Shown here: positions 1-64,000 of the stretch, in pieces
Layout of the letters: every line of letters begins with the position of its first letter
Numbering within the stretch: the stretch's first letter is position 1
Source: Myxococcota bacterium
GTDB lineage: Bacteria; Myxococcota_A; Polyangia; Polyangiales; Houyiibacteriaceae
DNA length: 64,000 nt
Direction of reading: 5' to 3'
Assembly: GCA_028284955.1 (NCBI GenBank)
Contig: JANQQS010000042.1
Coordinates: forward strand, 1-64,000
Notes under the pieces: generated by a model
What the model saw: only the letters and a program-made list of their open reading frames with translations
Told to the model about the DNA's origin: nothing
Database searches by the model: none
Translations under genes and position numbers: made by a program

Positions 1-60
1 GTCAGCCCCGAGCAAGCCGAACGCGATTACGCCAGCGCCATAGGGGCCCTGGCTGCATAA
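1..60 (+). CDS. 3' end of a truncated gene, possibly hydantoinase B-like
   Basis: The first 60 bases are open in frame 1 and end in TAA at 58-60. They encode VSPEQAERDYASAIGALAA. Only the C-terminus is inside the window. The pattern V-S-P-E-x-A-x-x-D-Y recalls the C-terminal tail of HyuB/acetone-carboxylase-type hydantoinase B subunits. That resemblance is from memory and the fragment is very short, so the assignment is tentative. The next gene is on the opposite strand and converges with it. Confidence 0.45.
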   Translation, partial: VSPEQAERDYASAIGALAA

Positions 61-100
61 CTCACATCCTCTCTCCACTTTTTCCGGGCAAGTCCAAACA

Positions 101-826
101 TCATCTTCTGCTGGCCCCCGCAGGCAGGTCCTCGATTTTTCTGCGTGTGATCACTTCGTGCACGTTAGTTAGGTACTGTTCAAACTTGGGGTCGCCGAGC
201 GCCTTGTTCGTGCTCCTTACTTGGCGAATAAGTTCGGTGATGTCGAGGCGCTTTTCGCCAGAGCTTTCCTCGTAGCGCAAATTCCACGCGTCCAGTGCGC
301 CAATAAGCTGAGGTATGATGATATCGATTGCTTTCCCGATGTTTCGCACGTCGCCCACTTCAGTCGGCCCGTTGGGGTAGTGTCTTACGGCCCATAGACA
401 AGGCGGGATGACGACGTTGTGAATATCTTCGAGGGTTTCAGCGAGATCATTCAAGGGCTTCGCGATTTCGCTCACCCGGATGGTGGGGGTTTCGTCGCGA
501 TGATGGACATTAATCACACCTACCTGTGCGCCGAGCCCAGCAAGCGACGTACTGGCGAATCGCAAACTCGCTTCATGATGCGCCGCCCAATAAGTTATCT
601 TGTCTTCGGCACTCTCGCTTTGACAGTCATGCCCAAACCTAAGGTACTGCATTTCGTCGATCAACTCTTTCCGGTGGTCGGTCGCGGTCTTTAGGGGGCG
701 ATTCGATTGTTTTTCTTCATCAAGCCTGGCTGCGCCTGAGTCGGTGCCTGCGTCGGCCGCGCATCCAGCTCCTGACGCTACACACACCAAAAGCCCGGCC
801 CGTAGGAAACTCGCGAATCTGTACAT
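101..826 (-). CDS. putative lipoprotein of unknown function
   Basis: The 241-residue protein begins with a basic residue, a hydrophobic stretch and a lipobox (ASGAGC, Cys22), so it is expected to be lipid-anchored. The mature part is soluble and largely helical, with no family I recognise. It contains one further Cys pair candidate (Cys68 and a later Cys in PPCLWAV). It converges with the partial gene at the window start and has no obvious operon partner. Confidence 0.7.
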   Translation of the reverse strand: MYRFASFLRAGLLVCVASGAGCAADAGTDSGAARLDEEKQSNRPLKTATDHRKELIDEMQYLRFGHDCQSESAEDKITYWAAHHEASLRFASTSLAGLGAQVGVINVHHRDETPTIRVSEIAKPLNDLAETLEDIHNVVIPPCLWAVRHYPNGPTEVGDVRNIGKAIDIIIPQLIGALDAWNLRYEESSGEKRLDITELIRQVRSTNKALGDPKFEQYLTNVHEVITRRKIEDLPAGASRR

Positions 827-1146
827 CTTTGCCCTGTCCTTGATCTTGAGTTGCGCGTGACGTCGCGGCGGTCGCCGCTCGATTCACATCTGGCTTCAGC
901 GACTTAGGTTCCCGGACAAGCGAATACCGTGCCAACGGTACGGCGAGTCACCAAAATGAGGCTGCGAGACTCTGTTTATGAAACACCGTGCCGTAATTCA
1001 AAGGTGAATGCGGAACGTATGGAACCTGAGGTGCGGCTGACGGCATGTCTCCGCGCGCCGCAAAGTGCTTGCCGGGCTGGGGCTGCGAGCCCCGCTGCGT
1101 CGGAGCGTTTGCTGCGCGTCGCGTGCGAAGCTCTGCGTGGCCGACG
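827..1146. other. intergenic region, no gene recognised
   Basis: About 320 bases lie between the start of the lipoprotein gene and the stop of the O-methyltransferase gene, both on the minus strand. Open frames here have no recognisable product and overlap each other. A 6-bp inverted repeat with a 4-base loop (925-940, TACCGT/ACGGTA) and a GC-rich hairpin (1079-1093, GGGGCT/AGCCCC) are visible, neither with a U-tract. Confidence 0.5.
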
Positions 1147-1818
1147 CTATTTCGGAGTTCCGACGCGACGAGCGATGAGTATGCCTTCGCGAATCGGTAC
1201 TGCGACAGCTTCAAAATCTGAATCCTGTGCGACTGCTCGGTTCAGGGCGTCCGCTCCTGCACGATGCGGGTTTTCTTCGGAGTCGATCCACCATTTGATC
1301 GATCCGAGCACGTTGTCGGCAAGCAATAGGCCTCCCTTCTTGAGCATCGGTCTGCATATGCGCCAGTAGTCTGGATACTCGGTCTTGAGAGCATCCAGGA
1401 ATATTGCGTCGACCGACTCTGGCCCCAGCGATTGAGCGAGCTTTGGAAGCTCTTCGAGTGCTTCACCTCGACGAACTTCCACCTGTGCAGATAGACCAGC
1501 CCGTTGAAACTGTTGTTCCGCGAAGTCAGCATGAAGGTCATTGTGCTCGATGGTAATCAATCGACCGGACGAACTAAGCCCTCGGGCAAGCCAGATGCCG
1601 GAGTATCCACCAAGCGTTCCTACCTCGAGCGCGAGCTTTCCTTCCGTCATCGAAACGAGCAGGGTAAGCAATCGACCCACGTCCGGCGATACCGCATGGT
1701 CTGGAAGACCAGCCTTCGCCGCATGCTCAGTCAAATGTTGCAGATGATCGTCGCTCTCACCAAATACTTCGCGCAGATAGTTCGACGTATAACGCCAGCG
1801 TTCCGGGGTCATCTCCAT
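1147..1818 (-). CDS. class I SAM-dependent O-methyltransferase
   Basis: The 223-residue protein has the catechol-O-methyltransferase-like fold of the caffeoyl-CoA/COG4122 O-methyltransferase family. The SAM-binding motif I is EVGTLGGYSG (residues 65-74), followed by an acidic residue at the end of strand 2 (TIEHND). The metal-site region is DAIFLDALKTEY (about 137-148) and LLADNVL (about 165-171), which match the D...DN metal ligands of this family. It would transfer a methyl group from SAM to a hydroxyl of a small molecule; the substrate cannot be deduced. The neighbours give no pathway context. Confidence 0.88.
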   Translation of the reverse strand: MEMTPERWRYTSNYLREVFGESDDHLQHLTEHAAKAGLPDHAVSPDVGRLLTLLVSMTEGKLALEVGTLGGYSGIWLARGLSSSGRLITIEHNDLHADFAEQQFQRAGLSAQVEVRRGEALEELPKLAQSLGPESVDAIFLDALKTEYPDYWRICRPMLKKGGLLLADNVLGSIKWWIDSEENPHRAGADALNRAVAQDSDFEAVAVPIREGILIARRVGTPK

Positions 1819-1837
1819 AGCGAGATACTACTTCGCA

Positions 1838-2159
1838 TCAACTCCCAGTGGCGTGTTGTTTGCGCTGGAGCAGTATTCGGTGGACTTCTTTTCGGTGTGC
1901 GATGCCGAACACGTAGACGACAACTTCAGTCGCGTGCACTTCGTAGAGAATGCGGTAGTTTCCTTCTCGAATTCGATACGCTGCCCGGCTGCCCCGAAGG
2001 CGCACCGCGGAGCTCGGAAACGGGTCGTGCTTCAGGCCGTCGACGATCGCTTCCACGTTTCTTCGTACCGTCTTTCGGCAATTTGCGAATCTCGCTCACG
2101 GCCTGCTCTTGAAGCGCAAGACGAAATGTCTGACGCTCAGGGCGTTTCTTTGACGTCAT
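1838..2159 (-). pseudogene. RelE/ParE-type toxin, interrupted by a +1 frameshift
   Basis: The start ATG at 2159 leads into a RelE/ParE N-terminus that includes SEIRKLPK (to residue 29, codon 2075-2073). That frame then degenerates. The remaining two thirds of the family, with AAYRIREGNYRILYEV and VYVFGIAHRKEVHR, is intact in the next frame from about 2071 to the stop at 1838. Skipping one base near 2072 joins both parts into a protein of about 106 residues, the usual size. RelE/ParE toxins are mRNA interferases or gyrase poisons. The gene overlaps the antitoxin stop, as expected of such an operon. The shift may be a real inactivation, a programmed event or a sequencing error. Confidence 0.75.
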
Positions 2160-2337
2160 CCCAAGCGACCCATGGGCTTTCGCGTCGACTTTCGATCAGC
2201 ACAAGATCTTCCGCATCCTCGAGCCAAGAGGCAATCGCTTCCTGGACGACAGCTTGCTGCTTGAGTCCGTGGCGCTCGCAAAATGCTTCCAGTTTCTCTT
2301 TCAGCTTTTCATCGACCCTATGGGTAATTGTCACCAC
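2137..2337 (-). CDS. ribbon-helix-helix/RelB-like antitoxin
   Basis: A small protein with the pattern VTITHRVDEKLKEKLE at the N-terminus (beta strand plus helix), a middle helix and an acidic C-terminus ending WVAWDDVKETP. This is the usual architecture of a DNA-binding ribbon-helix-helix antitoxin whose tail wraps the toxin. I place the start at one of two consecutive GTG codons (2337 or 2334) behind an AAGG sequence; a TTG at 2352 would add five residues. The stop overlaps the toxin start by 23 bases. The pair probably represses its own promoter, which would lie in 2340-2410. Confidence 0.75.
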   Translation of the reverse strand: MVTITHRVDEKLKEKLEAFCERHGLKQQAVVQEAIASWLEDAEDLVLIESRRESPWVAWDDVKETP

Positions 2338-2440
2338 ACCCTTAGAATACAATCAGTAGCAATCATTCCCAAGCACGGTCTCCGCCGATCGTCCTGACCG
2401 CCGATCGATGTTGCATGGCGCTATAAAGGGTTTTCATATT

Positions 2441-2983
2441 ATGGCGACTCATGAGTCGGAATGGCCCAAGTGGGCGACTGAGAAAATCTCTTTGTTTGAG
2501 CCTGATGCGGATTGGGCGCGGCGAGGACGCGAGCTTGTTCAGTCGCTTTCGGAAAGCCTCAAGCCTTGGCTTGTCGCTGGCCCGCATCATGTTGGGAGCA
2601 CGGCGGTACAAGGTCTCGTGGCGAAGCCAATCATCGATATCATGGCGGCCACCGCCAGCCTTGAGGTCGCGGGCGAGATCGAGGCAGCGCTGCGAACTCG
2701 AGGATGGGTGCTTGTTCCTGCTCATCTCGACAATCGACCTTGGCGGCGGTTCTTTGTTAAAGCGGAAGGGGATCGGCGCGTAGCCCATCTTCACATCATG
2801 AAAGAGAGCGCAGAGCGCTGGGTGTCTCAACTTCGGTTTCGGGATGCACTCCGAGCGAATTCAGAACTGCGCAGGCAATATGGCGAGCTTAAGCGGGAGC
2901 TGGCAGCAAGATACGCTAACGATCGCGAGATGTATTCATCAGCCAAAGCATCGTTCATCACGGATGCCATTCAGAAGCTTTGA
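2441..2983 (+). CDS. GrpB family nucleotidyltransferase-like protein
   Basis: The protein carries the GrpB/UPF0157 signature HVGSTAVQGLVAKPIIDI near residue 50, which resembles the nucleotidyltransferase-fold GS...D region, and then LHIM and a C-terminal helical part ending in SFITDAIQ. Members are small cytosolic proteins of about 170-190 residues with unclear biochemical role. I chose the ATG at 2441 (MATHESEW); an in-frame ATG at 2408 would add eleven residues without family support. It is transcribed divergently from the toxin-antitoxin pair. Confidence 0.85.
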   Translation: MATHESEWPKWATEKISLFEPDADWARRGRELVQSLSESLKPWLVAGPHHVGSTAVQGLVAKPIIDIMAATASLEVAGEIEAALRTRGWVLVPAHLDNRPWRRFFVKAEGDRRVAHLHIMKESAERWVSQLRFRDALRANSELRRQYGELKRELAARYANDREMYSSAKASFITDAIQKL

Positions 2984-3044
2984 TGCGTGTACTCAGGTGA
3001 CGACTGCGGGTTCCGACGACATGCGCCGTCCGGGCATGCTTGTC

Positions 3045-3938
3045 TCAATCGTTTTCGTACTCGAGGGTAAGCGTTTCTTTGGGAGCTAGCGTGCCTGCGG
3101 CAGCGTGTACGATGGTAGCCAGCTCTTTTGCTTCAAGGCGCAAGTCTTCGGAGTTCCACTTCGCGCGTAGTCGATGGGTTTGGTTTGGTTCCGTTTGCAG
3201 CTGAATTGCGTTTGAACGCCGAATCGGCCTTTGCTGAAGCCCGAACATTGCTTTATTCGCCTGCGGATCAAACTCAGGAAACGACAAGAAAGGAATCACC
3301 GCGTGCACCCGATAGAAACCGGGGCGAATCAAGAACTCGCATGGTGGTTCCTTGTGGGATGACCAGCTGTTTCGGTCGCCGTACGCGAGGTACACGCGGC
3401 CTCGACGATTCTTTCCAAACGGCGGCCACGAAAACAGGATCTTCGCTCTTGGCTCGGCGATTTCTGCGAGGAGCGCCTTGGTTTGGCGTTTCGACTTCCA
3501 CTGCGGCAATCGATCGGACGGGCCATACGGACTGCTGTTGTTGTATTCGATTCGGTAGCTCAGGATGGCTTTGGCGTGGTGATTCAGAAGGAACAGGAGG
3601 ACGCCGTCTTGAACGCCGCCATCGTCTTCTGCATTGACCCAGCGCTCTCCTTGAGTAGACAGCAGCAGTTGCCCGGGAGCGAAAGAGATGCTCCGCGTAT
3701 TCGCGTGATCGCGATAGGTGCGCGGATGTTCCTCGCGGGCCAATCGATAGCCAGCGGCGAGCACTGCTTCATCCAGCAGCGCAGGCCACTTCCAATCTTC
3801 GGCGAGCTTGATCTCTAAGCTTGCCGAGAACCAGTCACAACCGTTCACTACCCCCAACAGCGCATCCCAGCTGAGCTGATACTCAGAACGATGCACGAAG
3901 ACACTACGCCCACCAGTCGACAAGTTCTTGTTGCTCAT
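3045..3938 (-). CDS. hypothetical protein
   Basis: A 297-residue soluble protein without signal peptide or membrane segment. I do not recognise a family. It contains several aromatic-rich stretches (WKWPALLDEA, SWPPFGKNRRG, FLSFPEFDP). Its sequence is evenly biased and long enough that a chance frame is unlikely. It lies downstream of the VWA lipoprotein on the same strand with a 32-base gap and may share its transcript. Confidence 0.65.
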   Translation of the reverse strand: MSNKNLSTGGRSVFVHRSEYQLSWDALLGVVNGCDWFSASLEIKLAEDWKWPALLDEAVLAAGYRLAREEHPRTYRDHANTRSISFAPGQLLLSTQGERWVNAEDDGGVQDGVLLFLLNHHAKAILSYRIEYNNSSPYGPSDRLPQWKSKRQTKALLAEIAEPRAKILFSWPPFGKNRRGRVYLAYGDRNSWSSHKEPPCEFLIRPGFYRVHAVIPFLSFPEFDPQANKAMFGLQQRPIRRSNAIQLQTEPNQTHRLRAKWNSEDLRLEAKELATIVHAAAGTLAPKETLTLEYEND

Positions 3939-3970
3939 CGGCTCATATATATCTTGGGTGCTGCGTCAAA

Positions 3971-5491
3971 CTACTTAAGCTCAGTTGTCGGTCCATTCGG
4001 TGGCACCAAGATGTACACGGTTCGTGCATCGAGCTCCGTAATGCCGTCTCCGATCAATACGATCCGCGCTTTGAAGAACTCCGGTTTCTCGGCGGGCGGT
4101 CGAACGTCGTTGTGAAACTCCGCCACGAACTCCACGGGCGTGCCGGGGACTACGTCTTCATACTTTTCTGGCGTGATCGACTTGATAAACATCGTCGCGT
4201 CGAAGTCGTCGGGGTTGCCGGGAAGGTTTTCGAGGCGCGTCGTCACATCCAGCGGAACGCTGTTGACAAGGGACTTGACCGCCTCGACGACCGTCTTGCT
4301 GAGGCCGGTGCCGTCTTCGCGGATTTGGAAGAAAAAGGGTGTTCCCGATGCATCGATCGCACCAGTATCGCGCGCGATGGCTTGGTAGTGTTGTTGAATG
4401 AATGGATCGTTTTTCGAGGCAATCCCGATTACACGTGCACCGATCTTACCCAGCGCATCGGCAGCTTGCGTGTAGGTGGGAGCATTGGGCACGTCTGCCC
4501 CGTACTGATTTTCATTGGCGGGACCATTGTGAAATGGAGCGTCGCCGAAGGTAAGAATGATCGGAAACGCTCTCGGGCGAAAACACGGCATCCCTTGATG
4601 GCCCGCTGGGCACGCCGCCGAAGCCGTCGTTTCGCCGGCTAGCATCCGCGCTCTATCGTCGTCTATCATCCATGTCAGCGCTTGACCCGTTGCTGTAGTC
4701 CAAAGCGCTGGAACGACACTCTCCGGCAGATCAAGGCCGTCGAGGCACGGTAGCCCTTCGACCGCTTCGAGAATGTCCACTCGACCGTTCGATGTACCCG
4801 TGATGCTTCCAATACCCACGCCGCAGAATGGGCCGGTCCAGGGCGTCTTCCACTCTCCGATATCCTCGTCCGCAGGCGCGATCTTTCGGAGTAAGAAAAA
4901 GGGCGAGTCGATGGCGATGGGGTTTCCGTAGCTGACTATGGGGTAGTCCGCGTACCCCCCGGCGCCCATCTGGACGTTGGGAATTTCTGCTTGGACCCCT
5001 GGAACAATGATGTCGACAATGCCGTCGATGAGGTTGTCGCGCTCTTCCCGCATGGATCCTGTGGCATCCACGAGCAGGAACACATCGGCGATGCGAATGC
5101 GCGGATCGAAGGTCACCGTGATCTTGCGATTCTCGCGATCCTCCTTGTACGGCAGCTCCAAGAAGAAGGCATCCGTTGGCAGTTTGCTCTCCGCGTCGTT
5201 CGGATCGGTTTCGAGACCGCGAACTTCTACGAAGTCCGAATACCCGTCACCATCGCTATCTGGGTCATTGGGGTCGGTACCGAGCGATGCTTCTTCGTCA
5301 TTTGTTAAGTAGTCACCGTCGGAGTCTCTCTCAGATGGGCTTCCTGTTCCCTGAGTGGTTTGCCCGTTCTGGTCGTTTTCGGAACGGCGTCCCCCGGATT
5401 CTAGGGAACCACAGCCCCATAATCCGAGGGCTCCCAAAACCAAACTGGGCGCAAGTGCCCCCAGCGAACTCAAAAAGCGCGTCGCTACCAC
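3971..5491 (-). CDS. VWA-domain lipoprotein with a TSP3-type calcium repeat
   Basis: A lipobox (GLWGC) follows the signal sequence, then a Ser/Gly/Asn/Gln-rich linker and one thrombospondin-type-3-like stretch rich in DSDGDG motifs. After it comes a von Willebrand A domain whose MIDAS starts FLLVDATGSM. The MIDAS (DxTGS) implies divalent-metal-dependent binding of a partner at the cell surface. A C-terminal beta-rich segment follows. I prefer the GTG at 5491 (giving VVATRFLSSLGAL as the signal start) over the GTG at 5542, because it yields a normal signal peptide. Function is probably adhesion or surface assembly, by inference only. Confidence 0.82.
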   Translation of the reverse strand: MVATRFLSSLGALAPSLVLGALGLWGCGSLESGGRRSENDQNGQTTQGTGSPSERDSDGDYLTNDEEASLGTDPNDPDSDGDGYSDFVEVRGLETDPNDAESKLPTDAFFLELPYKEDRENRKITVTFDPRIRIADVFLLVDATGSMREERDNLIDGIVDIIVPGVQAEIPNVQMGAGGYADYPIVSYGNPIAIDSPFFLLRKIAPADEDIGEWKTPWTGPFCGVGIGSITGTSNGRVDILEAVEGLPCLDGLDLPESVVPALWTTATGQALTWMIDDDRARMLAGETTASAACPAGHQGMPCFRPRAFPIILTFGDAPFHNGPANENQYGADVPNAPTYTQAADALGKIGARVIGIASKNDPFIQQHYQAIARDTGAIDASGTPFFFQIREDGTGLSKTVVEAVKSLVNSVPLDVTTRLENLPGNPDDFDATMFIKSITPEKYEDVVPGTPVEFVAEFHNDVRPPAEKPEFFKARIVLIGDGITELDARTVYILVPPNGPTTELK

Positions 5492-5629
5492 ACGATCCTC
5501 TGAAGCTGATGGGGGGTGAGGTCCCCGGCGAACTATCGGCACACGGAATCAGTGCAACAAGTGTTCCTGGGAGGTGGGGTAGGTTTTCAGGTTTGGCACT
5601 TGGTTTGCTCACTCCATTCGGATGCGCTC

Positions 5630-5676
5630 GCGATTGCGACGCGAAAGCCTCGGCGCGAGACGGGATCGAAGTCACC
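5630..5676 (+). repeat. 47-bp imperfect repeat, copy A (intergenic)
   Basis: This 47-base stretch matches 6837-6883 at 41 of 47 positions in the same orientation. Read in the plus frame it encodes CDAKASARDGIEVT versus CEAQASARDGIEVT in copy B. Four of the six differences are silent and two are conservative (Asp/Glu, Lys/Gln). Copy A lies between two minus-strand genes and not in a gene I can support. Confidence 0.7.
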
Positions 5677-5696
5677 CCCGATCTTTCCCAAGCGAG

Positions 5697-6248
5697 CTAT
5701 TCGCTCGGTGCTACTTCGAGCTTCGTCGAATTCATTGCAACCTGCACGGTAAATCCTGCAGGCACAGCTTCGCTGAACAGGATGAAGATTTGGTTGGCTG
5801 TGCTCAGGCGAACGCGGCCTCGTCCAGATGACGCAGGGCTCGATCCGAAAATATTGCAGCGCAAATCGCGGCATGGGCGGTAGGTGGCATAGGCTGCAGT
5901 GGCAGTAGGTTCGCTTTGTAGATTCAATGCGGCTGGCAAGGTCGCGATCAGGTGCTCTGTTCCCGCGGCGAAAGGGCCGCTCCCAACAATCGCTGCGGTC
6001 ATGAGAACCGCATCTGTTCCGTCACAAACCTTCGTCACGGAAAACCAACGCTTCTGAAAAGAGGGAAAGCTCCAACCCTTCGCGAGCTTTGTTGGTGAAA
6101 CCGCGCTTTCGCAGGAGTTCGCAGGCGTGGTCTTGTTTAGGAGCTGCTCCTCCGATGTCGTCTCGGCAGCACAGGCGGAAAAAGCGAATCCCGCAACAGC
6201 TGCGCAGAGCAACCGTCGGGTGTGAAGACTCCTCAACATCACAAGCAT
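5697..6248 (-). CDS. putative lipoprotein of unknown function
   Basis: The start at 6248 is favoured by a strong GGAGGTGAT ribosome-binding site 4 bases upstream and gives a classic lipoprotein signal (MLVMLRSLHTRRLL, hydrophobic run, lipobox FSAC). Any longer reading would put the signal in the middle of the protein. The mature part of about 155 residues has Cys pairs (NSCES, KVCDG, PCRDLRC) that could form disulfides and ends in a beta-rich segment. I do not recognise the family. It is divergent from the Cys-rich lipoprotein at 6422. Confidence 0.75.
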   Translation of the reverse strand: MLVMLRSLHTRRLLCAAVAGFAFSACAAETTSEEQLLNKTTPANSCESAVSPTKLAKGWSFPSFQKRWFSVTKVCDGTDAVLMTAAIVGSGPFAAGTEHLIATLPAALNLQSEPTATAAYATYRPCRDLRCNIFGSSPASSGRGRVRLSTANQIFILFSEAVPAGFTVQVAMNSTKLEVAPSE

Positions 6249-6421
6249 ACAATCACCTCCGCGCTTGTCGCCCGAACGCTGTAGCATTGCCGCTAGTACG
6301 TTCAAAATGGGAATAGGGAACATCCGGCAGGCGCTTCGTGTCGATCGAAGAGCGCCGTGAACCTCGTCACTTTCGAACAAGGCCGTAGACACCCGACCTC
6401 AGACCTTGGTAAAACTTTCCT

Positions 6422-8077
6422 ATGGGGTGGGAAATTCGCAAAGCGAGGGCAATCTGTTTTGTCCTCGCGGGCTTGGTGAGTGTGTCGTGCGGCACAGACG
6501 ATGACGAGGGGCCGGCGCCTCGACTGGGCATTTGCTGCGTCACCGGGGGAACGTGCACGCTGGACTCGACGCTCGAGAAGTGCTCTGAGTTCGGCGCGTT
6601 TGTCGACAATCCGGATGCCCTCTGCAGCGACAATCTGTGCGATGGCGAGGGGGCTTGTTGCCAAGCGAATGGCTGCACCCAAGTTTCTCAAGCGTCTGAA
6701 TGCATGGCCGGGATTTTCCACGCCGGCATGACGTGTTCGGAGGTTTCATGCAGCAACTTCGCGGGTGGTTGCTGTATCATCGACCGGTCAAGGTCCGGGG
6801 ACGAGGCCTACACCTGCGAAATGGAAAGCACGCAGGGCGATTGCGAAGCGCAAGCTTCGGCGAGAGATGGGATCGAGGTCACCTTTACTCGAGGCAGTGA
6901 GGGCTGCGACGATTGCCCCCCGCAGACGGACCCCACCGGCGTGTGTTGTTCGCCCACGGGTTGTGTTCTCGAGTTCAACGACGGTTTGACCTGTGTGGGT
7001 GATTACAACCCTGATTTGACGAGTTGCGATCCAGACCCTTGCGAGGGTTCAGGCGGCAACGTGGTGCGCGAAGGCGTTCGCGAGGTTCCGAGCCCGTTCA
7101 CGGCGCCGGATGGTCTCGACGTGATGGATGCAGCCTGGGCGATGTCCACCGCCGGGCAGTTTCCGGTCATCATCGGGGCCGATGGGGGCACGTTTGTGGT
7201 GGACGCGAAAACGAATCGAGTCCTGTACCAGTCGTCAAGCGCGGATACCTTTGGCGTGCTCGGCTTCTCCACCAATCCTGATGTGCTTCTCAGGCTGTTT
7301 CAGACGGGTTCGGCTTTTTCCAGCGGCTGGGCGGATGGGGCCACTGAGTGGGACTTTACGGTCCCGAACACGCTTGGATATTCGGACGCCACCACCATCG
7401 GCGGCGGAAACATGACGGATGGCTACACCGCCGTCGCCCCCACCATCAAATACATCGTGGTGTTTCGTTGGGACCCGGTGGGGTTGACGTTTGCGAACGA
7501 TTTTTTCGAGCTCGAACAAACCGCGATTCAAATGGCCGAGCCCGAACAACGGCCCATCAGCGCGTATGCCCATCAGAAGGAAGGGCCGTTGGTGTTCGTG
7601 ACCGACGGTGCGCCCGGGAGGCTCTTTGTCCACGACATGGTGGACGCCAATGCGGCGCCTACGCTGATCGGAAACGTTGGAAGCGGGCCGCGACAGCTTC
7701 GCTGTGTGCCTCCGGTTTGCGCGGTGGCCATCTTCGGCGACGACGCGGATGACCCGGGCATCCGTCTTTTCAGCTGGGACGGAACGAGCACGACCGTCAC
7801 CCTGCGCAGCAAAGTCGAGGCCGGCACAAGCCCGATCGGCATCGATATGGTGATGAACGGTTCCACCGTGGATATCGTCAGCACGGGAACGGACGACGAC
7901 ACCTACACCATCACCAAAGTCGCTTCCGACGGGTCCGTGGTGTCGAATCAGACCACGGCTTTGCCGGATGGCTGCGAAGGCGCCGCGAATGCTGCGTGGC
8001 TGCGGGATGACGAGGGCTTGAAGGTCGTTGTGACCTGCACCGACACCGACAACTACGCCGTCATCAACCCGAACTGA
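6422..8077 (+). CDS. Cys-rich lipoprotein with a C-terminal propeller-like domain
   Basis: A lipoprotein signal ends in VSVSC (Cys23). Residues about 37-215 hold four Cys-rich modules that each begin G-x-C-C (GICC, GACC, GGCC, GVCC) with a further four or so Cys, suggesting small disulfide-knotted units outside the cell. The remaining 330 residues are repetitive beta-rich sequence with GADGGTFVVDAKTNRV-type blades, compatible with a beta-propeller. The third module contains copy B of a 47-bp repeat. The next gene, also a lipoprotein, follows 28 bases later, so the two are probably cotranscribed. Function is unknown. Confidence 0.78.
   Translation: MGWEIRKARAICFVLAGLVSVSCGTDDDEGPAPRLGICCVTGGTCTLDSTLEKCSEFGAFVDNPDALCSDNLCDGEGACCQANGCTQVSQASECMAGIFHAGMTCSEVSCSNFAGGCCIIDRSRSGDEAYTCEMESTQGDCEAQASARDGIEVTFTRGSEGCDDCPPQTDPTGVCCSPTGCVLEFNDGLTCVGDYNPDLTSCDPDPCEGSGGNVVREGVREVPSPFTAPDGLDVMDAAWAMSTAGQFPVIIGADGGTFVVDAKTNRVLYQSSSADTFGVLGFSTNPDVLLRLFQTGSAFSSGWADGATEWDFTVPNTLGYSDATTIGGGNMTDGYTAVAPTIKYIVVFRWDPVGLTFANDFFELEQTAIQMAEPEQRPISAYAHQKEGPLVFVTDGAPGRLFVHDMVDANAAPTLIGNVGSGPRQLRCVPPVCAVAIFGDDADDPGIRLFSWDGTSTTVTLRSKVEAGTSPIGIDMVMNGSTVDIVSTGTDDDTYTITKVASDGSVVSNQTTALPDGCEGAANAAWLRDDEGLKVVVTCTDTDNYAVINPN
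6837..6883 (+). repeat. 47-bp imperfect repeat, copy B (inside lipoprotein gene)
   Basis: This is the second copy of the element at 5630-5676, located in the third Cys-rich module of the lipoprotein gene. It encodes CEAQASARDGIEVT, which lengthens the spacing between the module's Cys residues compared with the other modules. Confidence 0.7.
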
Positions 8078-8105
8078 CCCGCCCAAACGACAAACGAAAC
8101 TCAAG

Positions 8106-10370
8106 ATGCCTAGGCCCCCGGTAGCGTTCAAGCAATCCATCGCCTCCAACCAAACTGTCGCCTTCAAACAGCTAGGTGCGAAGTGGCTGTGTTTTTCGGT
8201 GGCTCTCTCGGCCGGACTCGTCGGCGCGTGCAATGACGAGCCGGCAGCAGAAGAACCGGCAGAGGAAGACGTCGAGTGGTATTCGCCGCTTTATCCGCCC
8301 GGAGTCGCACCTGGCGATCTCGATTTCATCGAGAGCATGTGGCAGGTGCGGCTGACGAAGATGCGACGGGGCGAACGCTATCGCGACCGCAGCAGTTCTT
8401 TGGAGGACTTGAAGTTTACATTTACGCGATTCAATCGCGTGTACGATCCGGAGCTCTCGAACAAGCGACTGGTATATCTCTACGCAGAGCAGGAAGACGC
8501 GAGTTTTTCTGAAGACCCGGTCGGCAGTCGCGATGTTTCCGCGGATCGCGTCGCGTTTACGCGTCGTCGTGCGGTGTCTGGGCACGGGTGGGTCTCCTCG
8601 GTTCTTGGCGACATCTTGGTGGATGCGCAGGGAGACACCGAAGGCTTTGGGACGATTCCTGAACGCGCCGCGATCGAGTCTCCGGAGCTTGCGAGCATCA
8701 ACGTTGCGTACTTCGATCATTCGGTGCTGGTTCGAAGTCGGCTCGGTGAAGAGCAGGCCACGTTCGATTTTCGAACAGGCGAGATCACGGGCGACGAAGA
8801 GATCACGCGCGGATACGAACGCCTGCAGGACTATTTCGCGGATAGCGACGACGCGCCGTTTCTCGTCGAAGTCGACGATCGCGGAGAGACGGCCATCGTC
8901 GGGCTCTTTGCCGATTTTCGCACCGTCGGCATAACGCGCATCCGGCTTCCGCCTTTTGATGGCGACGACGATGACGATGGCGGCGGCGGCGGAAGCGGCG
9001 GCGGCGGCGGAGAGGGCGGCGGTGGCCGCGGCGGAAACGAGGGCGGAAGCGGCATCATGGAAGACGAGCCTCCCGACCCGTTCCGGCCTGAGCTGAGCCC
9101 GTCGCCTCCGGGCGATCCGCTTGCCGACGCGCAAGATGCATATACCGAGGCGGTAGACGCGACGAACGAAGCGCGCGCGGAGCGCAATGCGATCCTCGAG
9201 CTCGAGAACTGCTGCATTCCGGAACCTACCGCGACGACCCCGGGCGACTACATCGAGCCGGCTCAAGATTTTCTCAAGGCCGTGTTCGGCAGCGCCGAGG
9301 ACATTGACCCTCCGGTACTCCCCTCGGAGCGTGCGGTTGAAGAAGATCGGTTGGCTTATTTCGTTGCCAACGAGCTCGAGGATGACTGCCCAGATTTTGA
9401 TGTGTCGACGCCGGCTGGCCGCGCCGCGTTCACAGCCTACAAAGACAAACTCGATGCGTTGATCGAATCGCTCAAGATGGAGTTCGAGCCTCTAAACGCG
9501 GGCATCAATCGCGCGATTGGAGACTACAATCAAAGCTCGCAGGCCGCGGCAGATGCGAACGAGGCGGTGCTCACGGCGTCTATTCTCAAGCAGACTGCGT
9601 CGTGGCTGATTTCTGCGGCGTTCGGGGGCGGGCTGTCTACCGTGCTCTCAGAAGCCTTCAGCGACATTCTCAACTCCGGCAACGCCGCGCTCATCGAAGG
9701 GGTCACGGACGCGGCGGGAATCGATACGCTGGTGGAAGCGGTGGTCGACCGAGTGTTTGCGAGCCCTCCGTTCAGCAGCGCGCCGCAGGGTCTTCGCGAT
9801 GCGTTTGCCAACTCGCTCAAGGAGCAGTTCGCGAGCAATCCGCTCGATGTGGCGAACCCGGCCGCGTGGGTCACTGCGGCGACGGTGGGCGCGATCGAGC
9901 AGGCCGTCATCGCGGACGTGCAACGAGATATCGAAGCCTACGAAGCGCTGCTTCAGTCGCTGAAGCAAAATATTGAGCAGGCGCTGATTCTTCTCTACCG
10001 AGTTCAGGCGCTTCTCGATTTGCGCCGCTGCGTGTGCGAGAAGTTTGGCGCGCAGCTCTTCGATGCGGATGCGGCATTGCACCAAGCGCTCGGCGAAGAA
10101 GAAGGCGCGCGGGAAGTCTATCTGCAGCTCAGGAACGAACTAGAAACCAATCAGCAGGATGTCATCAATGCGCTCGATGACTGGGTCGCCGAGCAGCAAG
10201 GAATGGGCTTTCCAGATCTCCAGTCGGTTCCCCCGGACAACAAGCCGGCGTTGCGCAACCGGATGGAGATGATTCTCCAGAATCTCGGATTGACGTTTCC
10301 CAACAAGCTATGGCGCATTGAAGTCTGCTGGGACGGCACAAACTTCATCTATGTCGCAAACGGCGGATAG
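8106..10370 (+). CDS. large putative lipoprotein with acidic/Gly-rich linker
   Basis: A signal-like hydrophobic run ends in a lipobox (GLVGAC), preceded by an unusually long N-region (AFKQ repeated at residues 7-10 and 19-22). The mature 700 residues comprise a beta-rich N-terminal part, an Asp run followed by a Gly-rich linker near residues 280-320, and a mostly helical C-terminal half that ends with a Cys-containing WRIEVCWDGTNF segment. I do not recognise a family. It lies 28 bases behind the Cys-rich lipoprotein gene and ahead of a small membrane protein gene. Confidence 0.75.
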   Translation: MPRPPVAFKQSIASNQTVAFKQLGAKWLCFSVALSAGLVGACNDEPAAEEPAEEDVEWYSPLYPPGVAPGDLDFIESMWQVRLTKMRRGERYRDRSSSLEDLKFTFTRFNRVYDPELSNKRLVYLYAEQEDASFSEDPVGSRDVSADRVAFTRRRAVSGHGWVSSVLGDILVDAQGDTEGFGTIPERAAIESPELASINVAYFDHSVLVRSRLGEEQATFDFRTGEITGDEEITRGYERLQDYFADSDDAPFLVEVDDRGETAIVGLFADFRTVGITRIRLPPFDGDDDDDGGGGGSGGGGGEGGGGRGGNEGGSGIMEDEPPDPFRPELSPSPPGDPLADAQDAYTEAVDATNEARAERNAILELENCCIPEPTATTPGDYIEPAQDFLKAVFGSAEDIDPPVLPSERAVEEDRLAYFVANELEDDCPDFDVSTPAGRAAFTAYKDKLDALIESLKMEFEPLNAGINRAIGDYNQSSQAAADANEAVLTASILKQTASWLISAAFGGGLSTVLSEAFSDILNSGNAALIEGVTDAAGIDTLVEAVVDRVFASPPFSSAPQGLRDAFANSLKEQFASNPLDVANPAAWVTAATVGAIEQAVIADVQRDIEAYEALLQSLKQNIEQALILLYRVQALLDLRRCVCEKFGAQLFDADAALHQALGEEEGAREVYLQLRNELETNQQDVINALDDWVAEQQGMGFPDLQSVPPDNKPALRNRMEMILQNLGLTFPNKLWRIEVCWDGTNFIYVANGG

Positions 10371-10441
10371 CCAGTGACACGCGGCGCGAGACGTGTGATC
10401 GCGACCGTCAGCGCGCCGAGTTGCATGACCGGTGAAGCGTG

Positions 10442-10618
10442 ATGGAACGTTTTGGAAGAGTTCTGATTCGGGTCGTGTGGATTCTTGTGCTCGCGGGGCT
10501 CATCCTCGGCCTTCAGGTGGGCATTCGTCTCATGGACCGGCGCAACTATCGACGAGGCGGCGGCCCTTTCGACTATGTCTCCGACTGGCTTGATCAACTC
10601 ACCGACTGGGTTGAGTGA
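10442..10618 (+). CDS. small single-span membrane protein, 58 aa
   Basis: The ATG at 10442 opens a 58-codon frame: MERFGRVLIRVVW, a hydrophobic helix (ILVLAGLILGLQVG) and then a basic and aromatic tail ending TDWVE. The layout (basic N-terminus, one membrane helix, charged C-terminus) looks coding rather than random. It sits 71 bases behind the large lipoprotein gene and 156 bases before the next gene. A GTGAAG sequence lies just upstream as a weak ribosome-binding site. Function is unknown. Confidence 0.5.
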   Translation: MERFGRVLIRVVWILVLAGLILGLQVGIRLMDRRNYRRGGGPFDYVSDWLDQLTDWVE

Positions 10619-10774
10619 GGTTCGCGGCAATTCACCCTCTTGGGCGTTCGGGTCTACGCGCTGTTCCAAGACGCCCATGCGCGTTTGTGTCGAAACTGCG
10701 ACTTTTTGTCCGTGTTTCTGTGGTCTTTGACAGAGATCTGGTACCGAACTTCTTGGGTAGCCAAGGGGGGCTTT

Positions 10775-11548
10775 ATGAGAATGATATTATTGGTGTTTTT
10801 GGGGTTGGGCGTTACATCGACGGCTGCCGCAAGCGACCATGTTTGCGGGCAGCTGACGCAGGTTCAGTTGCCGCGCCGGAGCGGAGGGGGCTTCGTTCGA
10901 GGTCGCGTGGAGTTTGAATCGGCGGGTCAGCTTTATCGAATCGATGGGGCGTGGCTGTTGCCCTTTGATCTCTACGCCGCGCTCGACAGACGAGCGGCCA
11001 CTCCCATCGCGTCGAGAGACAGCCAGTCGATACGGCTGGCGGCGACTTCACAAAACCCTTTTTCGTTGTGCGTGGTGGCGGTTTTTCGGCGAGTTGGGGG
11101 GATCGCGCTCGCGGGTCGCGGAGATTCCGATGTGGTCAACGTGCGTCTTTTCGAATCCAGGCGATTGCTTTTTCCGCTGCGCAGCGATCTGACTTGTGGC
11201 CGGCTCTTGACCGTCCGCTCTCAATCGTTTTCCCGATCGTCGACACTTCGCTTTCCAAGGGATCTCGTGGAGCTGAGAAGCGACTCGGGCATAGTCTACC
11301 GGATTCGATCCGCTCGCTTGGTGAGCGAGACTTTGCTTCGCGCCATTCGCGATCGATCGTTTCTTTCGCCAGCGGCGAACGCGGCGGGCGAAGTTCGTCT
11401 GTCGGACGATGCGAGCAATCCGTTTGAACTGTGCGTTCGCGGGGAGTTCGATCGCGATGAGGACCATCCGGATGAGCGACACTCCACCGGCGACTCCGAT
11501 ATCGAAACGGTTTCGCTTAGCGAAATGGGAACCGCCTTGTTCCCGTAG
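10775..11548 (+). CDS. secreted protein with two homologous repeat domains
   Basis: The start at 10775 has an AAGGGGGG ribosome-binding site and gives a clean signal peptide (MRMILLVFLGLGV...AAA). The mature protein contains two copies of one domain of about 100 residues. Both begin with C-G-(Q/R)-L, continue with a Y-R-I block (LYRIDGAWL, VYRIRSARL) and end with N-P-F-(S/E)-L-C-V-x-(A/G)-x-F. Each copy has two Cys that probably pair. This internal duplication supports the reading frame. I do not know the family or function. Confidence 0.7.
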   Translation: MRMILLVFLGLGVTSTAAASDHVCGQLTQVQLPRRSGGGFVRGRVEFESAGQLYRIDGAWLLPFDLYAALDRRAATPIASRDSQSIRLAATSQNPFSLCVVAVFRRVGGIALAGRGDSDVVNVRLFESRRLLFPLRSDLTCGRLLTVRSQSFSRSSTLRFPRDLVELRSDSGIVYRIRSARLVSETLLRAIRDRSFLSPAANAAGEVRLSDDASNPFELCVRGEFDRDEDHPDERHSTGDSDIETVSLSEMGTALFP

Positions 11549-11584
11549 CTAGGTGATCCTGAACAACTAGGTGATCCTGAACAA
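11549..11584. repeat. tandem repeat, 18 bp x 2
   Basis: Two perfect copies of ctaggtgatcctgaacaa stand directly behind the stop codon of the two-domain secreted protein. This is one of ten short tandem arrays in the window. Confidence 0.85.
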
Positions 11585-11720
11585 CTCTGAGCCGTTGCCA
11601 ACGTCCTTTGGGAAACGAAACCGTTGGGACGGTTTCGACGATCGCTTCTCGCCTAGCTGGCCGACGGGATTTGTATGCGAGATCAATCCGAAGCGGCTGA
11701 GGATTTTCGACCTTGAGCTG

Positions 11721-12284
11721 TTATCCGCGTTGCGACCGCGCGCGAACCGTCATGGTGCAGGTCAACACGCCCGGTTCTGGCGCAGGCACGTAGTCAACCA
11801 GATACGAAACACCTTTTGTGAGTCGAGGGTGTTCACAAATTCCCTCGACCAGGCCGCGTTCGAAATCCCGTGGATAGGGTGTTTCGCAGCGAATGACGAT
11901 GGTTCCGTCGACTTCGTCGCTTCGATAGTGTCCGACGTCTCCTCGATGGTTGAGCTGGTAGGCGTGGTCGAGCCCTTGGAGCACCGCGGGGACCGAATCG
12001 AGTTCGGGAGGGAACTTCGCATTGCTCACGATTTTTGAACCCACACCACGGAGAACTTCTCGGCCTACATCTCGCTGAATCTCTTTCAGCATGTCGAGCC
12101 ACTTTTGCACGAGAACGTATCCCGACGAATCCAATCGATCGAGCTCGAAACCGTGTTTTCGGAGCAATCTCTCCCCGAACGAGGGAACGAGCTCAAAAGC
12201 TTCCAAGGTCGCGCGCACGTTGGCGGCTCGCACGGTTGCTGATGGATCAGGGCAGACGAATTCCAAGGAAGAACCGTGTTCCAA
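11721..12284 (-). CDS. conserved cytosolic protein of unknown function
   Basis: A 187-residue soluble protein. The core (WLDMLKEIQRDVG, then a K-F-P-P-x-x-D-S block, DHAYQLNHRGDVGHY, PYPRDFERGLVEG) resembles, from memory, a small family found in Myxococcota and Cyanobacteria with the pattern A-Y-x-x-N-H-R...G-H-Y...P-Y-P-x-x-F-x-x-G. No catalytic role is known to me. The first codon is TTG (12284). An internal GTG in VRAANVRATLEAF could be the real start. Confidence 0.6.
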   Translation of the reverse strand: MEHGSSLEFVCPDPSATVRAANVRATLEAFELVPSFGERLLRKHGFELDRLDSSGYVLVQKWLDMLKEIQRDVGREVLRGVGSKIVSNAKFPPELDSVPAVLQGLDHAYQLNHRGDVGHYRSDEVDGTIVIRCETPYPRDFERGLVEGICEHPRLTKGVSYLVDYVPAPEPGVLTCTMTVRARSQRG

Positions 12285-12508
12285 TCAAGACCGAAGGCTC
12301 AAAGACGTATTCATTCTCGCGATACAACCATCCGGATCATACGGTTGCAGAGCTCTGAGCTGAAGAGCCTCCTGCGACTATTTCGATTGCGTTCGTCCGC
12401 TCGGTTTTGAGTCGCGCGTCCAAGGATTGCGGTGGCTCAGTATGTCAGATGTTTGTGCTTCTTCTCCAAAACCTCATTGGACGATGGAGTCCAGGAATGG
12501 AGAGAGAG

Positions 12509-13456
12509 ATGAAGCGAGCAATGCTGTTGGCCTTGGTGGCTATGATGGGCTGCGCCTACGATACCGATGGCCCGGGGGAAGAGATCGGAGCGAGTCGACA
12601 GGCGATATCGAACCCCATCGGGGGTGCCACGTTCCGTCCCGGACTCGTGCGTTTGGACCGACCCGACGGCCGTCGCTGCAGTGGTTTTTTCATCGGGCCA
12701 AACATGATCGTGACCGCGGCGCATTGTGTCGTGCCGAACGTGAGCGCTTCACCGAGCGGCACCTGGGACGGGATGAATTGGGGGTACGTTCGGCTGCGTA
12801 TCGTCTACAAACCCAGTTCCTCTGAGGTGATGTGCATCAACGAGACGTGCCGCAACGCAGACTCCACCACCCGACGAACCACCGTGCGTGCGTGGTGGGA
12901 CGTAAACTACCCGGGAGGAGGGCTTTCCCAAACCGACTTGGCGGTGGTCACCCGAGTTAACGGCGGAAACTTTCTCACGCGAGCCGCGGATGTTGATGAT
13001 CCCGCGCCTCGGAGCCTCAACGGCAATGACTATCTGCGCATTCTCGCGGGTACGTTGTCACCCAGTCACGATCTCGACATCTGGGGCTACGGAGCTTTCA
13101 CGGACACGCAGCTGGACGCGAATGCTCGTGTGGGCTGGGTCGAATCACCCGGTTGGTTCTCCCATCACATTCGTGCGAACGCCGACAACGAGTCGCGCAT
13201 CTGTCGCGGAGACTCTGGCGGCCCGCTGGTGTTCCGCTATGGAGCTCTCTCCCGCAACTTCGTCGCTGGCGTTGCTTCCAACACGGGCATTTCGAACGGA
13301 TGGTGTCCGGAATATGGGCAAGCGATGCGCTGGACGCGTACTGGACCGAGGGTCTGGATGTTCAATCGTATCTTGAGTTGGGCGGGGCAGATCTCTTGTC
13401 AATACGCTACAGGAAGCGACATTCCGGGCAACGGCGCATACTATCGTTGCTGGTAG
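12509..13456 (+). CDS. trypsin-like (S1) serine protease, lipoprotein
   Basis: A chymotrypsin-fold protease with all three catalytic residues in context: His in IVTAAHC, Asp in TDLAVV and Ser in GDSGGPLV. The N-terminus is a lipoprotein signal (MKRAMLLALVAMMGC). I place the start at 12509, behind GGAGAGAGAG; an ATG at 12497 would add four residues. A segment between signal and catalytic domain (SRQAISNPIGG) could be a short propeptide. Cys pairs in the domain suggest disulfides. It probably acts on extracellular protein or in predation, which is inferred from lineage rather than sequence. Confidence 0.88.
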   Translation: MKRAMLLALVAMMGCAYDTDGPGEEIGASRQAISNPIGGATFRPGLVRLDRPDGRRCSGFFIGPNMIVTAAHCVVPNVSASPSGTWDGMNWGYVRLRIVYKPSSSEVMCINETCRNADSTTRRTTVRAWWDVNYPGGGLSQTDLAVVTRVNGGNFLTRAADVDDPAPRSLNGNDYLRILAGTLSPSHDLDIWGYGAFTDTQLDANARVGWVESPGWFSHHIRANADNESRICRGDSGGPLVFRYGALSRNFVAGVASNTGISNGWCPEYGQAMRWTRTGPRVWMFNRILSWAGQISCQYATGSDIPGNGAYYRCW

Positions 13457-13522
13457 TGGGGGGGCGAAGCCGTTCCTGGATTGGTACGTAGTTTGGAAGC
13501 CTGATAGCCGAAGCACGAACGC

Positions 13523-14269
13523 ATGAGCTCAGCAAACCACGACGACGAGACGATCCGTCGCGCGCTCCATCGATACGATGCAACGCCCTTCGACAAACGC
13601 GACTGCGGGGAATATGTCGACTGGGCGTTGCGGTTTTTCGTGGACCAAGAGCAAGCTCCCGACCCCTATGTGGAAATCACCGTCGAGCTCGATGTCACCG
13701 AAGCGAGAGCGGTGTACGACAAACGGTTCGCAAACGATGCCGGCGCCTCGTTCACGGCGTACCTATTCTGGCGCTTGCTCGGAACACTGTCTTGCCACGA
13801 GCCGTTTCTGCTGCGGCACGTCGAGGGGACTTGGTACTCCTTGAGAAACCCGCCTCTTTTTTTTCCGGTCGCGGTGGGAGGCAAACGGCGTTTCGGGGAA
13901 GTGCTCATAGAAGACGCCATGCAATACGACTGGGCGGAGTTTGCTGGCGCTTATCGAGCCGGTATCGACAACGCGAGAACAGGCTCGGCAGCATTGGTGA
14001 GCCCCGTAGATTTCGCCTTGTCACAGTTCATCGGCAATCTCCCGAATCTCCAGTTTTCCGCGCTGAAGTTGCACAACGTGGTGCCGCGGTTTGCGAAGTC
14101 GTACTTTTATTTTGGAAAACGAACCACGAACCCACAAGGCGCATGGCGAGTCCCCTTCGCCGCGAAAATACACCACGGAAACGCCGACCCATACGTGCTC
14201 GATCTGCTCATCCAAGACTTCTCGCGCAGGCTCCGTTCTCCAGATCGCAGTGGCGCAATGGCGCGTTGA
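13523..14269 (+). CDS. chloramphenicol acetyltransferase-like acyltransferase
   Basis: The C-terminal KIHHGNADPYVLDLLIQDF (about 216-234) matches the catalytic signature of CatA-type acetyltransferases, HHxxxDG. The catalytic His would be His218 and the structural Asp is Asp222, but the Gly is Pro. The upstream SFTAYLFWRLLGTL and W-x-x-F regions also fit the CAT fold, and 248 residues is close to the usual 210-220. The natural acceptor is unknown, and resistance to chloramphenicol should not be assumed. It starts 66 bases behind a secreted protease gene and is itself cytosolic. Confidence 0.72.
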   Translation: MSSANHDDETIRRALHRYDATPFDKRDCGEYVDWALRFFVDQEQAPDPYVEITVELDVTEARAVYDKRFANDAGASFTAYLFWRLLGTLSCHEPFLLRHVEGTWYSLRNPPLFFPVAVGGKRRFGEVLIEDAMQYDWAEFAGAYRAGIDNARTGSAALVSPVDFALSQFIGNLPNLQFSALKLHNVVPRFAKSYFYFGKRTTNPQGAWRVPFAAKIHHGNADPYVLDLLIQDFSRRLRSPDRSGAMAR

Positions 14270-14348
14270 TTGCGTTCAGAATCAGTGCATTTTACTCGCG
14301 GTCCAAGACTGGTGACGGGTTGGCGCTGCTTTTGCATCTCTTAATCCT

Positions 14349-15635
14349 ATGCGCAAACGTTACCGTCCTTTTGCGCTGAGTTGGTGCATCTGGATAGCCA
14401 CGAGCACCGGCTGCAGTGCGAATTCAGCTGCGAGCCAAGTCGAAGACAACAAACTTGCTGGGGCTCGCAGTACCCGGCAATTCCCCGCTGTCGGGCGAAT
14501 CTTGTTGGACCGCAGTCTGTGCTTGGGAACCGTTGTCTCGATGGACGACTCGGCAACGACAAAAGGAGAGAAGCAATCGTTTTGTGGTTGGATAGTGACT
14601 GCAGCCCATTGCGCTACGCCTCCGAACAGCGACTTCGTGCTCAGCCAGCGATGGCATACTTCTGAAACGCTGGTTGCCCGTCTCACGGCGGCGGACTGGG
14701 TCGTTCATCCCCACTACCGTCCTCGCAGCTATCTCTCGGTACCGAATGACATTGCGATGGGTCGCGTTTGCTTTCCGAAAGCGCCGGAGAAGGTGTTCGT
14801 CAATTTCCGGCCGATTCCGCTGACATCTACTGTCCTATCGCCCGAAGACAATGGTCATTTTCTTACGTTTGCAGGTTTTTTTGTGGACAAGAAACCTGGT
14901 GCACCCAAGCCGACCACGCGTTCAACTCCCGAGGCAATCTCTGTCTCCATTCCGATTTCATATGTCTGGCCAGAGTATTTCTACTACCTCGCAACGCAAC
15001 CACGCTTGTTTCGTGGACTGCGAAACACGGAACTGGGCGATTCAGGTGGCCCCGCGCTCTGGGTGCCCGACGGAGAGACGAGTTGGCAAGTTGTCGGCGT
15101 CACCTCCCAAGGCGACGCTGACGGCGTCCATGATGGAATCAATGTGCGGACGGATCCGGGCGGGTTCGGTCCATGGGCTGAATCGGTCATGCAGGGCCAG
15201 GCATTTGATAGTCGTTTTGAAGGGCAATGTCGGGGAACCAGGATAAAACGCGGGCCCGGACGCATTTCGGAGTTTCGCGACTGCATAGAGTCTGCGCGGT
15301 CGCAATGTAATACTGGGCCCAGCACCAAGTTTCGGTCGATAGAGGAATACAACCAGGCGTTGACCGCGCATGTACACTGCTTGAAGGCGAGCCAGCGGTC
15401 CTGTTTTCCAGCAGATTGCGTACCGGAGCAGACCTTTCAGTGCATCGAAAACCCAAAGCCTGATGTCGACTGCTCGAAATGCTTTAAAGCACTCGGCGTC
15501 AAACGCAATACGACTGAATGCCAACATGGCGATGGCCGATGCGATCGGAGCTGCCTTGCGGATACGGATTGCCGCTTCATGCCTCCTTATTGCAACGAAC
15601 CCATATTTGGAGAGCCTTGGCTCGAGCCGCTCTAA
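14349..15635 (+). CDS. trypsin-like serine protease with Cys-rich C-terminus, lipoprotein
   Basis: The lipoprotein signal ends in TSTGC. The S1 domain has His in IVTAAHC, Asp in NDIAMGRV and Ser in GDSGGPAL, so it should be active. After about residue 290 comes a C-terminal region of about 140 residues with more than a dozen Cys (CRGT, FRDCIESARSQC, CFPADCVPEQTFQC, DCSKCFKAL, CDRSC), probably a disulfide-stabilised binding or inhibitory module. It is the second secreted protease within 3 kb, but the two differ enough not to be a recent duplication. Confidence 0.85.
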   Translation: MRKRYRPFALSWCIWIATSTGCSANSAASQVEDNKLAGARSTRQFPAVGRILLDRSLCLGTVVSMDDSATTKGEKQSFCGWIVTAAHCATPPNSDFVLSQRWHTSETLVARLTAADWVVHPHYRPRSYLSVPNDIAMGRVCFPKAPEKVFVNFRPIPLTSTVLSPEDNGHFLTFAGFFVDKKPGAPKPTTRSTPEAISVSIPISYVWPEYFYYLATQPRLFRGLRNTELGDSGGPALWVPDGETSWQVVGVTSQGDADGVHDGINVRTDPGGFGPWAESVMQGQAFDSRFEGQCRGTRIKRGPGRISEFRDCIESARSQCNTGPSTKFRSIEEYNQALTAHVHCLKASQRSCFPADCVPEQTFQCIENPKPDVDCSKCFKALGVKRNTTECQHGDGRCDRSCLADTDCRFMPPYCNEPIFGEPWLEPL

Positions 15636-15660
15636 CGACAGAAAAGCAGCGAATGAGTGC

Positions 15661-16062
15661 TTACCCCGTGGAAGGAAACTGAAGCTCTATCCTCACGTCG
15701 GCTGCCTGTTGCCCGTATTTCTGTATGAGATGCTGCTTGACCTTGTAGATCAGCCACTCCTGCTTCAGTCGATTGTGGGTAATGTCGTGGTAGCGTAACG
15801 GAATGCTGGTGATCTCAAAGCGATCATTTCGGTGGCGTACCCCAAAGCCGAGGCGGCGCATCCCATCGAGGAGCCCCGTCACGTAGATCCAGTACAGCGT
15901 TTGTGTGGCGACCACGGCAAAGATGATCATGGGCAACGCCGCTGCCTTTTCCGTCTCTTCGACGGGTGGAGCATCTTCAACGGTCGCGGCGCATCCGCTC
16001 TGACTCACGAGAGCCGCCAGAAGCGTCGCTATGACGAAATGCTTAATCGCGCTCTTTGCCAT
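15661..16062 (-). CDS. small putative lipoprotein
   Basis: The 133-residue protein has a basic start, a hydrophobic run and a lipobox (SQSGC). A second hydrophobic segment (LPMIIFAVVATQTLYWIYV) follows, and then a charged, mixed alpha/beta C-terminal part. I do not recognise a family. It converges with the preceding protease gene, whose stop is 23 bases away. Confidence 0.65.
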   Translation of the reverse strand: MAKSAIKHFVIATLLAALVSQSGCAATVEDAPPVEETEKAAALPMIIFAVVATQTLYWIYVTGLLDGMRRLGFGVRHRNDRFEITSIPLRYHDITHNRLKQEWLIYKVKQHLIQKYGQQAADVRIELQFPSTG

Positions 16063-16253
16063 AAGACAACCAAAGAGGTTCGAGGATGACTACTAGCGAA
16101 TCTTTTTCGGTTCGACTACTGAAATTACGAACGTTGTCGTTGGATGCGGGTCACCGTTTGGTGTTATTTGAGGACCCGAACCGAACGATTTCAACCTCTT
16201 TTGTTTGCCGAACTGCGCACAATGAGTCCACGCGCGTTTGATTTCCGCTCGAT

Positions 16254-16922
16254 CTATTTCGATTCGAGCGAGAGGCGGAAGGTTGCTTGGCCGTCTTCTC
16301 CGCAGGCTTCGAGCGTGCCGCCGACGCTGCTCGTGGCGATCCACGCGGCGAGCAAGCCCGCGAAGCGTCCGTAACGACCGTCGGCGCGGCCTTTGAGTTG
16401 ATGTTGGCCCCCGAGGGTGAACGCTGCTTCGCGGAGCTCGCCTGCGATGGCGCGTCCGGGGTCGGTGAGTTCGACGATGGTCCGACCTGACTCTTGTTTG
16501 ACCGATGCGCGAATGGTTCCGCTGCGTACGTGTCGCCGAATATCGGCGAGCAGTATCTCGAGCACGCGCGAGGCGCTGCTCCCGCCTTTGGCCGGAGCTT
16601 GGTCGAGGGATGTGATGACTTCGACGTTCGTAGTGCCGGATCGTTCGATGGCTTGGTTCAGCGCGATAAGGATATCGCCGTCGGCGTTCGACATCACCGG
16701 CTGGTCGAGCAACCATTTTCCGACCCACGAGACTTGGTCGAGGCCTTGCTTGAGTTCGCCGAGCGCGAGAGAAACGTCGTCGAGCGCTTCGCGTGCATCG
16801 GTGTCGTCGATCGTGCCTTCACGAAGAAAATCTATGTTGGCGGTAAGGGTGGCAGCAGGGTTTCGGAGGTCATGAACGATGAGTCCGAGGAAGCTGCCTA
16901 CGTCTTCTCGTGAAAGAGTCAC
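16254..16922 (-). CDS. degenerate sensor histidine kinase (HisKA-like, ATPase remnants)
   Basis: The N-terminus holds an H-box (GLIVHDLRNPAATL), with the phospho-acceptor-like His at about residue 17, on a helical hairpin as in HisKA domains. The C-terminus keeps the look of the last ATPase strands (GGTLEACGEDGQATFRLSLE). A normal N-box and glycine-rich lid are missing: where DxGxG is expected there is DPGRAIAG. It is soluble, with no sensor domain. It may bind or phosphotransfer without autokinase activity. It lies 47 bases downstream of a lipoprotein kinase gene on the same strand. Confidence 0.65.
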   Translation of the reverse strand: MTLSREDVGSFLGLIVHDLRNPAATLTANIDFLREGTIDDTDAREALDDVSLALGELKQGLDQVSWVGKWLLDQPVMSNADGDILIALNQAIERSGTTNVEVITSLDQAPAKGGSSASRVLEILLADIRRHVRSGTIRASVKQESGRTIVELTDPGRAIAGELREAAFTLGGQHQLKGRADGRYGRFAGLLAAWIATSSVGGTLEACGEDGQATFRLSLESK

Positions 16923-16969
16923 GTCTGTTATCGTATCACACTGTTTCCTTTTCCAGTGCAGCTTGTCGT

Positions 16970-18130
16970 CTATGGAAAGACGAGGACCTCGGAAGAGCCT
17001 CGTTCGTCGATCAATGCTGCGATGTAGGATACGAGTGTACGTTGGCGGTCCATCACAGCGTCGAGCTGTGCTTCGGTGAGCAATGGATTTCCGCGGTGGG
17101 CCGGGTCCCCAGCGAGCTCGGCCTGAATGGCTTCCGGAGTTAACCCGGCGAGGCGATGCGCAAAATCGGCGGAGAAGACCCGAACGCGTTTCAGGTGCCG
17201 GCGGGCCCGCTGTTCTAGGCCGGGAGGAAGCGGCGTCACGAACGCAACGTTGTGGTCTCGCACAAACAGCCGTTCTCCGGAGGGCAGCCCTTGCGCGTTG
17301 CCTCCGCTGAATCGGTCGAAGTTTCCGATTAGGTAGTCAAACGCGAGCATCGACGAAAGGTCTCGGACAAAAGCGCGACGAGATTCGGGCACGCTCTGGG
17401 CGTCGCGTAGCCAAGCAGACCATTCCGAAACTCTTCGCTCTAAGCCGAGCTCGCGCATGCGAGGAATCCAGTAGATCGCCGCGCCGTGAACCTGGTTTGT
17501 CGGGTCCCAAATGGTCCAGTCTCGAATTTCGGGCCAGGCATCGCGGAACTCGCGATGTAGTTTTCGCCGGAGTTCGGCCTGAGGTATCTGGCGCGAGACC
17601 GCAGGGGGTACGTTGTCCATCCCGAGCAGCCGGGCGACTCGGTAGGCGGCGATTTCGGCGCTCCAACCTTTGCTATGCTTGCGGCTCTGAGGTTTGAACG
17701 CGGCCATGATGTCGGCCTCGAGGCGCATGCGAAATACGACCGACGATGTCCCTACCGGCTTGAACTGCGTCGGGGCGGCATTGCGCAGTTTCTTGAGTAT
17801 TTGATCCTGCGGCAAGGTTGCATCGACAAACGTGGTCGCACGAGGCGACGGGGAAGTACGGGGCGACGGGGAAGTACGGGGCGACGGAGAAGTATTGTTT
17901 TGTTCGCCAACTGGCGGACGGCCGATCGGTGGACGAGGAGTAGCGAGCTGTGCATCCACCGCCGACGCTTCGCGATGTGTCGAGGCGCCGGCCGCGTTGG
18001 TTGGGTTTGCGGTCGCTTCGTGGAGCGGCGTTTCGGTCTCCGAACGCGACGATTGGGCCTGGTGTTCTTGGCACCCGAGGATGCCAAGCGCTGCACAGAG
18101 ACCAACGGACGATGTATTCAGGCGCAGCAT
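16970..18130 (-). CDS. secreted lipoprotein kinase of the FAM20/PI3K-like (HipA-like) fold
   Basis: The signal ends in a lipobox (GILGC, Cys20) and a Pro/Ser-rich linker follows (residues 60-100, with SPSPRT repeated). The catalytic core has the order seen in FAM20C- and PI3/4-kinase-like proteins: Lys146 (AAFKP) and Glu159 (AEIAAYR) for ATP, then VPP, then FDYLIGNFDRFSGGN with Asp265, Asp272 and Asn278, then RDHNVAF with metal-binding Asp292. Such enzymes phosphorylate proteins or lipids, here outside the inner membrane, where ATP supply is a puzzle. Alternatively it is a pseudokinase. The family link is by motif only. Confidence 0.6.
   Translation of the reverse strand: MLRLNTSSVGLCAALGILGCQEHQAQSSRSETETPLHEATANPTNAAGASTHREASAVDAQLATPRPPIGRPPVGEQNNTSPSPRTSPSPRTSPSPRATTFVDATLPQDQILKKLRNAAPTQFKPVGTSSVVFRMRLEADIMAAFKPQSRKHSKGWSAEIAAYRVARLLGMDNVPPAVSRQIPQAELRRKLHREFRDAWPEIRDWTIWDPTNQVHGAAIYWIPRMRELGLERRVSEWSAWLRDAQSVPESRRAFVRDLSSMLAFDYLIGNFDRFSGGNAQGLPSGERLFVRDHNVAFVTPLPPGLEQRARRHLKRVRVFSADFAHRLAGLTPEAIQAELAGDPAHRGNPLLTEAQLDAVMDRQRTLVSYIAALIDERGSSEVLVFP
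17844..17897. repeat. tandem repeat, 18 bp x 3, in lipoprotein kinase linker
   Basis: Three 18-bp units (ggcgacggggaagtacgg; the third is diverged) encode the repeated hexapeptide SPSPRT on the minus strand. The unit keeps the reading frame. Confidence 0.85.
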
Positions 18131-18301
18131 GCCCTCGCTGCTCTAGACCGCGTGCATCTCAAAATAATCCCGACTCGTGGGTCTGAACCACCACGTCGTG
18201 CGTTGCTCGTCGTCAAAAATGCTCGGCATTTCCTCCTCCTCCCGCCTTCGCCGGGGCGGTCCATCCTCCACGATTCAGAATCACTTTAAGATGCACGCGG
18301 T

Positions 18302-19450
18302 CTAGCGCGAACCCGCAAACAGATTGCGCGCGATCACCAGCCGTTGAATTTGTGAGGTGCCCTCATAGATCTGGAGGATCTTTGCGTCGCGCATGAGTTT
18401 CTCGACCGGATACTCAGAAATGTAGCCGTTGCCCCCAAAAACTTGAACGGCGTCGGTAGCCACCGCCATCGCGCTGTCGGCTCCAAATGCCTTGCTGTAC
18501 GAAGCGATCAACGAGTTTCGTTCTCCAGCGTCGATTTGCCACGCCGCTTTCAGCATGAGCAACCTAGTGGCTTCGTATTTGATGGCCATTTCTGCGATCA
18601 TGGCTTGAACCATTTGGTGTTCGGCAATCGGCACCCCGAACGTCTTGCGCTCTTTCGCGTAGGCCACGGATTCTTCGAGCGCCCGTCGCATGATTCCGCA
18701 GGCGCCCGCCGCGATATCTGGTCGCGTGCGATCAAAGGTGGTCATCGCGACGCGAAATCCTTGTCCTTCGGGAGCGATCACGTTCGCCGCAGGAACGACG
18801 ACGTCTTCCAAGATGACGCTGGTGGTATCGCTTGCGCGCTGCCCAAGTTTGTCTTCCTTTTTGCCAATGCTGAGCCCTGGCGTGTCGCGATCGACTACGA
18901 ACGCCATGATCCCTTTGTGCCGCAAAGCAGGATCTACGGTGGCAAATACCACGTACCAGCGTGCCAGTGAGCCGTTGGTGATGAAGCATTTTTCCCCGCT
19001 GAGCACCCACTCGTCGCCGACTTTTCGGCATTGCGTGCGGATTCCCGCGGCGTCGCTTCCCGCGCCGGGCTCGGTGATCGCGTACGCAGCGAAACACGGC
19101 TCGTCGGTAAGCATGCCCAAGTATTTTTTCTTTTGGTCTTCGGTGCCCGCGATAATGAGCGGCGTGGCTGCGAGGGTGACCGCGGTGATCGCGGTTTGGA
19201 TTCCGGTGCAGCCGAACGCGAGCTCTTCCGTGAGCAACACGTGATCGACTTCCCCAAGCCCTGCGCCGCCGTATGCTTCGGGCACAGTGGGTGCAACCAG
19301 GCCGAGTTCCCAAGCTTCCTTGATGACGTTTTTTGGCAGTTCGCTCTTGCGATCGCAGTCGCCAGCGATCGGCACGATTTTGTCGGCCACAAATCGTCGG
19401 GTGGTGTCCACCAGTGCGGTCTGTTCTTCTGTCAGGGAAAAGTCTAGCAT
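18302..19450 (-). CDS. acyl-CoA dehydrogenase
   Basis: A complete FAD-dependent acyl-CoA dehydrogenase of 382 residues, the usual size. It shows the N-terminal helical domain (MLDFSLTEEQTAL), the FAD/substrate loop YAITEPGAGSD, the middle beta-domain (CFITNG) and the C-terminal helical domain with QVFGGNGYISEYPVEKLMRDAKILQIYEGTSQIQ. That last segment includes the Tyr-Glu-Gly-Thr block and the catalytic Glu of the short/medium-chain type. It introduces the 2,3-double bond into acyl-CoA and passes electrons to ETF. The start at 19450 gives the family N-terminus; upstream in-frame sequence is not homologous. It is downstream of a haem-export cluster. Confidence 0.93.
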   Translation of the reverse strand: MLDFSLTEEQTALVDTTRRFVADKIVPIAGDCDRKSELPKNVIKEAWELGLVAPTVPEAYGGAGLGEVDHVLLTEELAFGCTGIQTAITAVTLAATPLIIAGTEDQKKKYLGMLTDEPCFAAYAITEPGAGSDAAGIRTQCRKVGDEWVLSGEKCFITNGSLARWYVVFATVDPALRHKGIMAFVVDRDTPGLSIGKKEDKLGQRASDTTSVILEDVVVPAANVIAPEGQGFRVAMTTFDRTRPDIAAGACGIMRRALEESVAYAKERKTFGVPIAEHQMVQAMIAEMAIKYEATRLLMLKAAWQIDAGERNSLIASYSKAFGADSAMAVATDAVQVFGGNGYISEYPVEKLMRDAKILQIYEGTSQIQRLVIARNLFAGSR

Positions 19451-19493
19451 CGTCCTGCAGGCTTCCTTTGCGAGAGAATACGCGATTTTCGAG

Positions 19494-19622
19494 CTATTGT
19501 CGTCGTCGCTCTGCTTGTCGTCGGAACTCGTCCCGGGCCGCTCGCGCGCCCAATCGGAATCCAATGGCCAGACCAAGCAGCAGCACTCCGGGAATATAGA
19601 TGATGTGTGCGATGGATGGCAT
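19494..19622 (-). CDS. small membrane protein downstream of ccmD, 42 aa
   Basis: The ATG at 19622 opens a 42-codon frame ending in TAG at 19494. It has one hydrophobic helix (IIYIPGVLLLGLAIGF) and a strongly basic tail (RLGARAARDEFRRQAERRR). The positive-inside layout and the short spacing (21 bases) behind the CcmD-like gene argue for a real gene. I recall similar short proteins with an LGxRAARD motif in this lineage but cannot verify it. It may assist haem export or cytochrome c assembly, by position only. Confidence 0.6.
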   Translation of the reverse strand: MPSIAHIIYIPGVLLLGLAIGFRLGARAARDEFRRQAERRRQ

Positions 19623-19643
19623 GCTGCGAAATGCTCGGCGGTA

Positions 19644-20024
19644 CTAGTCGCGCCTGTCGGATGCGGCTTCGAGGACGCGCGAAAGCCGTTCCAGTTCGGC
19701 AGAGGTAGCGGCGTGTTTTCGGCCCAGTCGAATCACAAACAACAACAGCAGCACCCAGATTAGGCCGTAGGCTACGACAAGCAACATGCCGCCCGGCACT
19801 TGTTCCGCCTGTGGCCCTTGGACCGCTCGAAATGACGCGGCGCGGTCGGCGGCAGGCGCGGTTGCGTCCGACGACGAGCCTTCTTCGGAGGGTTGAGCAT
19901 ACGCGGTACCGCTCTGTTTGCTGGCGATGCTGGTCACGCTTGAAGCGCCCCAGAACGCGGTCAGAGTCAACGCAAGCGCTAGGTACTTCGTGTTGGGCAC
20001 ATTCGATCGGAGTAGACGATTCAT
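19644..20024 (-). CDS. ccmD: CcmD family protein with N-terminal extension
   Basis: The frame starting at ATG 20024 gives 126 residues: an N-terminal signal-like helix, a low-complexity Ser/Asp/Ala region, and a second helix (LLVVAYGLIWVLLLLFVIRLGRKH) followed by a charged helical tail. The last part matches the short CcmD proteins that bind CcmC and release haem-loaded CcmE. The extra N-terminal half is longer than in typical CcmD (40-70 residues). The gene directly follows ccmC (14-base gap), the usual order. A longer overlapping frame reaching to 20447 is antisense to nothing useful and was not accepted. Confidence 0.75.
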   Translation of the reverse strand: MNRLLRSNVPNTKYLALALTLTAFWGASSVTSIASKQSGTAYAQPSEEGSSSDATAPAADRAASFRAVQGPQAEQVPGGMLLVVAYGLIWVLLLLFVIRLGRKHAATSAELERLSRVLEAASDRRD

Positions 20025-20038
20025 CGGCGGTAGACGTC

Positions 20039-20734
20039 TCACAAATCCCTCAGCAATCCTTGTTGAGCGGCTTCGAGTTCGATCGCGATCGTTTGTTGGT
20101 GAGCGCGTTCGAGGGCGGCGCGAATCCAAATGAGGGTCGCGGCGAGCAATGTAAACAAGACAAAGCTTGCGACGAGCCCGGGAACCATGCCGGGGTCGAG
20201 CCCGCCGCCTTGTTTGGTGATGACCGTCGGATGTTGTCCGCGCCATCGCGTGACGCTGTAGTGAATGACGGGAATCAGCATCACTCCGACAACGGCGAGC
20301 GCGGCAGAAAAACGTTTTTCTGCTTCTCCCGCGTCTCCGAGAAACGAGCGAAGCGCCAGATACGAGCCGAACACCATGCCGATGGCGAGGGTTGAAGTGA
20401 GACGTGGGTCCCACGTCCACCACACCCCCCACGCCTTGCGCGCCCAAAGCGGGCCGGTGAGCAGGACCATGGCGCAGAACAGAACGCCAACTTCGGCCGC
20501 TGACACGCCGAGCGCGTCCCAGCGGTCGCTTCTTTTCGCCAGATACATCGCGCTGGAAATCGCCGACACAAGAAACGCGAGATACATCGCGTAGGCGCTA
20601 GGGACGTGAAAGTAAAAGATTTTTTGCACGACGCCCATCTGCATCTCGACAGGGGCGACGACAAAAATGAGATGCGCGCTGGCGATGAAGCTGAGGAGGG
20701 TGAGCGCCGCGAGGACGAGCCAGAGCTTGGCCAT
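20039..20734 (-). CDS. ccmC: haem exporter protein CcmC
   Basis: A six-helix membrane protein of 231 residues with the tryptophan-rich haem-handling motif WGVWWTWDPRLTS and the paired external His residues of the family (FYFHVPSAY near residue 42 and PVIHYSVTRW). CcmC presents haem to the chaperone CcmE for cytochrome c maturation (System I). No other ccm genes are in the window, so the rest of the pathway must be elsewhere. ccmD and a small membrane gene follow on the same strand. Confidence 0.93.
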   Translation of the reverse strand: MAKLWLVLAALTLLSFIASAHLIFVVAPVEMQMGVVQKIFYFHVPSAYAMYLAFLVSAISSAMYLAKRSDRWDALGVSAAEVGVLFCAMVLLTGPLWARKAWGVWWTWDPRLTSTLAIGMVFGSYLALRSFLGDAGEAEKRFSAALAVVGVMLIPVIHYSVTRWRGQHPTVITKQGGGLDPGMVPGLVASFVLFTLLAATLIWIRAALERAHQQTIAIELEAAQQGLLRDL

Positions 20735-20797
20735 CGTAGTACTCTACTCGACCCGCGTTTCCGAGTCACTTTGTGGCAGACGCATTGTGATTCTCAG

Positions 20798-20848
20798 CTC
20801 ATTCGTTGTTCCGGGGCATTCGTTGTTCTGGAGCATTTGTGGTTTTGG
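20798..20848. repeat. tandem repeat, 17 bp x 3, intergenic
   Basis: Three related 17-bp units (the central one is ggcattcgttgttctgg) stand between the start of ccmC and the start of the plus-strand gene at 20918. The units differ at several positions, so the array is old or degenerate. Confidence 0.65.
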
Positions 20849-20917
20849 TTACGCGTCGTTTGGGCGCCTCCGTCCGGCCGGGTTCAGCGCAGGGTTGGCC
20901 TGTCGTTTATTTCAGCG

Positions 20918-21826
20918 ATGGGTCTCGCGTGGCTCGACGAGGAACCGCCTCCATTCGAAGAACTTGCTTTGAGAAGCGGCGGCCCTCCACTTCTTCTTCC
21001 ATCGGACGAATGGCCCGTCTGCGTGCGTTGCGATGCGCCGATGCTGTTTCGAACTCTGCTTCCGCTTTCGCTCACCGGCTTGGTCCCGGCGACTGATCGA
21101 AGAGTGCTGCTCGTTTTTGAATGTCACGCCACGACGAACTCTTCTGCGTGTCTCGAGGGTCAAGCTTTGATACGCGGCGGGAATCTAAAACCGAGAACGC
21201 CTCCTGCATCGGCGACGCGCGATATCATCGTGCACGGCGGGGCCTCGGTAGGGCGAGTCGAGCGCATCGTGCAGGCCTTTGGCCGAGCTGGTCAGCTCCG
21301 GGTGGGTACCTTCCGGGCCAGTCCAACTCGTCGGGCCAGTCCAACTCGTCGGGCCGGTCCAACTCGTCGGGCCGGTCCAACTTGGTCCGACGCACCTCGG
21401 GCAGAGTGGAGTCCAGAGAACACGCTCGAGTTGAGATTGCCGGTTGAGCTCGCCCAAGAAGCCGTGAGCGCCATCATCGCGGCGGGCGGCCAGGCGACAA
21501 GCCGGCCGGTGGCTCCCACGACGCTCGCGCAATGTCGCGGAGGGCGACTGCTGGCATTCGTGGATCGACCCCCGCAGGGCGACCCTGATGCGACCGATGT
21601 AGACCTTCGTCACGAGCTCGATGGAGGGATTCGAGGCGTTCTCGCTGAACCGATGCGGGCTTTGGGGGCGCGCTCATGCACCGCATGTGGTCGTCGCGCG
21701 CGGACCGCGATTCATCTGATGGCCCAACCGGAGTCTGATCCGTCTGGAATCCAGCTGGGACCCTCTGAGGTTCAGGTCTGTGTACGCTGCAACCTGGGCT
21801 GGGTGCATCGAGGGCGTGTTTGCTAG
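20918..21826 (+). CDS. putative zinc-binding protein, weakly DUF1963/YwqG-like
   Basis: I place the start at 20918 (MGLAWLDEEPPP). The N-terminus (GGPPLLLPSDEWPVCVRCDAPM) has a CxxC pair, and a second pair occurs at the end (ARSCTACGR and VCVRCNLGW), which suggests two zinc-ribbon halves. The N-terminal pattern G-G-x-P...W-P-x-C-x-x-C-x-x-P-M recalls YwqG/DUF1963 proteins. A tandem repeat inserts RRASPTRRAGPT-type sequence in the middle. The function is unknown. Confidence 0.6.
   Translation: MGLAWLDEEPPPFEELALRSGGPPLLLPSDEWPVCVRCDAPMLFRTLLPLSLTGLVPATDRRVLLVFECHATTNSSACLEGQALIRGGNLKPRTPPASATRDIIVHGGASVGRVERIVQAFGRAGQLRVGTFRASPTRRASPTRRAGPTRRAGPTWSDAPRAEWSPENTLELRLPVELAQEAVSAIIAAGGQATSRPVAPTTLAQCRGGRLLAFVDRPPQGDPDATDVDLRHELDGGIRGVLAEPMRALGARSCTACGRRARTAIHLMAQPESDPSGIQLGPSEVQVCVRCNLGWVHRGRVC
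21315..21386. repeat. tandem repeat, 18 bp x 4, in zinc-binding protein gene
   Basis: Four copies of gggccagtccaactcgtc (last one partly diverged) encode the repeated hexapeptide RASPTR/RAGPTR. Inserted length is a multiple of three, so the frame is kept. Confidence 0.88.
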
Positions 21827-21888
21827 CCTTCATATTTTGCTAGGGTTTACGGGGAACGTATTCCGCGAACGACGCGACCGAGGCTTAC

Positions 21889-22881
21889 TTGACCAACACG
21901 TCAGTATCGGACCGACCGGCATCCCGTAAGAAAGTTTCAGAGGGGAACGCGCTATGGGACCGGCAGCTGCTCGTCGTGGTAGGAAAAGGCGGCGTTGGAA
22001 AAACCACGGTGAGCGCGGCGCTTGCGTTGCAGAGCGCGCGTCGAGGGAAACGGACGCTTATCGCGATGGCGAACGTCAAAGAGCGGCTGAGCCGGCTGCT
22101 CGAAGTGGACCCCATCGGGGATGAGATCGTCCGTGTCGCGCCCGGCGTGGACGCGGTGAACATGTCGCCGTCCTCCGCGCTCGAAGAATACGCGAAAATG
22201 GTGCTCAAAGTTCGTCCGCTGTACGAAGGGGTGTTTGGCAACCGAATCGTTCGCGCGTTCTTGCGGGGGACGCCGGGAATCGAAGCGTGGTCGATGCTGG
22301 GCAAGGCATATTTCCACGCTACGAGCCGAGAAAGAACACCGCGTCGCAGAGAGGTATCGGGAGGCACGTACGACCTGGTGATTTTAGACGCACCCGCCAC
22401 GGGACACGGACTCGATATGTTGCGGGTGCCCCAGGTGATCGTGAATGTCGCGCCGCCCGGTTTGCTGCGCCGAGAAGCGGAGCGCGCTCTCGAGCTGCTT
22501 CGCGATCCGAATCGAGCCGGCGCGGTAGTGGTGACGCTAGCTGAACATATGCCCACCCACGAGACCATCGAACTGCATTCTGCGCTCGAACAGGAGCTTC
22601 AGATCTCCACCCTTCGGTTGGTCATCAACGGACTCCTTTCGCCACTGTTTGAACCCGAAGAGCGGAGCATCTTGCGTGATTTGTCGGCGAAGATTCCGCC
22701 TTCGTCGTCCCTTGCGCCCTTTGCGGAGGCGTCGCGGACGCGCGCGTTGCGGGAACGCTTGCAGGCGATTTCGGTGGGGCAACTTCGACAGGCGATTTCC
22801 AGCGAATGTACGGAGCTCCCTTATTTATTCGTGCGCTCATTTGGGAAAACCGCGGTCGAATCGCTCTCGCATTCGTTTTGA
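21889..22881 (+). CDS. ArsA/GET3-family ATPase (SIMIBI class)
   Basis: A 330-residue P-loop ATPase. The deviant Walker A is GKGGVGKTT with the signature Lys in place (about residues 33-41), and the switch region is DAPATGHGLDML, the ArsA-type D-x-P-x-T-G-H. The member is a single half, so it should dimerise. Known relatives move tail-anchored proteins or arsenite; the closest look is the actinobacterial Rv3679 type, by memory. It starts with TTG (21889) behind GAGG. gcvPB follows 87 bases later in the same direction. Two further ArsA-like genes lie at 43.9-46.0 kb. Confidence 0.85.
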   Translation: MTNTSVSDRPASRKKVSEGNALWDRQLLVVVGKGGVGKTTVSAALALQSARRGKRTLIAMANVKERLSRLLEVDPIGDEIVRVAPGVDAVNMSPSSALEEYAKMVLKVRPLYEGVFGNRIVRAFLRGTPGIEAWSMLGKAYFHATSRERTPRRREVSGGTYDLVILDAPATGHGLDMLRVPQVIVNVAPPGLLRREAERALELLRDPNRAGAVVVTLAEHMPTHETIELHSALEQELQISTLRLVINGLLSPLFEPEERSILRDLSAKIPPSSSLAPFAEASRTRALRERLQAISVGQLRQAISSECTELPYLFVRSFGKTAVESLSHSF

Positions 22882-22968
22882 CGAGTAGGCTTGATTTGCG
22901 CCGCGTTCGCACTAATACCCAGGGCGACAACACCTAGCGCGTGACGCCCATGAGGCATGGAGTGAACT

Positions 22969-24456
22969 ATGGCTGGTGAGGCCACAGCAGGACTAACTCT
23001 TACTACCCCGTTGCTTTTTGAACAGGGGTCCCAGGGGCGTTCCGGCGCGTCGATTCCTTCTCTCGACGTGCCCGAATGCGATCCGGAAGCGAGCTTTGGC
23101 GAGCTTCTTCGTGACGAACCGGCCCCGCTTCCGGAAGTATCTGAACCGGAACTATTTCGGCACTACGTTCGGCTGAGTCGGCAAAACTTCGCCATCGATT
23201 TGGGGCTTTACCCGCTCGGCTCGTGCACCATGAAGTACAACCCGAAGGTCAACGAGTGGGCGGCGCGTTTGCCGGGCTTTGCAGGCCTTCACCCGATGGC
23301 TCCGTCATCAATGATTCAGGGCGCGCTGCGGTTGATGTGGCGTTTGGAGCGCGGCTTGGCCGAGATTTGCGGCATGGATCGCGTTTCGCTTCATCCCGCG
23401 GCCGGGGCGCAAGGCGAGTTTGCTGGGCTGATGATGATTCGCGCGTGGCATCAAGACCAGGGGCGGAGCCCGAAGAAAGTATTGATTCCCGACACCGCCC
23501 ACGGCACCAATCCCGCGTCCTGTGCGCTCAATGGCCTTGAGGCGGTTCCTTTTCCGGTTGGCGGAGACGGAACCGTTCGCGCCGAGCAACTTGCACCTTT
23601 TGTGGATGATCAAGTCGCGGCGCTCATGATCACCAATCCCAACACCGTTGGGCTGTTTGAGACTGAACTCGCGACGATATGCACCATGGTTCACGACAAG
23701 GGCGGGCTGGTGTACGGAGACGGAGCCAATCTCAACGCGTTGATGGGCCGCGCACGACCTGGCGATTTTGGCATCGATGTCATGCAGTTTAATCTGCACA
23801 AAACGTTCACCACGCCGCACGGTGGCGGGGGGCCTGGTTGCGGCCCGATCGCCTACAAGTCTCGTCTTGAGCCCTACGCGCCTACCCCGGTGGTGCAGCA
23901 GGGCGAGGACGGCGCGTTTGTGCTGGAGGAGAACCGTCCGAAGTCGATCGGAAGGTTGCGATCGTTTCATGGAAACTTCGGCATGATGGTGCGAGCCTAT
24001 GCGTACTTGCGCGAGATGGGAAGCGACGGTTTGCGTCAGGCTACCGAGCGTGCGGTGCTGAACGCGAACTATCTTCGTGCGGCGCTCAGCGAGACTTGGG
24101 ACACGCCCTACAACACCGTGTGCATGCATGAAGTCGTGATCAGCGACAAACATTTGCGACCACACCACGTGACGACGATGGATATCGCCAAGCGACTCAT
24201 GGACTACGGGTTTCACCCGCCGACCGTCTACTTCCCGCTTGTCGTCAAGGGCGCGATGCTCATTGAGCCCACGGAGACCGAAAATAAACAGTCGCTCGAC
24301 CTATTCGTCGACGCGATGCGCAGCATCGACGAAGAAGCTCGAACAGATCCGGAAACGGTCACCCACGCGCCTCATCTCACGCGCCTCCGTCGACTGGACG
24401 AAACCCGCGCGGCTCGAAACCCTGTTTTGCGGTGGAAGCCGCCTTCGGATTCGTAG
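22969..24456 (+). CDS. gcvPB: glycine dehydrogenase (decarboxylating) subunit 2, P-protein beta
   Basis: The 495-residue protein has the full GcvPB signature: YPLGSCTMKYNPKVNE, then HPAAGAQGEFAG and DTAHGTNPAS. The PLP-binding Lys lies in NLHKTFTTPHGGGGPG. Together with GcvPA it decarboxylates glycine and passes aminomethyl to lipoyl-GcvH. gcvT, gcvH and gcvPA are not next to it, unlike the usual cluster. The 3' end overlaps the convergent adenosine deaminase gene by 80 bases. Confidence 0.95.
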   Translation: MAGEATAGLTLTTPLLFEQGSQGRSGASIPSLDVPECDPEASFGELLRDEPAPLPEVSEPELFRHYVRLSRQNFAIDLGLYPLGSCTMKYNPKVNEWAARLPGFAGLHPMAPSSMIQGALRLMWRLERGLAEICGMDRVSLHPAAGAQGEFAGLMMIRAWHQDQGRSPKKVLIPDTAHGTNPASCALNGLEAVPFPVGGDGTVRAEQLAPFVDDQVAALMITNPNTVGLFETELATICTMVHDKGGLVYGDGANLNALMGRARPGDFGIDVMQFNLHKTFTTPHGGGGPGCGPIAYKSRLEPYAPTPVVQQGEDGAFVLEENRPKSIGRLRSFHGNFGMMVRAYAYLREMGSDGLRQATERAVLNANYLRAALSETWDTPYNTVCMHEVVISDKHLRPHHVTTMDIAKRLMDYGFHPPTVYFPLVVKGAMLIEPTETENKQSLDLFVDAMRSIDEEARTDPETVTHAPHLTRLRRLDETRAARNPVLRWKPPSDS

Positions 24457-25519
24457 ACGCAGTTTCCTTTTCGTCTTTCATACCTTCTTCGGTGAACGCA
24501 GCCAGTTCGCGCGCCACGGTGCGCAGCATGGTTTGCTTGATATGGAACGGAAGAAACGCCGACTTGAACCCATTGCGGATGATGCGTTTGATGTCCTCAA
24601 GGGTGAGGTTCAGTTGGCGATGGCAAAGCCAAAGCTCTTTTGAAACCGTGGTGTCGGTGATGAGCCGGTTGTCGGTGTTTACGGTCACCCTGAGGCCGAG
24701 GTCGTAGTACAGCTTGAGCGGGTGGGTGGCGAGCCCGCGCACCGCGCCGGTCTGCACGTTCGATGAGGGGCAGCATTCGAGCGGGATTCGGTGGTCGTTT
24801 ACGTAGTGCAGAAGATCCCCGTCTTCTCGCAAACGACATCCGTGGCCGATGCGGTGCGCTCCGCATACGTGAATCGCTTGGTGGACAGATTCGGGGCCGT
24901 ACGCTTCTCCGGCATGAATCGTCACCGCGATATTGTTGTCGCGGACAAGCTGAAACGACGCAAGGTGGTGCTTGGCGGGGTGGTCGTGTTCCGCTCCTGC
25001 TAGATCGTACGCGCAGACTCCCCGATTTTTGTATGCGACGGCAAGTTGCGCCATTTCGAGCGACGACTCGGGAGAGATATTGCGGATTCCGCAGAGGATG
25101 ACGTTGCACTCGATGCCGTGATCTTTTTGCCCTTCTCGCAGACCGCTGAGCACCGTTTCGACGACGGTTGTCAGACGGAGGCCTCGCTTCGTGTGCAGCA
25201 TGGGCGCGTAGCGGACTTCCATGTAGCGTACGTTTTCTCGGGCCGCGTCTTCCGCGAGCTCGTAGGCGATACGGTAGAGCGCATCTTCGGTCTGCATCAC
25301 CTTGAGAGTGACCTCGAAGGCTTTGAGATACTCGACGAGCGATCCCGAGGTCTCGCCGCAGCGCATCGCGCGCCCTAGCTCCTCCGGAGTGTTGGCGGGC
25401 AGATCTACTTTTTGTTGCTCTGCGAGCTCGAGGATCGTTTTGAGACGCAGCGACCCATCCAGATGAACGTGGAGGTCGGTTTTCGGAAGCTTTTCGAAAA
25501 ATGATATGGGTAGCGTCAC
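24377..25519 (-). CDS. add: adenosine deaminase
   Basis: A metal-dependent amidohydrolase that converts adenosine to inosine. Diagnostic sites: KTDLHVHLDGSL (metal His pair), HAGEAYGPESV (metal His and catalytic Glu), HRIGHG, LECCPSSNVQTG and VNTDNRLITDTT (metal Asp). I prefer the GTG at 25519 because it gives the family N-terminus; ATG 25567 or GTG 25576 would add an unrelated leader. A charged tail of about 25 residues is encoded antisense to the end of gcvPB. Confidence 0.93.
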   Translation of the reverse strand: MTLPISFFEKLPKTDLHVHLDGSLRLKTILELAEQQKVDLPANTPEELGRAMRCGETSGSLVEYLKAFEVTLKVMQTEDALYRIAYELAEDAARENVRYMEVRYAPMLHTKRGLRLTTVVETVLSGLREGQKDHGIECNVILCGIRNISPESSLEMAQLAVAYKNRGVCAYDLAGAEHDHPAKHHLASFQLVRDNNIAVTIHAGEAYGPESVHQAIHVCGAHRIGHGCRLREDGDLLHYVNDHRIPLECCPSSNVQTGAVRGLATHPLKLYYDLGLRVTVNTDNRLITDTTVSKELWLCHRQLNLTLEDIKRIIRNGFKSAFLPFHIKQTMLRTVARELAAFTEEGMKDEKETASTNPKAASTAKQGFEPRGFRPVDGGA

Positions 25520-25614
25520 TGCGCAAAAATACCACAGTAAATGCCGGGTTCGCAATGCGCCCAACATATCGGCCACGCCGGCCCGGTGTTGTGGCTGCCG
25601 AATTCGTTCGCGGC

Positions 25615-26499
25615 CTATCGGGTGCGCTGATGCAGCGCTTCGAGAACGACGGAAAGCTTTTTTGCGTTCACGCTTACTCGGGTGGGCATTCCGCCGGAGA
25701 GCCCGAGAATTTTGACGAGGTCGATTCCGCTGTCGAATCGCGCGGCCACCGTGACCGTGGTTTCGTCGTGCACCACCGAGATGGTCGCCTTTTCTTGGCC
25801 TAGGAGGAGCAGTTTGGTCTTGTCGTACGAGTGTTTTCGCACCCGGGCATCGCAGACGGCCACGTCGCGCTCAATCACGTACCTTTCGGAGAGGCGGAGC
25901 GCCTCGCGCTCCATTCCGCGAAGCTGTTCGGAGGCCGCTTTAAACGTTGCGAACATGTCGCGATCGGTCGCGCCAGAAACCAAGAATCGCACCATCAGCC
26001 CGCGAAGCGCGTCATCCCGCCAGCGTGCGCGCAAAGCTCGATCGAGCACGTCGGCGCGGTCGCTTGGAGTGCCCAATCGGGTATCGATGGCGCGGGCGTC
26101 GTCGTCTGCGCCGGGATAGGGCTCTCGACCACCGCAGATCCATTTGGCCGCGGAACAAAGGCCGTCGAAATCAACGTGGCAACACACGGTGTCCACCGGG
26201 CCCGCGGCTTGTACCCGCTGGGGGGTAACCATTTCGGGGCAGGCGCCGTGTTCGGCTTTGGTGCTGAGCACGAAACGGTGGTCGTTGGCGTAGGCAGCGT
26301 GCTTTTCGTGGTCGTGGTGGTCGATCCACATGACCAATCGGTCGCCCAGGCCTTGGATGAACGGCAACGTTGTCCCCTCGAAGCTCGCCCCGCCGGCGTT
26401 GGCGGCGAAAGCGACGTCCAAAACGACCACCCGCCCGACAATATCTCTTGGTTTTGGCAGCTTTCGGGGCGTAGCGTACGCGAGATGAGGAAACGGCAT
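25615..26499 (-). CDS. DHH-superfamily phosphoesterase-like protein
   Basis: The 294-residue protein shows the DHH-type motif MWIDHHDHEKH near residue 57 and the downstream metal-site-like CHVDFDGLCSAAKW near residue 107. The C-terminal part (SYDKTKLLLL...GGMPTRVSVNAKKL) has the look of a DHHA1 domain with its G-G-x-P-x-x-x-x-x-x pattern. Relatives are phosphodiesterases acting on short RNA, cyclic dinucleotides or pyrophosphate. Some of the first DHH-family motifs (DxD) are not evident, so the substrate and activity are open. Confidence 0.68.
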   Translation of the reverse strand: MPFPHLAYATPRKLPKPRDIVGRVVVLDVAFAANAGGASFEGTTLPFIQGLGDRLVMWIDHHDHEKHAAYANDHRFVLSTKAEHGACPEMVTPQRVQAAGPVDTVCCHVDFDGLCSAAKWICGGREPYPGADDDARAIDTRLGTPSDRADVLDRALRARWRDDALRGLMVRFLVSGATDRDMFATFKAASEQLRGMEREALRLSERYVIERDVAVCDARVRKHSYDKTKLLLLGQEKATISVVHDETTVTVAARFDSGIDLVKILGLSGGMPTRVSVNAKKLSVVLEALHQRTR

Positions 26500-26725
26500 G
26501 GACGGGCAGAATGGGATTGTGCAGGCCGAGAAGCAAGGCGTGGTCGCAGGTCATGGGGGAAATCGACCCCTGGTCCCTGCTTGAGGAGACGTTGACAGCG
26601 CTATTTAGGTGGGTTTTTTTCCAACCGGATGTCGGTCCGAAACATAACCGAAATCATCGCAGGACATGTTCTAGGCCTATTTGTGTTCCGGGGTTTTTCC
26701 GTCTGGAAAGTAAGGGGTATAAGTC

Positions 26726-28018
26726 ATGAGTCAGAGTATGCTCGATAGCGTCTGGGTGCTCCTAGCCGCATTTTTAGTGTTTTTTATGCACGCCGGCTTT
26801 GCGCTGGTGGAGAGCGGGTTTAGCCGCAAGAAGAACGCCGTGATGGTCCTGATGAAGAACGTCGGCGTGGTGGCGATTTCTTCTGTGGTCTTTTTTGCGG
26901 TTGGATACGGCGTCATGTTCGGCACCGGAAGCTCCTTCGTGGGAATGAATTATTTCATGCCGGATGGAGCATGGGGCAACGTGGGCACCCTTCCGCTCTA
27001 TGTATTTTTGTTCTTCCAGTTGGTCTTCGCGGCCACGGCATGCACCATCGTGAGCGGCGCGATCGCGGAACGCGCTCGACTCACCACGTTTTTCATCTTC
27101 ACCGCGCTCGCCACCGCGCTCATTTACCCGGTCGTCGGCCACTGGGTGTGGGGAGGCGGTTGGCTTTCTGAGATGGGCTTCATGGATTTCGCGGGCAGCA
27201 CCGTAGTCCACGCCGTTGGTGGCGGAATGGCGCTCGCAGGTGCGATCGCGGTTGGACCACGACTTGGTCGCTATCTTCCCGACGGGAAATCGACGCCGAT
27301 GCCCGCGCACAATTTCCCGCTCGCGACGCTCGGCGTGTTCGTGCTCTGGCTCGGATGGTTCGGTTTCAACGGCGGAAGCACGGTATCGGCAGAAGACCCA
27401 GGAGCGATTGCGGGCATCGTTTTGGTGACCAACCTGGCCGCGTCGGTTGGATTCTTGGCAGCGCTCCTTTGGGTTCGAGGGCGCACCGGCATGCTCGACT
27501 TGTCGATGGGTCTCAATGGAGCGCTTGCCGGTCTGGTCGGCATCACCGCGGGGTGCGATGTAATTTCGCCCGGTTGGTCGATGGTCGTCGGGGGCATTGC
27601 AGGGGTGCTTTGCGTGGAAGGCGTGCTTTTGCTCGACCGTTTGAAGATCGACGATCCGGTGGGCGCGATTACCGTCCACGGGATCTGCGGAATCTTTGGC
27701 ACGCTTGCGATCGGTCTGTTCGGAAACGAAGTTGGCCTTTTTGTTGGTGGCGGTCTAGAGCAGCTCAAGGTGCAGGCGATTGGAACCTTCGCCGGCACCG
27801 CGTTCGCGTTTGCGATTGGTTCGGTGCTCTGGTTCGGACTTAAGGCGGTTGTACCGGGCGGGATTCGAGTCTCCGAGTCACATGAGCTCGAAGGTCTCGA
27901 CCGTGCCGAATGCGGCGTCAGCGCGTACGGTGAAGAGCTTGCTGGCGGCGCAAACGTAGCCGACTCCATTCCTCCCCAAGCTGCGCCGGTCGGGGTGTCT
28001 ACGGCGACCGCAAGTTAG
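26726..28018 (+). CDS. amt: ammonium transporter (Amt family)
   Basis: A 430-residue, eleven-span Amt/MEP/Rh channel. Recognisable segments are FFMHAGFALVESGFSRKKN at the start, DFAGSTVVHAVGGG carrying the first conserved pore His, and ITVHGICGIFGTLAIG carrying the second. It imports ammonium through the inner membrane. No glnK/glnB gene is adjacent, which is unusual. A good ribosome-binding site (GTAAGGGG) precedes the start, and a strong terminator and a porin gene follow. Confidence 0.96.
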   Translation: MSQSMLDSVWVLLAAFLVFFMHAGFALVESGFSRKKNAVMVLMKNVGVVAISSVVFFAVGYGVMFGTGSSFVGMNYFMPDGAWGNVGTLPLYVFLFFQLVFAATACTIVSGAIAERARLTTFFIFTALATALIYPVVGHWVWGGGWLSEMGFMDFAGSTVVHAVGGGMALAGAIAVGPRLGRYLPDGKSTPMPAHNFPLATLGVFVLWLGWFGFNGGSTVSAEDPGAIAGIVLVTNLAASVGFLAALLWVRGRTGMLDLSMGLNGALAGLVGITAGCDVISPGWSMVVGGIAGVLCVEGVLLLDRLKIDDPVGAITVHGICGIFGTLAIGLFGNEVGLFVGGGLEQLKVQAIGTFAGTAFAFAIGSVLWFGLKAVVPGGIRVSESHELEGLDRAECGVSAYGEELAGGANVADSIPPQAAPVGVSTATAS

Positions 28019-28047
28019 TTACGAACCTACGTTCGTTCGACAACGAA

Positions 28048-28082
28048 ACACCGAGCTTCGCATGAGAGGCTCGGTGTTTTTG
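28048..28082 (+). terminator. rho-independent terminator after the ammonium transporter gene
   Basis: A perfect 9-bp stem (ACACCGAGC at 28048-28056 and GCTCGGTGT at 28069-28077) with a 12-base loop is followed by a T-run. It separates the transporter gene from the porin gene, so the latter probably has its own promoter. Confidence 0.9.
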
Positions 28083-28286
28083 TTTTCGAAACGCTTTACT
28101 TTTTTTTTTCTCTGACCTAGAAACGGCCGCGGGAGAAGTTCATCTGAAGGTTCTGTTGATGGGTCGACTACCTGCTGTGGTGGAGATCACTTTTCGGGCC
28201 GTTAGATCGATCTCGGCGTAAAAGGGAACAAGCGTAGAGGGAACATGAAGCGCGGTGTGGATGCGAAGCACAGTGTGGAGGTAAAC

Positions 28287-29624
28287 GTGAGAAACTTATT
28301 GCGGCTTTCAGTCGTGTTGGGCTTGCTCGCACCGGCCGGTGCGATCGCACAGACGGACGACGACTCGTCGACGGGTGTGCAAGTTGGAGGGAGCGTGTCT
28401 GCGGACACCGCAGCGGGGGAGACCGAAGGGTCGGCTGATGCTGAAGGAGAAGCCGGCGCGGACGCGACCAGCCCGTTCGATGAGCCAGAGCCAGATCCGG
28501 TCTACGCGCCGCCTCCGCCGCCTCCTCCCAGCCCTGTGGCGGTTACCCCGCCCCCGCCGCCTCCTGCGGTCGAAGAGGAGGAGGAAGAACCGACGGTCTG
28601 GGATAGCCTTTCCGCGAACGTATTCGCCGATGCGTTTTACATGGCCGACTGGAATCGACCCAGCGACCCGACTGCGGCGTCGAGCGTGCCGCATCGCGCC
28701 TTCGATTCATCGCATGGATTTCAGCTGGCGTTCGCCGGGCTTGACGTGGCCTACGAAGGGGAGCAGGTCGGCGCGACGATCAACCTTCGTTTCGGCGATG
28801 GTGCGCGGCGTTTGATTGGTAACGATGAGCCCGTGTTTTCGGTGCTCAAACAGGGCTATCTCACCTGGTCGCCTACCGAACAGCTGTCGTTCGATTTGGG
28901 CCAGTTCGATACGATTTACGGCGCCGAGGTCGCCGATAGCTGGCAGAACCTGAACTACACGCGCGGCGCGCTCTACTACCTGATGCAGCCGTTTTATCAC
29001 ACGGGTTTGCGGGCCGGTTATCAGGTCAATGATACGGTCAGCTTGACCGGTTTGATCGTCAACGGAACCAACAATCCCATCGACAACAACCAGAGCCCTC
29101 ATGTGGGTTTGCAGGTTGGCTTGACGCCGAGCGACGATCTCGGGTTCTGGCTCGGCTACTATGGCGGCGCGGGCAGCAGTGGTTTCGGAGGAAACCCGGA
29201 ACGAAGCGACGATGAGTGGGAACACTTCTTTGACGCGGTGCTCAACGTTACGGCTGGCGATCTGACCTTTGTTGGAAACGCCGACTTCTATCTGAGTGGC
29301 CCCGATACCGGGGAAGGCCCGTCGTTTTATTGGGGCGCGAGCGCGGCGCTCGGGTACGCGCTCACGGAGATGTTCGGCGTCGCAGGTCGCGTAGAGTTCT
29401 TGCACGACCCCACCGAACGAGCTCCCGGAACGCCGTTTATCAGCGGTGCGTATGACTGGCTCGCGACGGGCACGGTGACGCTAGACTTCAAGCCCATCGA
29501 GAACCTGATCATTCGTCTCGACAACCGAATCGAGTTTGCGGAAGCTGATGTCTTCGCCGACAAGGATGGCGTTACTGACATTTGGTTTGCCACCACATTG
29601 GGCGCCGTCGTCAAAGCGAACTAG
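28287..29624 (+). CDS. outer-membrane beta-barrel porin-like protein
   Basis: The GTG at 28287, behind GTGGAGG, gives a good signal peptide (MRNLLRLSVVLGLLAPAGAIAQ); an ATG at 28245 would add fourteen residues before it. The mature protein has an acidic and Pro-rich linker (Pro runs near residues 75-100, then a Glu run) and a C-terminal barrel of alternating strands (ATINLRFGDG, LSFDLGQFDT, GLRAGYQVNDT, LTFVGNADFYL). The barrel resembles the BBP2/DUF1597-type porins of Myxococcota. The linker may reach the peptidoglycan. It could supply the ammonium channel, by position only. Confidence 0.82.
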   Translation: MRNLLRLSVVLGLLAPAGAIAQTDDDSSTGVQVGGSVSADTAAGETEGSADAEGEAGADATSPFDEPEPDPVYAPPPPPPPSPVAVTPPPPPPAVEEEEEEPTVWDSLSANVFADAFYMADWNRPSDPTAASSVPHRAFDSSHGFQLAFAGLDVAYEGEQVGATINLRFGDGARRLIGNDEPVFSVLKQGYLTWSPTEQLSFDLGQFDTIYGAEVADSWQNLNYTRGALYYLMQPFYHTGLRAGYQVNDTVSLTGLIVNGTNNPIDNNQSPHVGLQVGLTPSDDLGFWLGYYGGAGSSGFGGNPERSDDEWEHFFDAVLNVTAGDLTFVGNADFYLSGPDTGEGPSFYWGASAALGYALTEMFGVAGRVEFLHDPTERAPGTPFISGAYDWLATGTVTLDFKPIENLIIRLDNRIEFAEADVFADKDGVTDIWFATTLGAVVKAN

Positions 29625-29650
29625 TCGCAGAACGCACCCAATCCTCAAAG

Positions 29651-29680
29651 CGGCCGGGCCCATGGGGCTCGGCCGTTTTG
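29651..29680 (+). terminator. rho-independent terminator after the porin gene
   Basis: An almost perfect GC-rich stem (CGGCCGGGCCC and GGGCTCGGCCG, 29651-29674) with a 3-base loop is followed by TTTTG. It ends the transcript of the porin gene. Confidence 0.85.
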
Positions 29681-29712
29681 ATTTGTTATGGGAACGTGTA
29701 TGCTCACGCTCC

Positions 29713-30132
29713 ATGAGCGCGAGGATGATGATGATGTGCGCCGCATTGGCCGGTGCGCTTTCTTTCGGCGCGGGATGTGGCGGGCCTTCTGCACAGGCCA
29801 AAGCCCAGACTCTGAGTCGTCTGAAGGGCGCCATCCGGTCGCCGATTCAAACCCGGGAGCAAGCGAGCGAGCACAGTCGACTGGTTGAACAGGTCATGGA
29901 CGAGCACGGTCTTCGAGATCGCAGTCGCTCAGAGGTGGTGCAGCTCATTGGACAAGGTGAACCCTGCGCCCGTCATCCGAGATGCGCGGAGCTCGGATTC
30001 GAGGCAGACGACTGGTTCTATACGGTTGGCGCAGTGGGTGGGGCGTATGCCGGGCAAACACCTGAGTTGATCGTTGGGTTTGACTCAAGCGGTCACGTTC
30101 GCCGTCTTTGGAATTTTCGGACGCACGAATAG
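29713..30132 (+). CDS. small lipoprotein
   Basis: The start at 29713 gives a Met-rich signal and a lipobox (FGAGC). The mature part of about 115 residues has two Cys (GEPCARHPRC), which may pair, and a C-terminal half reminiscent of SmpA/BamE-like folds (EVVQLIGQGEP...ELIVGFDSSGHVRRLW). That BamE comparison is only a structural impression. It stands alone between a terminator and a convergent nucleotidase gene. Confidence 0.65.
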   Translation: MSARMMMMCAALAGALSFGAGCGGPSAQAKAQTLSRLKGAIRSPIQTREQASEHSRLVEQVMDEHGLRDRSRSEVVQLIGQGEPCARHPRCAELGFEADDWFYTVGAVGGAYAGQTPELIVGFDSSGHVRRLWNFRTHE

Positions 30133-30177
30133 CCGCCAGTCATCGCTGCGTTGTCTCGCTTCGGTTGGCGGAGCTGG

Positions 30178-31992
30178 TTATTTTAAGTCGTCGGCAGCCT
30201 TTGAGTCAGCAACCTTTGAGTCGGCAACCTTTGAGTCGGCAACCTTCGAGTCGGCAACACAGTTGAGCGGACGATTGCCCAGATAGTTCATGCGCTTTGC
30301 CCGCCTGGGGTCGATCGATTTGTCTGAGGGATCGAGCGTTCGCTCCTTCCGCATGAGTACCTCGACCAATGCCTCCCGAATCGGGGCTTCGTTTTCGACG
30401 GCGATTCGGGATGCCCGGTTCGGCAAGTCGGTGAATGTTCCATCGCCTCCGGTAGCGAGGAAATCGCTCGTCAGGACCGATACGCGATCTTGGTGTTTGA
30501 TTCTATGACCGCTGCTCCGGCTCATTCGAACGACAAGACGGCGATTTCGGCAACGCACGTGAACTCGAATTCCCGACAGAAGCACCAACGCACCTTTCGA
30601 CCGAAGGTTTTTGGTCACGATCGACTCCAGCTCTTTGCCGCTGACCGTCAGGCTGGCGAAGCGATTGTCGAACGGAAACACTTGATAAAACTCACCGTAT
30701 GTAATCGGACCGGGAAGAATCGGTGCTCGGACACCCCCCGTCGTGAGCACTGCAACGTCGGCGGTGGGTCGTGCGGCGCGCATCAAATCGGTCATTAGGT
30801 TCCCCAGCGACGATTCTTTGTCATGGGACCTGGTGAACTTGCGCATAGCGCGAACGTTCAACGGCTTGCTCGCTTGTTGTTTCGCGAGATCGAGTTCGTG
30901 TGCGACAGCGGCGAGCACGCCAGCGTCGGGCACGACTGGCTTGCCTTCGTAGGCACCGGGGCGGCAGGTTTCGAGCGTGGCGCTACGGTCTTGGCAGACC
31001 GGCTGAGGAGGGTGGATCGTGGTGTCGACGACTCTGCTCCGGGTGGTGTCGAACGCAAAGTCGATTCGTCCGAATGCGTGTCCATTCGAATACGCTTCGA
31101 TGATGGGAATCCCATTCACTCGGTGTGCGATCGCGCCGTGGGTGTGCCCAGCAAAAATTGCGTCAACGGATCCTTTCGGAAGGGCGCGCGCGACGCGAAA
31201 TATCTCGGCGTCTTGCTCGCATGAGGACAGGTCGTCGGGGTTTGCGTAACGCGAACATTTGCCACCGGCGTGAGCCAACACGAGGATGATTCGCGCTCCT
31301 TTTCGGCGAAGTTCACGCGTCCGTTTCTTGATGGTCCGTGAGAGACTTGCGACCCGTATATCCCGCACGTTCGCGCGGATGGTGGTTCGCAGGGTTGCCT
31401 CGGTGGTGACCCCGATCACTCCGATTCGAACTCCCGCTCGCTCGATCAGCGCAGTTGGAGAAATATTCGGCCAATCGACAAGAGACCTGGTGGCGCGATC
31501 AAAAAGATTCGCGGTCAAAATGGAGAACTTCGCCTCTGCCGCGCGGGCGAACAACGCTCCCCGGGGATTGTCGCGGTCGGTCGTGGGCGTCACCGCATCG
31601 CCGACCGGTCCGTAATCAAACTCGTGGTTGCCTATTGCGGCGGCGTCATACCGAGCTGCATTGAAGGCCTGGACCATTCCCCGACCTTCTCCGAGATTGG
31701 ATTCGAGGGTCCCTTGCCACATGTCGCCGGCGTCGAGGAGCATCACGCCTCCGCCCTCAGATGCCTGTAATTCTCTGAGATTTTTCACGAATCCAGCGAT
31801 GATGGCCACGCGAGAGATGGCGCCGTGAAGGTCGTTGGTGCTGACTACGGAGATCGTCACGCGATCGTCAGTTGCGTTCGACCGGCCTTCAGATGTCGAA
31901 CTGAGCCCGCGTTCAGAAGCATTTGCGTGCGTTTGCTCACACGCCGACAGGAAGAACGGGGCGCAGAGCAAGAACGAAATCCGACTGATCAT
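30178..31992 (-). CDS. 5'-nucleotidase / 2',3'-cyclic phosphodiesterase family lipoprotein
   Basis: The lipobox (FFLSAC) places the protein outside the inner membrane. The metallophosphatase domain has STNDLHGA (dinuclear-metal Asp/His), DAGDMWQGT, IGNHEFDYG and a later AGHTHG. The C-terminal nucleotide-recognition domain begins around EKSLGNLMTDL-type sequence (SSLGNLMTDLMR) and includes TTGGVRAPI. It would release phosphate from nucleotides or related esters. I use the ATG at 31992 to keep the signal at the N-terminus. The C-terminus carries a pentapeptide repeat (KVADS). Confidence 0.9.
   Translation of the reverse strand: MISRISFLLCAPFFLSACEQTHANASERGLSSTSEGRSNATDDRVTISVVSTNDLHGAISRVAIIAGFVKNLRELQASEGGGVMLLDAGDMWQGTLESNLGEGRGMVQAFNAARYDAAAIGNHEFDYGPVGDAVTPTTDRDNPRGALFARAAEAKFSILTANLFDRATRSLVDWPNISPTALIERAGVRIGVIGVTTEATLRTTIRANVRDIRVASLSRTIKKRTRELRRKGARIILVLAHAGGKCSRYANPDDLSSCEQDAEIFRVARALPKGSVDAIFAGHTHGAIAHRVNGIPIIEAYSNGHAFGRIDFAFDTTRSRVVDTTIHPPQPVCQDRSATLETCRPGAYEGKPVVPDAGVLAAVAHELDLAKQQASKPLNVRAMRKFTRSHDKESSLGNLMTDLMRAARPTADVAVLTTGGVRAPILPGPITYGEFYQVFPFDNRFASLTVSGKELESIVTKNLRSKGALVLLSGIRVHVRCRNRRLVVRMSRSSGHRIKHQDRVSVLTSDFLATGGDGTFTDLPNRASRIAVENEAPIREALVEVLMRKERTLDPSDKSIDPRRAKRMNYLGNRPLNCVADSKVADSKVADSKVADSKAADDLK
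30190..30264. repeat. tandem repeat, 15 bp x about 5, in the nucleotidase C-terminus
   Basis: Five units of gtcggcaacctttga (the first and last diverged) encode KVADS repeats at the C-terminus of the minus-strand nucleotidase. The array ends just before the stop codon. Confidence 0.88.
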
Positions 31993-32186
31993 TTTGTGCT
32001 TCGAAGCGCTGTCACACGGCATGAGCACACCTCGCGCAGCCCGTCTTCCAAAGCGCCACTAGGCGATAATGGACGGCGGTCCATGATGCAAATTGGACCG
32101 TCGAGTTTCCTCCACCGGTCCGAGTTTAGCTATTGTATCAAGTATGATTAATTCGAGCAGACTTTGCTTCGCAAGAATGTCAATGC

Positions 32187-32225
32187 GTAAAGCGTTTAGT
32201 TGTACTTTACACGTTTTGTGATAAT
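32187..32225 (+). promoter_or_regulatory. candidate MerR operator/promoter of the oxygenase operon
   Basis: A perfect dyad, GTAAAG (32187-32192) and CTTTAC (32205-32210) with a 12-base spacer, lies just upstream of the reductase gene. A GATAAT -10-like box (32220-32225) has a weak TTTAGT -35-like element 19 bp upstream (32195-32200), and the dyad lies across that spacing. Long spacers with an internal dyad are typical of MerR-controlled promoters, and a MerR gene is the second gene of this operon. The link is an inference. Confidence 0.5.
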
Positions 32226-32233
32226 CTGTCGCC

Positions 32234-33493
32234 ATGGAACCCAGACGACTGGTCCAGACATTTCGTGATTCTGCGGCCATGCGACCGCTGCGAGAGTTCT
32301 TCCTTCAGGCGCGTCGAGATGTTCGCGTGCTTAGCCGATCGGTCCTCTTTGGGGACCGTCCCTCGCCAGTGGTGTCGCGAACCAAATCGTGTGCGCGCAG
32401 CGAGATACCAGCTCCACCGGTAGAGTCTGCGTTGCCGGGACGGCGCGTTGTCAAAGTGACCCGGGTGGAGCGCGAAACGGCGGATGCCACATCGCTTCAC
32501 TTGGTGGAGCAAGACGGATCGCCACTACGTTTTACGCCGGGTCAGTTTTTGACGCTAGAGGTCTCGGTCAAAGAGGGGCTAGTGCGGCGCGCGTACTCGC
32601 TGATCGCTGGTGAAACGCCAGAAGACTCCGCCCACATTACCATCAAGCGGATCGCGAACGGCATGGCGAGCAGTCTACTTTGCGACACGGTGCAACCAGG
32701 AGCTGAGCTGTGGGTTCGAGGGCCTTCGGGCAACTTCACGTTGCCGAGCGACGACATACCTCGGGCGGGGCTGGTGATGATCGCGGGAGGAAGCGGAGTT
32801 ACGCCCATCCTTTCCATCGCGCAGGAGGTTTTGCGGACACAGAGTCAACATGCTGGAGGTCCTCGCATTACGCTCGTGTACGGAAACCGAGGAATCGCCG
32901 ATGTCATATTCCGGGAGCGTCTCGCGCGGCTGGCTGATGCACATCCGAGCCGACTGATCGTCGATCACGTGCTTAGCGATCCCCCGTCGTCTTGGACTGG
33001 TGGCGTGGGGATGCTCGATTCGCCGACCTTGCGCCAGCGTTTCGACGCGCTGGGTATCTCCCGCGGAGCCAACGAGCGGATGTATTTTGTCTGCGGGCCG
33101 ACGCCAATGATGGAGGCCGCACGTCGCACGTTGGGAGAACTCGGGGTTTCGCCTTCCCGGATTCGAGAGGAGCTTTTTAGCCGTCCAGAAGCCCGAGCGA
33201 CCCAGTTGTCGTCGCCTGCCGCGCAAACCTTGTCGGTACTGAAAAACGGCAATGTGTCCACCTTGGTCGCAGCTCCAGGAAAAACCATTTTGGATGCGGC
33301 TTTGGATGCCGGGATCGACATGCCGTTTTCGTGTGCCATGGGAGGGTGTGGGGCGTGCCGGGTCCGACTGTCGAGCGGGTCGGTGGATATGGCCGAACCG
33401 AATTGCCTTTCGCAGGCGGAGCGTCGTGATGGGTACGTACTTACGTGCGTTGGAAGGGCGACGTCTCCCGTTGTGCTGGAGGTCGACTCATGA
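32234..33493 (+). CDS. [2Fe-2S] ferredoxin-NAD(P)H flavoreductase (oxygenase partner)
   Basis: Domain order: an N-terminal extension of about 70 residues, an FAD-binding barrel with RRAYSL (FAD Arg/Tyr/Ser), an NAD(P)-binding domain with AGGSGVTPILS and CGPTPMMEAA, and a C-terminal plant-type ferredoxin domain. The cluster ligands are Cys367, Cys372, Cys375 and Cys405 (C-x4-C-x2-C-x29-C). It carries electrons from NAD(P)H to an oxygenase, most likely the diiron protein two genes on. The MerR gene start overlaps this stop (ATGA), so they are coupled. Confidence 0.9.
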   Translation: MEPRRLVQTFRDSAAMRPLREFFLQARRDVRVLSRSVLFGDRPSPVVSRTKSCARSEIPAPPVESALPGRRVVKVTRVERETADATSLHLVEQDGSPLRFTPGQFLTLEVSVKEGLVRRAYSLIAGETPEDSAHITIKRIANGMASSLLCDTVQPGAELWVRGPSGNFTLPSDDIPRAGLVMIAGGSGVTPILSIAQEVLRTQSQHAGGPRITLVYGNRGIADVIFRERLARLADAHPSRLIVDHVLSDPPSSWTGGVGMLDSPTLRQRFDALGISRGANERMYFVCGPTPMMEAARRTLGELGVSPSRIREELFSRPEARATQLSSPAAQTLSVLKNGNVSTLVAAPGKTILDAALDAGIDMPFSCAMGGCGACRVRLSSGSVDMAEPNCLSQAERRDGYVLTCVGRATSPVVLEVDS

Positions 33494-34299
33494 TCGAACG
33501 CTCCGCCGCCAGCGTGAAGCGTGTCGAGAGCGAGCCCGCGGACGCTCGCTACTGCTATCGCATGCGGGATTTGTGTGAAATCACCGGTTTGCCGCGACAG
33601 GCTATTCACTTCTATGTGAAAGAGGGCATCCTCGCGCCGGGACGAAAAACTGGACGCAACATGGCTTGGTATAGCGAGCAGCATGTACAGCGACTGCGTC
33701 TCATCAAGAAGCTCCAACAAGAACGATTCCTGCCATTGCGCGCGATCAAGGCGCTGCTCGATGGCCAGAGCAATGTCGATTTCTCCGTTGAGCAGCGTCG
33801 TTTCCTGCAGAGCGTGCGTGCGCGATTCGGTCACGACACCCAGCCTGGCGAGACCGAATTGGGCCAGACCGAAATAGGCCAGATACTGTTTGGTACCGAG
33901 TCCGAGAAACTGTTGGACGTCGATGTAGTCATCGCGCGTACCTGCATCCACAAGAGCGATCTCGAACGCGCCATCGGTATAGGTCTGGTTCGTTCGGTTC
34001 AAGAAGAAGAACAGGCGCGAATTCCTGAATCGGATCTCTGGATCATAGAGTCCATCGCTGAGCTTCGAGCTATCGGATTCGATGAAAAACTCGGGTTTTC
34101 GGTCGACGACATTGCCGTATACGAAGAAGCAATGAGTTCGTTATTTCGCAACGAGCTCAAGCTCCTTTCCAGCCGGTTGTCTGGTCTACCGCCTGAGCAG
34201 GTCGCCAGCATGATCGAGCGGTTTCTTCCCGTGATCCATCGATTCTTGGTGCGATATCATGCCAACCAGGTGCGAAATTTTCTTGATACAGTGACTTAG
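33490..34299 (+). CDS. MerR-family transcriptional regulator
   Basis: A winged helix-turn-helix begins around residue 25 (YRMRDLCEITGLPRQAIHFYVKEGIL) and has the second wing typical of MerR (RNMAWYSEQHVQRLRLIKKLQ). The 200-residue C-terminal part is helical and lacks a Cys metal centre, so it may sense a lipid or aromatic compound. The start at 33490 overlaps the reductase stop. A dyad at 32187-32210 in front of the operon is the likely target. A short 15-bp repeat is in the linker at residue 120. Confidence 0.88.
   Translation: MIERSAASVKRVESEPADARYCYRMRDLCEITGLPRQAIHFYVKEGILAPGRKTGRNMAWYSEQHVQRLRLIKKLQQERFLPLRAIKALLDGQSNVDFSVEQRRFLQSVRARFGHDTQPGETELGQTEIGQILFGTESEKLLDVDVVIARTCIHKSDLERAIGIGLVRSVQEEEQARIPESDLWIIESIAELRAIGFDEKLGFSVDDIAVYEEAMSSLFRNELKLLSSRLSGLPPEQVASMIERFLPVIHRFLVRYHANQVRNFLDTVT
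33847..33876. repeat. tandem repeat, 15 bp x 2, in MerR gene
   Basis: Two units of the type ggcgagaccgaattg (the second is ggccagaccgaaata), followed by a partial third, encode GETEL-GQTEI-GQIL in the regulator's linker. Confidence 0.7.
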
Positions 34300-34338
34300 T
34301 TACGTGGTCGAGCGAAACGAAAGAAGTGAAGGTATCTC

Positions 34339-35580
34339 ATGAAGGTTTCTAAAGTGCTGGCCCTGATGCCAAACGCCGCGAGGGCTCGACTGGAGCCCTA
34401 CTTCGAAGCAATGGAAATTCTCCAGGAGGTAAAAGACCCGCGCGTGATGAAGTCGCTTGGACCCGCGGGCGTTCGCGGTCTCCTTTTGCAGCGAGGCAAA
34501 CAAGGCGTTCCCACGCGCATCAAAGCCCACCATAGCGCCTATTTCGATTGGACCTACCCCAGCGATTTTCCCGAGATGCTCGATCTTTATCGGCGCGCCA
34601 AAGACTCTCAGTGGAACGCAGAAACGGACCTGGATTGGAGAACTTCGGTCGATCCGATGAGCCCCGAAGTCAACATTCTCCCGGCGGAGTTTCTCAACTA
34701 CGAGGCGCTTCGCGATGCGGGTGTCCGGCTCGACGGCGCCGAGAAAAAGCGCCTCACCGCAGATATCGTGTCATGGATGCTCAGCCAGTTTTTGCACGGC
34801 GAGCAGGGCGCGCTCTTCGCCGCAGCCCAGGTGACCGAAGCGGTTCAGTTCTTTGATGGAAAACTCTACGGCGCGACCCAGGTTGTCGACGAAGCACGCC
34901 ATGTGGAGGTGTTTCATCGGTATCTCGATGCGAAGTTGAACAAGCTTTACCAAATCAACGACAACCTATTTGTCATCATCGATGCCCTCATGAGCGATGC
35001 GCGCTGGGATATGAAGTTTTTGGGCATGCAGATCATGGTCGAAGGGTTGGCGCTGGGCGCGTTTGGAATGCTGTACAAAATGACCGAGGAACCTCTACTG
35101 CGCGATTTGCTTCGGCGCGTCATTCAAGATGAGGCTCGCCATGTGCACTACGGCGTGCTCGCGCTTCGCGAACATATCCGCAACGAGCTGAGCGAGAGTG
35201 AACGTCGAGAGCGAGAGGATTGGTGTTTTGAAGTTTCGTTGCTGATGCGCAATCGTTTTGTTGCGTATGAGGTGTACGAAGAATGGTTTTCCGGGCTCAT
35301 GAATCGTGAGCAATGGCGCACCGTTGTTTACAGTTCCCCTGGTCTTGAAGCGTTCCGGCGGGTGATGTTTCGTCGGCTCGTGCCAAATCTCCGAGAGATC
35401 GGGCTGCTGAGTGATCGTATTCGGCCGCACTACGCGCGAGTCGGTTTGGCGAAATACTTCGAAGGCCCGGCCGCGCTCGAGCTCACTGGGGATGGCATGA
35501 TTCATGAGCTGGAAACGAGCCCTCGGTTTTCTTCGAAACCGCCAGAAAGCCCGGGAATGCCTACCGTCATGGAGCTCTAA
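34339..35580 (+). CDS. ferritin-like diiron oxygenase/hydroxylase
   Basis: A helical protein of 413 residues with the complete carboxylate-bridged diiron set in the ferritin-like order: Glu155 (HGEQ), Glu185-x-x-His188 (DEARHVEVF), Glu235 (MVEGLALG) and Glu265-x-x-His268 (DEARHVHYG). This places it near AurF-type N-oxygenases, acyl-ACP desaturases and R2-like oxidases. The substrate is unknown; a fatty-acyl or aromatic substrate is plausible. The reductase at 32234 supplies electrons by position. Its ribosome-binding site, GAAGTGAAGG, is strong. Confidence 0.82.
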   Translation: MKVSKVLALMPNAARARLEPYFEAMEILQEVKDPRVMKSLGPAGVRGLLLQRGKQGVPTRIKAHHSAYFDWTYPSDFPEMLDLYRRAKDSQWNAETDLDWRTSVDPMSPEVNILPAEFLNYEALRDAGVRLDGAEKKRLTADIVSWMLSQFLHGEQGALFAAAQVTEAVQFFDGKLYGATQVVDEARHVEVFHRYLDAKLNKLYQINDNLFVIIDALMSDARWDMKFLGMQIMVEGLALGAFGMLYKMTEEPLLRDLLRRVIQDEARHVHYGVLALREHIRNELSESERREREDWCFEVSLLMRNRFVAYEVYEEWFSGLMNREQWRTVVYSSPGLEAFRRVMFRRLVPNLREIGLLSDRIRPHYARVGLAKYFEGPAALELTGDGMIHELETSPRFSSKPPESPGMPTVMEL

Positions 35581-35597
35581 GCGGTACAATCGAAGAA

Positions 35598-35626
35598 CAC
35601 GATCGGACGGGGGACGAACGATCGTG
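35598..35626. repeat. 8-bp inverted repeat upstream of the receiver-like gene
   Basis: CACGATCG (35598-35605) and CGATCGTG (35619-35626) form a perfect 8-bp stem with a 13-base loop. There is no T-run, so it may be an operator rather than a terminator. It lies behind the oxygenase stop and ahead of the gene at 35758. Confidence 0.5.
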
Positions 35627-35757
35627 CGCCGCGGCGGATTCGAGTCCGCAGCGGTTTGCAGTGGCCTCGGTGTAGAGTGGCCGCGGTTTGGGGTGTCGCC
35701 ACAGTGGATTCGAATCGACCTAGTGTCCGCGGTCAACATCATTCGACCACCTCTCCC

Positions 35758-36213
35758 ATGACAGAGGAGACGGTTACCCAAGAGACTTCGATTCGACCTT
35801 CTCAACGTCCGACGTCGCAGTTAGTGGCTCCACGACGCGTGTCAAACGCGGCTGGTGACGCGGTGCTGGTGGCGACACGCGATCGAGGGAGTTTGCAGGT
35901 GTTGGCCACACGCCTGATCGGCCGCGTCACCGTTGAACCGATTGCATCGATGAACCAGTTGCTTGCACGCTTGCGCGATCCTCGTGGGGTTATCGGTATG
36001 GTGGTGGTGGACGCGTGTGCTCCGTCCATCGATCTTGGTATCCTCGCTCGGGAACTCGACGAGCGTCGTAGTGTTCGTGCGGTGGTGGTTTGGGGCTCGA
36101 CTGACCAGCTGCGCAGCTCACTCTCCGAATCCGCGGCTACGCGAGAGTGGATTCATTTGAGCTCCGACACGACGCCTCAAGAAATCGCGACGATCATTTC
36201 GTCCATGGTCTAG
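35758..36213 (+). CDS. pseudo-receiver-like protein
   Basis: The 151-residue protein starting at ATG 35758 has the alternating beta/alpha pattern of a CheY-like receiver: DAVLVATRDRG, a GMVVVDACAP strand with Asp at the phosphorylation position, and AVVVWGST. The first acidic pair and the conserved Lys before the end are not clear. It may be a non-phosphorylated receiver. The N-terminal 30 residues are low complexity. The sigma factor gene follows about 370 bases later. Confidence 0.6.
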   Translation: MTEETVTQETSIRPSQRPTSQLVAPRRVSNAAGDAVLVATRDRGSLQVLATRLIGRVTVEPIASMNQLLARLRDPRGVIGMVVVDACAPSIDLGILARELDERRSVRAVVVWGSTDQLRSSLSESAATREWIHLSSDTTPQEIATIISSMV

Positions 36214-36584
36214 ACCGCGACGGGTGACCCTTGGGTCTTCCTCGCCAGCGTCGGTTCATCGACGACCAGGATCGTTGTTGGTCGGTCGACTGCGCACGAA
36301 ATGTTGATGAAAAACGCGAGTGTTCACGCACAAATGTCCGAATTGTGCACAAATAACATTTATAGCGTGAAAGTCCGCCTTTATTGTGCTATACAATACT
36401 CTCGATGACTTATGGAAGGCGACATGCGTTCCACTCCACGACTTCAAGTAGTGCTTCGTGCGTCCGTACTTCCAGATTGGGCAGGTCTGTTGGATTGGAC
36501 AGGGAGTGGTGTGTTGCGGCTTGGGGGCGGAACACAGAGGCGATTGCGCTGTCGGAACCATAGGGGGGTTCATAGCGACGAAAG
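36214..36584. other. long AT-rich leader before the sigma-factor gene
   Basis: About 370 bases without a supported gene. The region 36300-36410 is markedly AT-rich and contains the GCACAAAT repeats listed separately and a TACAAT-like box near 36385-36395. This is where I expect the sigma-factor promoter. Confidence 0.5.
36328..36354 (+). promoter_or_regulatory. GCACAAAT direct repeats and GCACAA/TTGTGC dyad (candidate operator)
   Basis: GCACAAAT occurs at 36328-36335 and again at 36347-36354, 19 bases apart. The first copy also forms a dyad with TTGTGC at 36343-36348. Both are in the AT-rich leader of the RpoD-family gene. It looks like an operator but no regulator is identified. Confidence 0.4.
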
Positions 36585-37916
36585 GTGGATGGTTTGAGTC
36601 GAAGTCAGGTGAACTCAGAGCTCACAGCGGAACTTATTGAATTGGGCGCCGAGCGCGGTTTCGTGAGTTTCCGCGAAGCAGGTGACCGATTGGCAGAGGG
36701 AGAGGTTACCCCCGGCGCGGTACAGACTCTCATCCGAGATCTTTCGAACGCCAATATTCGCGTGTCGGATTCTCGGCCTCCGCGCGCGAAGTCGAAAACG
36801 AAAACGCGCTCCGAAAAAAATCCCGAGACCATTCAGACCTATCTCGATTGGATCGGCGGGGTCAGTTTGCTGACACGCGAAGGTGAGGTCGAGCTCGCGC
36901 GAACCATCGAGGTCGGGCGGCTCGCGATGGTGGAGAACGCATGCGGCTGTGGAATCCTCGCCCCAGAACTCGATGTCGTTCTGCAGAGATCCGAAGATGG
37001 CGAGATTCGTCGGCAAGATGTCGTGCTCACCGCTGAGTTTTCGAGCTTTTTGAACCGTCTCGGGGGGTATGTAGAGCGTCTGCGTGAAGCGAACCGCAAA
37101 CAACGCCGAGACATCGAGGAAGAAACGGGTCAACGAGCCAGCGTGATCCAGGATGCCTACACCGCCATTCGCGCCCATGCCGCGAAGGTCGAGCGGGCCA
37201 AGGTGGAGATGATCGAAGCGAATCTTCGGTTGGTGGTGGCTACCGCCAAGAAGTATTCCAAGCGCGGCCTTCCTTTTCTCGACTTGATTCAGGAAGGCAA
37301 CATGGGGTTGATGCGCGCGATCGACAAGTTCGACTACCGACGCGGATACAAACTGTCGACCTATGCGTCATGGTGGATTCGTCAGAGCATGGCTCGTGCG
37401 GCGACCGACCAGGCACGAACGATTCGGGTTCCTGTGCACGCGTGCGAGCTTTTGACCAAGCTCATGGGGACAACGAGGCGCTTGGTGGCGATTCTCGGTC
37501 GAGACCCTCGGCCGGAAGAGATTGCCAGCGCCATGAACCTCCCGGCGGACAAGGTTCGCAATCTACTCACCATGTCGCGAGATACGGTTTCGCTGGAAAC
37601 TCCGGTAGGCACCGATGGCTCGAGCGAGTTGCGCGACTTGATCGCGGACGAACACACCGGCTCACCGATGGACAAACTGGTGGGCAGCGATCTCGCGCAG
37701 ACGGTACGCGAGGCGCTGGGCGGGCTCACCGATCGAGAGCAGCAGATTCTTCGCATGCGGTTTGGTTTGGAGAACCAGGAAACGCACACGCTGGCGGAGA
37801 TCGGAAGAGAATTTGGGTTGAGTCGTGAGCGTATTCGGCAGCTGCAGGCGCTTGCGCTACGAAAGCTGCGGGCGAGTCAAGGGGGAGACACGCTGCGCGC
37901 ATTCGTTGGGGTCTGA
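36585..37916 (+). CDS. RpoD-family sigma-70 factor
   Basis: The protein contains a region 1.1-like N-terminus (ELIELGAERGFVSFREAGDRL), region 1.2 (TIQTYLDWIGGVSLLTREGEVEL), region 2 (ANLRLVVATAKKYSKRGLPF...LIQEGNMGLMRAIDKFDYRRG...YASWWIRQSM), region 3 and region 4 (TDREQQILRMRFGL...IGREFGLSRERIRQL). It therefore recognises -35 and -10 elements and can melt DNA. At 443 residues it lacks most of the large non-conserved region of primary RpoD and is not beside dnaG, so it may be an alternative group 2 factor. GTG at 36585 is the ORF start; TTG at 36594 behind AAAGG is also possible. Confidence 0.9.
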   Translation: MDGLSRSQVNSELTAELIELGAERGFVSFREAGDRLAEGEVTPGAVQTLIRDLSNANIRVSDSRPPRAKSKTKTRSEKNPETIQTYLDWIGGVSLLTREGEVELARTIEVGRLAMVENACGCGILAPELDVVLQRSEDGEIRRQDVVLTAEFSSFLNRLGGYVERLREANRKQRRDIEEETGQRASVIQDAYTAIRAHAAKVERAKVEMIEANLRLVVATAKKYSKRGLPFLDLIQEGNMGLMRAIDKFDYRRGYKLSTYASWWIRQSMARAATDQARTIRVPVHACELLTKLMGTTRRLVAILGRDPRPEEIASAMNLPADKVRNLLTMSRDTVSLETPVGTDGSSELRDLIADEHTGSPMDKLVGSDLAQTVREALGGLTDREQQILRMRFGLENQETHTLAEIGREFGLSRERIRQLQALALRKLRASQGGDTLRAFVGV

Positions 37917-37941
37917 GGGGAGTCGCGATCAAGGTCGCGGG

Positions 37942-37974
37942 CCGGGCTGGGCAGTGCTCAGCTCGGTTTTTTTT
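37942..37974 (+). terminator. rho-independent terminator after the sigma-factor gene
   Basis: CCGGGCTGGGC pairs with GCTCAGCTCGG (with G-U pairs) around a short loop, and an eight-base T-run follows. It lies 25 bases behind the sigma stop and also covers the 3' end of dusB on the other strand. Confidence 0.82.
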
Positions 37975-39010
37975 ACGATACAGAGACAGCTGGTGGGGGC
38001 GAGTTCGCGACTTGTCCGGAGCGCTCGAGGGCGAGAGTTCCGTAGGCGTCCAGGTCGAGTTCTTCGGGGCCCAACGGGCGGAGGCAGCGCTGCGCGACGT
38101 TCATCATGTCTCTGGTGGTGCGGGCGCGGAGTGCGTGGGAGGCAAACTCGAGGCGAGGTGGCGTGGCGCGGGCGATCCAGCGAACCAGTTCTTTGAACGG
38201 GCCGGTGGCTCCGTGCTTGCGCGAGGCGAAAAGGTGCTCGTAGCGCGTTCGGACGCGGTCTAGGTGCGCGAGCAGGTCTTCTGCGGACGGGCGAAAGGGT
38301 CGCCTGCCGGCTTTGAGTTCGGCGGCCTGGCGGAAAATCCATGGGTTGCGCATGGCGGGGCGCCCGATCATGACCGCGTCGCAGCCGGTTTCTTCGACCA
38401 TGCGAAGCGCATCCTTGGCGTACCAAACGTCTCCGTTGCCGACGACGGGGATTCGGACGTGTTGCTTGATCGCCCGGATGATGCGCCAGTCGGCGACGCC
38501 TTGATAGAGGTCGCAGCGGCGGCGGGGATGCACCGTGATGAAGTCTACGCCGGCGTCTTGGACGGTTTGCGCGATCTTCAGCGCGTCGTCTGCGGTGTCG
38601 TACCCAGCTCGAATTTTGGCCGACAGCGTGGTCGACGTATTCGCGCGCATCGCGCGGAGCACGCGAAAAAGCAGCGCTCGGTCTTTGAGCATGGCTGCGC
38701 CGACCCCTTTGCGCACGACCCGAGGCATCGGGCAGCCGAGATTGATGTCGACGATATCGGCGCCGGCTTTGGATACATGACGAGCCGCTTCGGCCATCTT
38801 GTCGGCATCGTTCCCCATCACCTGTACGGAAAGCGGTGTATCGGGAAGCCGCACTACGGCACGCCGGAGCAGTGATTCGTTGAGGGGCGCTCGGGAAACG
38901 CGCACAAACTCCGTACACACCACATCGAGGCCGCCCATGCTCACGGCGATTTCACGAAATGCCGGATGCGTTACCCCTTCCATAGGAGCAAGCATCATAT
39001 TGTAGTGCAT
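37973..39010 (-). CDS. dusB: tRNA-dihydrouridine synthase
   Basis: An FMN-dependent TIM-barrel enzyme that reduces uridine in tRNA D-loops. Signs: APMEGVTHPAFR at the N-terminus, QVMGND, the catalytic Cys in INLGCPMP, AKIRAGYD, the HPRRRCDLYQG segment and the phosphate-binding GNGDVW and MIGRPAMRNPW. The C-terminal helical tRNA-binding domain is complete, although the last 30 residues are variable. It starts four bases behind the stop of the PHA-granule-type gene, so they are probably cotranscribed. Confidence 0.93.
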   Translation of the reverse strand: MHYNMMLAPMEGVTHPAFREIAVSMGGLDVVCTEFVRVSRAPLNESLLRRAVVRLPDTPLSVQVMGNDADKMAEAARHVSKAGADIVDINLGCPMPRVVRKGVGAAMLKDRALLFRVLRAMRANTSTTLSAKIRAGYDTADDALKIAQTVQDAGVDFITVHPRRRCDLYQGVADWRIIRAIKQHVRIPVVGNGDVWYAKDALRMVEETGCDAVMIGRPAMRNPWIFRQAAELKAGRRPFRPSAEDLLAHLDRVRTRYEHLFASRKHGATGPFKELVRWIARATPPRLEFASHALRARTTRDMMNVAQRCLRPLGPEELDLDAYGTLALERSGQVANSPPPAVSVS

Positions 39011-39014
39011 CTAC

Positions 39015-39326
39015 CTAGATTTCGCCGCGCTCGGCTTTTTTGATCCAGTTTTGGATTTCGTTTTCGACAACGCCCATCGCTTTTTTCTTGAACGGTCGAA
39101 AGAGCAGCGGCACGTCGAGGTCGAGCGCGATGGCGTTCGGTTCGAGTTCGAGCGATCCGTTTAGTTTTACGCCTTTCACCGTGAAGGCGACGTCTGCGTG
39201 GGAATCGCTCTTCCATTCCGCGGTCGGCGAGTACTTGGCATATTTAGTTTGATAGGCTTCCCACGCCTTGTCGGTCGCCTTGCGGGCAAGTTCCGGGGAA
39301 AGCGAATGCGTGACTCGGTGTTTCAT
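39015..39326 (-). CDS. polyhydroxyalkanoic acid system family protein (PHA_gran_rgn)
   Basis: A 103-residue protein of the PHA-granule-associated type. It shows the repeated strand pattern SHADVAFTVKGVKLNGSL...IALDLDVPLLFRPF and a terminal amphipathic helix (VVENEIQNWIKKA). Relatives occur near PHA synthesis genes, but no phaC is in the window. It lies between bipA and dusB on the same strand. Confidence 0.75.
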   Translation of the reverse strand: MKHRVTHSLSPELARKATDKAWEAYQTKYAKYSPTAEWKSDSHADVAFTVKGVKLNGSLELEPNAIALDLDVPLLFRPFKKKAMGVVENEIQNWIKKAERGEI

Positions 39327-39365
39327 CGGGGCTCCATAATCGCGTGGGGGTCGCTGGCCAGCTGG

Positions 39366-41180
39366 CTAGATTTGTCGCTTGGGACGACGGTTTGAATCCA
39401 ATAGCTTTTTTCGCAAGCGAATATCGTCGGGGGTGATTTCAACGAGTTCGTCTTGGTCGATCCACTCGAGGGCTCGCTCGATGGTGAGCGGTTTGGGCGC
39501 CGAGAGGACTACGTTTTCGTCTCGCCCGGCGGCGCGAATATTGGTGAGCTTCTTTTCCTTGGTGCAGTTCACGTCCAAGTCGCTCGGGCGATTGTGTTCT
39601 CCGATGATCATGCCCGCGTAGACTTTGGTCCCTGGCGTGATGAACAAATTGCCCCGGGGCAGGAGGTGAAAAAGCGCGTAAGGGGTGGCGACTCCGGCGC
39701 GGTCGGCGACCATCGCGCCGTTCTTCCGGCGCATTTCGGGGCCCTTGTCGGGTTCCCAGCCGTCAAAGCGCGTATTCAAAAGTCCAGTGCCGCGCGTTTC
39801 GGTGAGAAATTGAGGCCGATACCCGATGAGCCCACGGGCCGGTACGCGAAATTCGATTCGGCTGCGGCCGAAGCCAAGGTTGCTCATCCGCACCATTTGG
39901 CCCCGTCGTCCTCCCAGGCTCTGCGTGACTGCGCCGACAAACTCCTCAGGAATGTCGACCAGCACCGATTCCCAAGGCTCGCATTCGACCCCATCCACGG
40001 TTTTGGTGACTACCTCGGGCATCGCGAGCGCGAGTTCGTAGCTCTCACGGCGCATCGTTTCCGCGAGCACCGAAAGCATGAGCTCGCCGCGTCCGAACAC
40101 CGAGAATACGTCTGCTTCGGGGGTGTCTTCGACTCGCATGGCGATGTTGCGTTCGGCTTCTTTGTACAGCCGATCCCGGAGGTGTCTCGATGTAACAAAC
40201 TTTCCGGACAGCCCCGCGAACGGCGAGGTGTTGACGAGAAACTGGCTCTTGACGGTGGGACTTTCGACAGTGATGCGAGGTAACGCCACGGGGGCTTGCG
40301 GGTCGGCGATGGTGTCGCCGATTTGCACGTCCGGAAGACCGGCGAGCGCCACGATATCTCCCGCCGAGGCTTCCTCGATGCGTACTCGGTCGAGTTTCTC
40401 AAAGCCCATGATCGCGCTGATTTTACAGGCGGCAGGGCCGTCTTCACCCATGCGAGTCGCGGCTTGCTGTTGTTTGATTCGACCCGAACGAACGCGGCCA
40501 ATGGCCAAGCGGCCGACGTAGTCGTCGTGAATGGTGTTGTGGACGAGAAACTGCAGAGGCGCGTCCACGTCTCCTTGCGGAGGAGGCACGCGATGGACGA
40601 TTTCTTCGAAGAGCGGCTCGAGGTTTTCGCTTTCTTCATCGAGCTCGCGTTTGGCGATGCCGTCTTTTCCGATCGCGTACAGCGTGGCGAAGTCGGCTTG
40701 CTCGTCGTTTGCGCCAAGGTCGCAAAAAAGATCGAAAATTTCGTTCAGCACCTCGTCGGCTCGCGCATCTGGTCGGTCGATTTTGTTGATCGTGACCACC
40801 ACCTGCAGCCCGAGTTCGAGGGCTTGTCCCAGCACAAACCGCGTTTGCGGCAGAGGACCTTCCGCCGCGTCCACGAGCAGCAATGCGCCATCCGCCATGC
40901 GAAGAATACGCTCTACCTCGCCGCCGAAATCTGCGTGCCCCGGGGTGTCGATGATATTGATTTTGTAATCGCGCCATCGAACCGACGCGTGCTTGGCCAA
41001 AATCGTGATACCTCGCTCTCGTTCGAGGTCGTTGGAGTCGAGCACGCGATCTTGTACAGCCTCATTGGAACGAAACACGCCAGTTTGACGCAACATCGCA
41101 TCGACAAGGGTGGTTTTTCCGTGGTCGACGTGCGCGATGATCGCCAGATTGCGCAATTTTTCCCGGGCGTGGTCAGACAT
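39366..41180 (-). CDS. typA: ribosome-associated GTPase BipA/TypA
   Basis: A 604-residue translational GTPase: P-loop AHVDHGKTTLVD, switch I ERGITI, IDTPGHADFGGEVER, NKIDRPDAR and SIGA-like ATLYAIGKDG, followed by domains II, III, V and the C-terminal domain. It assists assembly of the large ribosomal subunit under stress. The length and motifs are those of the family, with no deviation. A small protein gene and dusB follow on the same strand. Confidence 0.96.
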   Translation of the reverse strand: MSDHAREKLRNLAIIAHVDHGKTTLVDAMLRQTGVFRSNEAVQDRVLDSNDLERERGITILAKHASVRWRDYKINIIDTPGHADFGGEVERILRMADGALLLVDAAEGPLPQTRFVLGQALELGLQVVVTINKIDRPDARADEVLNEIFDLFCDLGANDEQADFATLYAIGKDGIAKRELDEESENLEPLFEEIVHRVPPPQGDVDAPLQFLVHNTIHDDYVGRLAIGRVRSGRIKQQQAATRMGEDGPAACKISAIMGFEKLDRVRIEEASAGDIVALAGLPDVQIGDTIADPQAPVALPRITVESPTVKSQFLVNTSPFAGLSGKFVTSRHLRDRLYKEAERNIAMRVEDTPEADVFSVFGRGELMLSVLAETMRRESYELALAMPEVVTKTVDGVECEPWESVLVDIPEEFVGAVTQSLGGRRGQMVRMSNLGFGRSRIEFRVPARGLIGYRPQFLTETRGTGLLNTRFDGWEPDKGPEMRRKNGAMVADRAGVATPYALFHLLPRGNLFITPGTKVYAGMIIGEHNRPSDLDVNCTKEKKLTNIRAAGRDENVVLSAPKPLTIERALEWIDQDELVEITPDDIRLRKKLLDSNRRPKRQI

Positions 41181-41239
41181 GGGCTGCCGGGGGCTAGCAC
41201 GCGCGGGACGCCCTAGCCATGGGACGGTGTCAGCCCGAC

Positions 41240-41287
41240 GCTTGCTGCCGAACTAGCTCGCCGCCGAACTAGCTTGCTGCTGAATTA
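41240..41287. repeat. tandem repeat, 16 bp x 3, upstream of typA
   Basis: Three 16-bp units (gcttgctgccgaacta, gctcgccgccgaacta, gcttgctgctgaatta) run from the intergenic region into the last bases of the EAL/HDOD gene on the minus strand. The unit length is not a multiple of three, so it sits at the coding edge. Confidence 0.8.
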
Positions 41288-42517
41288 GGTGGTGGCAGGG
41301 AGTCCCAAGGCGTTCATCAGCTCCTGGGCCCACTGAAGCGCGTCGAAGTACGTTTCGGGGAACGTACTGGGCTCGAGGGTCAGCGTGTCGAGCTCGTTCC
41401 AGTCTCCGCGCTCGTAGCGACATACCGTGGACAGCGTGCGCCCAAGCGGACCTTCACGACGCAGCAACGCACGGTTCAACTCGGCGGACAGGGGCAGCTG
41501 CATGAGCAGCTTGTCCATGGGGGTATCCATCAGTCCGTCGAGGAGCGAAAAGAGCCCGACCGAAAAATAGCTTTCTGGATTGTGCGCATTCATGCGTTCG
41601 GCGAGCAGCTCACACATTCGCGCGCGAATCGCGGCCATCCCCAAGATCTCGACCGGTTTATCGTCCATATCTGCGAGCGCCATCATGCTCACCCATCCGC
41701 GGAGCCGGATCACTCCAAGCATGACCAGCGCGTGTTTCACGGATTCGATTCGAGTGGGGCGTCCAAACACCGCGGAGTTGAGGAACCGAAGAATTCGGTA
41801 GCTCAAAGTGACATCGGCGGAAATCAGCTCTTCCAACTCCTCAATTTTGGTTGCGGGATCTTGGAGTCGCGCGAGCAATCGTAGCGTTGCGAGACGGCTC
41901 GCGTGCATCCGGTCTCTCGAGATCACCTTCGGCTTGCACAGAAAATAGCCCTGGAAGAGGTTGAACCCGAGCGAGCGACAGCGTTCGTATTGTTCGTGGC
42001 GCTCGACTTTTTCTGCGAGCAGTCGGACATCCCATCGCGAAAGCTGGCCCACAACGCCGTCGAGTTGCTCGTCGCGGTAGGCGGTGATGTCGATCTTGAC
42101 TACGTCTGCGAGGTCGAGGAGAGGTTCACGTTCGGGGGCGTGGACGAAGTCGTCGAGCGCAATACGAAAACCGTGGGTCTTGAGCAGCGAAAGCCGAGCC
42201 AGTAATTCTTCGTCGACGTCTATCTGTTCGAGGACTTCTAGGACCACTCGATGCCGAGGAAGGGCCAAACACGCCTCGCTCATCAAGATTTCGCGTGAGC
42301 AGTTCAAGTAGGCAGCGTTGCGGCCGACGAGGTCGTCGATGCCGATCTCCAAAAACGCATTCACGATGGCGCCGGCCGACGCTTTCGATGCATCAGAAAA
42401 GGTGGCTGCGTTGATCGAACTCGAACGAAATAGGAGTTCGTAGGCGCGGACCTTTCGGGTCCGGTCGAAGATGGGTTGTCTTCCGATCCAAGCCTTGCCT
42501 CGATGCCCCGATGTCAA
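41285..42517 (-). CDS. EAL-HDOD domain signalling protein
   Basis: Residues 1-200 form a degenerate EAL domain: the EAL motif is YELLF, and a later segment reads VVLEVLEQIDVDEELLARL, so cyclic-di-GMP hydrolysis is doubtful. Residues 205-400 form an HDOD domain (SADVTLSYRILRFLNSAVF...IESVKHALVMLG), which binds partners in stress and chemotaxis-like signalling. The combination is the YuxH type. The first codon is TTG (42517). It shares a strand with the Ser/Thr kinase gene upstream. Confidence 0.88.
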   Translation of the reverse strand: MTSGHRGKAWIGRQPIFDRTRKVRAYELLFRSSSINAATFSDASKASAGAIVNAFLEIGIDDLVGRNAAYLNCSREILMSEACLALPRHRVVLEVLEQIDVDEELLARLSLLKTHGFRIALDDFVHAPEREPLLDLADVVKIDITAYRDEQLDGVVGQLSRWDVRLLAEKVERHEQYERCRSLGFNLFQGYFLCKPKVISRDRMHASRLATLRLLARLQDPATKIEELEELISADVTLSYRILRFLNSAVFGRPTRIESVKHALVMLGVIRLRGWVSMMALADMDDKPVEILGMAAIRARMCELLAERMNAHNPESYFSVGLFSLLDGLMDTPMDKLLMQLPLSAELNRALLRREGPLGRTLSTVCRYERGDWNELDTLTLEPSTFPETYFDALQWAQELMNALGLPATT

Positions 42518-42575
42518 CGCGCCGCCCCCAGAAAATTCCCTGGAAAATTAGGGTGCACCAAACTATGCCGAGAGG

Positions 42576-43886
42576 CTAGTTCTTCGTTGTACTTTGTTCG
42601 CGAGACGGTTGTTCGCGAGACGGTTGTTCGCGGGACGGTTGTTCGCCAGAGTCTTGTCGGCTCGGCGCTGGGCTGAGTTCGTCCGCTCGTCGGTTCGTGC
42701 TCGCGGAGAAGGCATAGGCGGACGCGGCGAGCACCCCGAGGACGACCGCGCCTCCGACGACGCCGATCGCCATTTTTTTTCTTCTTTGGGTGCGAGCGAG
42801 CTTTGCTTCCTCTTCTTCAAAATCCGCTCGAAACGCGAGTGTTTCGATGGAGCGATTGCGTTTGGGAGCAGTGCTTTCGCGAACCGCATCCGACCGATTG
42901 AGCTTGGGGCCGGCGCGGGCACGTTCGGGAAACATCTTGGCCGTGAACTCGCCAACATCACGATTGCGGACGATATGTCCTGCTCCATTCAACCATTCGA
43001 GCAGTCGTCGCTCGAGCACGTCTGCCGATGGGCAACGATGGGCACGATCTCGTTCGAGCGCTGAGGCGAGAATTGCGTCGATAGCCTCGGGCACGTCAGA
43101 TCGAAGAGTGCGAATCGACGGTCGCTCCTGTTCGAAAAGAATAGCTGCTACCGTTTGAAATTCTGTGCCCCGGTCGAAAAGCGATTGGCCGGTGAGTGTT
43201 TCATACATGCACACACCCAAAGAAAAAATATCGCTGCGTGCATCAAGAGGCTCGCGACGATATTGCTCGGGGGACATGTAGGCAAACTTCCCCTTGAGGG
43301 TTCCGTTGCTGGTGGTGGTTTGCTGATCGCTCTTGAACCGTGCGATGCCGAAATCGAGCAGTTTCACCGACCCATCGAAGCCCACCATGATATTTTCCGG
43401 AGTGACGTCTCGATGGACGATGGCCAGTGGTTCGCCCGACTTGTTTTTCTGAGCGTGCGCATAGTGAAGCGCGCGAGCCACGTCGGCGATGATTTTGGCG
43501 ACCAACTCGAGGGGCATGCCCCCGGCTCGGGTGGCGCGGTCGGCTAGATCGCGCAGGGTCACGCCGTGCACGAACTCGAGGCCAAGGAAAAACGAACCGG
43601 CCTCCTCGCCAAACTCGTAGGTGGCGCAGATATTGGGGTGCCGCAGGCGCATATATAGTTCGGCTTCTCGAACGAAGCTCTCAATATGCGCCTGGTCTTC
43701 AGCGATCTGCGGAAGGATTCGTTTCACGACTACGTTGCGGGCTACCGACCGAGGGCCGGACTCGCGAGCCAAAAAAATCTCCGCCATTCCTCCGACCGCG
43801 ATGCGGCCGACGATTGAGTACCGCCCGATGCGTCCGATCGGAGCCATAGATCCACAAAGAAGCTCGTTCACGGTGGTTATGATCAA
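42576..43886 (-). CDS. Ser/Thr protein kinase with C-terminal membrane span
   Basis: The kinase domain has the Gly-loop (VGRIAVGGMAEIFLA), Lys in VVKRIL, HRDVTPENIMVGFDGS (catalytic Asp and Asn), LLDFGIAR (metal Asp) and MSPEQYRREPLDARSDIFSLG, so it should be active. Then follow a basic linker, one membrane helix (KKMAIGVVGGAVVLGVLAASAYAF), and a periplasmic tail with five-residue repeats (SREQP). The start could be ATG 43886 or the ATG at 43847 that gives MAPIGRIGRY. The upstream neighbours are ArsA-like ATPases. Confidence 0.9.
   Translation of the reverse strand: MIITTVNELLCGSMAPIGRIGRYSIVGRIAVGGMAEIFLARESGPRSVARNVVVKRILPQIAEDQAHIESFVREAELYMRLRHPNICATYEFGEEAGSFFLGLEFVHGVTLRDLADRATRAGGMPLELVAKIIADVARALHYAHAQKNKSGEPLAIVHRDVTPENIMVGFDGSVKLLDFGIARFKSDQQTTTSNGTLKGKFAYMSPEQYRREPLDARSDIFSLGVCMYETLTGQSLFDRGTEFQTVAAILFEQERPSIRTLRSDVPEAIDAILASALERDRAHRCPSADVLERRLLEWLNGAGHIVRNRDVGEFTAKMFPERARAGPKLNRSDAVRESTAPKRNRSIETLAFRADFEEEEAKLARTQRRKKMAIGVVGGAVVLGVLAASAYAFSASTNRRADELSPAPSRQDSGEQPSREQPSREQPSREQSTTKN
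42594..42653. repeat. tandem repeat, 15 bp x 4, in Ser/Thr kinase C-terminus
   Basis: Four copies of ttgttcgcgagacgg (with minor changes) encode SREQP pentapeptides at the periplasmic tail of the kinase. The unit keeps the frame. Confidence 0.88.
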
Positions 43887-43935
43887 TGTAGCCTGAAAAC
43901 CGGCAATCGATCACCCCGCGGCGTCGTCTTCGCGC

Positions 43936-45051
43936 TCAAGGATCGCGTTCGACTACCTGAGAGCCCGCAAAAAAGCGGGTGAGCGCGTGTACATCGTCGA
44001 AATCGACGTCTGCCGTGGGGATAACGATGCCCTTCGGGATGCGCGAGGCAGCGAAGAATCGAGAAATCGCCTGCGCACTTCGAATTCTGTCTTGGTGCTC
44101 GGCTTCGAAGAGGGTCGTGAGCCGGTTGAGTAGGTCCTGGAGTTCCGGTGAGCCTGAAATTGGTGTTCCAAGAGCTGAGATGGATAGCTTTGGGCGGGAA
44201 CGATTGAACAGGACCGAGGCCAAGCGGATATCGCGTCGCTCAAACTCGACGCTCACGTGCTTGGCACGGTCAAGGCCCGCAGCTGTGGCTCCGGCGACCA
44301 ACACTGCGGAGGTGCCGCGATCGCGAAGCAGCGACTCGATGCGTGCGCATCGCTCTGAAAAACCCGGTCGCAGGACGAGGCACGCTTCGAAAAAGTCGAG
44401 AATTTCCTGGGTTGTGGCGCGTCCCCACAACACGCCAAGCATCCGGGACACGGACAAATGCAGCGCATGGAGCATGGGAATCTGAACCAGGGGAGCGGCC
44501 TGCGGCCTCAATGCTCCGAGCAGCCAGCCGACGGTCCGTTCGTCGAGCAGCGCGGCGAGGCGGCGGGGCGCGTCCAAAATATCGAGGGCGTGATCGCTCG
44601 GCGGGGTGTCGACCACGATGAGCTCGAACTCATTCGATTCGACGACCTCCAAGAGTCTTTCCAGAGCCACGTACGCATGGGCCCGCGCGGCGGAGCCCGA
44701 GAGGAGCCGGTAGGCCTTGCTCGCAAAAATGCGCGCGGCGGTTTGTTCATCGGGCGAGATACGGCGAATCAGACGATCGCTGCTTTCCTGGGCGTCCAGC
44801 ATCGCGGCATGGAGACGGTCGTGTTCGATTTCCGCAATTGGGCGAAGGGTGTCGTCGAGCTGCACGTCGAGCGCGTCGACGAGGCGTTTCGCGGGATCGA
44901 TCGTCAGCAGAGCCGTCTTTCGTCCTCCAAGGGCCGCGCGTATGGCGATGGCCGCCGAAACGGTGGTCTTGCCCACGCCTCCGGCACCGACGCACACCAC
45001 GACCTTGCTCCGTTCGATAAGTGGATCGATGGCGCGCTTCGCTCTTTGCAT
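43936..45051 (-). CDS. ArsA-like ATPase lacking the signature Lys
   Basis: The 371-residue protein has a P-loop VGAGGVGKTTVSAA in which the deviant signature Lys is Ala, a switch region DTPPSDHALDILDAP, and a late VLVAGATAAGLDRA segment. This matches the B-type member of actinobacterial pairs (Rv3680), by memory. I place the start at 45051 (MQRAKRAIDPL), two bases behind the partner gene, because in-frame upstream sequence is unrelated. It is likely to act as a heterodimer with the protein encoded at 45054. Confidence 0.85.
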   Translation of the reverse strand: MQRAKRAIDPLIERSKVVVCVGAGGVGKTTVSAAIAIRAALGGRKTALLTIDPAKRLVDALDVQLDDTLRPIAEIEHDRLHAAMLDAQESSDRLIRRISPDEQTAARIFASKAYRLLSGSAARAHAYVALERLLEVVESNEFELIVVDTPPSDHALDILDAPRRLAALLDERTVGWLLGALRPQAAPLVQIPMLHALHLSVSRMLGVLWGRATTQEILDFFEACLVLRPGFSERCARIESLLRDRGTSAVLVAGATAAGLDRAKHVSVEFERRDIRLASVLFNRSRPKLSISALGTPISGSPELQDLLNRLTTLFEAEHQDRIRSAQAISRFFAASRIPKGIVIPTADVDFDDVHALTRFFAGSQVVERDP

Positions 45052-45053
45052 CG

Positions 45054-45983
45054 TTAGGCGCTCCGAGGAGAGGCGAGGCGTGGAGCCTCGTTTAGGTGGT
45101 CCGCGATCACCTCGGCGAGGTGTCCAGGCGCGGGGGCGGGCCTGACGAGCGGAATACGCGTCGTGGGGAGCGGCACGCTGGTGCGGAGGCGTTCGATCCA
45201 TGCCTGAGCGGAAACAAACGCTCGCTGTTCGCGCTGTGCGAGGTTTACGAGGTGGGTTCGTTCCGGCTCCGTCAGGAGCTCGGCGCACAATGATTGCTCG
45301 TGCGGGGTGAGCGAAAACGTTGGTGTCATGTTGACGAAGAGCCGCCCGAGCGAGATTTGCCCGGCATGACGCGTTGAGCGGTAGATATGCTCGGCTTCGT
45401 GGGCGGCAAACTCTTGGGGCAGCGTCACGATATGCAGCACGCTTTCTTTCGGGTTGCTCAACCACGTTTCGATCGGACGAATCATGCGACGAAGGGCTCG
45501 TTCGCTTGCGAGTTGGCGGAGCATGCGCGGCAGGCCGAGGAACATTTCGGCGTGTCCGGTCGCATCGAGGTCGACGAATATGAAGTCATATGCGTCGAAG
45601 CGACGCAGCGCGTGGAGCGAAACGATTTCGAATACCCCGGGCGAAGCGTTTGCAAACAAGCGGAACGCAGCGCTTCCGAAGAGCCGGCGCGCCAGCGCTC
45701 CGACACGAAGGGAGCTTTTTAGATAGTCGAAGAGGGATTGTTCAAAATCGAGTGAAACGAGCCAGACTCCAGGGTGGGCCTCGACCGGTTTAGGAGGCGT
45801 GTGCTTCGCAGGATGGGTCTGCGGGTGCTCGGGGTCGCTCGGGGGCAGCGCTCGCTGTCCGAGCGAGACGACCAGTGAGGTTGCGCCTCTTCGGCTCGCT
45901 TCGATGGCCGTCGCCAAGCACACCGTCGACTTGCCAACTCCGCCTTTTCCCGTGAAGAACTGGTAGCGTGGCTGAGGCTCCAT
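45054..45983 (-). CDS. ArsA-like ATPase, partner subunit
   Basis: A P-loop ATPase with the complete signature motif (FFTGKGGVGKSTVCLA near residue 8) and a variant switch (DLDATGHAEMFLGLP), in which the second position of the D-x-P is altered. I use the ATG at 45983 because it gives the standard N-terminus. The stop is two bases before the next ArsA-like gene, so the two are coupled. It starts close to the divergent UbiA gene. Confidence 0.83.
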   Translation of the reverse strand: MEPQPRYQFFTGKGGVGKSTVCLATAIEASRRGATSLVVSLGQRALPPSDPEHPQTHPAKHTPPKPVEAHPGVWLVSLDFEQSLFDYLKSSLRVGALARRLFGSAAFRLFANASPGVFEIVSLHALRRFDAYDFIFVDLDATGHAEMFLGLPRMLRQLASERALRRMIRPIETWLSNPKESVLHIVTLPQEFAAHEAEHIYRSTRHAGQISLGRLFVNMTPTFSLTPHEQSLCAELLTEPERTHLVNLAQREQRAFVSAQAWIERLRTSVPLPTTRIPLVRPAPAPGHLAEVIADHLNEAPRLASPRSA

Positions 45984-46016
45984 CGGACTCTCAGATACGC
46001 TCGTATCACTAGGGCG

Positions 46017-46973
46017 ATGAGAAGCCAAACGAGATGGCTGGCGCGCGTTGCGCGAAGGAGGCTACCACGCAGAGCGCATCGGGCGATGCACTGGGTGCAG
46101 GCGAGTCGTCCGCTCGCTCAGGCCAATATCGCGATTCCGGTTCTGTGGGGGCACGCGGTGGCGAGCCTAGCGGGCGCTCTCGACCCGATGCGCTTGCTGC
46201 ATGCGATCGTGTGGGGAATCGAATGTCATCTCGTGATCGTATTTACGAACGACTATATGGACCGCCACAGCGATGTTCCTGAGCGCACGTTTCTTTCTGG
46301 CGGTTCCGGGGTGGTCGTGGAAGACAAGATTCGCCCCGCGGCGCTGAAACGAGCGGCGATTGTGGTCTTCGTGGCTTGGGGCGTCCACTCTGTCGGGCTC
46401 GGTTTGCTCGCCGGAATCGTTCCCGCGGCGGCGTGGGCGGCGGCGGGGCTCCTGATTGGGCTCTATGATCTGCCGCCGGCGCGCCTCTCGCATCGAGGCG
46501 GCGGCGAATGGATTCAGGCTGCCGGAGTCGGCATTGTCTTGCCGCTCTGCTCGTTTGCGCTGCAGCGCGGGAGGCTTGATTCGTTTCCCTGGGTGCTGTT
46601 GTTTGGAACATTCATGCTCGGTTGGGCCAGCCACCTTGCAACCGCGTTGCCTGACGTCGTCGTCGACCGACTGGCCGGTAAGCAGACTGTGGCGGTCCGG
46701 CTCGATGAACGGAACACTGCGCTCGCGGCCTCGGGGGCCGTGCCCTGCGCGTCGGCGGTGGCGGTGATTGGCCTGCCCGAGCCGGGTTGGTTCGGGGTCG
46801 TTCTTGTCTTGTTGGGGATGGTCCCGCTGATCGAGTGGGTGGCTGCAGGACGGGGACGAGTCGACGATGCCGACGATGATTCGTTCGGGCGAAACCGAGC
46901 CGCGATCGTATGCGCGGGCTCGGCGACTGTCGTGTGGCTTCTCTGGACGGTTTCGCTCTATGCAGCGGGCTGA
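46017..46973 (+). CDS. UbiA-type prenyltransferase
   Basis: An integral membrane protein with the two Asp-rich motifs of UbiA enzymes: NDYMDRHSD (residues about 78-86) and ALPDVVVDRLAGKQT (about 210-224). It also has YDLPPARLSHRGGGEW between them. It transfers a prenyl chain to an aromatic or quinone precursor, possibly menaquinone. The start may be ATG 46017 or 46086; the first gives a basic N-terminus. The first codon lies within the first codons of the divergent ArsA-like gene if its longer start is used. It converges with the next gene by 16 bases. Confidence 0.85.
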   Translation: MRSQTRWLARVARRRLPRRAHRAMHWVQASRPLAQANIAIPVLWGHAVASLAGALDPMRLLHAIVWGIECHLVIVFTNDYMDRHSDVPERTFLSGGSGVVVEDKIRPAALKRAAIVVFVAWGVHSVGLGLLAGIVPAAAWAAAGLLIGLYDLPPARLSHRGGGEWIQAAGVGIVLPLCSFALQRGRLDSFPWVLLFGTFMLGWASHLATALPDVVVDRLAGKQTVAVRLDERNTALAASGAVPCASAVAVIGLPEPGWFGVVLVLLGMVPLIEWVAAGRGRVDDADDDSFGRNRAAIVCAGSATVVWLLWTVSLYAAG

Positions 46974-47758
46974 CCAATGCCCAGCGATCGAGCCCGTCGT
47001 TCACGCATGGTCGCGTACGGGCGATTCCATTGAGGAGCCATCGCTTTTGTCCAGCCGGGAGCGGGAATCCACGACCGCGCGGCCAGGTCCCGCATGAGCT
47101 GCCCCTCGTGTTCTGGAGATCTTGAAAAGGCGAATGGGTTCCGAAAGTTCCCGGTGGGGAGCGCGGGATACTTTTGGTCGTTTTGTTCGATGAGTTCCTG
47201 CAGTTCCGCGCCCCGCTTCAGGCAATACGACAAGAACTCGGGGTCGAAGGGACCCACATGAGCCCTTTTTTCTGGTGCTCGCGCGACCCAGCGCGCCCAG
47301 TCGAAGCCATACAGAAAATCATGCACGTAGCGGAAGCGAATGGTCGTGTGGGCTCCGAAGACATGCTGTAGCTGCGCGATGAGCGTGCAGCGTGTTCGCA
47401 GTTCGACTGAAGGGTGGTCGTGTTTGAGCGCGGCGGCGAGGAGCGTGCCCAAAAGCCCGTCAAAATCCCAAAAGAGATTTTCTGGGAAGTTTTTGAGTTG
47501 AGCTGCAGCGATTTGTGCCGCACCCTCGTGCAGCGCACGAGCGAGTTCGCGGTGTTCTTGGCCGTCGATATCGCGCGTCAGATCGGGAACCAAGGTGGCG
47601 AGCGGCGTTGCGCGGCGTCGTGCGGGATCGAGGCTTTGGCCTTGGCCGGCGCACCGATCGATGTGATGGTCGAGCCGAACCAACTCCGCGTCGCTCACGG
47701 GCCCATCACCCTCGACCACGGTGGTCGTTCCTGCCGCTGTTCCATGCCCAAGACACAC
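46958..47758 (-). CDS. conserved hypothetical protein coupled to CNNM/CorC gene
   Basis: A 266-residue soluble protein starting with GTG at 47758, which overlaps the CNNM stop by one base (TAGTG). It contains LKNFPENLFWDFDGLLGTLL, RFRYVHDFLYGFDWARWVAR and a C-terminal AFSRSPEHEGQLMRDLA...PAPGW segment. I do not recognise a function. Its coupling suggests that it acts with the CNNM transporter-like protein. Its 3' end overlaps the convergent UbiA gene by 16 bases. Confidence 0.7.
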   Translation of the reverse strand: MCLGHGTAAGTTTVVEGDGPVSDAELVRLDHHIDRCAGQGQSLDPARRRATPLATLVPDLTRDIDGQEHRELARALHEGAAQIAAAQLKNFPENLFWDFDGLLGTLLAAALKHDHPSVELRTRCTLIAQLQHVFGAHTTIRFRYVHDFLYGFDWARWVARAPEKRAHVGPFDPEFLSYCLKRGAELQELIEQNDQKYPALPTGNFRNPFAFSRSPEHEGQLMRDLAARSWIPAPGWTKAMAPQWNRPYATMRERRARSLGIGQPAA

Positions 47759-48873
47759 TAATCCCCTGAGCGTGGGTGGTCGACTGCGAGGTCAGTTTCG
47801 CCGGCATCCTGCATGCCGGGCGGCGGAGGGGCGCTGCTGCCGAGGCGCTTCGCGCGTTCCTTCCATCGCGCGCGCGCCATTTCCCTCATATCTTGCACTG
47901 TGTCGGCTTCGTCCACGATTTCCATGCCCAGCAAGGTTTCGACGACGTCTTCCATTGTGACCACCCCAGCCACGCCGCCGTATTCGTCTACGACCAGCGC
48001 CATTTGCTCGCGCTTGTTGAGCAACGTCTCGAAGAGAACTGGCACCGGCGTGAGCTCCGGTGCGACTGAAAGATCTCGAACAAAAGTGCCTACTTCGCGG
48101 GAATCTTCGCCGCGTGCGGCGTAGAGCAGCAGATCGTCCTTGAGCACGTAGCCAGCAATATCGTCGGCATGGCTTTGCCACACCGGAACGCGCGAAAAAA
48201 CCTGGGACTCTCGACGTTCCATGGCCTCTCGGACCGTTGTTTCGGTATGTAGCGAGAACATCACCGTTCGCGGGGTCATGATGTCCTTCGTGCGCAGTGA
48301 TGATGCTTGAAGCAAGGTTCTCAAGATACGCGATTCGGATTCCCCGACCACGCCTTGCTCGTGGCCCAAATGAGCCAGCGCCGCGATTTCTTCCCGGCTG
48401 ATGGTGTCCTTGCTTTTTGCAGTTTGCTTTAAGTTTTGGGTGATCCGTTCGGAAAGCCACACCAGCGGCCACAGGGCGATGATGAGCCATTTGAGCAAAA
48501 GCGCAGACGGCGGGGCGAGGCGCCGCCAGTAGATGGCGCCCAGCGTTTTCGGGATGATCTCCGAAAGCACCAAGATCAATACCGTGAGCACTGCCGACGT
48601 GACGGCGAGCACTTGCGAACCCCATAGCCGCTGGGCTTCCGCCCCCACGCCTGCAGCCCCGATGGTATGGGCAACCGTATTGAGGCTGAGAATCGCCGCC
48701 AAAGGCCGCTCGACACGGATCTTGAGCTCGCGCAGAAGCCCCCCGACGCGTGGGCGGTCCTGCCCCAGTCGGGCGACGTAGGCCGGCGTAACGCTCAGCA
48801 GAACGGCCTCCAAAACCGAACAAAGAAACGAAAAGCCGAGGGCGACGCCAATATAGACGATGAGCAGCGTCAT
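47758..48873 (-). CDS. CNNM/HlyC/CorC-family membrane protein
   Basis: An N-terminal CNNM membrane domain of about 170 residues (MTLLIVYIGVALGFSFLCS, ...SEIIPKTLGAIYWRR) is followed by two CBS domains (MTPRTVMFSLHTETTVREAM and LLNKREQMALVVDEYGGVAGVVTMEDVVETLLG). Such proteins are linked to Mg2+/Co2+ efflux. No CorC_HlyC C-terminal domain is obvious; the tail is short and charged. I use ATG 48873, which begins the first membrane helix. It is followed by a coupled unknown gene. Confidence 0.9.
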   Translation of the reverse strand: MTLLIVYIGVALGFSFLCSVLEAVLLSVTPAYVARLGQDRPRVGGLLRELKIRVERPLAAILSLNTVAHTIGAAGVGAEAQRLWGSQVLAVTSAVLTVLILVLSEIIPKTLGAIYWRRLAPPSALLLKWLIIALWPLVWLSERITQNLKQTAKSKDTISREEIAALAHLGHEQGVVGESESRILRTLLQASSLRTKDIMTPRTVMFSLHTETTVREAMERRESQVFSRVPVWQSHADDIAGYVLKDDLLLYAARGEDSREVGTFVRDLSVAPELTPVPVLFETLLNKREQMALVVDEYGGVAGVVTMEDVVETLLGMEIVDEADTVQDMREMARARWKERAKRLGSSAPPPPGMQDAGETDLAVDHPRSGD

Positions 48874-48967
48874 GGGGTTTGGTCCAGGGACCCTAGCGCA
48901 GAACGAGCGGCAGAAGAATAGCCATCGATCGTTGCCGACGGGTTGACATTTGGCTGGCGGCTCGGAA

Positions 48968-49345
48968 ATGTCGCAAGCCATGCTCCTTTGGGCACAATCC
49001 ACGCATCACGCAGTTCCGCAGGGGTACGGCAGCGCGCTCTTGCAGGCCACCATCGCCCTGGCCGCGGTATGCCTGCTCGCGTGGCTGGTGTTGCGGTTTG
49101 TGGCTCGTCGAGGTTTCGGCGCAGCGACCGAAGGGCGCCTCCAAGTGCTCGAACGGGTTCCTCTCGATGCTCGCCGCTCGCTTGTTTTGGTGCAGGTTGG
49201 TTCGCGGGCGTTCTTGGTGGGTACCGGCGACGGCGCAGCGCCACGCCTGATTGCGGAGTTTTCCTCAGACGCATTGCCTTCCGTGCCACCCAAGCCGCGG
49301 CCGTCGTTTCGCGACGTACTCAGTGGGTTGGGGCCTCGTGAATGA
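48968..49345 (+). CDS. FliO-like protein of a type III export apparatus
   Basis: A short protein with one membrane helix (LLQATIALAAVCLLAWLVLRFVA) and a soluble domain VLERVPLDARRSLVLVQVGSRAFLVGTGD, the FliO pattern (L-x-x-x-x-L-D-x-x-R-x-x-x-L-V-x-V-x-G-x-x-x-L-x-G). FliO stabilises FliP assembly. I use ATG 48968; a TTG at 48950 adds six residues. It is directly upstream of the FliP/SctR gene, the expected order. No other flagellar or injectisome genes are in the window. Confidence 0.78.
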   Translation: MSQAMLLWAQSTHHAVPQGYGSALLQATIALAAVCLLAWLVLRFVARRGFGAATEGRLQVLERVPLDARRSLVLVQVGSRAFLVGTGDGAAPRLIAEFSSDALPSVPPKPRPSFRDVLSGLGPRE

Positions 49346-49396
49346 TGCGAGATCAACCTGGCGACCGGCTCGTGTTCGCTCAGTCTTACGTTGTCT

Positions 49397-49428
49397 TCGT
49401 CTTGCCTTGACATCGTCTCGCCTTGACG
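49397..49428. repeat. tandem repeat, 16 bp x 2, between fliO-like and sctR genes
   Basis: Two related 16-bp units (tcgtcttgccttgaca and tcgtctcgccttgacg) stand in the gap before the sctR start. Confidence 0.7.
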
Positions 49429-49459
49429 ATGACGCGCCAAGCCACGATGCTCGCCGGGC

Positions 49460-50128
49460 ATGGGCGACGCCCCTCATAGCACGCTCTTGATCCTCGGCGC
49501 CCTGACCGTGGTGCCGTTTGCATTCATGACCGCGACCAGCTTCGTCAAAATCTCGGTCGTGTTTTCGATTCTGCGCAACGCGCTAGGTACCGGGCAGGTA
49601 CCTTCAGGTGCCATCGTAACGGCGTTTTCGGTGATTCTTAGTCTCTACGTGATGGCGCCCGTGGGCAGCCGGATCATCGCCGCAGCTCAGCCCTCGGCGA
49701 TGAGCATTGACGTCAACAATCCCTTGGGAGAGGCGAGCCGGCCAGCGCTCTGGGAAACCGCGCAGAAGGGACTCGAACCACTGCGTGCATTTCTCAAGAA
49801 GAACTCTGGATCGCGCGAACGAGGATTGTTCACCGACCTTGCTCGCCAGGTGCGACCCAAAGATCAGCGGGCCGATGTTTCTCCCGACGATCTTCTGGTG
49901 GTTCTGTCTTCGTTCCTCGTTACGGAGCTCGCGGAGGCGTTTCAAATCGGCTTTCTGGTCTTCGTACCGTTCTTGGTGGTGGACCTGGTCGTGGCCAACA
50001 TCTTGCTCGCCCTCGGCATGCACATGATGTCCCCCACCACAGTATCGCTTCCCTTCAAGCTGCTTCTTTTTGTGCTCGTAGACGGCTGGTATTTGCTCTC
50101 GCGCGCGTTGGTGCTCGGGTACGCGTGA
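49460..50128 (+). CDS. sctR: type III secretion export-gate protein SctR/FliP
   Basis: A 222-residue membrane protein with the family core TATSFVKISVVFSILRNALG and, in the C-terminal half, DDLLVVLSSFLVTELAEAFQIGFLVFVPFLVVDLVVANILLALGM. These match SctR/FliP along most of their length, and the size is that of SctR. It forms the pore of the export gate with SctS and SctT (FliQ, FliR), which are not in the window. The stop overlaps the next start as GTGA. Confidence 0.9.
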   Translation: MGDAPHSTLLILGALTVVPFAFMTATSFVKISVVFSILRNALGTGQVPSGAIVTAFSVILSLYVMAPVGSRIIAAAQPSAMSIDVNNPLGEASRPALWETAQKGLEPLRAFLKKNSGSRERGLFTDLARQVRPKDQRADVSPDDLLVVLSSFLVTELAEAFQIGFLVFVPFLVVDLVVANILLALGMHMMSPTTVSLPFKLLLFVLVDGWYLLSRALVLGYA

Positions 50129-51621
50129 ACTCCGCGCTGACCAAGCTTCACGAGGCCTTTCATCGCCCTCCATCGGCTCTTTATCAACTGGTCGATCGCG
50201 CGATCTGGGGCCTGATATTGCTCTCCGCGGGGCTCCTGTTGGTGGAGCCGGTGGTTTCCGGCCCGGGCCTCCGCGCGGTGCGAGCCCTCGATCGCGTGCT
50301 GCTCGGCGTATTCGTCGTCGAGCTGGTTCTCCGGGTCGTTTCCGTTCAGCCTCGCGAGCTCGACGTATTTCAGCGGTCTCGCTGGGGGCGTATGCGCGTC
50401 CACGTGACGTCCCGCGTGTGGTTTCTACTGCGTCCCCTTGTGCTGGTGGATTTGCTGACGGTGATGGCGCTGGTACCCGCGCTGCGCGGGCTGCGCGCGC
50501 TTCGTTTGTTGCGCCTGCTTCGCTCGGGTCGATTCTTTCGCTATCGAAACCCTTTCGATGGGTTTGTGCGGGCGTTCGAAGCCGACCGGATGTTGTTCTT
50601 GTTTGCCTTCACCGTGCTCGGGGTCGAGACCCTGCTCGGCGGCGTCAGCATTTTCTTGGTGGAACGAGGACAGGGAACGCAAATCTCGTCTTTGGGCGAC
50701 GGGCTTTGGTGGGCCATCGTCACCCTCACCACGGTCGGCTTTGGCGACATCACGCCGGTCACTACCGTCGGCCGAATCATCGGCAGCGCGCTGATGGTGG
50801 GCGGGATGTTCACGCTGGCCCTTTTTGCCGGCATCGTCGGCCATAGCCTTTTGCACGCCGTGCTCGGCATTCGAGAGGAGCAATTCCGTATGAGTGGATA
50901 CGTCGATCACATCATCCTTTGTGGGTACGAAACAGGCGCGAACCCTTTGCTCCAAGCGCTTCGGCACGAAATCGACCTCGAGCAAAATCGCGTGGTGGTG
51001 TTTGCCAATCGCGAACGCGCAAGCGACTTGCCTCCTGAATTTTTGTGGGTGAGCGGCGACCCCACAAAAGAAAGCGAGCTCGGCAAAATTCGCCTCACCC
51101 ACGCGCGCACGGTGGTTGTGGTGGGCGAACGCAGCCAAACGCCACAGCACGCAGATGCGGCCACCATTCTTACGATCTTCACCATCCGAGCGCACCTCGC
51201 GAAGCATGCCCAAACCCATTCGCGGCGGCGTCCCGTGCATATTGTGGCGGAGATTCTCGACTCCGAAAACGCAGCGCACGCCCGAACCGCAGGAGCTGAC
51301 GAAGTAGTGGAGACCCGCCAGGTGGGCTTCTCCATGCTTTCGCACGCCGTCGCGTATCCGGGCATTGCCGACGTAACCAGCCACGTGATCCAGTCTGGCT
51401 GGCAAAACCTCTACGCCGGCCGCATGCCCGACGCGGATGCAAGCGCGCTCAGTTTCGGTCAGGTCGCACAACAGATTCGTGAGCAGCACGGTGCACTAGT
51501 GCTTGGCATTCGCGATCCGGAAACCGGAGAAGAACGCCTCAATCCATCCGACGCGACTCCGATCGCGCCGAGCGCGCAGGTCATCTACCTGGCCGACAAG
51601 CCGGTGTTGCCAGCGCCGTAG
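50125..51621 (+). CDS. voltage-gated K+ channel with RCK (TrkA-N) domain
   Basis: The six-span architecture has an S4-like voltage sensor with Arg at every third position (R121, R124, R127, R130, R133, R136) and the selectivity filter TTVGFGD (202-208). A cytosolic TrkA-N domain follows (DHIILCGYETGANPLLQAL), then a second regulatory part. Such channels are gated by voltage and by nucleotides or Ca2+. The GTG start at 50125 overlaps the sctR stop (GTGA), implying coupled translation, an unusual partnership. Confidence 0.93.
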   Translation: MNSALTKLHEAFHRPPSALYQLVDRAIWGLILLSAGLLLVEPVVSGPGLRAVRALDRVLLGVFVVELVLRVVSVQPRELDVFQRSRWGRMRVHVTSRVWFLLRPLVLVDLLTVMALVPALRGLRALRLLRLLRSGRFFRYRNPFDGFVRAFEADRMLFLFAFTVLGVETLLGGVSIFLVERGQGTQISSLGDGLWWAIVTLTTVGFGDITPVTTVGRIIGSALMVGGMFTLALFAGIVGHSLLHAVLGIREEQFRMSGYVDHIILCGYETGANPLLQALRHEIDLEQNRVVVFANRERASDLPPEFLWVSGDPTKESELGKIRLTHARTVVVVGERSQTPQHADAATILTIFTIRAHLAKHAQTHSRRRPVHIVAEILDSENAAHARTAGADEVVETRQVGFSMLSHAVAYPGIADVTSHVIQSGWQNLYAGRMPDADASALSFGQVAQQIREQHGALVLGIRDPETGEERLNPSDATPIAPSAQVIYLADKPVLPAP

Positions 51622-51945
51622 CGAGTTGCGTTTGCCTCGTGGCCGATCTAAGGCGTCTCCTCAGCGACGGAGTAGGGCACGACCATTGGAGGTTGATGTA
51701 GGGAAACGGACAAGCATGCGCTGAGAGCAAGCGACGACACCTCCGTTTCAAGACAAGGCGGCGACGGTACTGACTTGCGCATGCAAACAGGGACCGAGGT
51801 TTGCCTCTTCAGATGTGCCCACGCTGCCCTTTGCGAACGGGCGCCAGGCCATGAGCGCGGAGGTGGGTGCGTGTCGCAGCACCGTTTGAGGAGGCCGGAA
51901 TACGCTTGACCAGAACCACGACGCTCTCTGAAAATAGAGAATATC
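51622..51945. other. intergenic region upstream of the receiver gene
   Basis: About 325 bases without a supported gene. A possible promoter, TTGACC (51906-51911) and TGAAAA (51929-51934) with a 17-base spacer, is just upstream of the GTG at 51946. If it is real the message would be nearly leaderless. Open frames on the minus strand here are shadows. Confidence 0.45.
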
Positions 51946-52320
51946 GTGAGTGAAAAACGAGTGCGGGTGATGGTGATCGATGACGATTCCGTCACGCTTG
52001 AGCTGATTGGCGCGCGCCTGAGCGCTGCGGGGTACGAAGTTCAGACCCGGGAAGAGGCGCTGGGGACGTCCGAAGCGGTACGAGAGTTCCAGCCCGATGT
52101 GGTGGTGGTGGATGTTCATATGCCGGGGCTGAGCGGAGATCGTTTGGCGCCGCTCCTTCAAGAAATGCCTGGGGCGCCGAAATTAGTATTTCACTCCTCC
52201 ATGGACGAAGGAAAACTCGCAGATTTGAGCGCCCTCAGCGGCGCAGCCGGGTACATCAAAAAGTCGCCCGGGGCTCAACGCTTTGTTGAGCGACTCGAAG
52301 CCGCGATCGACCGAAGATGA
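51946..52320 (+). CDS. single-domain response regulator (CheY-like receiver)
   Basis: The 124-residue protein has the acidic pair VIDDDS, the phosphorylation Asp in VVVVDVHMPGLSG (about residue 56), the Ser in VFHSSMD and the Lys in YIKKSP, so all receiver residues are present. It has no output domain. GTG is the start codon. The next gene begins at 52317 inside this stop (ATGA), so it is coupled to the hybrid kinase and probably accepts or drains its phosphoryl group. Confidence 0.88.
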   Translation: MSEKRVRVMVIDDDSVTLELIGARLSAAGYEVQTREEALGTSEAVREFQPDVVVVDVHMPGLSGDRLAPLLQEMPGAPKLVFHSSMDEGKLADLSALSGAAGYIKKSPGAQRFVERLEAAIDRR

Positions 52321-54920
52321 GCAAGAACCTCCGCATGCGTCTTGCGATGCACGCGAAGATCATCGTTCCCAACGTGCTCATTTTCGCGGCGCTGGCTGCG
52401 TTCGAATACGGGTATTTTCCCTCTCACTACGAACAGCGCTTGCTTGCCGATCTTCATGGAGAGGCGGAGACGGTCTCCGCGGTGGTGGCCTATACGCTGG
52501 CTCCTGCGGTTGATTTCGAGGAACCCGAGCTTGCGCGCGAAGCGCTTCTCAGCGCGAGCCGAATGGACGAGCTTGTCGCGGTGGGGGTGTATCTTGACGA
52601 TGGGCGATTGTTTTCTGCCTATCCTTCGTCTCACAAACTGCCGCGCACGCTGTCGGATTTTTCGTCGCGAACTTTGTCGTCGGTGCTCGTCAAACAAACC
52701 GAGATTCGTCATAGCGCGGAAGGTCGTCGGGGAACTCTGCTGTTGCTCGCCGACGAAACCGGCGTTTTTGAGGAAGCGCAGCGTTTTCGCTCCATTGCGA
52801 CGATGATTGCGGCGGCTTTGGTGGCGATGGGGCTGCTGGTCGGTGTCGGAATCTCGATGTTTACGTTTCGGATGAGCGAGAGCCGAGCTCGCGAAGAAGC
52901 AGCGCACAAATCGAATCGCGCGAAGAGCGAGTTTCTTGCGCATATGAGCCATGAAATTCGCACTCCGCTTACCGGCGTGGTCGGCATGGCCGAGCTGCTG
53001 GGCAAATCCGAACTAAGCGCTCGGCAGCGTCACTTCGTGCGTACGATCCGGCGGTCTGGGCAGTCTTTGCTTGCCACCATCAACGACATTCTCGATTTTT
53101 CGAAAATCGAAGCCAACCAGGTCGTGCTCGAAGACGTTCCTGTGGATTTGGTGTCCCTCGTGGATGACGCGGTGGACACGGTTGCGCCCACGCTGAAGCC
53201 TGGCGTTCGGCTGTTGTCGGTGCTCGGCGAGGATGTTCCCCGGTGGGTGCTCGGCGATCCGCTGCGCTTGCGGCAGATTTTGGTGAACCTTGTCGGCAAC
53301 GCGGCGAAGTTTACGGACCGCGGGCATATATTGCTTTCGATACGGGCTCAGGTAGCAAACGGAGGCAGCGTCCTCGAATTTGCGGTCGGAGATACCGGAA
53401 TCGGCATTTCTGAGAGCGCGCAAAGAACACTCTTCGAGGCGTTCACCCAGGCCGACCGTTCGACGACGCGTCGCTACGGCGGAACGGGGCTCGGGCTGGC
53501 GATCAGCGCGTCGCTGGTGCGTGCGATGGGCGGCAGTTTGGAGGTGACGAGCGTTCCTGCGGAGGGCAGTCGATTCTTCTTTCGGGTGGCACATCGGCGC
53601 GTCGACAATGAGGAGGTTGCGATATTCCAACCGCATGAAGGCATCCGAGTTGTCCTGCATGGAACAGGCGTCGAGGCTGACTTGATCGCTGAGCAGTTCG
53701 ATGCGTGGAACGTGTCGTACGTCAGGATGGAGGAAGAAGGAGCCACCGTTTCTGCGTGCGACGGTGGCCAACAAGGTGACCAACACCTCTGTTTGAACCC
53801 AGCGTTGAAGGGGCTTGAGTACATTCCGCCGGAACACCTCGTGGTGGTATGCGATTCCGAGAGCGTTCTGCCCGAGGTCGACGGACGGGCCCAGATTGTG
53901 TACCGGCCGATCGGTCCTGGGCGTCTACTCGAGCTCTTGCCCCACGCGGAGCAGCCGATTGGGGGCCATGCGATCCAGGGAGCGCAAGGGAATCCGACTC
54001 AGCCTCCATCGCGCATGCGCGCCGGACCATCAAGAGCACCTCTCCCTGAGGAGAATGCAGCGGATCTACCAAATCTGCATCGCGTGTTGGTGGTCGACGA
54101 CGGATCGGTCAACCGAGAAGTGGTGGGCGCGATGTTGGACTACCTGCAGGTGCCGTATGCGTTGGCCGAGAATGGTGCCGAGGCCCTCCTCCAGCTCGAT
54201 TCGAAGCATCGTTTTACTGCGGTCTTGATGGACTGTGAGATGCCGGACATGGATGGCTACGAAGTCACGCAACGGGTCCGAGCTGCCGAATGCGCGGAGA
54301 ATCGACGACAGGTGCCTATCGTCGCGCTGACCGCGGACGCAACCGATGTCGCGAAAGCGAAGGCGCGGGATGCAGGCATGGACGAATTTCTAAACAAACC
54401 CATCCCTCTCGAAGAGCTGCGCAACCTATTGTCGCGGTTGTCTTCGACGGCGCAGTCGTCTGAAGAGGTGCAGTTGCCCCAAGAGGCGCAGTCGTCTCAA
54501 GGGGTACAGGCCACCTCAGAGGCGCAGGTGTCTTCCGAGGCGCTAGATCCGGAGATTCTACGCGAGCTCCTGGAGCTTCAGAGAGCAACTCGGCCGACGT
54601 TTTTTGCAGATATGGCTTCCACCTACGTGGACGAATCCGCCAAGCGAATCGAGGCGATCTCAGAGGTGTTCGATTCAGCCACGGTGGGTGAACGCGAGCT
54701 CGCGACGCTCGGTACCGAGGCACACGCGCTCAAAGGCGCGAGTATGCACATTGGCGCGCTTCCGCTGGCCGACCTCGCAGCTCAGCTGGAGTCGCATGCA
54801 GGAACCGGAGATGAACTGTTTGCGCGGACCATCGCGGAACAAATCGGAGAAGAGTATCGCCGAGTACGTCAGGCGTTGTACGAGCATTGCGGGGCTGAAC
54901 GTAGCGAGGACGAGGCGTAG
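52317..54920 (+). CDS. hybrid sensor histidine kinase with CHASE8-like sensor, REC and Hpt
   Basis: Two membrane helices (residues about 14-32 and 160-182) flank a periplasmic domain of about 125 residues. Its pattern (YEQRLLADLHGEAETVSAVVAYTLAPAVDF..., VGVYLDDGRLFSAYP) is that of CHASE8. HisKA with the His in HMSHEIRTPLTG (about 212), an ATPase with NAAKFT, DTGIGI and GTGLGL, a receiver-like degenerate stretch, a canonical REC (MDCEMPDMDGYE, about 638) and an Hpt with HALKGAS (about 802) follow. A phosphorelay is therefore fully encoded. CHASE8 is the domain through which YfiR controls YfiN. Confidence 0.92.
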   Translation: MSKNLRMRLAMHAKIIVPNVLIFAALAAFEYGYFPSHYEQRLLADLHGEAETVSAVVAYTLAPAVDFEEPELAREALLSASRMDELVAVGVYLDDGRLFSAYPSSHKLPRTLSDFSSRTLSSVLVKQTEIRHSAEGRRGTLLLLADETGVFEEAQRFRSIATMIAAALVAMGLLVGVGISMFTFRMSESRAREEAAHKSNRAKSEFLAHMSHEIRTPLTGVVGMAELLGKSELSARQRHFVRTIRRSGQSLLATINDILDFSKIEANQVVLEDVPVDLVSLVDDAVDTVAPTLKPGVRLLSVLGEDVPRWVLGDPLRLRQILVNLVGNAAKFTDRGHILLSIRAQVANGGSVLEFAVGDTGIGISESAQRTLFEAFTQADRSTTRRYGGTGLGLAISASLVRAMGGSLEVTSVPAEGSRFFFRVAHRRVDNEEVAIFQPHEGIRVVLHGTGVEADLIAEQFDAWNVSYVRMEEEGATVSACDGGQQGDQHLCLNPALKGLEYIPPEHLVVVCDSESVLPEVDGRAQIVYRPIGPGRLLELLPHAEQPIGGHAIQGAQGNPTQPPSRMRAGPSRAPLPEENAADLPNLHRVLVVDDGSVNREVVGAMLDYLQVPYALAENGAEALLQLDSKHRFTAVLMDCEMPDMDGYEVTQRVRAAECAENRRQVPIVALTADATDVAKAKARDAGMDEFLNKPIPLEELRNLLSRLSSTAQSSEEVQLPQEAQSSQGVQATSEAQVSSEALDPEILRELLELQRATRPTFFADMASTYVDESAKRIEAISEVFDSATVGERELATLGTEAHALKGASMHIGALPLADLAAQLESHAGTGDELFARTIAEQIGEEYRRVRQALYEHCGAERSEDEA
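54447..54536. repeat. degenerate tandem repeat, 18 bp x 5, between REC and Hpt
   Basis: Five 18-bp units encode TAQSSE, EVQLPQ, EAQSSQ, GVQATS and EAQVSS in the linker of the hybrid kinase. Only A/V-Q is constant, so the array is old but the unit length is intact. Confidence 0.78.
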
Positions 54921-54962
54921 CGAACGAATTACTGGCAGGCCGCGATTCAAAAGGGGGGATGA

Positions 54963-56549
54963 ATGTCGGCACGAGCGCGAAGTCTGTACAAGGAACAACT
55001 CAAATCTTGGAAGGCGCGAGCCAGGTTCTCGCTGCCGGTAGTTGTTCTCGTCTTGGTCACCCATCCGGTTTTGGCACAGGAGCCGCTTGAAAGAGAGATT
55101 GAATCAGAGACTGCGGAGGAGGAACCAGGCGAAGCCGAGTCTGAAGTTGTCGGTGGTACGGAGAGCGAAGCGGAACCTGAGGCGGGTGAAGAAGACACGA
55201 AACTTCAAGCCATCGAAAGCGTGGATGGCGAAACGGGGATCGAATCGTCTGCCGACGACGAGCCTCAAAGCATGGAACTTGAAGTCCTCGACGGTTCGAG
55301 TGCTGAAGGCGAAAACGAAACGGAGAATGACGGTGACACGGGAGGCACCGAACTCGAGGCGATGTCGCTAGAGTCCTTGGCATCCGCACACGATGACGAA
55401 CATGCGGCATCGGCGGACCGATTTCGGCGCACGACAGCGAGCGGAGCATACAGCGGGCCCACGCTGCAGTTCTTCGCGCTGCATGGGTACGCCACGTTGA
55501 CTTACGCAGTAGCCGAAGATTCGTTTGGTGCCTCGTATCCGCAGATTTTGCTGCCCGGGATCAGCCCTGCGCTCGGGGAAAATCTAGGCGGGTTTCGCTC
55601 AGATGCTGCGGTATTCGTGGGCACCGATTCGAATCTCGACGTATCGGCGACGGTCGAGATCCATTTCGTGGGCACAGGGTTCGATCCGATTGTCACTGAG
55701 GCAAAAGTTGTGTGGCAGCTATCGCGCATGTGGGAAGACAAGTTGCCGCAAGCGACACTCAGGTTGGTGGGCGGGCGTTTCTGGTGGCCGTTCGGACAGC
55801 ACAATCCCGAGTGGTTTTCCTCGGTGAATCGTTTCAACACGATTTCACCTGCCACGTCGCTCGCGGTACCCGCACACCACAACGAAACGGGATTGATGGC
55901 AGAGGGCGAACTGGAGCTCATGCGCCACCTCGGTCTCAGCTGGCTGTTTGCTATCGGCAACGGGCCGCGCGGCTTTGCGCTCTCCGACAACGTTCCTGCG
56001 GGTCCTTTTGATTTCGATGGAAATCGAACCATGACCGGGCGACTCGAGGTCGGATGGGACGATATAGTCCGCGTAGGGTTTAGCGCAGCCGGGGGACGTT
56101 TTCGGTCCCCGCCTGCAGACCCGATGGCCACGCCAGATCCTGCGGATGGAGTAAATGCGTTTGGCGCCAAGTTCACTTCTCTTGGTCCCCATGCTTCGCT
56201 GCAGATTCAAGGGTTCGAGGCGCTGGGTTTCGTTTACTTCAGCAAAGAGGAGCTCGATGACGCGCCGCGGGATCGGCTCGATCGAATCGGCGTTTTGGCA
56301 GAAGCCCAATATCGTCTGCCCTGGGACGTTCCCGTGCTGTCTGATTTGATGCCGAAGTTCCGGTATTCGTGGGCGACGGTGGACGAACTCACGGGTGGCG
56401 ATAGCGGGTTTCAGCAGCTTGGCTTCGGGGTGAACTACCGCCCGCATCCGCAGCTATTGGCGAAGGTAGAGTATGTGTTGAACCGCTCCGAGCATTTTGA
56501 AGACGTGTCCGAGGACGTCTTCAACGTCAGTCTGTCTGGGAGCTTTTAG
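54963..56549 (+). CDS. outer-membrane porin-like protein with acidic linker
   Basis: A signal peptide (RARFSLPVVVLVLVTHPVLAQ) is followed by a highly acidic region of about 100 residues (Glu/Asp-rich) and a C-terminal barrel ending in Phe (VFNVSLSGSF), the typical last residue of an outer-membrane protein. Strands such as TLRLVGGRFWWPFGQHNPEWF fit a porin. The strong ribosome-binding site AAGGGGGG precedes it. It lies between the CHASE8 kinase and the YfiR-like gene, so it may play the outer-membrane role of YfiB. Confidence 0.82.
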   Translation: MSARARSLYKEQLKSWKARARFSLPVVVLVLVTHPVLAQEPLEREIESETAEEEPGEAESEVVGGTESEAEPEAGEEDTKLQAIESVDGETGIESSADDEPQSMELEVLDGSSAEGENETENDGDTGGTELEAMSLESLASAHDDEHAASADRFRRTTASGAYSGPTLQFFALHGYATLTYAVAEDSFGASYPQILLPGISPALGENLGGFRSDAAVFVGTDSNLDVSATVEIHFVGTGFDPIVTEAKVVWQLSRMWEDKLPQATLRLVGGRFWWPFGQHNPEWFSSVNRFNTISPATSLAVPAHHNETGLMAEGELELMRHLGLSWLFAIGNGPRGFALSDNVPAGPFDFDGNRTMTGRLEVGWDDIVRVGFSAAGGRFRSPPADPMATPDPADGVNAFGAKFTSLGPHASLQIQGFEALGFVYFSKEELDDAPRDRLDRIGVLAEAQYRLPWDVPVLSDLMPKFRYSWATVDELTGGDSGFQQLGFGVNYRPHPQLLAKVEYVLNRSEHFEDVSEDVFNVSLSGSF

Positions 56550-56579
56550 ATCTTTCAGGATGGCGCAGTCAGTTGGGTA

Positions 56580-57161
56580 GTGAGGCGGGGTTCTCTGGCC
56601 GTGGTGGCTGCGCTCGTCGCCGGGTCGATATGTCTTCTCGAACCTCGAAGTGCGTTCGCGACCGAGATCATGTCGGCGGAGCAACAGGTGCTGCTGCTCT
56701 TTCGTGTGTTGTCCTATGATGCGGCCCAGGCGGCACGAAAGCCGTTGAGGATCGCCGTGCTCTATGTTCCTCAGAAGCCAAGTAGTCGGGGTGCGGCAAA
56801 CGAAATCTCCCGTGCCTTGGAACAAGTCGGGCAACGACATCCTGCATTGCGTGGAACGCAGGTCGGGCTCTTAGCCTATCGAAAAATGGAGGAGCTTGAA
56901 CCCGTGCTCATTCGGAACTCGATCAATCTGGTTTACCTATCCACCGGTTTTGGTCCTGAAACGCGTGCCATTTCGAACCTCTGCAACCGTCGCAGTATTC
57001 CCTCGGTGGCTGGCGTCGCAGGATACGTCACCGCAGGAGTCGCGGTCGGGGTCGTGCAATCGAATGGGCGCCCCCGGATCGTGGTAAACCTCCCCGCGAG
57101 TCGCACACAAGGGATGCGTTTGCATGGTTCGCTGTTGCGTTTGGCCACCGTCGTTCGATAG
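56580..57161 (+). CDS. YfiR-family (DUF4154) periplasmic protein
   Basis: A signal peptide (MRRGSLAVVAALVAGSICLLEPRSAFA) is followed by a 165-residue domain of the YfiR/DUF4154 type. It contains VLLLFRVLSYD, PLRIAVLYVP, LVYLSTGFG and SVAGVAGYV, and ends with a Leu-rich helix (RLHGSLLRLATVV). YfiR binds the periplasmic CHASE8 sensor of YfiN and keeps it inactive until released. Here the CHASE8-like protein is the hybrid kinase two genes upstream. The start codon is GTG 56580. Confidence 0.82.
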   Translation: MRRGSLAVVAALVAGSICLLEPRSAFATEIMSAEQQVLLLFRVLSYDAAQAARKPLRIAVLYVPQKPSSRGAANEISRALEQVGQRHPALRGTQVGLLAYRKMEELEPVLIRNSINLVYLSTGFGPETRAISNLCNRRSIPSVAGVAGYVTAGVAVGVVQSNGRPRIVVNLPASRTQGMRLHGSLLRLATVVR

Positions 57162-57164
57162 TTC

Positions 57165-57830
57165 TCATAGAGAGCCCTGAACGCCAATCGAGAAACCTCG
57201 TCCGCTCATCTGAATTCGTGGGGTAAGTCGACGTCGGTGGCGATTTCGGAGTTGGCGTTCGTGCGCGAAGAGCGCTGCACCGAGGCCGGTGATCGGGGCG
57301 AGCAAAATTCCGCTCAAGTACAACACATCGGCGGCTGTCGACGACTTCATCAAAAGCCCGATCCCAATCAATGTCGCGGCTGGCGCTGAGCCGATGTAGG
57401 CGGCGAGGATATCCCAGCCCAGCGTTGAGCCAGTGCGGTCGGGCCCTACTGCGGAAGAACCAGCCCAAACTCCCAGACCGGCGATCGCGGGCGCGGTCAC
57501 GCCGGCGATGGCGAGGAGGCCAGCGACGCCACCATCGCTACATCCATCAAAAGCATCGGTTCCGCTGCAGGGCAAAAACGCCATCGCAGAGAACACTGCC
57601 GCGGACAGCACGAGTCCACTAAACGCGCCTGCGAAACGTCGACCCGCGCGACGATGCTGGGGATCGAGTTCTTCAATCTCGTCGAGACTTAACCTTGTGT
57701 CGGGGCCTATAAGCGACGGTTCTTTTCGCTCGGGGGTGCGCTCAAACCTGGGCGGCCTCGCGTGAGAAATCGTGGGCATCCACGTGATAAGCATCAACCC
57801 AAGCACGAGGAAAAAACGCAAGCATCTCAT
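57165..57830 (-). CDS. membrane protein of unknown function
   Basis: ATG 57830 gives a signal-like first helix (MRCLRFFLVLGLMLITWMPTISHA). Three more hydrophobic segments follow (FAGAFSGLVLSAAVFSAMAFL, GLLAIAGVTAPAIAGLGVW, LGWDILAAYIGSAPAATLIGIGLL). A basic C-terminal tail ends GFSIGVQGSL. Two Cys in the loop (PCSGTDAFDGC) may form a disulfide. I do not recognise the family. It converges with the YfiR gene, with three bases between them. Confidence 0.7.
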   Translation of the reverse strand: MRCLRFFLVLGLMLITWMPTISHARPPRFERTPERKEPSLIGPDTRLSLDEIEELDPQHRRAGRRFAGAFSGLVLSAAVFSAMAFLPCSGTDAFDGCSDGGVAGLLAIAGVTAPAIAGLGVWAGSSAVGPDRTGSTLGWDILAAYIGSAPAATLIGIGLLMKSSTAADVLYLSGILLAPITGLGAALFAHERQLRNRHRRRLTPRIQMSGRGFSIGVQGSL

Positions 57831-58146
57831 GATCGTACTTCCTTTCATCTCTGAGATGATCGAGCTGCTGTGCACGTTGCATGCCGATTCTCCGCGAGGC
57901 GTTTTTTGACGGTTGTTGTGGGCTCTGCGGTCTCTCTAAGCGATTGATTTTCGACGAAGACTTCACAGTGTGGCGTACCTGGCTCAGCAACGTGAACTGA
58001 CGGCACGGGTCTGCTGAACATGGATTGCTGGCCGGATCTGTTCGTTGAAATACGATTCACGCAAGTCCGGGTAGCGCCTGTCATGCCAGTTTTCTTCTTG
58101 CCGCTATACTTGCCCGCAAGCTCGAGAGGCGAAGGTTTCGTTCGCC
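57831..58146. other. divergent intergenic region, no gene recognised
   Basis: About 316 bases between the divergent membrane-protein and kinase genes. Short frames here are not convincing. It must hold the two promoters, but no clear -35/-10 pair stands out. Confidence 0.5.
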
Positions 58147-59358
58147 ATGAAATCACTCTTGGGGGTGTGTATGGAGGGTGAAGTCCGAGATGTTCTGCAG
58201 ACTCTTTCGGAAGCGAGGTCTTGTACCGATGCCCGAGTGAACCGATCGCCGGCGCCGCTCTGGGATAAGCTAGAACTGCAACTCAACGAACTCGCTATGA
58301 TGGTGGGAAGCCTCGAGCGCCGAGTCGAACATCTTGAGGATGAACGAAGCGCGTTGGTGGAGAACATCAAGTTTGGCGTTTTGATCGAAGACGCCTCACG
58401 ACGGGTGAGCTACGCAAACAAGACTTTTTGTCAGCTGTTCGGCGTTCCCTTGGCGCCCCAGCAGCTCGTCGGGCTTGCATGTTCGGAGCTTGGGGAACAG
58501 GCGAAGTTGTCGTTCGAGCGCAGTGAAGAGTTCTTACCTCGAATTCTCGAGATCACCGAAGCCAAGATTCCTGTCCACGCGGAAGAGCTCGTCATGAAGT
58601 GTGGAAGAATCATTGAGCGCGACTACATTCCCGTGTGGAGCAATGGATCGTTTCGGGGCCACTTGTGGCAGTTTCATGACGTCACCGAACAGCGGCAGAT
58701 CGTAGAGTTACGAGAACGGTTCGCGCATCAGGTGCTCCAAGCCCAGGACCGCGAACGAAGAAAGATTGCGCGAGAGATCCACGACAGCATTGGTGCCTCG
58801 CTCACTTCACTTTCCATCCGAACGCGGATGCTCGATGAAATCGGCGCCGAAGAGGACTACTCGGCGCATGTGAACCAGCTGCAAAAGCTTACTGCCGCGA
58901 CGCTCGGGGAGGCGCAGCGATTGGCGAAACAGCTCCATCCTCTCGCGCTCGAACAGCTGGGCATCGCAGAGGCGATTCGGCAGCATGCGGAAGATCTTTC
59001 ACAAGCTCATCAAATGCCTATCGATGTGGATGTGATGGGTGACTGGCAGGGCGTTTCTGAGACAATGGCCACGGCGCTGTATCGGGTGGTGCAAGAAGCC
59101 CTAAACAACGTCATGAAGCACAGCGGCGCCGACCACGTATCTGTATTCGTAGAGCGAAAAACTTCGGAAATACGAGCCGTGGTCGAAGACAATGGTCATG
59201 GCTTTATCGAGGGTGCAGAGACACAAGGGATGGGTTTGCAGAGCATGCGGGAGCGTGTCTCTTTGCTCAAAGGCGAACTCTCGTTTGAAACGCCACCCCG
59301 AGGAGGAACTGCGGTGTGTCTTCGGATTCCGGCGCCCGCGTTCGACAAACTGGGATAG
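58147..59358 (+). CDS. NarL-type sensor histidine kinase with PAS domain
   Basis: The 403-residue protein has no membrane span: a coiled-coil-like N-terminus (residues 45-75), a PAS domain (SALVENIKFGVLIEDASRRVSYANKTF) and a HisKA_3 dimerisation helix with the His in RKIAREIHDSIGASLTSLS. An ATPase with VVQEALNNVMKHS and DNGHGF and GMGLQSMRERVSLL completes it. It senses a cytosolic or diffusible ligand and phosphorylates the NarL-type regulator five bases downstream. ATG 58171 is an alternative start. Confidence 0.92.
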   Translation: MKSLLGVCMEGEVRDVLQTLSEARSCTDARVNRSPAPLWDKLELQLNELAMMVGSLERRVEHLEDERSALVENIKFGVLIEDASRRVSYANKTFCQLFGVPLAPQQLVGLACSELGEQAKLSFERSEEFLPRILEITEAKIPVHAEELVMKCGRIIERDYIPVWSNGSFRGHLWQFHDVTEQRQIVELRERFAHQVLQAQDRERRKIAREIHDSIGASLTSLSIRTRMLDEIGAEEDYSAHVNQLQKLTAATLGEAQRLAKQLHPLALEQLGIAEAIRQHAEDLSQAHQMPIDVDVMGDWQGVSETMATALYRVVQEALNNVMKHSGADHVSVFVERKTSEIRAVVEDNGHGFIEGAETQGMGLQSMRERVSLLKGELSFETPPRGGTAVCLRIPAPAFDKLG

Positions 59359-59363
59359 GTGGG

Positions 59364-60044
59364 ATGGCGGGAGGCTCAACAGACCCGATTCGTATCGTCA
59401 TCGCTGATGACCATGCAGTTTTGCGAGAAGCGCTTGCGAGCTACGTCGATGCCCAAGCTGATATGAATATTGTCGGGCAAGCTGGTAGCGGAGCCGAAGC
59501 GCGTGAGCGGGCCCAAGAATTGAAACCGGATGTGCTCGTGGTGGACATATCCATGCCTGGCGAGAACGGGATTCAGACCATCGAAAAGCTGTCTGCGGAA
59601 TGCCCCGAAGTGCGTTGCTTGGTGCTGACGATGCATGAAGACCATCAATTCCTGCGTTCAGCTCTCGCCGCGGGAGGAGCGGGCTATCTGACCAAACGAG
59701 CCGCCAGCGGGGAGCTGCTCTCGGCGATCCGCCAAGTCGCGCAAGGGCGTTCCTATATCAACATCAAACTGGAGCAGGTGGGCCTCGCCGAAGTCGTGCA
59801 GCGGGAATCGCCCCCGAGCGAATCGAACCAAGTTCCGCTGAGCCCTCGCGAACGTGAAGTGCTGAGCATGGTTGCGCAGGGGTATACGAGCAAGGAAGTA
59901 GCCCGCCAGCTGGGCATCAGTAGTGCCAGCGTAGACACCTACCGCCTACGTATTACCGAGAAGTTGCAGGCGAATCATCGAGCGGATCTGGTCCGCTACG
60001 CTTTGCGCAATGGTCTGCTGGAGAAAGAATATCCGGGCGACTAG
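59364..60044 (+). CDS. NarL/FixJ-family response regulator
   Basis: A receiver domain (IRIVIADDHAVLREAL, phosphorylation Asp in DVLVVDISMPGENG, Thr and Lys in VLTMHED and YLTKRAA) is followed by a LuxR-type helix-turn-helix (LSPREREVLSMVAQGYTSKEVARQLGIS). I use ATG 59364, behind AGGTGGG; the earlier in-frame start at 59316 lies in the kinase gene. It forms an operon with the histidine kinase gene and should bind DNA as a dimer. Confidence 0.93.
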   Translation: MAGGSTDPIRIVIADDHAVLREALASYVDAQADMNIVGQAGSGAEARERAQELKPDVLVVDISMPGENGIQTIEKLSAECPEVRCLVLTMHEDHQFLRSALAAGGAGYLTKRAASGELLSAIRQVAQGRSYINIKLEQVGLAEVVQRESPPSESNQVPLSPREREVLSMVAQGYTSKEVARQLGISSASVDTYRLRITEKLQANHRADLVRYALRNGLLEKEYPGD

Positions 60045-60182
60045 AGAGCGATGGCTCGCGTCTGTCCGACATCTGTCTAACGCTGCGTCAGGAACATCAC
60101 CACGTGGCTGTCACGCATCGTCCTGACTGTTCACATCCCGATATTGGGGACACATTCCCGCTAAGGCAAAGGGCGGTGTGTG

Positions 60183-61058
60183 ATGCAAAACGATCTAGAG
60201 TGCGGAGACATCGTCGCGGGGGTGTACCGCATTGATACGGTTCTCGGTCGCGGCGCGGATTGCACCGTATTTTCCGCAGAGCACACGGTCACCGGTATGA
60301 GCTTTGCCGTCAAGTGGCTAAGACCAAAGCTCGCAGGAACCGACGCGACCCAGCGGCTTATTCATGAAGCGCGGGCGATGATGCGGGTTCATCATCCCAA
60401 CATTGTCCGCTTGCGTGATCTTGAGTGCGATCGCGGCACAGTCTTCCTCGTCATGGATTGGTGTCGCGGCGTCTCATTGAAAAACTATTTGCACGACTAC
60501 CGGATGGACGTTGCCAACGCGGTATCTGTGCTGCTGCCGTCGATTCGAGGCGCAGCTGCGGCGCATGGGCGGCGCGTCGTGCATCGAGATGTGAAACCGG
60601 AGAACATCATCGTCAGCGAACGCCAAGGTAAGCGCGATCAGGAGACCGTGCTTATCGATTTTGGCGCTTCGCTGATCGAGGATGAAATTGAGGAAGGGTC
60701 CGCGCTGCTTCACGAGATCTGCGGCACACCGTTCTACATGGCCCCCGAGCAGATTCGCGGAAATGAGCCGGTCGATGGTCGTTGTGACCAGTACGGTTTT
60801 GCGTGCGTTCTCTATGAGATGATCGAGGGAAAAAAAGCTTTTTCGGAAGAAAACCTCGGCTTGGCGATGAGCCAAAAACTGGAAGGCCGGCCAGCGCCTT
60901 TTCGGCAACAGAAGATTCCTCGGCGCCTTCAGTGGATCATTCGGAAGGCGCTCGAGCCGTCGCCGCATCGCCGATTCGCGAACATGACGGAGTTCGCCGA
61001 CGTGCTCGAGCCATATCGGGCGCGAGGTCGGCGAAGCTCCATTCGGACGCAACACTAG
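60183..61058 (+). CDS. Ser/Thr protein kinase, soluble
   Basis: The 291-residue protein is almost only a kinase domain: VLGRGADCTVFSAEH as Gly-loop (its second Gly is replaced by Ala-Asp), Lys in AVKWLRPK, HRDVKPENIIVSE, LIDFGASL and FYMAPEQIRGN. The catalytic residues are all there, so it is probably active, but the loop change is unusual. No membrane helix follows. Start ATG 60183 is preceded by AAAGGGCGG; GTG 60180 is possible. It lies about 140 bases behind the two-component pair. Confidence 0.9.
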   Translation: MQNDLECGDIVAGVYRIDTVLGRGADCTVFSAEHTVTGMSFAVKWLRPKLAGTDATQRLIHEARAMMRVHHPNIVRLRDLECDRGTVFLVMDWCRGVSLKNYLHDYRMDVANAVSVLLPSIRGAAAAHGRRVVHRDVKPENIIVSERQGKRDQETVLIDFGASLIEDEIEEGSALLHEICGTPFYMAPEQIRGNEPVDGRCDQYGFACVLYEMIEGKKAFSEENLGLAMSQKLEGRPAPFRQQKIPRRLQWIIRKALEPSPHRRFANMTEFADVLEPYRARGRRSSIRTQH

Positions 61059-61068
61059 CTATTCGACT

Positions 61069-62949
61069 CTAGCTACGTAATCGTCTCCTGATGATGAGCG
61101 CGAGCGGAGCAATCAGCCACCACAGCGCGGTCGGGGCATCCGGGTTCGGTTTCGTCGTGACAGCGCAACCGAGCGCGCCTCCTGAAACGCCAGGGCTGAC
61201 CGCGGCGTCGAGGTACGCGGGAACGCCGTCTCCGTCGAAATCGAGCGCATCGTTCGGGTCGCCATCTTCGTTCGGGTCGGCTCCTTCTTCGACGGTCGGT
61301 CGGCCGTCGCCGTCGTCGTCGTCGTCGAGATAGTCGTCTACGCCGTCCCCGTCGGTGTCGCCGTTTTCGATTTCATGCCGGGTCAGTATTCCGTCGCCAT
61401 CGTCGTCGGTGTCCAAGAAGTCTGGTCGACCGTCCCCGTCCGTATCGGGGCAGGTCTCGGGCATCGACACGTCGTCGCATTCTTCGGAATCGTTGACTCC
61501 GTCTCGGTCGCGATCGTTTGTTTCGTCGGTGGGTTCGCGGTCGGTTGACGACATCGGATCCAGATAGTCCGGAACGCCATCTTCGTCTTCGTCGGGGCAA
61601 GGGTTTGCGCCATCCGCGCATTCCACAGAGTCATTTCGACCATCGCCGTCGCTGTCGACGTCCTGCCAGTTTACGTTTCCATCGCCGTCTATGTCGTTTC
61701 CGTGGGTGGATCCGTCGGCTGCTTCCTGAGCGGTGGGAATGCCATCGCCGTCGTCATCTGGGTCGAGGTGATCGGGGCTGCCGTCGTTGTCGGTGTCGAC
61801 ATCCTCCGAGGGGCGCTCACTGCGCGTCGGCACGCTGTCCCCATCGTCGTCTGGATCCAGGTAATTGGCGACTCCGTCGTTATCCAGGTCTTCGCAGGCG
61901 CTTGGATCGCTACACTCCAACTCTGTCGGCACGCTGTCCCCGTCGTCGTCGGGGTCGCGGTAGTCGGGCGTGCCATCGTCATCGGTATCGACCGCATCGT
62001 CCGGTTGGCCATCGCCGTCCACGTCTGGCTGCTCGTCCGCGGTCGGAATCCCATCCCCGTCGTCGTCGGGATCAGCGATGTCCGGCGTGCCATCGCCGTC
62101 CGAATCGCGGCTATCTCCGCAGCTGGCTCCTTCGTAGAGGTCCGCCACGCCGTCGCCGTCGCTGTCGCTGTCGCTGTCGCCGTTTCCCGATGTGACGGGA
62201 AGCAGGACATCGCCGCCCAACACCTCAAACGCGGAGGTGCTTAGTGTGATGTTGTTGCATGGGCCTCCGAGGCGGCTCATTCCTTCGAAGTTCGAGCAAT
62301 CGATTCCATCGTATCCGTCCACATGGCTCGGAGCGTACATAATCTCGAGAGGGTCCGCCGAGCAGTTGTGGTTGGTCGACCAGTCGATGCGAATCGGATA
62401 GAGGCCCGGCGCTCCAAATGTGACGAACCGGTAGCGCTTCCAATTGCGACTGATCCATCCGAACTCTTGAACCACCACGCCGCCAATGGTGACCCGAACC
62501 GCATCGTTCGAGTGAACGCCGAGAGTCCAGTTGACGGGCATTCCCGCTGTTCCCCGCACATTGATCAAGCCTTCCACGCGCATCGCGTTGCTGCCCGTTC
62601 CAGATGTTCCGGGCCAGTCCGCTCCTCCTCCGATCTCGCCGCGGGAGTTGCAGCGGTCGTTGAGCCGGTCGACGTTGACGGCTGGAAAACGCACATTGTC
62701 CACAAACTCCGCGACATCCGGGAGGGTGGGATCATCGATGCGGGCCTGAAAATAGTCGAGGTTGTCGGGGTCGTGCGGGTCTGGCCCGGTGGTGAGGCTG
62801 ACCGACTGCGCGCAGACTCCCGAAACGGCGGGCGACTCAATCGGTGCTCCGATACTGGCCTCGGCTGGGATATCCAGCTGCGCCATAGCGGGCACGGCGG
62901 AACCGAGGATTGTTGAAAAGGCCACAATACTAAGCGGGAACTTCGTCAT
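61069..62949 (-). CDS. secreted TSP3-repeat protein with PA14-like domain and MYXO-CTERM-like tail
   Basis: A signal peptide (MTKFPLSIVAFSTILGSAVPAMA) is followed by a PA14-like beta domain (residues about 100-210: GMPVNWTLGVHSNDAVRVTI and GLYPIRIDWSTN). Then come about a dozen thrombospondin-type-3 calcium repeats (DxDxDGxxD, to residue 580) and the tail GALGCAVTT...ALWWLIAPLALIIRRRLRS. The tail, with Gly-Cys, one membrane span and an Arg cluster, resembles MYXO-CTERM sorting signals, so the protein is expected to be surface-anchored after processing. ATG 62949 was chosen for the signal peptide. Confidence 0.88.
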   Translation of the reverse strand: MTKFPLSIVAFSTILGSAVPAMAQLDIPAEASIGAPIESPAVSGVCAQSVSLTTGPDPHDPDNLDYFQARIDDPTLPDVAEFVDNVRFPAVNVDRLNDRCNSRGEIGGGADWPGTSGTGSNAMRVEGLINVRGTAGMPVNWTLGVHSNDAVRVTIGGVVVQEFGWISRNWKRYRFVTFGAPGLYPIRIDWSTNHNCSADPLEIMYAPSHVDGYDGIDCSNFEGMSRLGGPCNNITLSTSAFEVLGGDVLLPVTSGNGDSDSDSDGDGVADLYEGASCGDSRDSDGDGTPDIADPDDDGDGIPTADEQPDVDGDGQPDDAVDTDDDGTPDYRDPDDDGDSVPTELECSDPSACEDLDNDGVANYLDPDDDGDSVPTRSERPSEDVDTDNDGSPDHLDPDDDGDGIPTAQEAADGSTHGNDIDGDGNVNWQDVDSDGDGRNDSVECADGANPCPDEDEDGVPDYLDPMSSTDREPTDETNDRDRDGVNDSEECDDVSMPETCPDTDGDGRPDFLDTDDDGDGILTRHEIENGDTDGDGVDDYLDDDDDGDGRPTVEEGADPNEDGDPNDALDFDGDGVPAYLDAAVSPGVSGGALGCAVTTKPNPDAPTALWWLIAPLALIIRRRLRS

Positions 62950-63017
62950 GGGTCCGAACATACAAACTTGCGCGAACGGATCAACCCGACGGCGTCCACA
63001 TGAATTGCCGGACTTTT

Positions 63018-64000
63018 TCAGTTCCACTCTTCGTCGCTTACCGGCTTCACCTCGCGCGAAAGAGGCTGCCGCATCCAGGTTTCGAGTGCAGCCTCGAGCG
63101 CCACCACGCGTTCGCGCAGAATTTCGGTCTTTAGCCGATCTGATAGACCTTTCGCGAGGGTTTGCAGATGAAGCTGTCGTTCCCGCCAAAGATCCTGGGT
63201 CAGCAGCGACAATGTTCGTTTGAGTTCAAATAGCTGACTGCGCGCCGAGCGATAGGCCAAGTCGACTCGCCCTGTTTTGTCACGCACGGCAATGGTATTT
63301 GGCCAATCCCACCACAGCGTGATGAAGCCGGCGACCTGCATACGTTCCCGGCTGCCCATGGTATTTGACGGCGCAAAAATAGATACGTCTTCGCGACGCG
63401 TGGAGCCTGGTGTGCGAGCCCGAAATCGCATGTGCACGCTGGGTAGCCGGAAGCTTCGATATTGGGTCTTCCAATCTTTTTGGATTGCAGCTTCGTGCAG
63501 ATCGTTCTCGTAAAGCACTCGTTCCACAACGTTTCGCAGCGGTGGCGTTCGGTGTAGTCGTCGTTTTGCCCAACTCTGACTTTTGCGATCGAGGGTCGGC
63601 ATTTGTTGAGGAACAGGAGCCGTAGTCCAGATGGCTCCGCCGTCGAGAATCCACCACTGTGGCGACGCTCCCGAGTTTGGACGGGTTGCCCGCATTCGAG
63701 AAATCAATCGTCGGGTCATGCCGACCAAAAAAGGTTGCCACGTTTCTCCGTTATCGTCTGATGAATACACAAAGGTGGTGGGTTTCGTCACTCGTCGCAC
63801 CACTGACGAAATATCCGTATTGGCCAGGCCTGGGCTGAACGCTTTGGGAAGCGATGCATCGGGCAAAGGAAACGGTTTTGCGTTGCGTGCTGCGACCACG
63901 ATGCGCGTGCCTCCGCGTTCGTTTTGGCCAACCGTGACCTGGCGAATGGTGTGGCGACCGAAAAAGCTCGTGTCTATGTTGTTCCACGACGTGCCGCTGT
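63018..64000 (-). CDS. Asp-box/BNR-repeat protein, 5' end outside the window
   Basis: The frame is open to the window edge, so the N-terminus is missing. The upstream part reads WNNIDTSFFGRHTIRQVTVG, then VVAARNAKPFPLPD and the Asp-box SSDDNGETWQPFL, which is a BNR repeat of sialidase-like propellers. The C-terminal 100 residues form a long helical segment (RSQLFELKRTLSLL...DRLKTEILRERVVALEAALETW) with coiled-coil character. It lies 68 bases upstream of the TSP3-repeat gene on the same strand, so the two may be cotranscribed. The function is unknown. Confidence 0.7.
   Translation of the reverse strand, partial: SGTSWNNIDTSFFGRHTIRQVTVGQNERGGTRIVVAARNAKPFPLPDASLPKAFSPGLANTDISSVVRRVTKPTTFVYSSDDNGETWQPFLVGMTRRLISRMRATRPNSGASPQWWILDGGAIWTTAPVPQQMPTLDRKSQSWAKRRLHRTPPLRNVVERVLYENDLHEAAIQKDWKTQYRSFRLPSVHMRFRARTPGSTRREDVSIFAPSNTMGSRERMQVAGFITLWWDWPNTIAVRDKTGRVDLAYRSARSQLFELKRTLSLLTQDLWRERQLHLQTLAKGLSDRLKTEILRERVVALEAALETWMRQPLSREVKPVSDEEWN

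Follow-up and report, generated by a model that had tools for sequence, protein, structure and literature searches.

The locus described here raises the question of what could convey signals from the outer membrane to a periplasmic repressor of the YfiR type when its operon encodes a histidine kinase and a barrel protein, with neither a diguanylate cyclase nor YfiB. In Pseudomonas, YfiR represses YfiN through the periplasmic domain of the latter and is itself captured by YfiB at the outer membrane (PMC3375315, PMC4655355). The C-terminal surface of Pseudomonas YfiR binds YfiB next to its N-terminal linker, and this site overlaps the predicted YfiN site (PMC4655355). Divergent YfiN homologues with kinase, HPT, GGDEF-EAL and MCP outputs, as well as the loss of yfiB, are reported by Malone et al. 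2012 (PMC3375315).

The window, that is, the whole stretch of 64,000 nucleotides of a Myxococcota contig that was analysed, carries the operon on its forward strand (Table 1). The original prediction, made from the sequence, had placed a receiver, a hybrid kinase, an outer-membrane barrel and a YfiR-family protein consecutively on one strand, with the first two genes coupled by an ATGA overlap. The open reading frames were indeed found in this compact arrangement, with the 4-base overlap at 52317-52320 and with gaps of 42 bp between the kinase and barrel genes and 30 bp between the barrel and YfiR genes. A gap of 324 bp separates the operon from a K+ channel gene upstream, and the next gene downstream lies on the opposite strand.

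Table 1. Features of the receiver-kinase-barrel-YfiR operon (window coordinates)
Feature	Position	Strand	Evidence or details
Single-domain response regulator, GTG start	51946..52320	+	Pfam PF00072, 57.2 bits; no output domain
Hybrid histidine kinase, 867 aa	52317..54920	+	TM - CHASE8 - TM - HisKA - HATPase_c - REC - Hpt (Pfam)
Periplasmic CHASE8 domain, motif APAVDFEE	52455..52715	+	PF17152, 31.3 bits (cut-off 27)
Porin-like outer-membrane barrel protein P0003, 528 aa	54963..56549	+	Signal peptide, acidic linker, barrel, C-terminal F
Acidic N-terminal linker, predicted periplasmic, residues 39-150	55077..55412	+	Net charge -38
LSLEEL-type box EAMSLESLAS, residues 132-141, proposed YfiR-docking segment	55356..55385	+	PSSM
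Periplasmic YfiR/HmsC-like protein (DUF4154), one Cys	56580..57161	+	PF13689, 43.6 bits (cut-off 24.9)

Upstream (49460-51621), the gene of a SctR/YscR-family protein of the type III export pore (NCBIfam yscR, 224.9 bits, cut-off 208.6) overlaps by 4 bases the K+ channel gene, whose product bears a TrkA-N/RCK domain; no other secretion genes were seen among the flanking genes scanned around it. Downstream (58147-61058), a gene for a PAS-HisKA_3 (UhpB/NarX-like) kinase overlaps that of a LuxR-type response regulator, and a gene for a Ser/Thr protein kinase comes next. Two open reading frames of the minus strand, 57165-57875 (236 aa), convergent with the YfiR gene, and 61069-63189 (706 aa), gave no Pfam match.

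Assignment of the last gene product to the YfiR family was borne out both by the DUF4154 profile and by structural comparison. Its AlphaFold2 model, obtained from a five-sequence alignment, reached a pLDDT of 91.6, and Foldseek matched it to P. aeruginosa YfiR (4yn7; E 4e-5, TM 0.66/0.71) and to the YfiB-YfiR complex, the fold match being to 4yn7/5eb1. Small substrate-binding proteins were placed above YfiR in the Foldseek search, and VIA likewise scored the best substrate-binding domain (Z 16.7) above YfiR (Z 14.3). Therefore, the protein as modelled has the YfiR fold, which is akin to that of a single lobe of a periplasmic binding protein. The mature protein is very basic (pI 11.2, net charge +12), and its single cysteine sets it apart from Pseudomonas YfiR with its two conserved Cys pairs (PMC4655355), so that redox sensing by cysteines of the Pseudomonas kind is unlikely. 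Searches with phmmer against PDB sequences yielded nothing useful for either the YfiR protein or the N-terminus of the kinase. Twelve YfiR sequences aligned together proved too diverse to serve in a pattern scan; a narrower alignment found 5 loci, all in MAGs titled Myxococcota, Myxococcales, Myxococcaceae or Deltaproteobacteria.

The CHASE8 call for the kinase, previously founded on a sequence pattern, is now backed by a Pfam match above the cut-off (residues 47-133), and REC (590-704) and Hpt (766-852) complete, together with HisKA and HATPase_c, the domain set of a hybrid phosphorelay within one protein. The motif APAVDFEE aligns with its equivalents in other YfiR-linked CHASE8 domains, with which it shares an AAxxF(D/E)D-type pattern. 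The hydrophobic YfiR-binding motif of YfiN, AAVVF, includes a phenylalanine (PMC3375315) that appears to be retained in CHASE8, as judged from an alignment of the linked domains only. The closest relatives of the kinase occur in two loci (L087 and L064), both adjoining YfiR and a TonB-dependent receptor (TBDR) gene; identity is 34% over 692 aa to the kinase of G234 and 40% over 405 aa to that of G222, which is of the same family and has a copy truncated by the contig end. For the receiver, the best match among the class loci is that of L064, from the same family (37% over 99 aa).

Since the window YfiR gene and kinase are the sole DUF4154 and the sole CHASE8 found in the 6.07-Mb assembly, lie about 4 kb apart, and represent a pairing repeated across the class, their proximity is not a matter of chance. 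DUF4154 and CHASE8 each occur in 60 of the 289 class genomes, and their genes stand repeatedly side by side. We annotated 80 neighbourhoods with profiles built for this analysis. Of the class YfiR loci, 48 are flanked by 4 kb or more of sequence to the left and to the right. Among these, a kinase neighbour was present in 32, an MCP-type neighbour in 9 and either of them in 36; a TBDR gene was found in 34, and in 27 it was accompanied by a kinase or MCP gene. Representative TBDR, MCP and CHASE8 assignments were confirmed by Pfam. No GGDEF was detected near YfiR genes in 81 loci by a motif search, as distinct from a profile search, and 17 of these 81 had neither CHASE8, histidine kinase nor TBDR within 5 kb, some of them being cut by contig ends.

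Conservation of the four-gene order in other Myxococcota had been put forward as a check. The set of parts (a single receiver, a CHASE8 hybrid kinase, YfiR and an outer-membrane barrel) does recur, but the order is shuffled. The window arrangement is receiver-kinase-porin-YfiR; in the same-family genome G222, where the barrel is a TBDR, it is TBDR-YfiR-receiver-kinase, in G234 YfiR-TBDR-receiver-kinase, in G171 YfiR-TBDR-kinase-receiver, and in G270, G244, G267 and G200 kinase-receiver-YfiR-TBDR. Conservation thus applies to the set of parts and not to their order, and the window has another kind of outer-membrane part: both in the class and in plasmid records of alpha-, beta- and gammaproteobacteria the usual partner is a TBDR, to which the porin of the window is an exception.

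In the Sphingobium plasmid record the YfiR gene follows a TBDR gene and precedes that of a CHASE8 kinase (the domain was profile-tested), and on Caballeronia and Pseudoalteromonas plasmids it precedes a gene for a GGDEF-EAL protein whose N-terminus looks similar. The latter operons, of TBDR-YfiR-GGDEF/EAL type with an N-terminal box (C. grimmiae plasmid p1, L192; Pseudoalteromonas sp. Bsw20308 pPBSW1, L195), connect this type of outer-membrane partner with the turnover of c-di-GMP. In many class loci (L050, L054, L077, L079, L082, L092, L095, L102 and others) YfiR is paired with CHASE8-HAMP-MCP proteins, an architecture confirmed by Pfam for L079, with CHASE8 slightly below the cut-off; the pairing suggests a YfiR-gated, chemoreceptor-like output. 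In L058, L063 and L065 the YfiR gene is followed by genes for a sulfatase-like protein, integral to the membrane and about 818 aa long, and for a protein of MCP type.

Several features place the locus among known systems. Like the YfiBNR (TpbB) system of P. aeruginosa and E. coli, it encodes a putative periplasmic repressor of the DUF4154 family, a CHASE8 inner-membrane protein and an outer-membrane partner alongside each other. Unlike that system, it has a hybrid kinase rather than GGDEF as output, a porin-like barrel instead of an OmpA/Pal-like lipoprotein, and no Cys pairs in YfiR, and strict membership in YfiBNR was therefore rejected. The locus belongs to the divergent YfiNR class with kinase output, in which YfiR adjoins a YfiN-like sensor kinase and yfiB is lacking, as described in the part of Malone et al. 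2012 (PMC3375315) considered here; a YfiR homologue and a CHASE8 sensor kinase share one operon in the window and again across the class. Substitution of a phosphorelay for GGDEF, which had been foreseen for this kinase and agrees with its Pfam domains, is not new as a principle, because replacement of GGDEF by histidine kinases was published in 2012 (PMC3375315). What distinguishes the window from the modules in that part of the paper, where no outer-membrane barrel partner is described, is the barrel, together with the single-domain receiver and the REC-Hpt relay. Also related are the TBDR-YfiR-CHASE8 kinase operons of Sphingobium indicum pSRL1 (L188) and of the class loci, where an outer-membrane protein, YfiR and a CHASE8 hybrid kinase are likewise encoded in one operon and the barrel shares with the window porin an N-terminal LSLEEL-type box; the window barrel differs from theirs in being porin-like, without a plug and with a long acidic linker.

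An outer-membrane barrel with an acidic linker had been predicted at the position of P0003; the linker is plainly there, while the barrel call is weaker, as PF13505 scored 17.4 bits against a cut-off of 28.7. The protein has a signal peptide, a C-terminal phenylalanine with alternating hydrophobic residues, and 12 amphipathic strands, compared with 7.1 +/- 2.1 in shuffled sequences. AlphaFold2 run on the single sequence (pLDDT 31) did not model the barrel fold. Pfam revealed neither plug nor TonB-dependent barrel domains (PF07715, PF00593) in P0003, and no OmpA match in this sole candidate of the operon for an OmpA/Pal-like YfiB. Homologues of P0003 were found neither in 28 relatives, 289 class genomes, PDB sequences and PHROGs nor by a pattern scan of GTDB contigs. 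A second porin-like protein without a Pfam match (448 aa from its likely start) is encoded directly upstream of the YfiR gene in L079 (G066:C538); it lacks the LSLEEL box (PSSM score 3.1), and kinship with P0003 is not claimed, as the pairwise match is too weak (E about 0.005).

The YfiR-linked TBDRs begin with a DL(A)ELSLEELLxxxVVTASR-type segment ahead of the plug. Searched with two regular expressions, this box was present in 29 of 38 linked TBDRs and in 2 of 68 others, taken from 20 of the same genomes irrespective of YfiR (Fisher p 7e-16, a value which overstates independence because the linked receptors cluster in few clades). The plug tree, with 7 label changes, groups these TBDRs, both the linked and the box-bearing ones, in a few clades, and the evidence amounts to a handful of independent associations, not 38. 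A related segment occurs in the six YfiR-adjacent TBDR genes examined in the plasmid records, from Sphingobium, Caballeronia, Pseudoalteromonas and Indioceanicola. The linker of P0003, 112 residues long, ends shortly before the barrel in a box that scored 17.1 bits, true boxes giving 15.9-28.5, with a PSSM built from TBDR boxes only and P0003 excluded. This score was reached by 0.15% of shuffled linkers and by 0/600 random windows, and the resulting p-value of 0.0015 is not that of a blind search, since the motif had been spotted by eye before the test. The box of P0003 is devoid of the TonB-box half present in TBDRs. In the TBDR of the same-family G222 an acidic stretch (net -26) precedes the box.

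One plausible explanation of these findings, for and against which the chances seem to us evenly balanced, would be a trans-envelope signalling unit built on a YfiR-CHASE8 core, in which the N-terminal segment of the barrel sequesters YfiR and thereby switches the phosphorelay. Periplasmic YfiR would bind CHASE8 and hold the hybrid kinase in one state. The barrel, usually a TBDR in relatives and porin-like here, would capture the basic YfiR (net +12, versus -38 for the linker of P0003) by means of the acidic linker and the LSLEEL-type box, its N-terminal segment thus assuming the role of YfiB in Pseudomonas. Release of YfiR from CHASE8 would then alter the phosphorelay from HisKA through REC and Hpt to the single-domain receiver, the product of the first gene of the operon being the putative phosphate acceptor. 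We infer by analogy the repression of the kinase by YfiR, the binding of YfiR to the box, the direction of the switch and the function of the receiver; by the same analogy, P0003 may do what YfiB does.

The YfiR-CHASE8 kinase module might instead be real with the porin providing no input, as a regulated or merely co-transcribed transport gene, and YfiR itself sensing a small molecule or envelope stress. We regard this as possible, if somewhat improbable. The YfiR fold corresponds to one lobe of a periplasmic binding protein, with substrate-binding proteins as best structural matches (Z 14.6-16.7), and YfiB-independent activation, considered by Malone 2012 (PMC3375315), would also favour YfiR as the sensor; that P0003 is an orphan and the L079 porin has no box speaks for a porin that is not an input. 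Against a mere transport gene stand the repeated pairing of YfiR with outer-membrane receptors that share the pre-plug box, and the presence of both acidic linker and box in the unrelated barrel P0003.

A separate problem is whether the box and linker are general N-terminal features of TBDRs, serving TonB interaction or export and unrelated to YfiR, so that the match in the porin is a coincidence. The box of TBDRs does adjoin a TonB-box-like stretch, the linked receptors are phylogenetically clustered, and the match in P0003 is short and was made post hoc. Nevertheless, we consider this explanation unlikely, as the box is nearly absent (2/68) from unlinked TBDRs of the same genomes, and the motif also stands shortly ahead of the barrel in the porin, a protein in which there is no TonB box for it to serve.

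The gene neighbourhood of YfiR and outer-membrane receptors is visible in public annotation. Neither a link between TBDRs and YfiR nor the shared box was found in the open-access papers searched, and outer-membrane channels sharing a short, docking-like N-terminal motif seem not to have been described previously. Signalling by an outer-membrane receptor through an N-terminal periplasmic extension is familiar from the transcriptional TBDRs of the FecA-FecR type. Unlike these, the window has no STN domain, FecR or ECF sigma factor, and the relay would consist of YfiR and the kinase.

YfiB can explain the capture of YfiR by the outer membrane in operons that have yfiB and in no others, and most divergent Yfi-type operons are without it. 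We tentatively suggest, holding it to be possible rather than probable, a widespread and apparently undescribed principle of signalling across the envelope, in which an outer-membrane barrel (a TBDR or, in this operon, a porin) would dock YfiR with its N-terminal acidic linker and LSLEEL box and so pass information on to an inner-membrane kinase, a chemoreceptor-like protein or a c-di-GMP enzyme; the docking device would be portable between unrelated barrels. If barrels with the docking box are the missing input, a pathway and a mechanism open to testing would be provided for many unassigned TBDRs and CHASE8 proteins, in which one periplasmic repressor would let kinases, MCPs or enzymes of c-di-GMP turnover sense transport or ligand state at the outer membrane.
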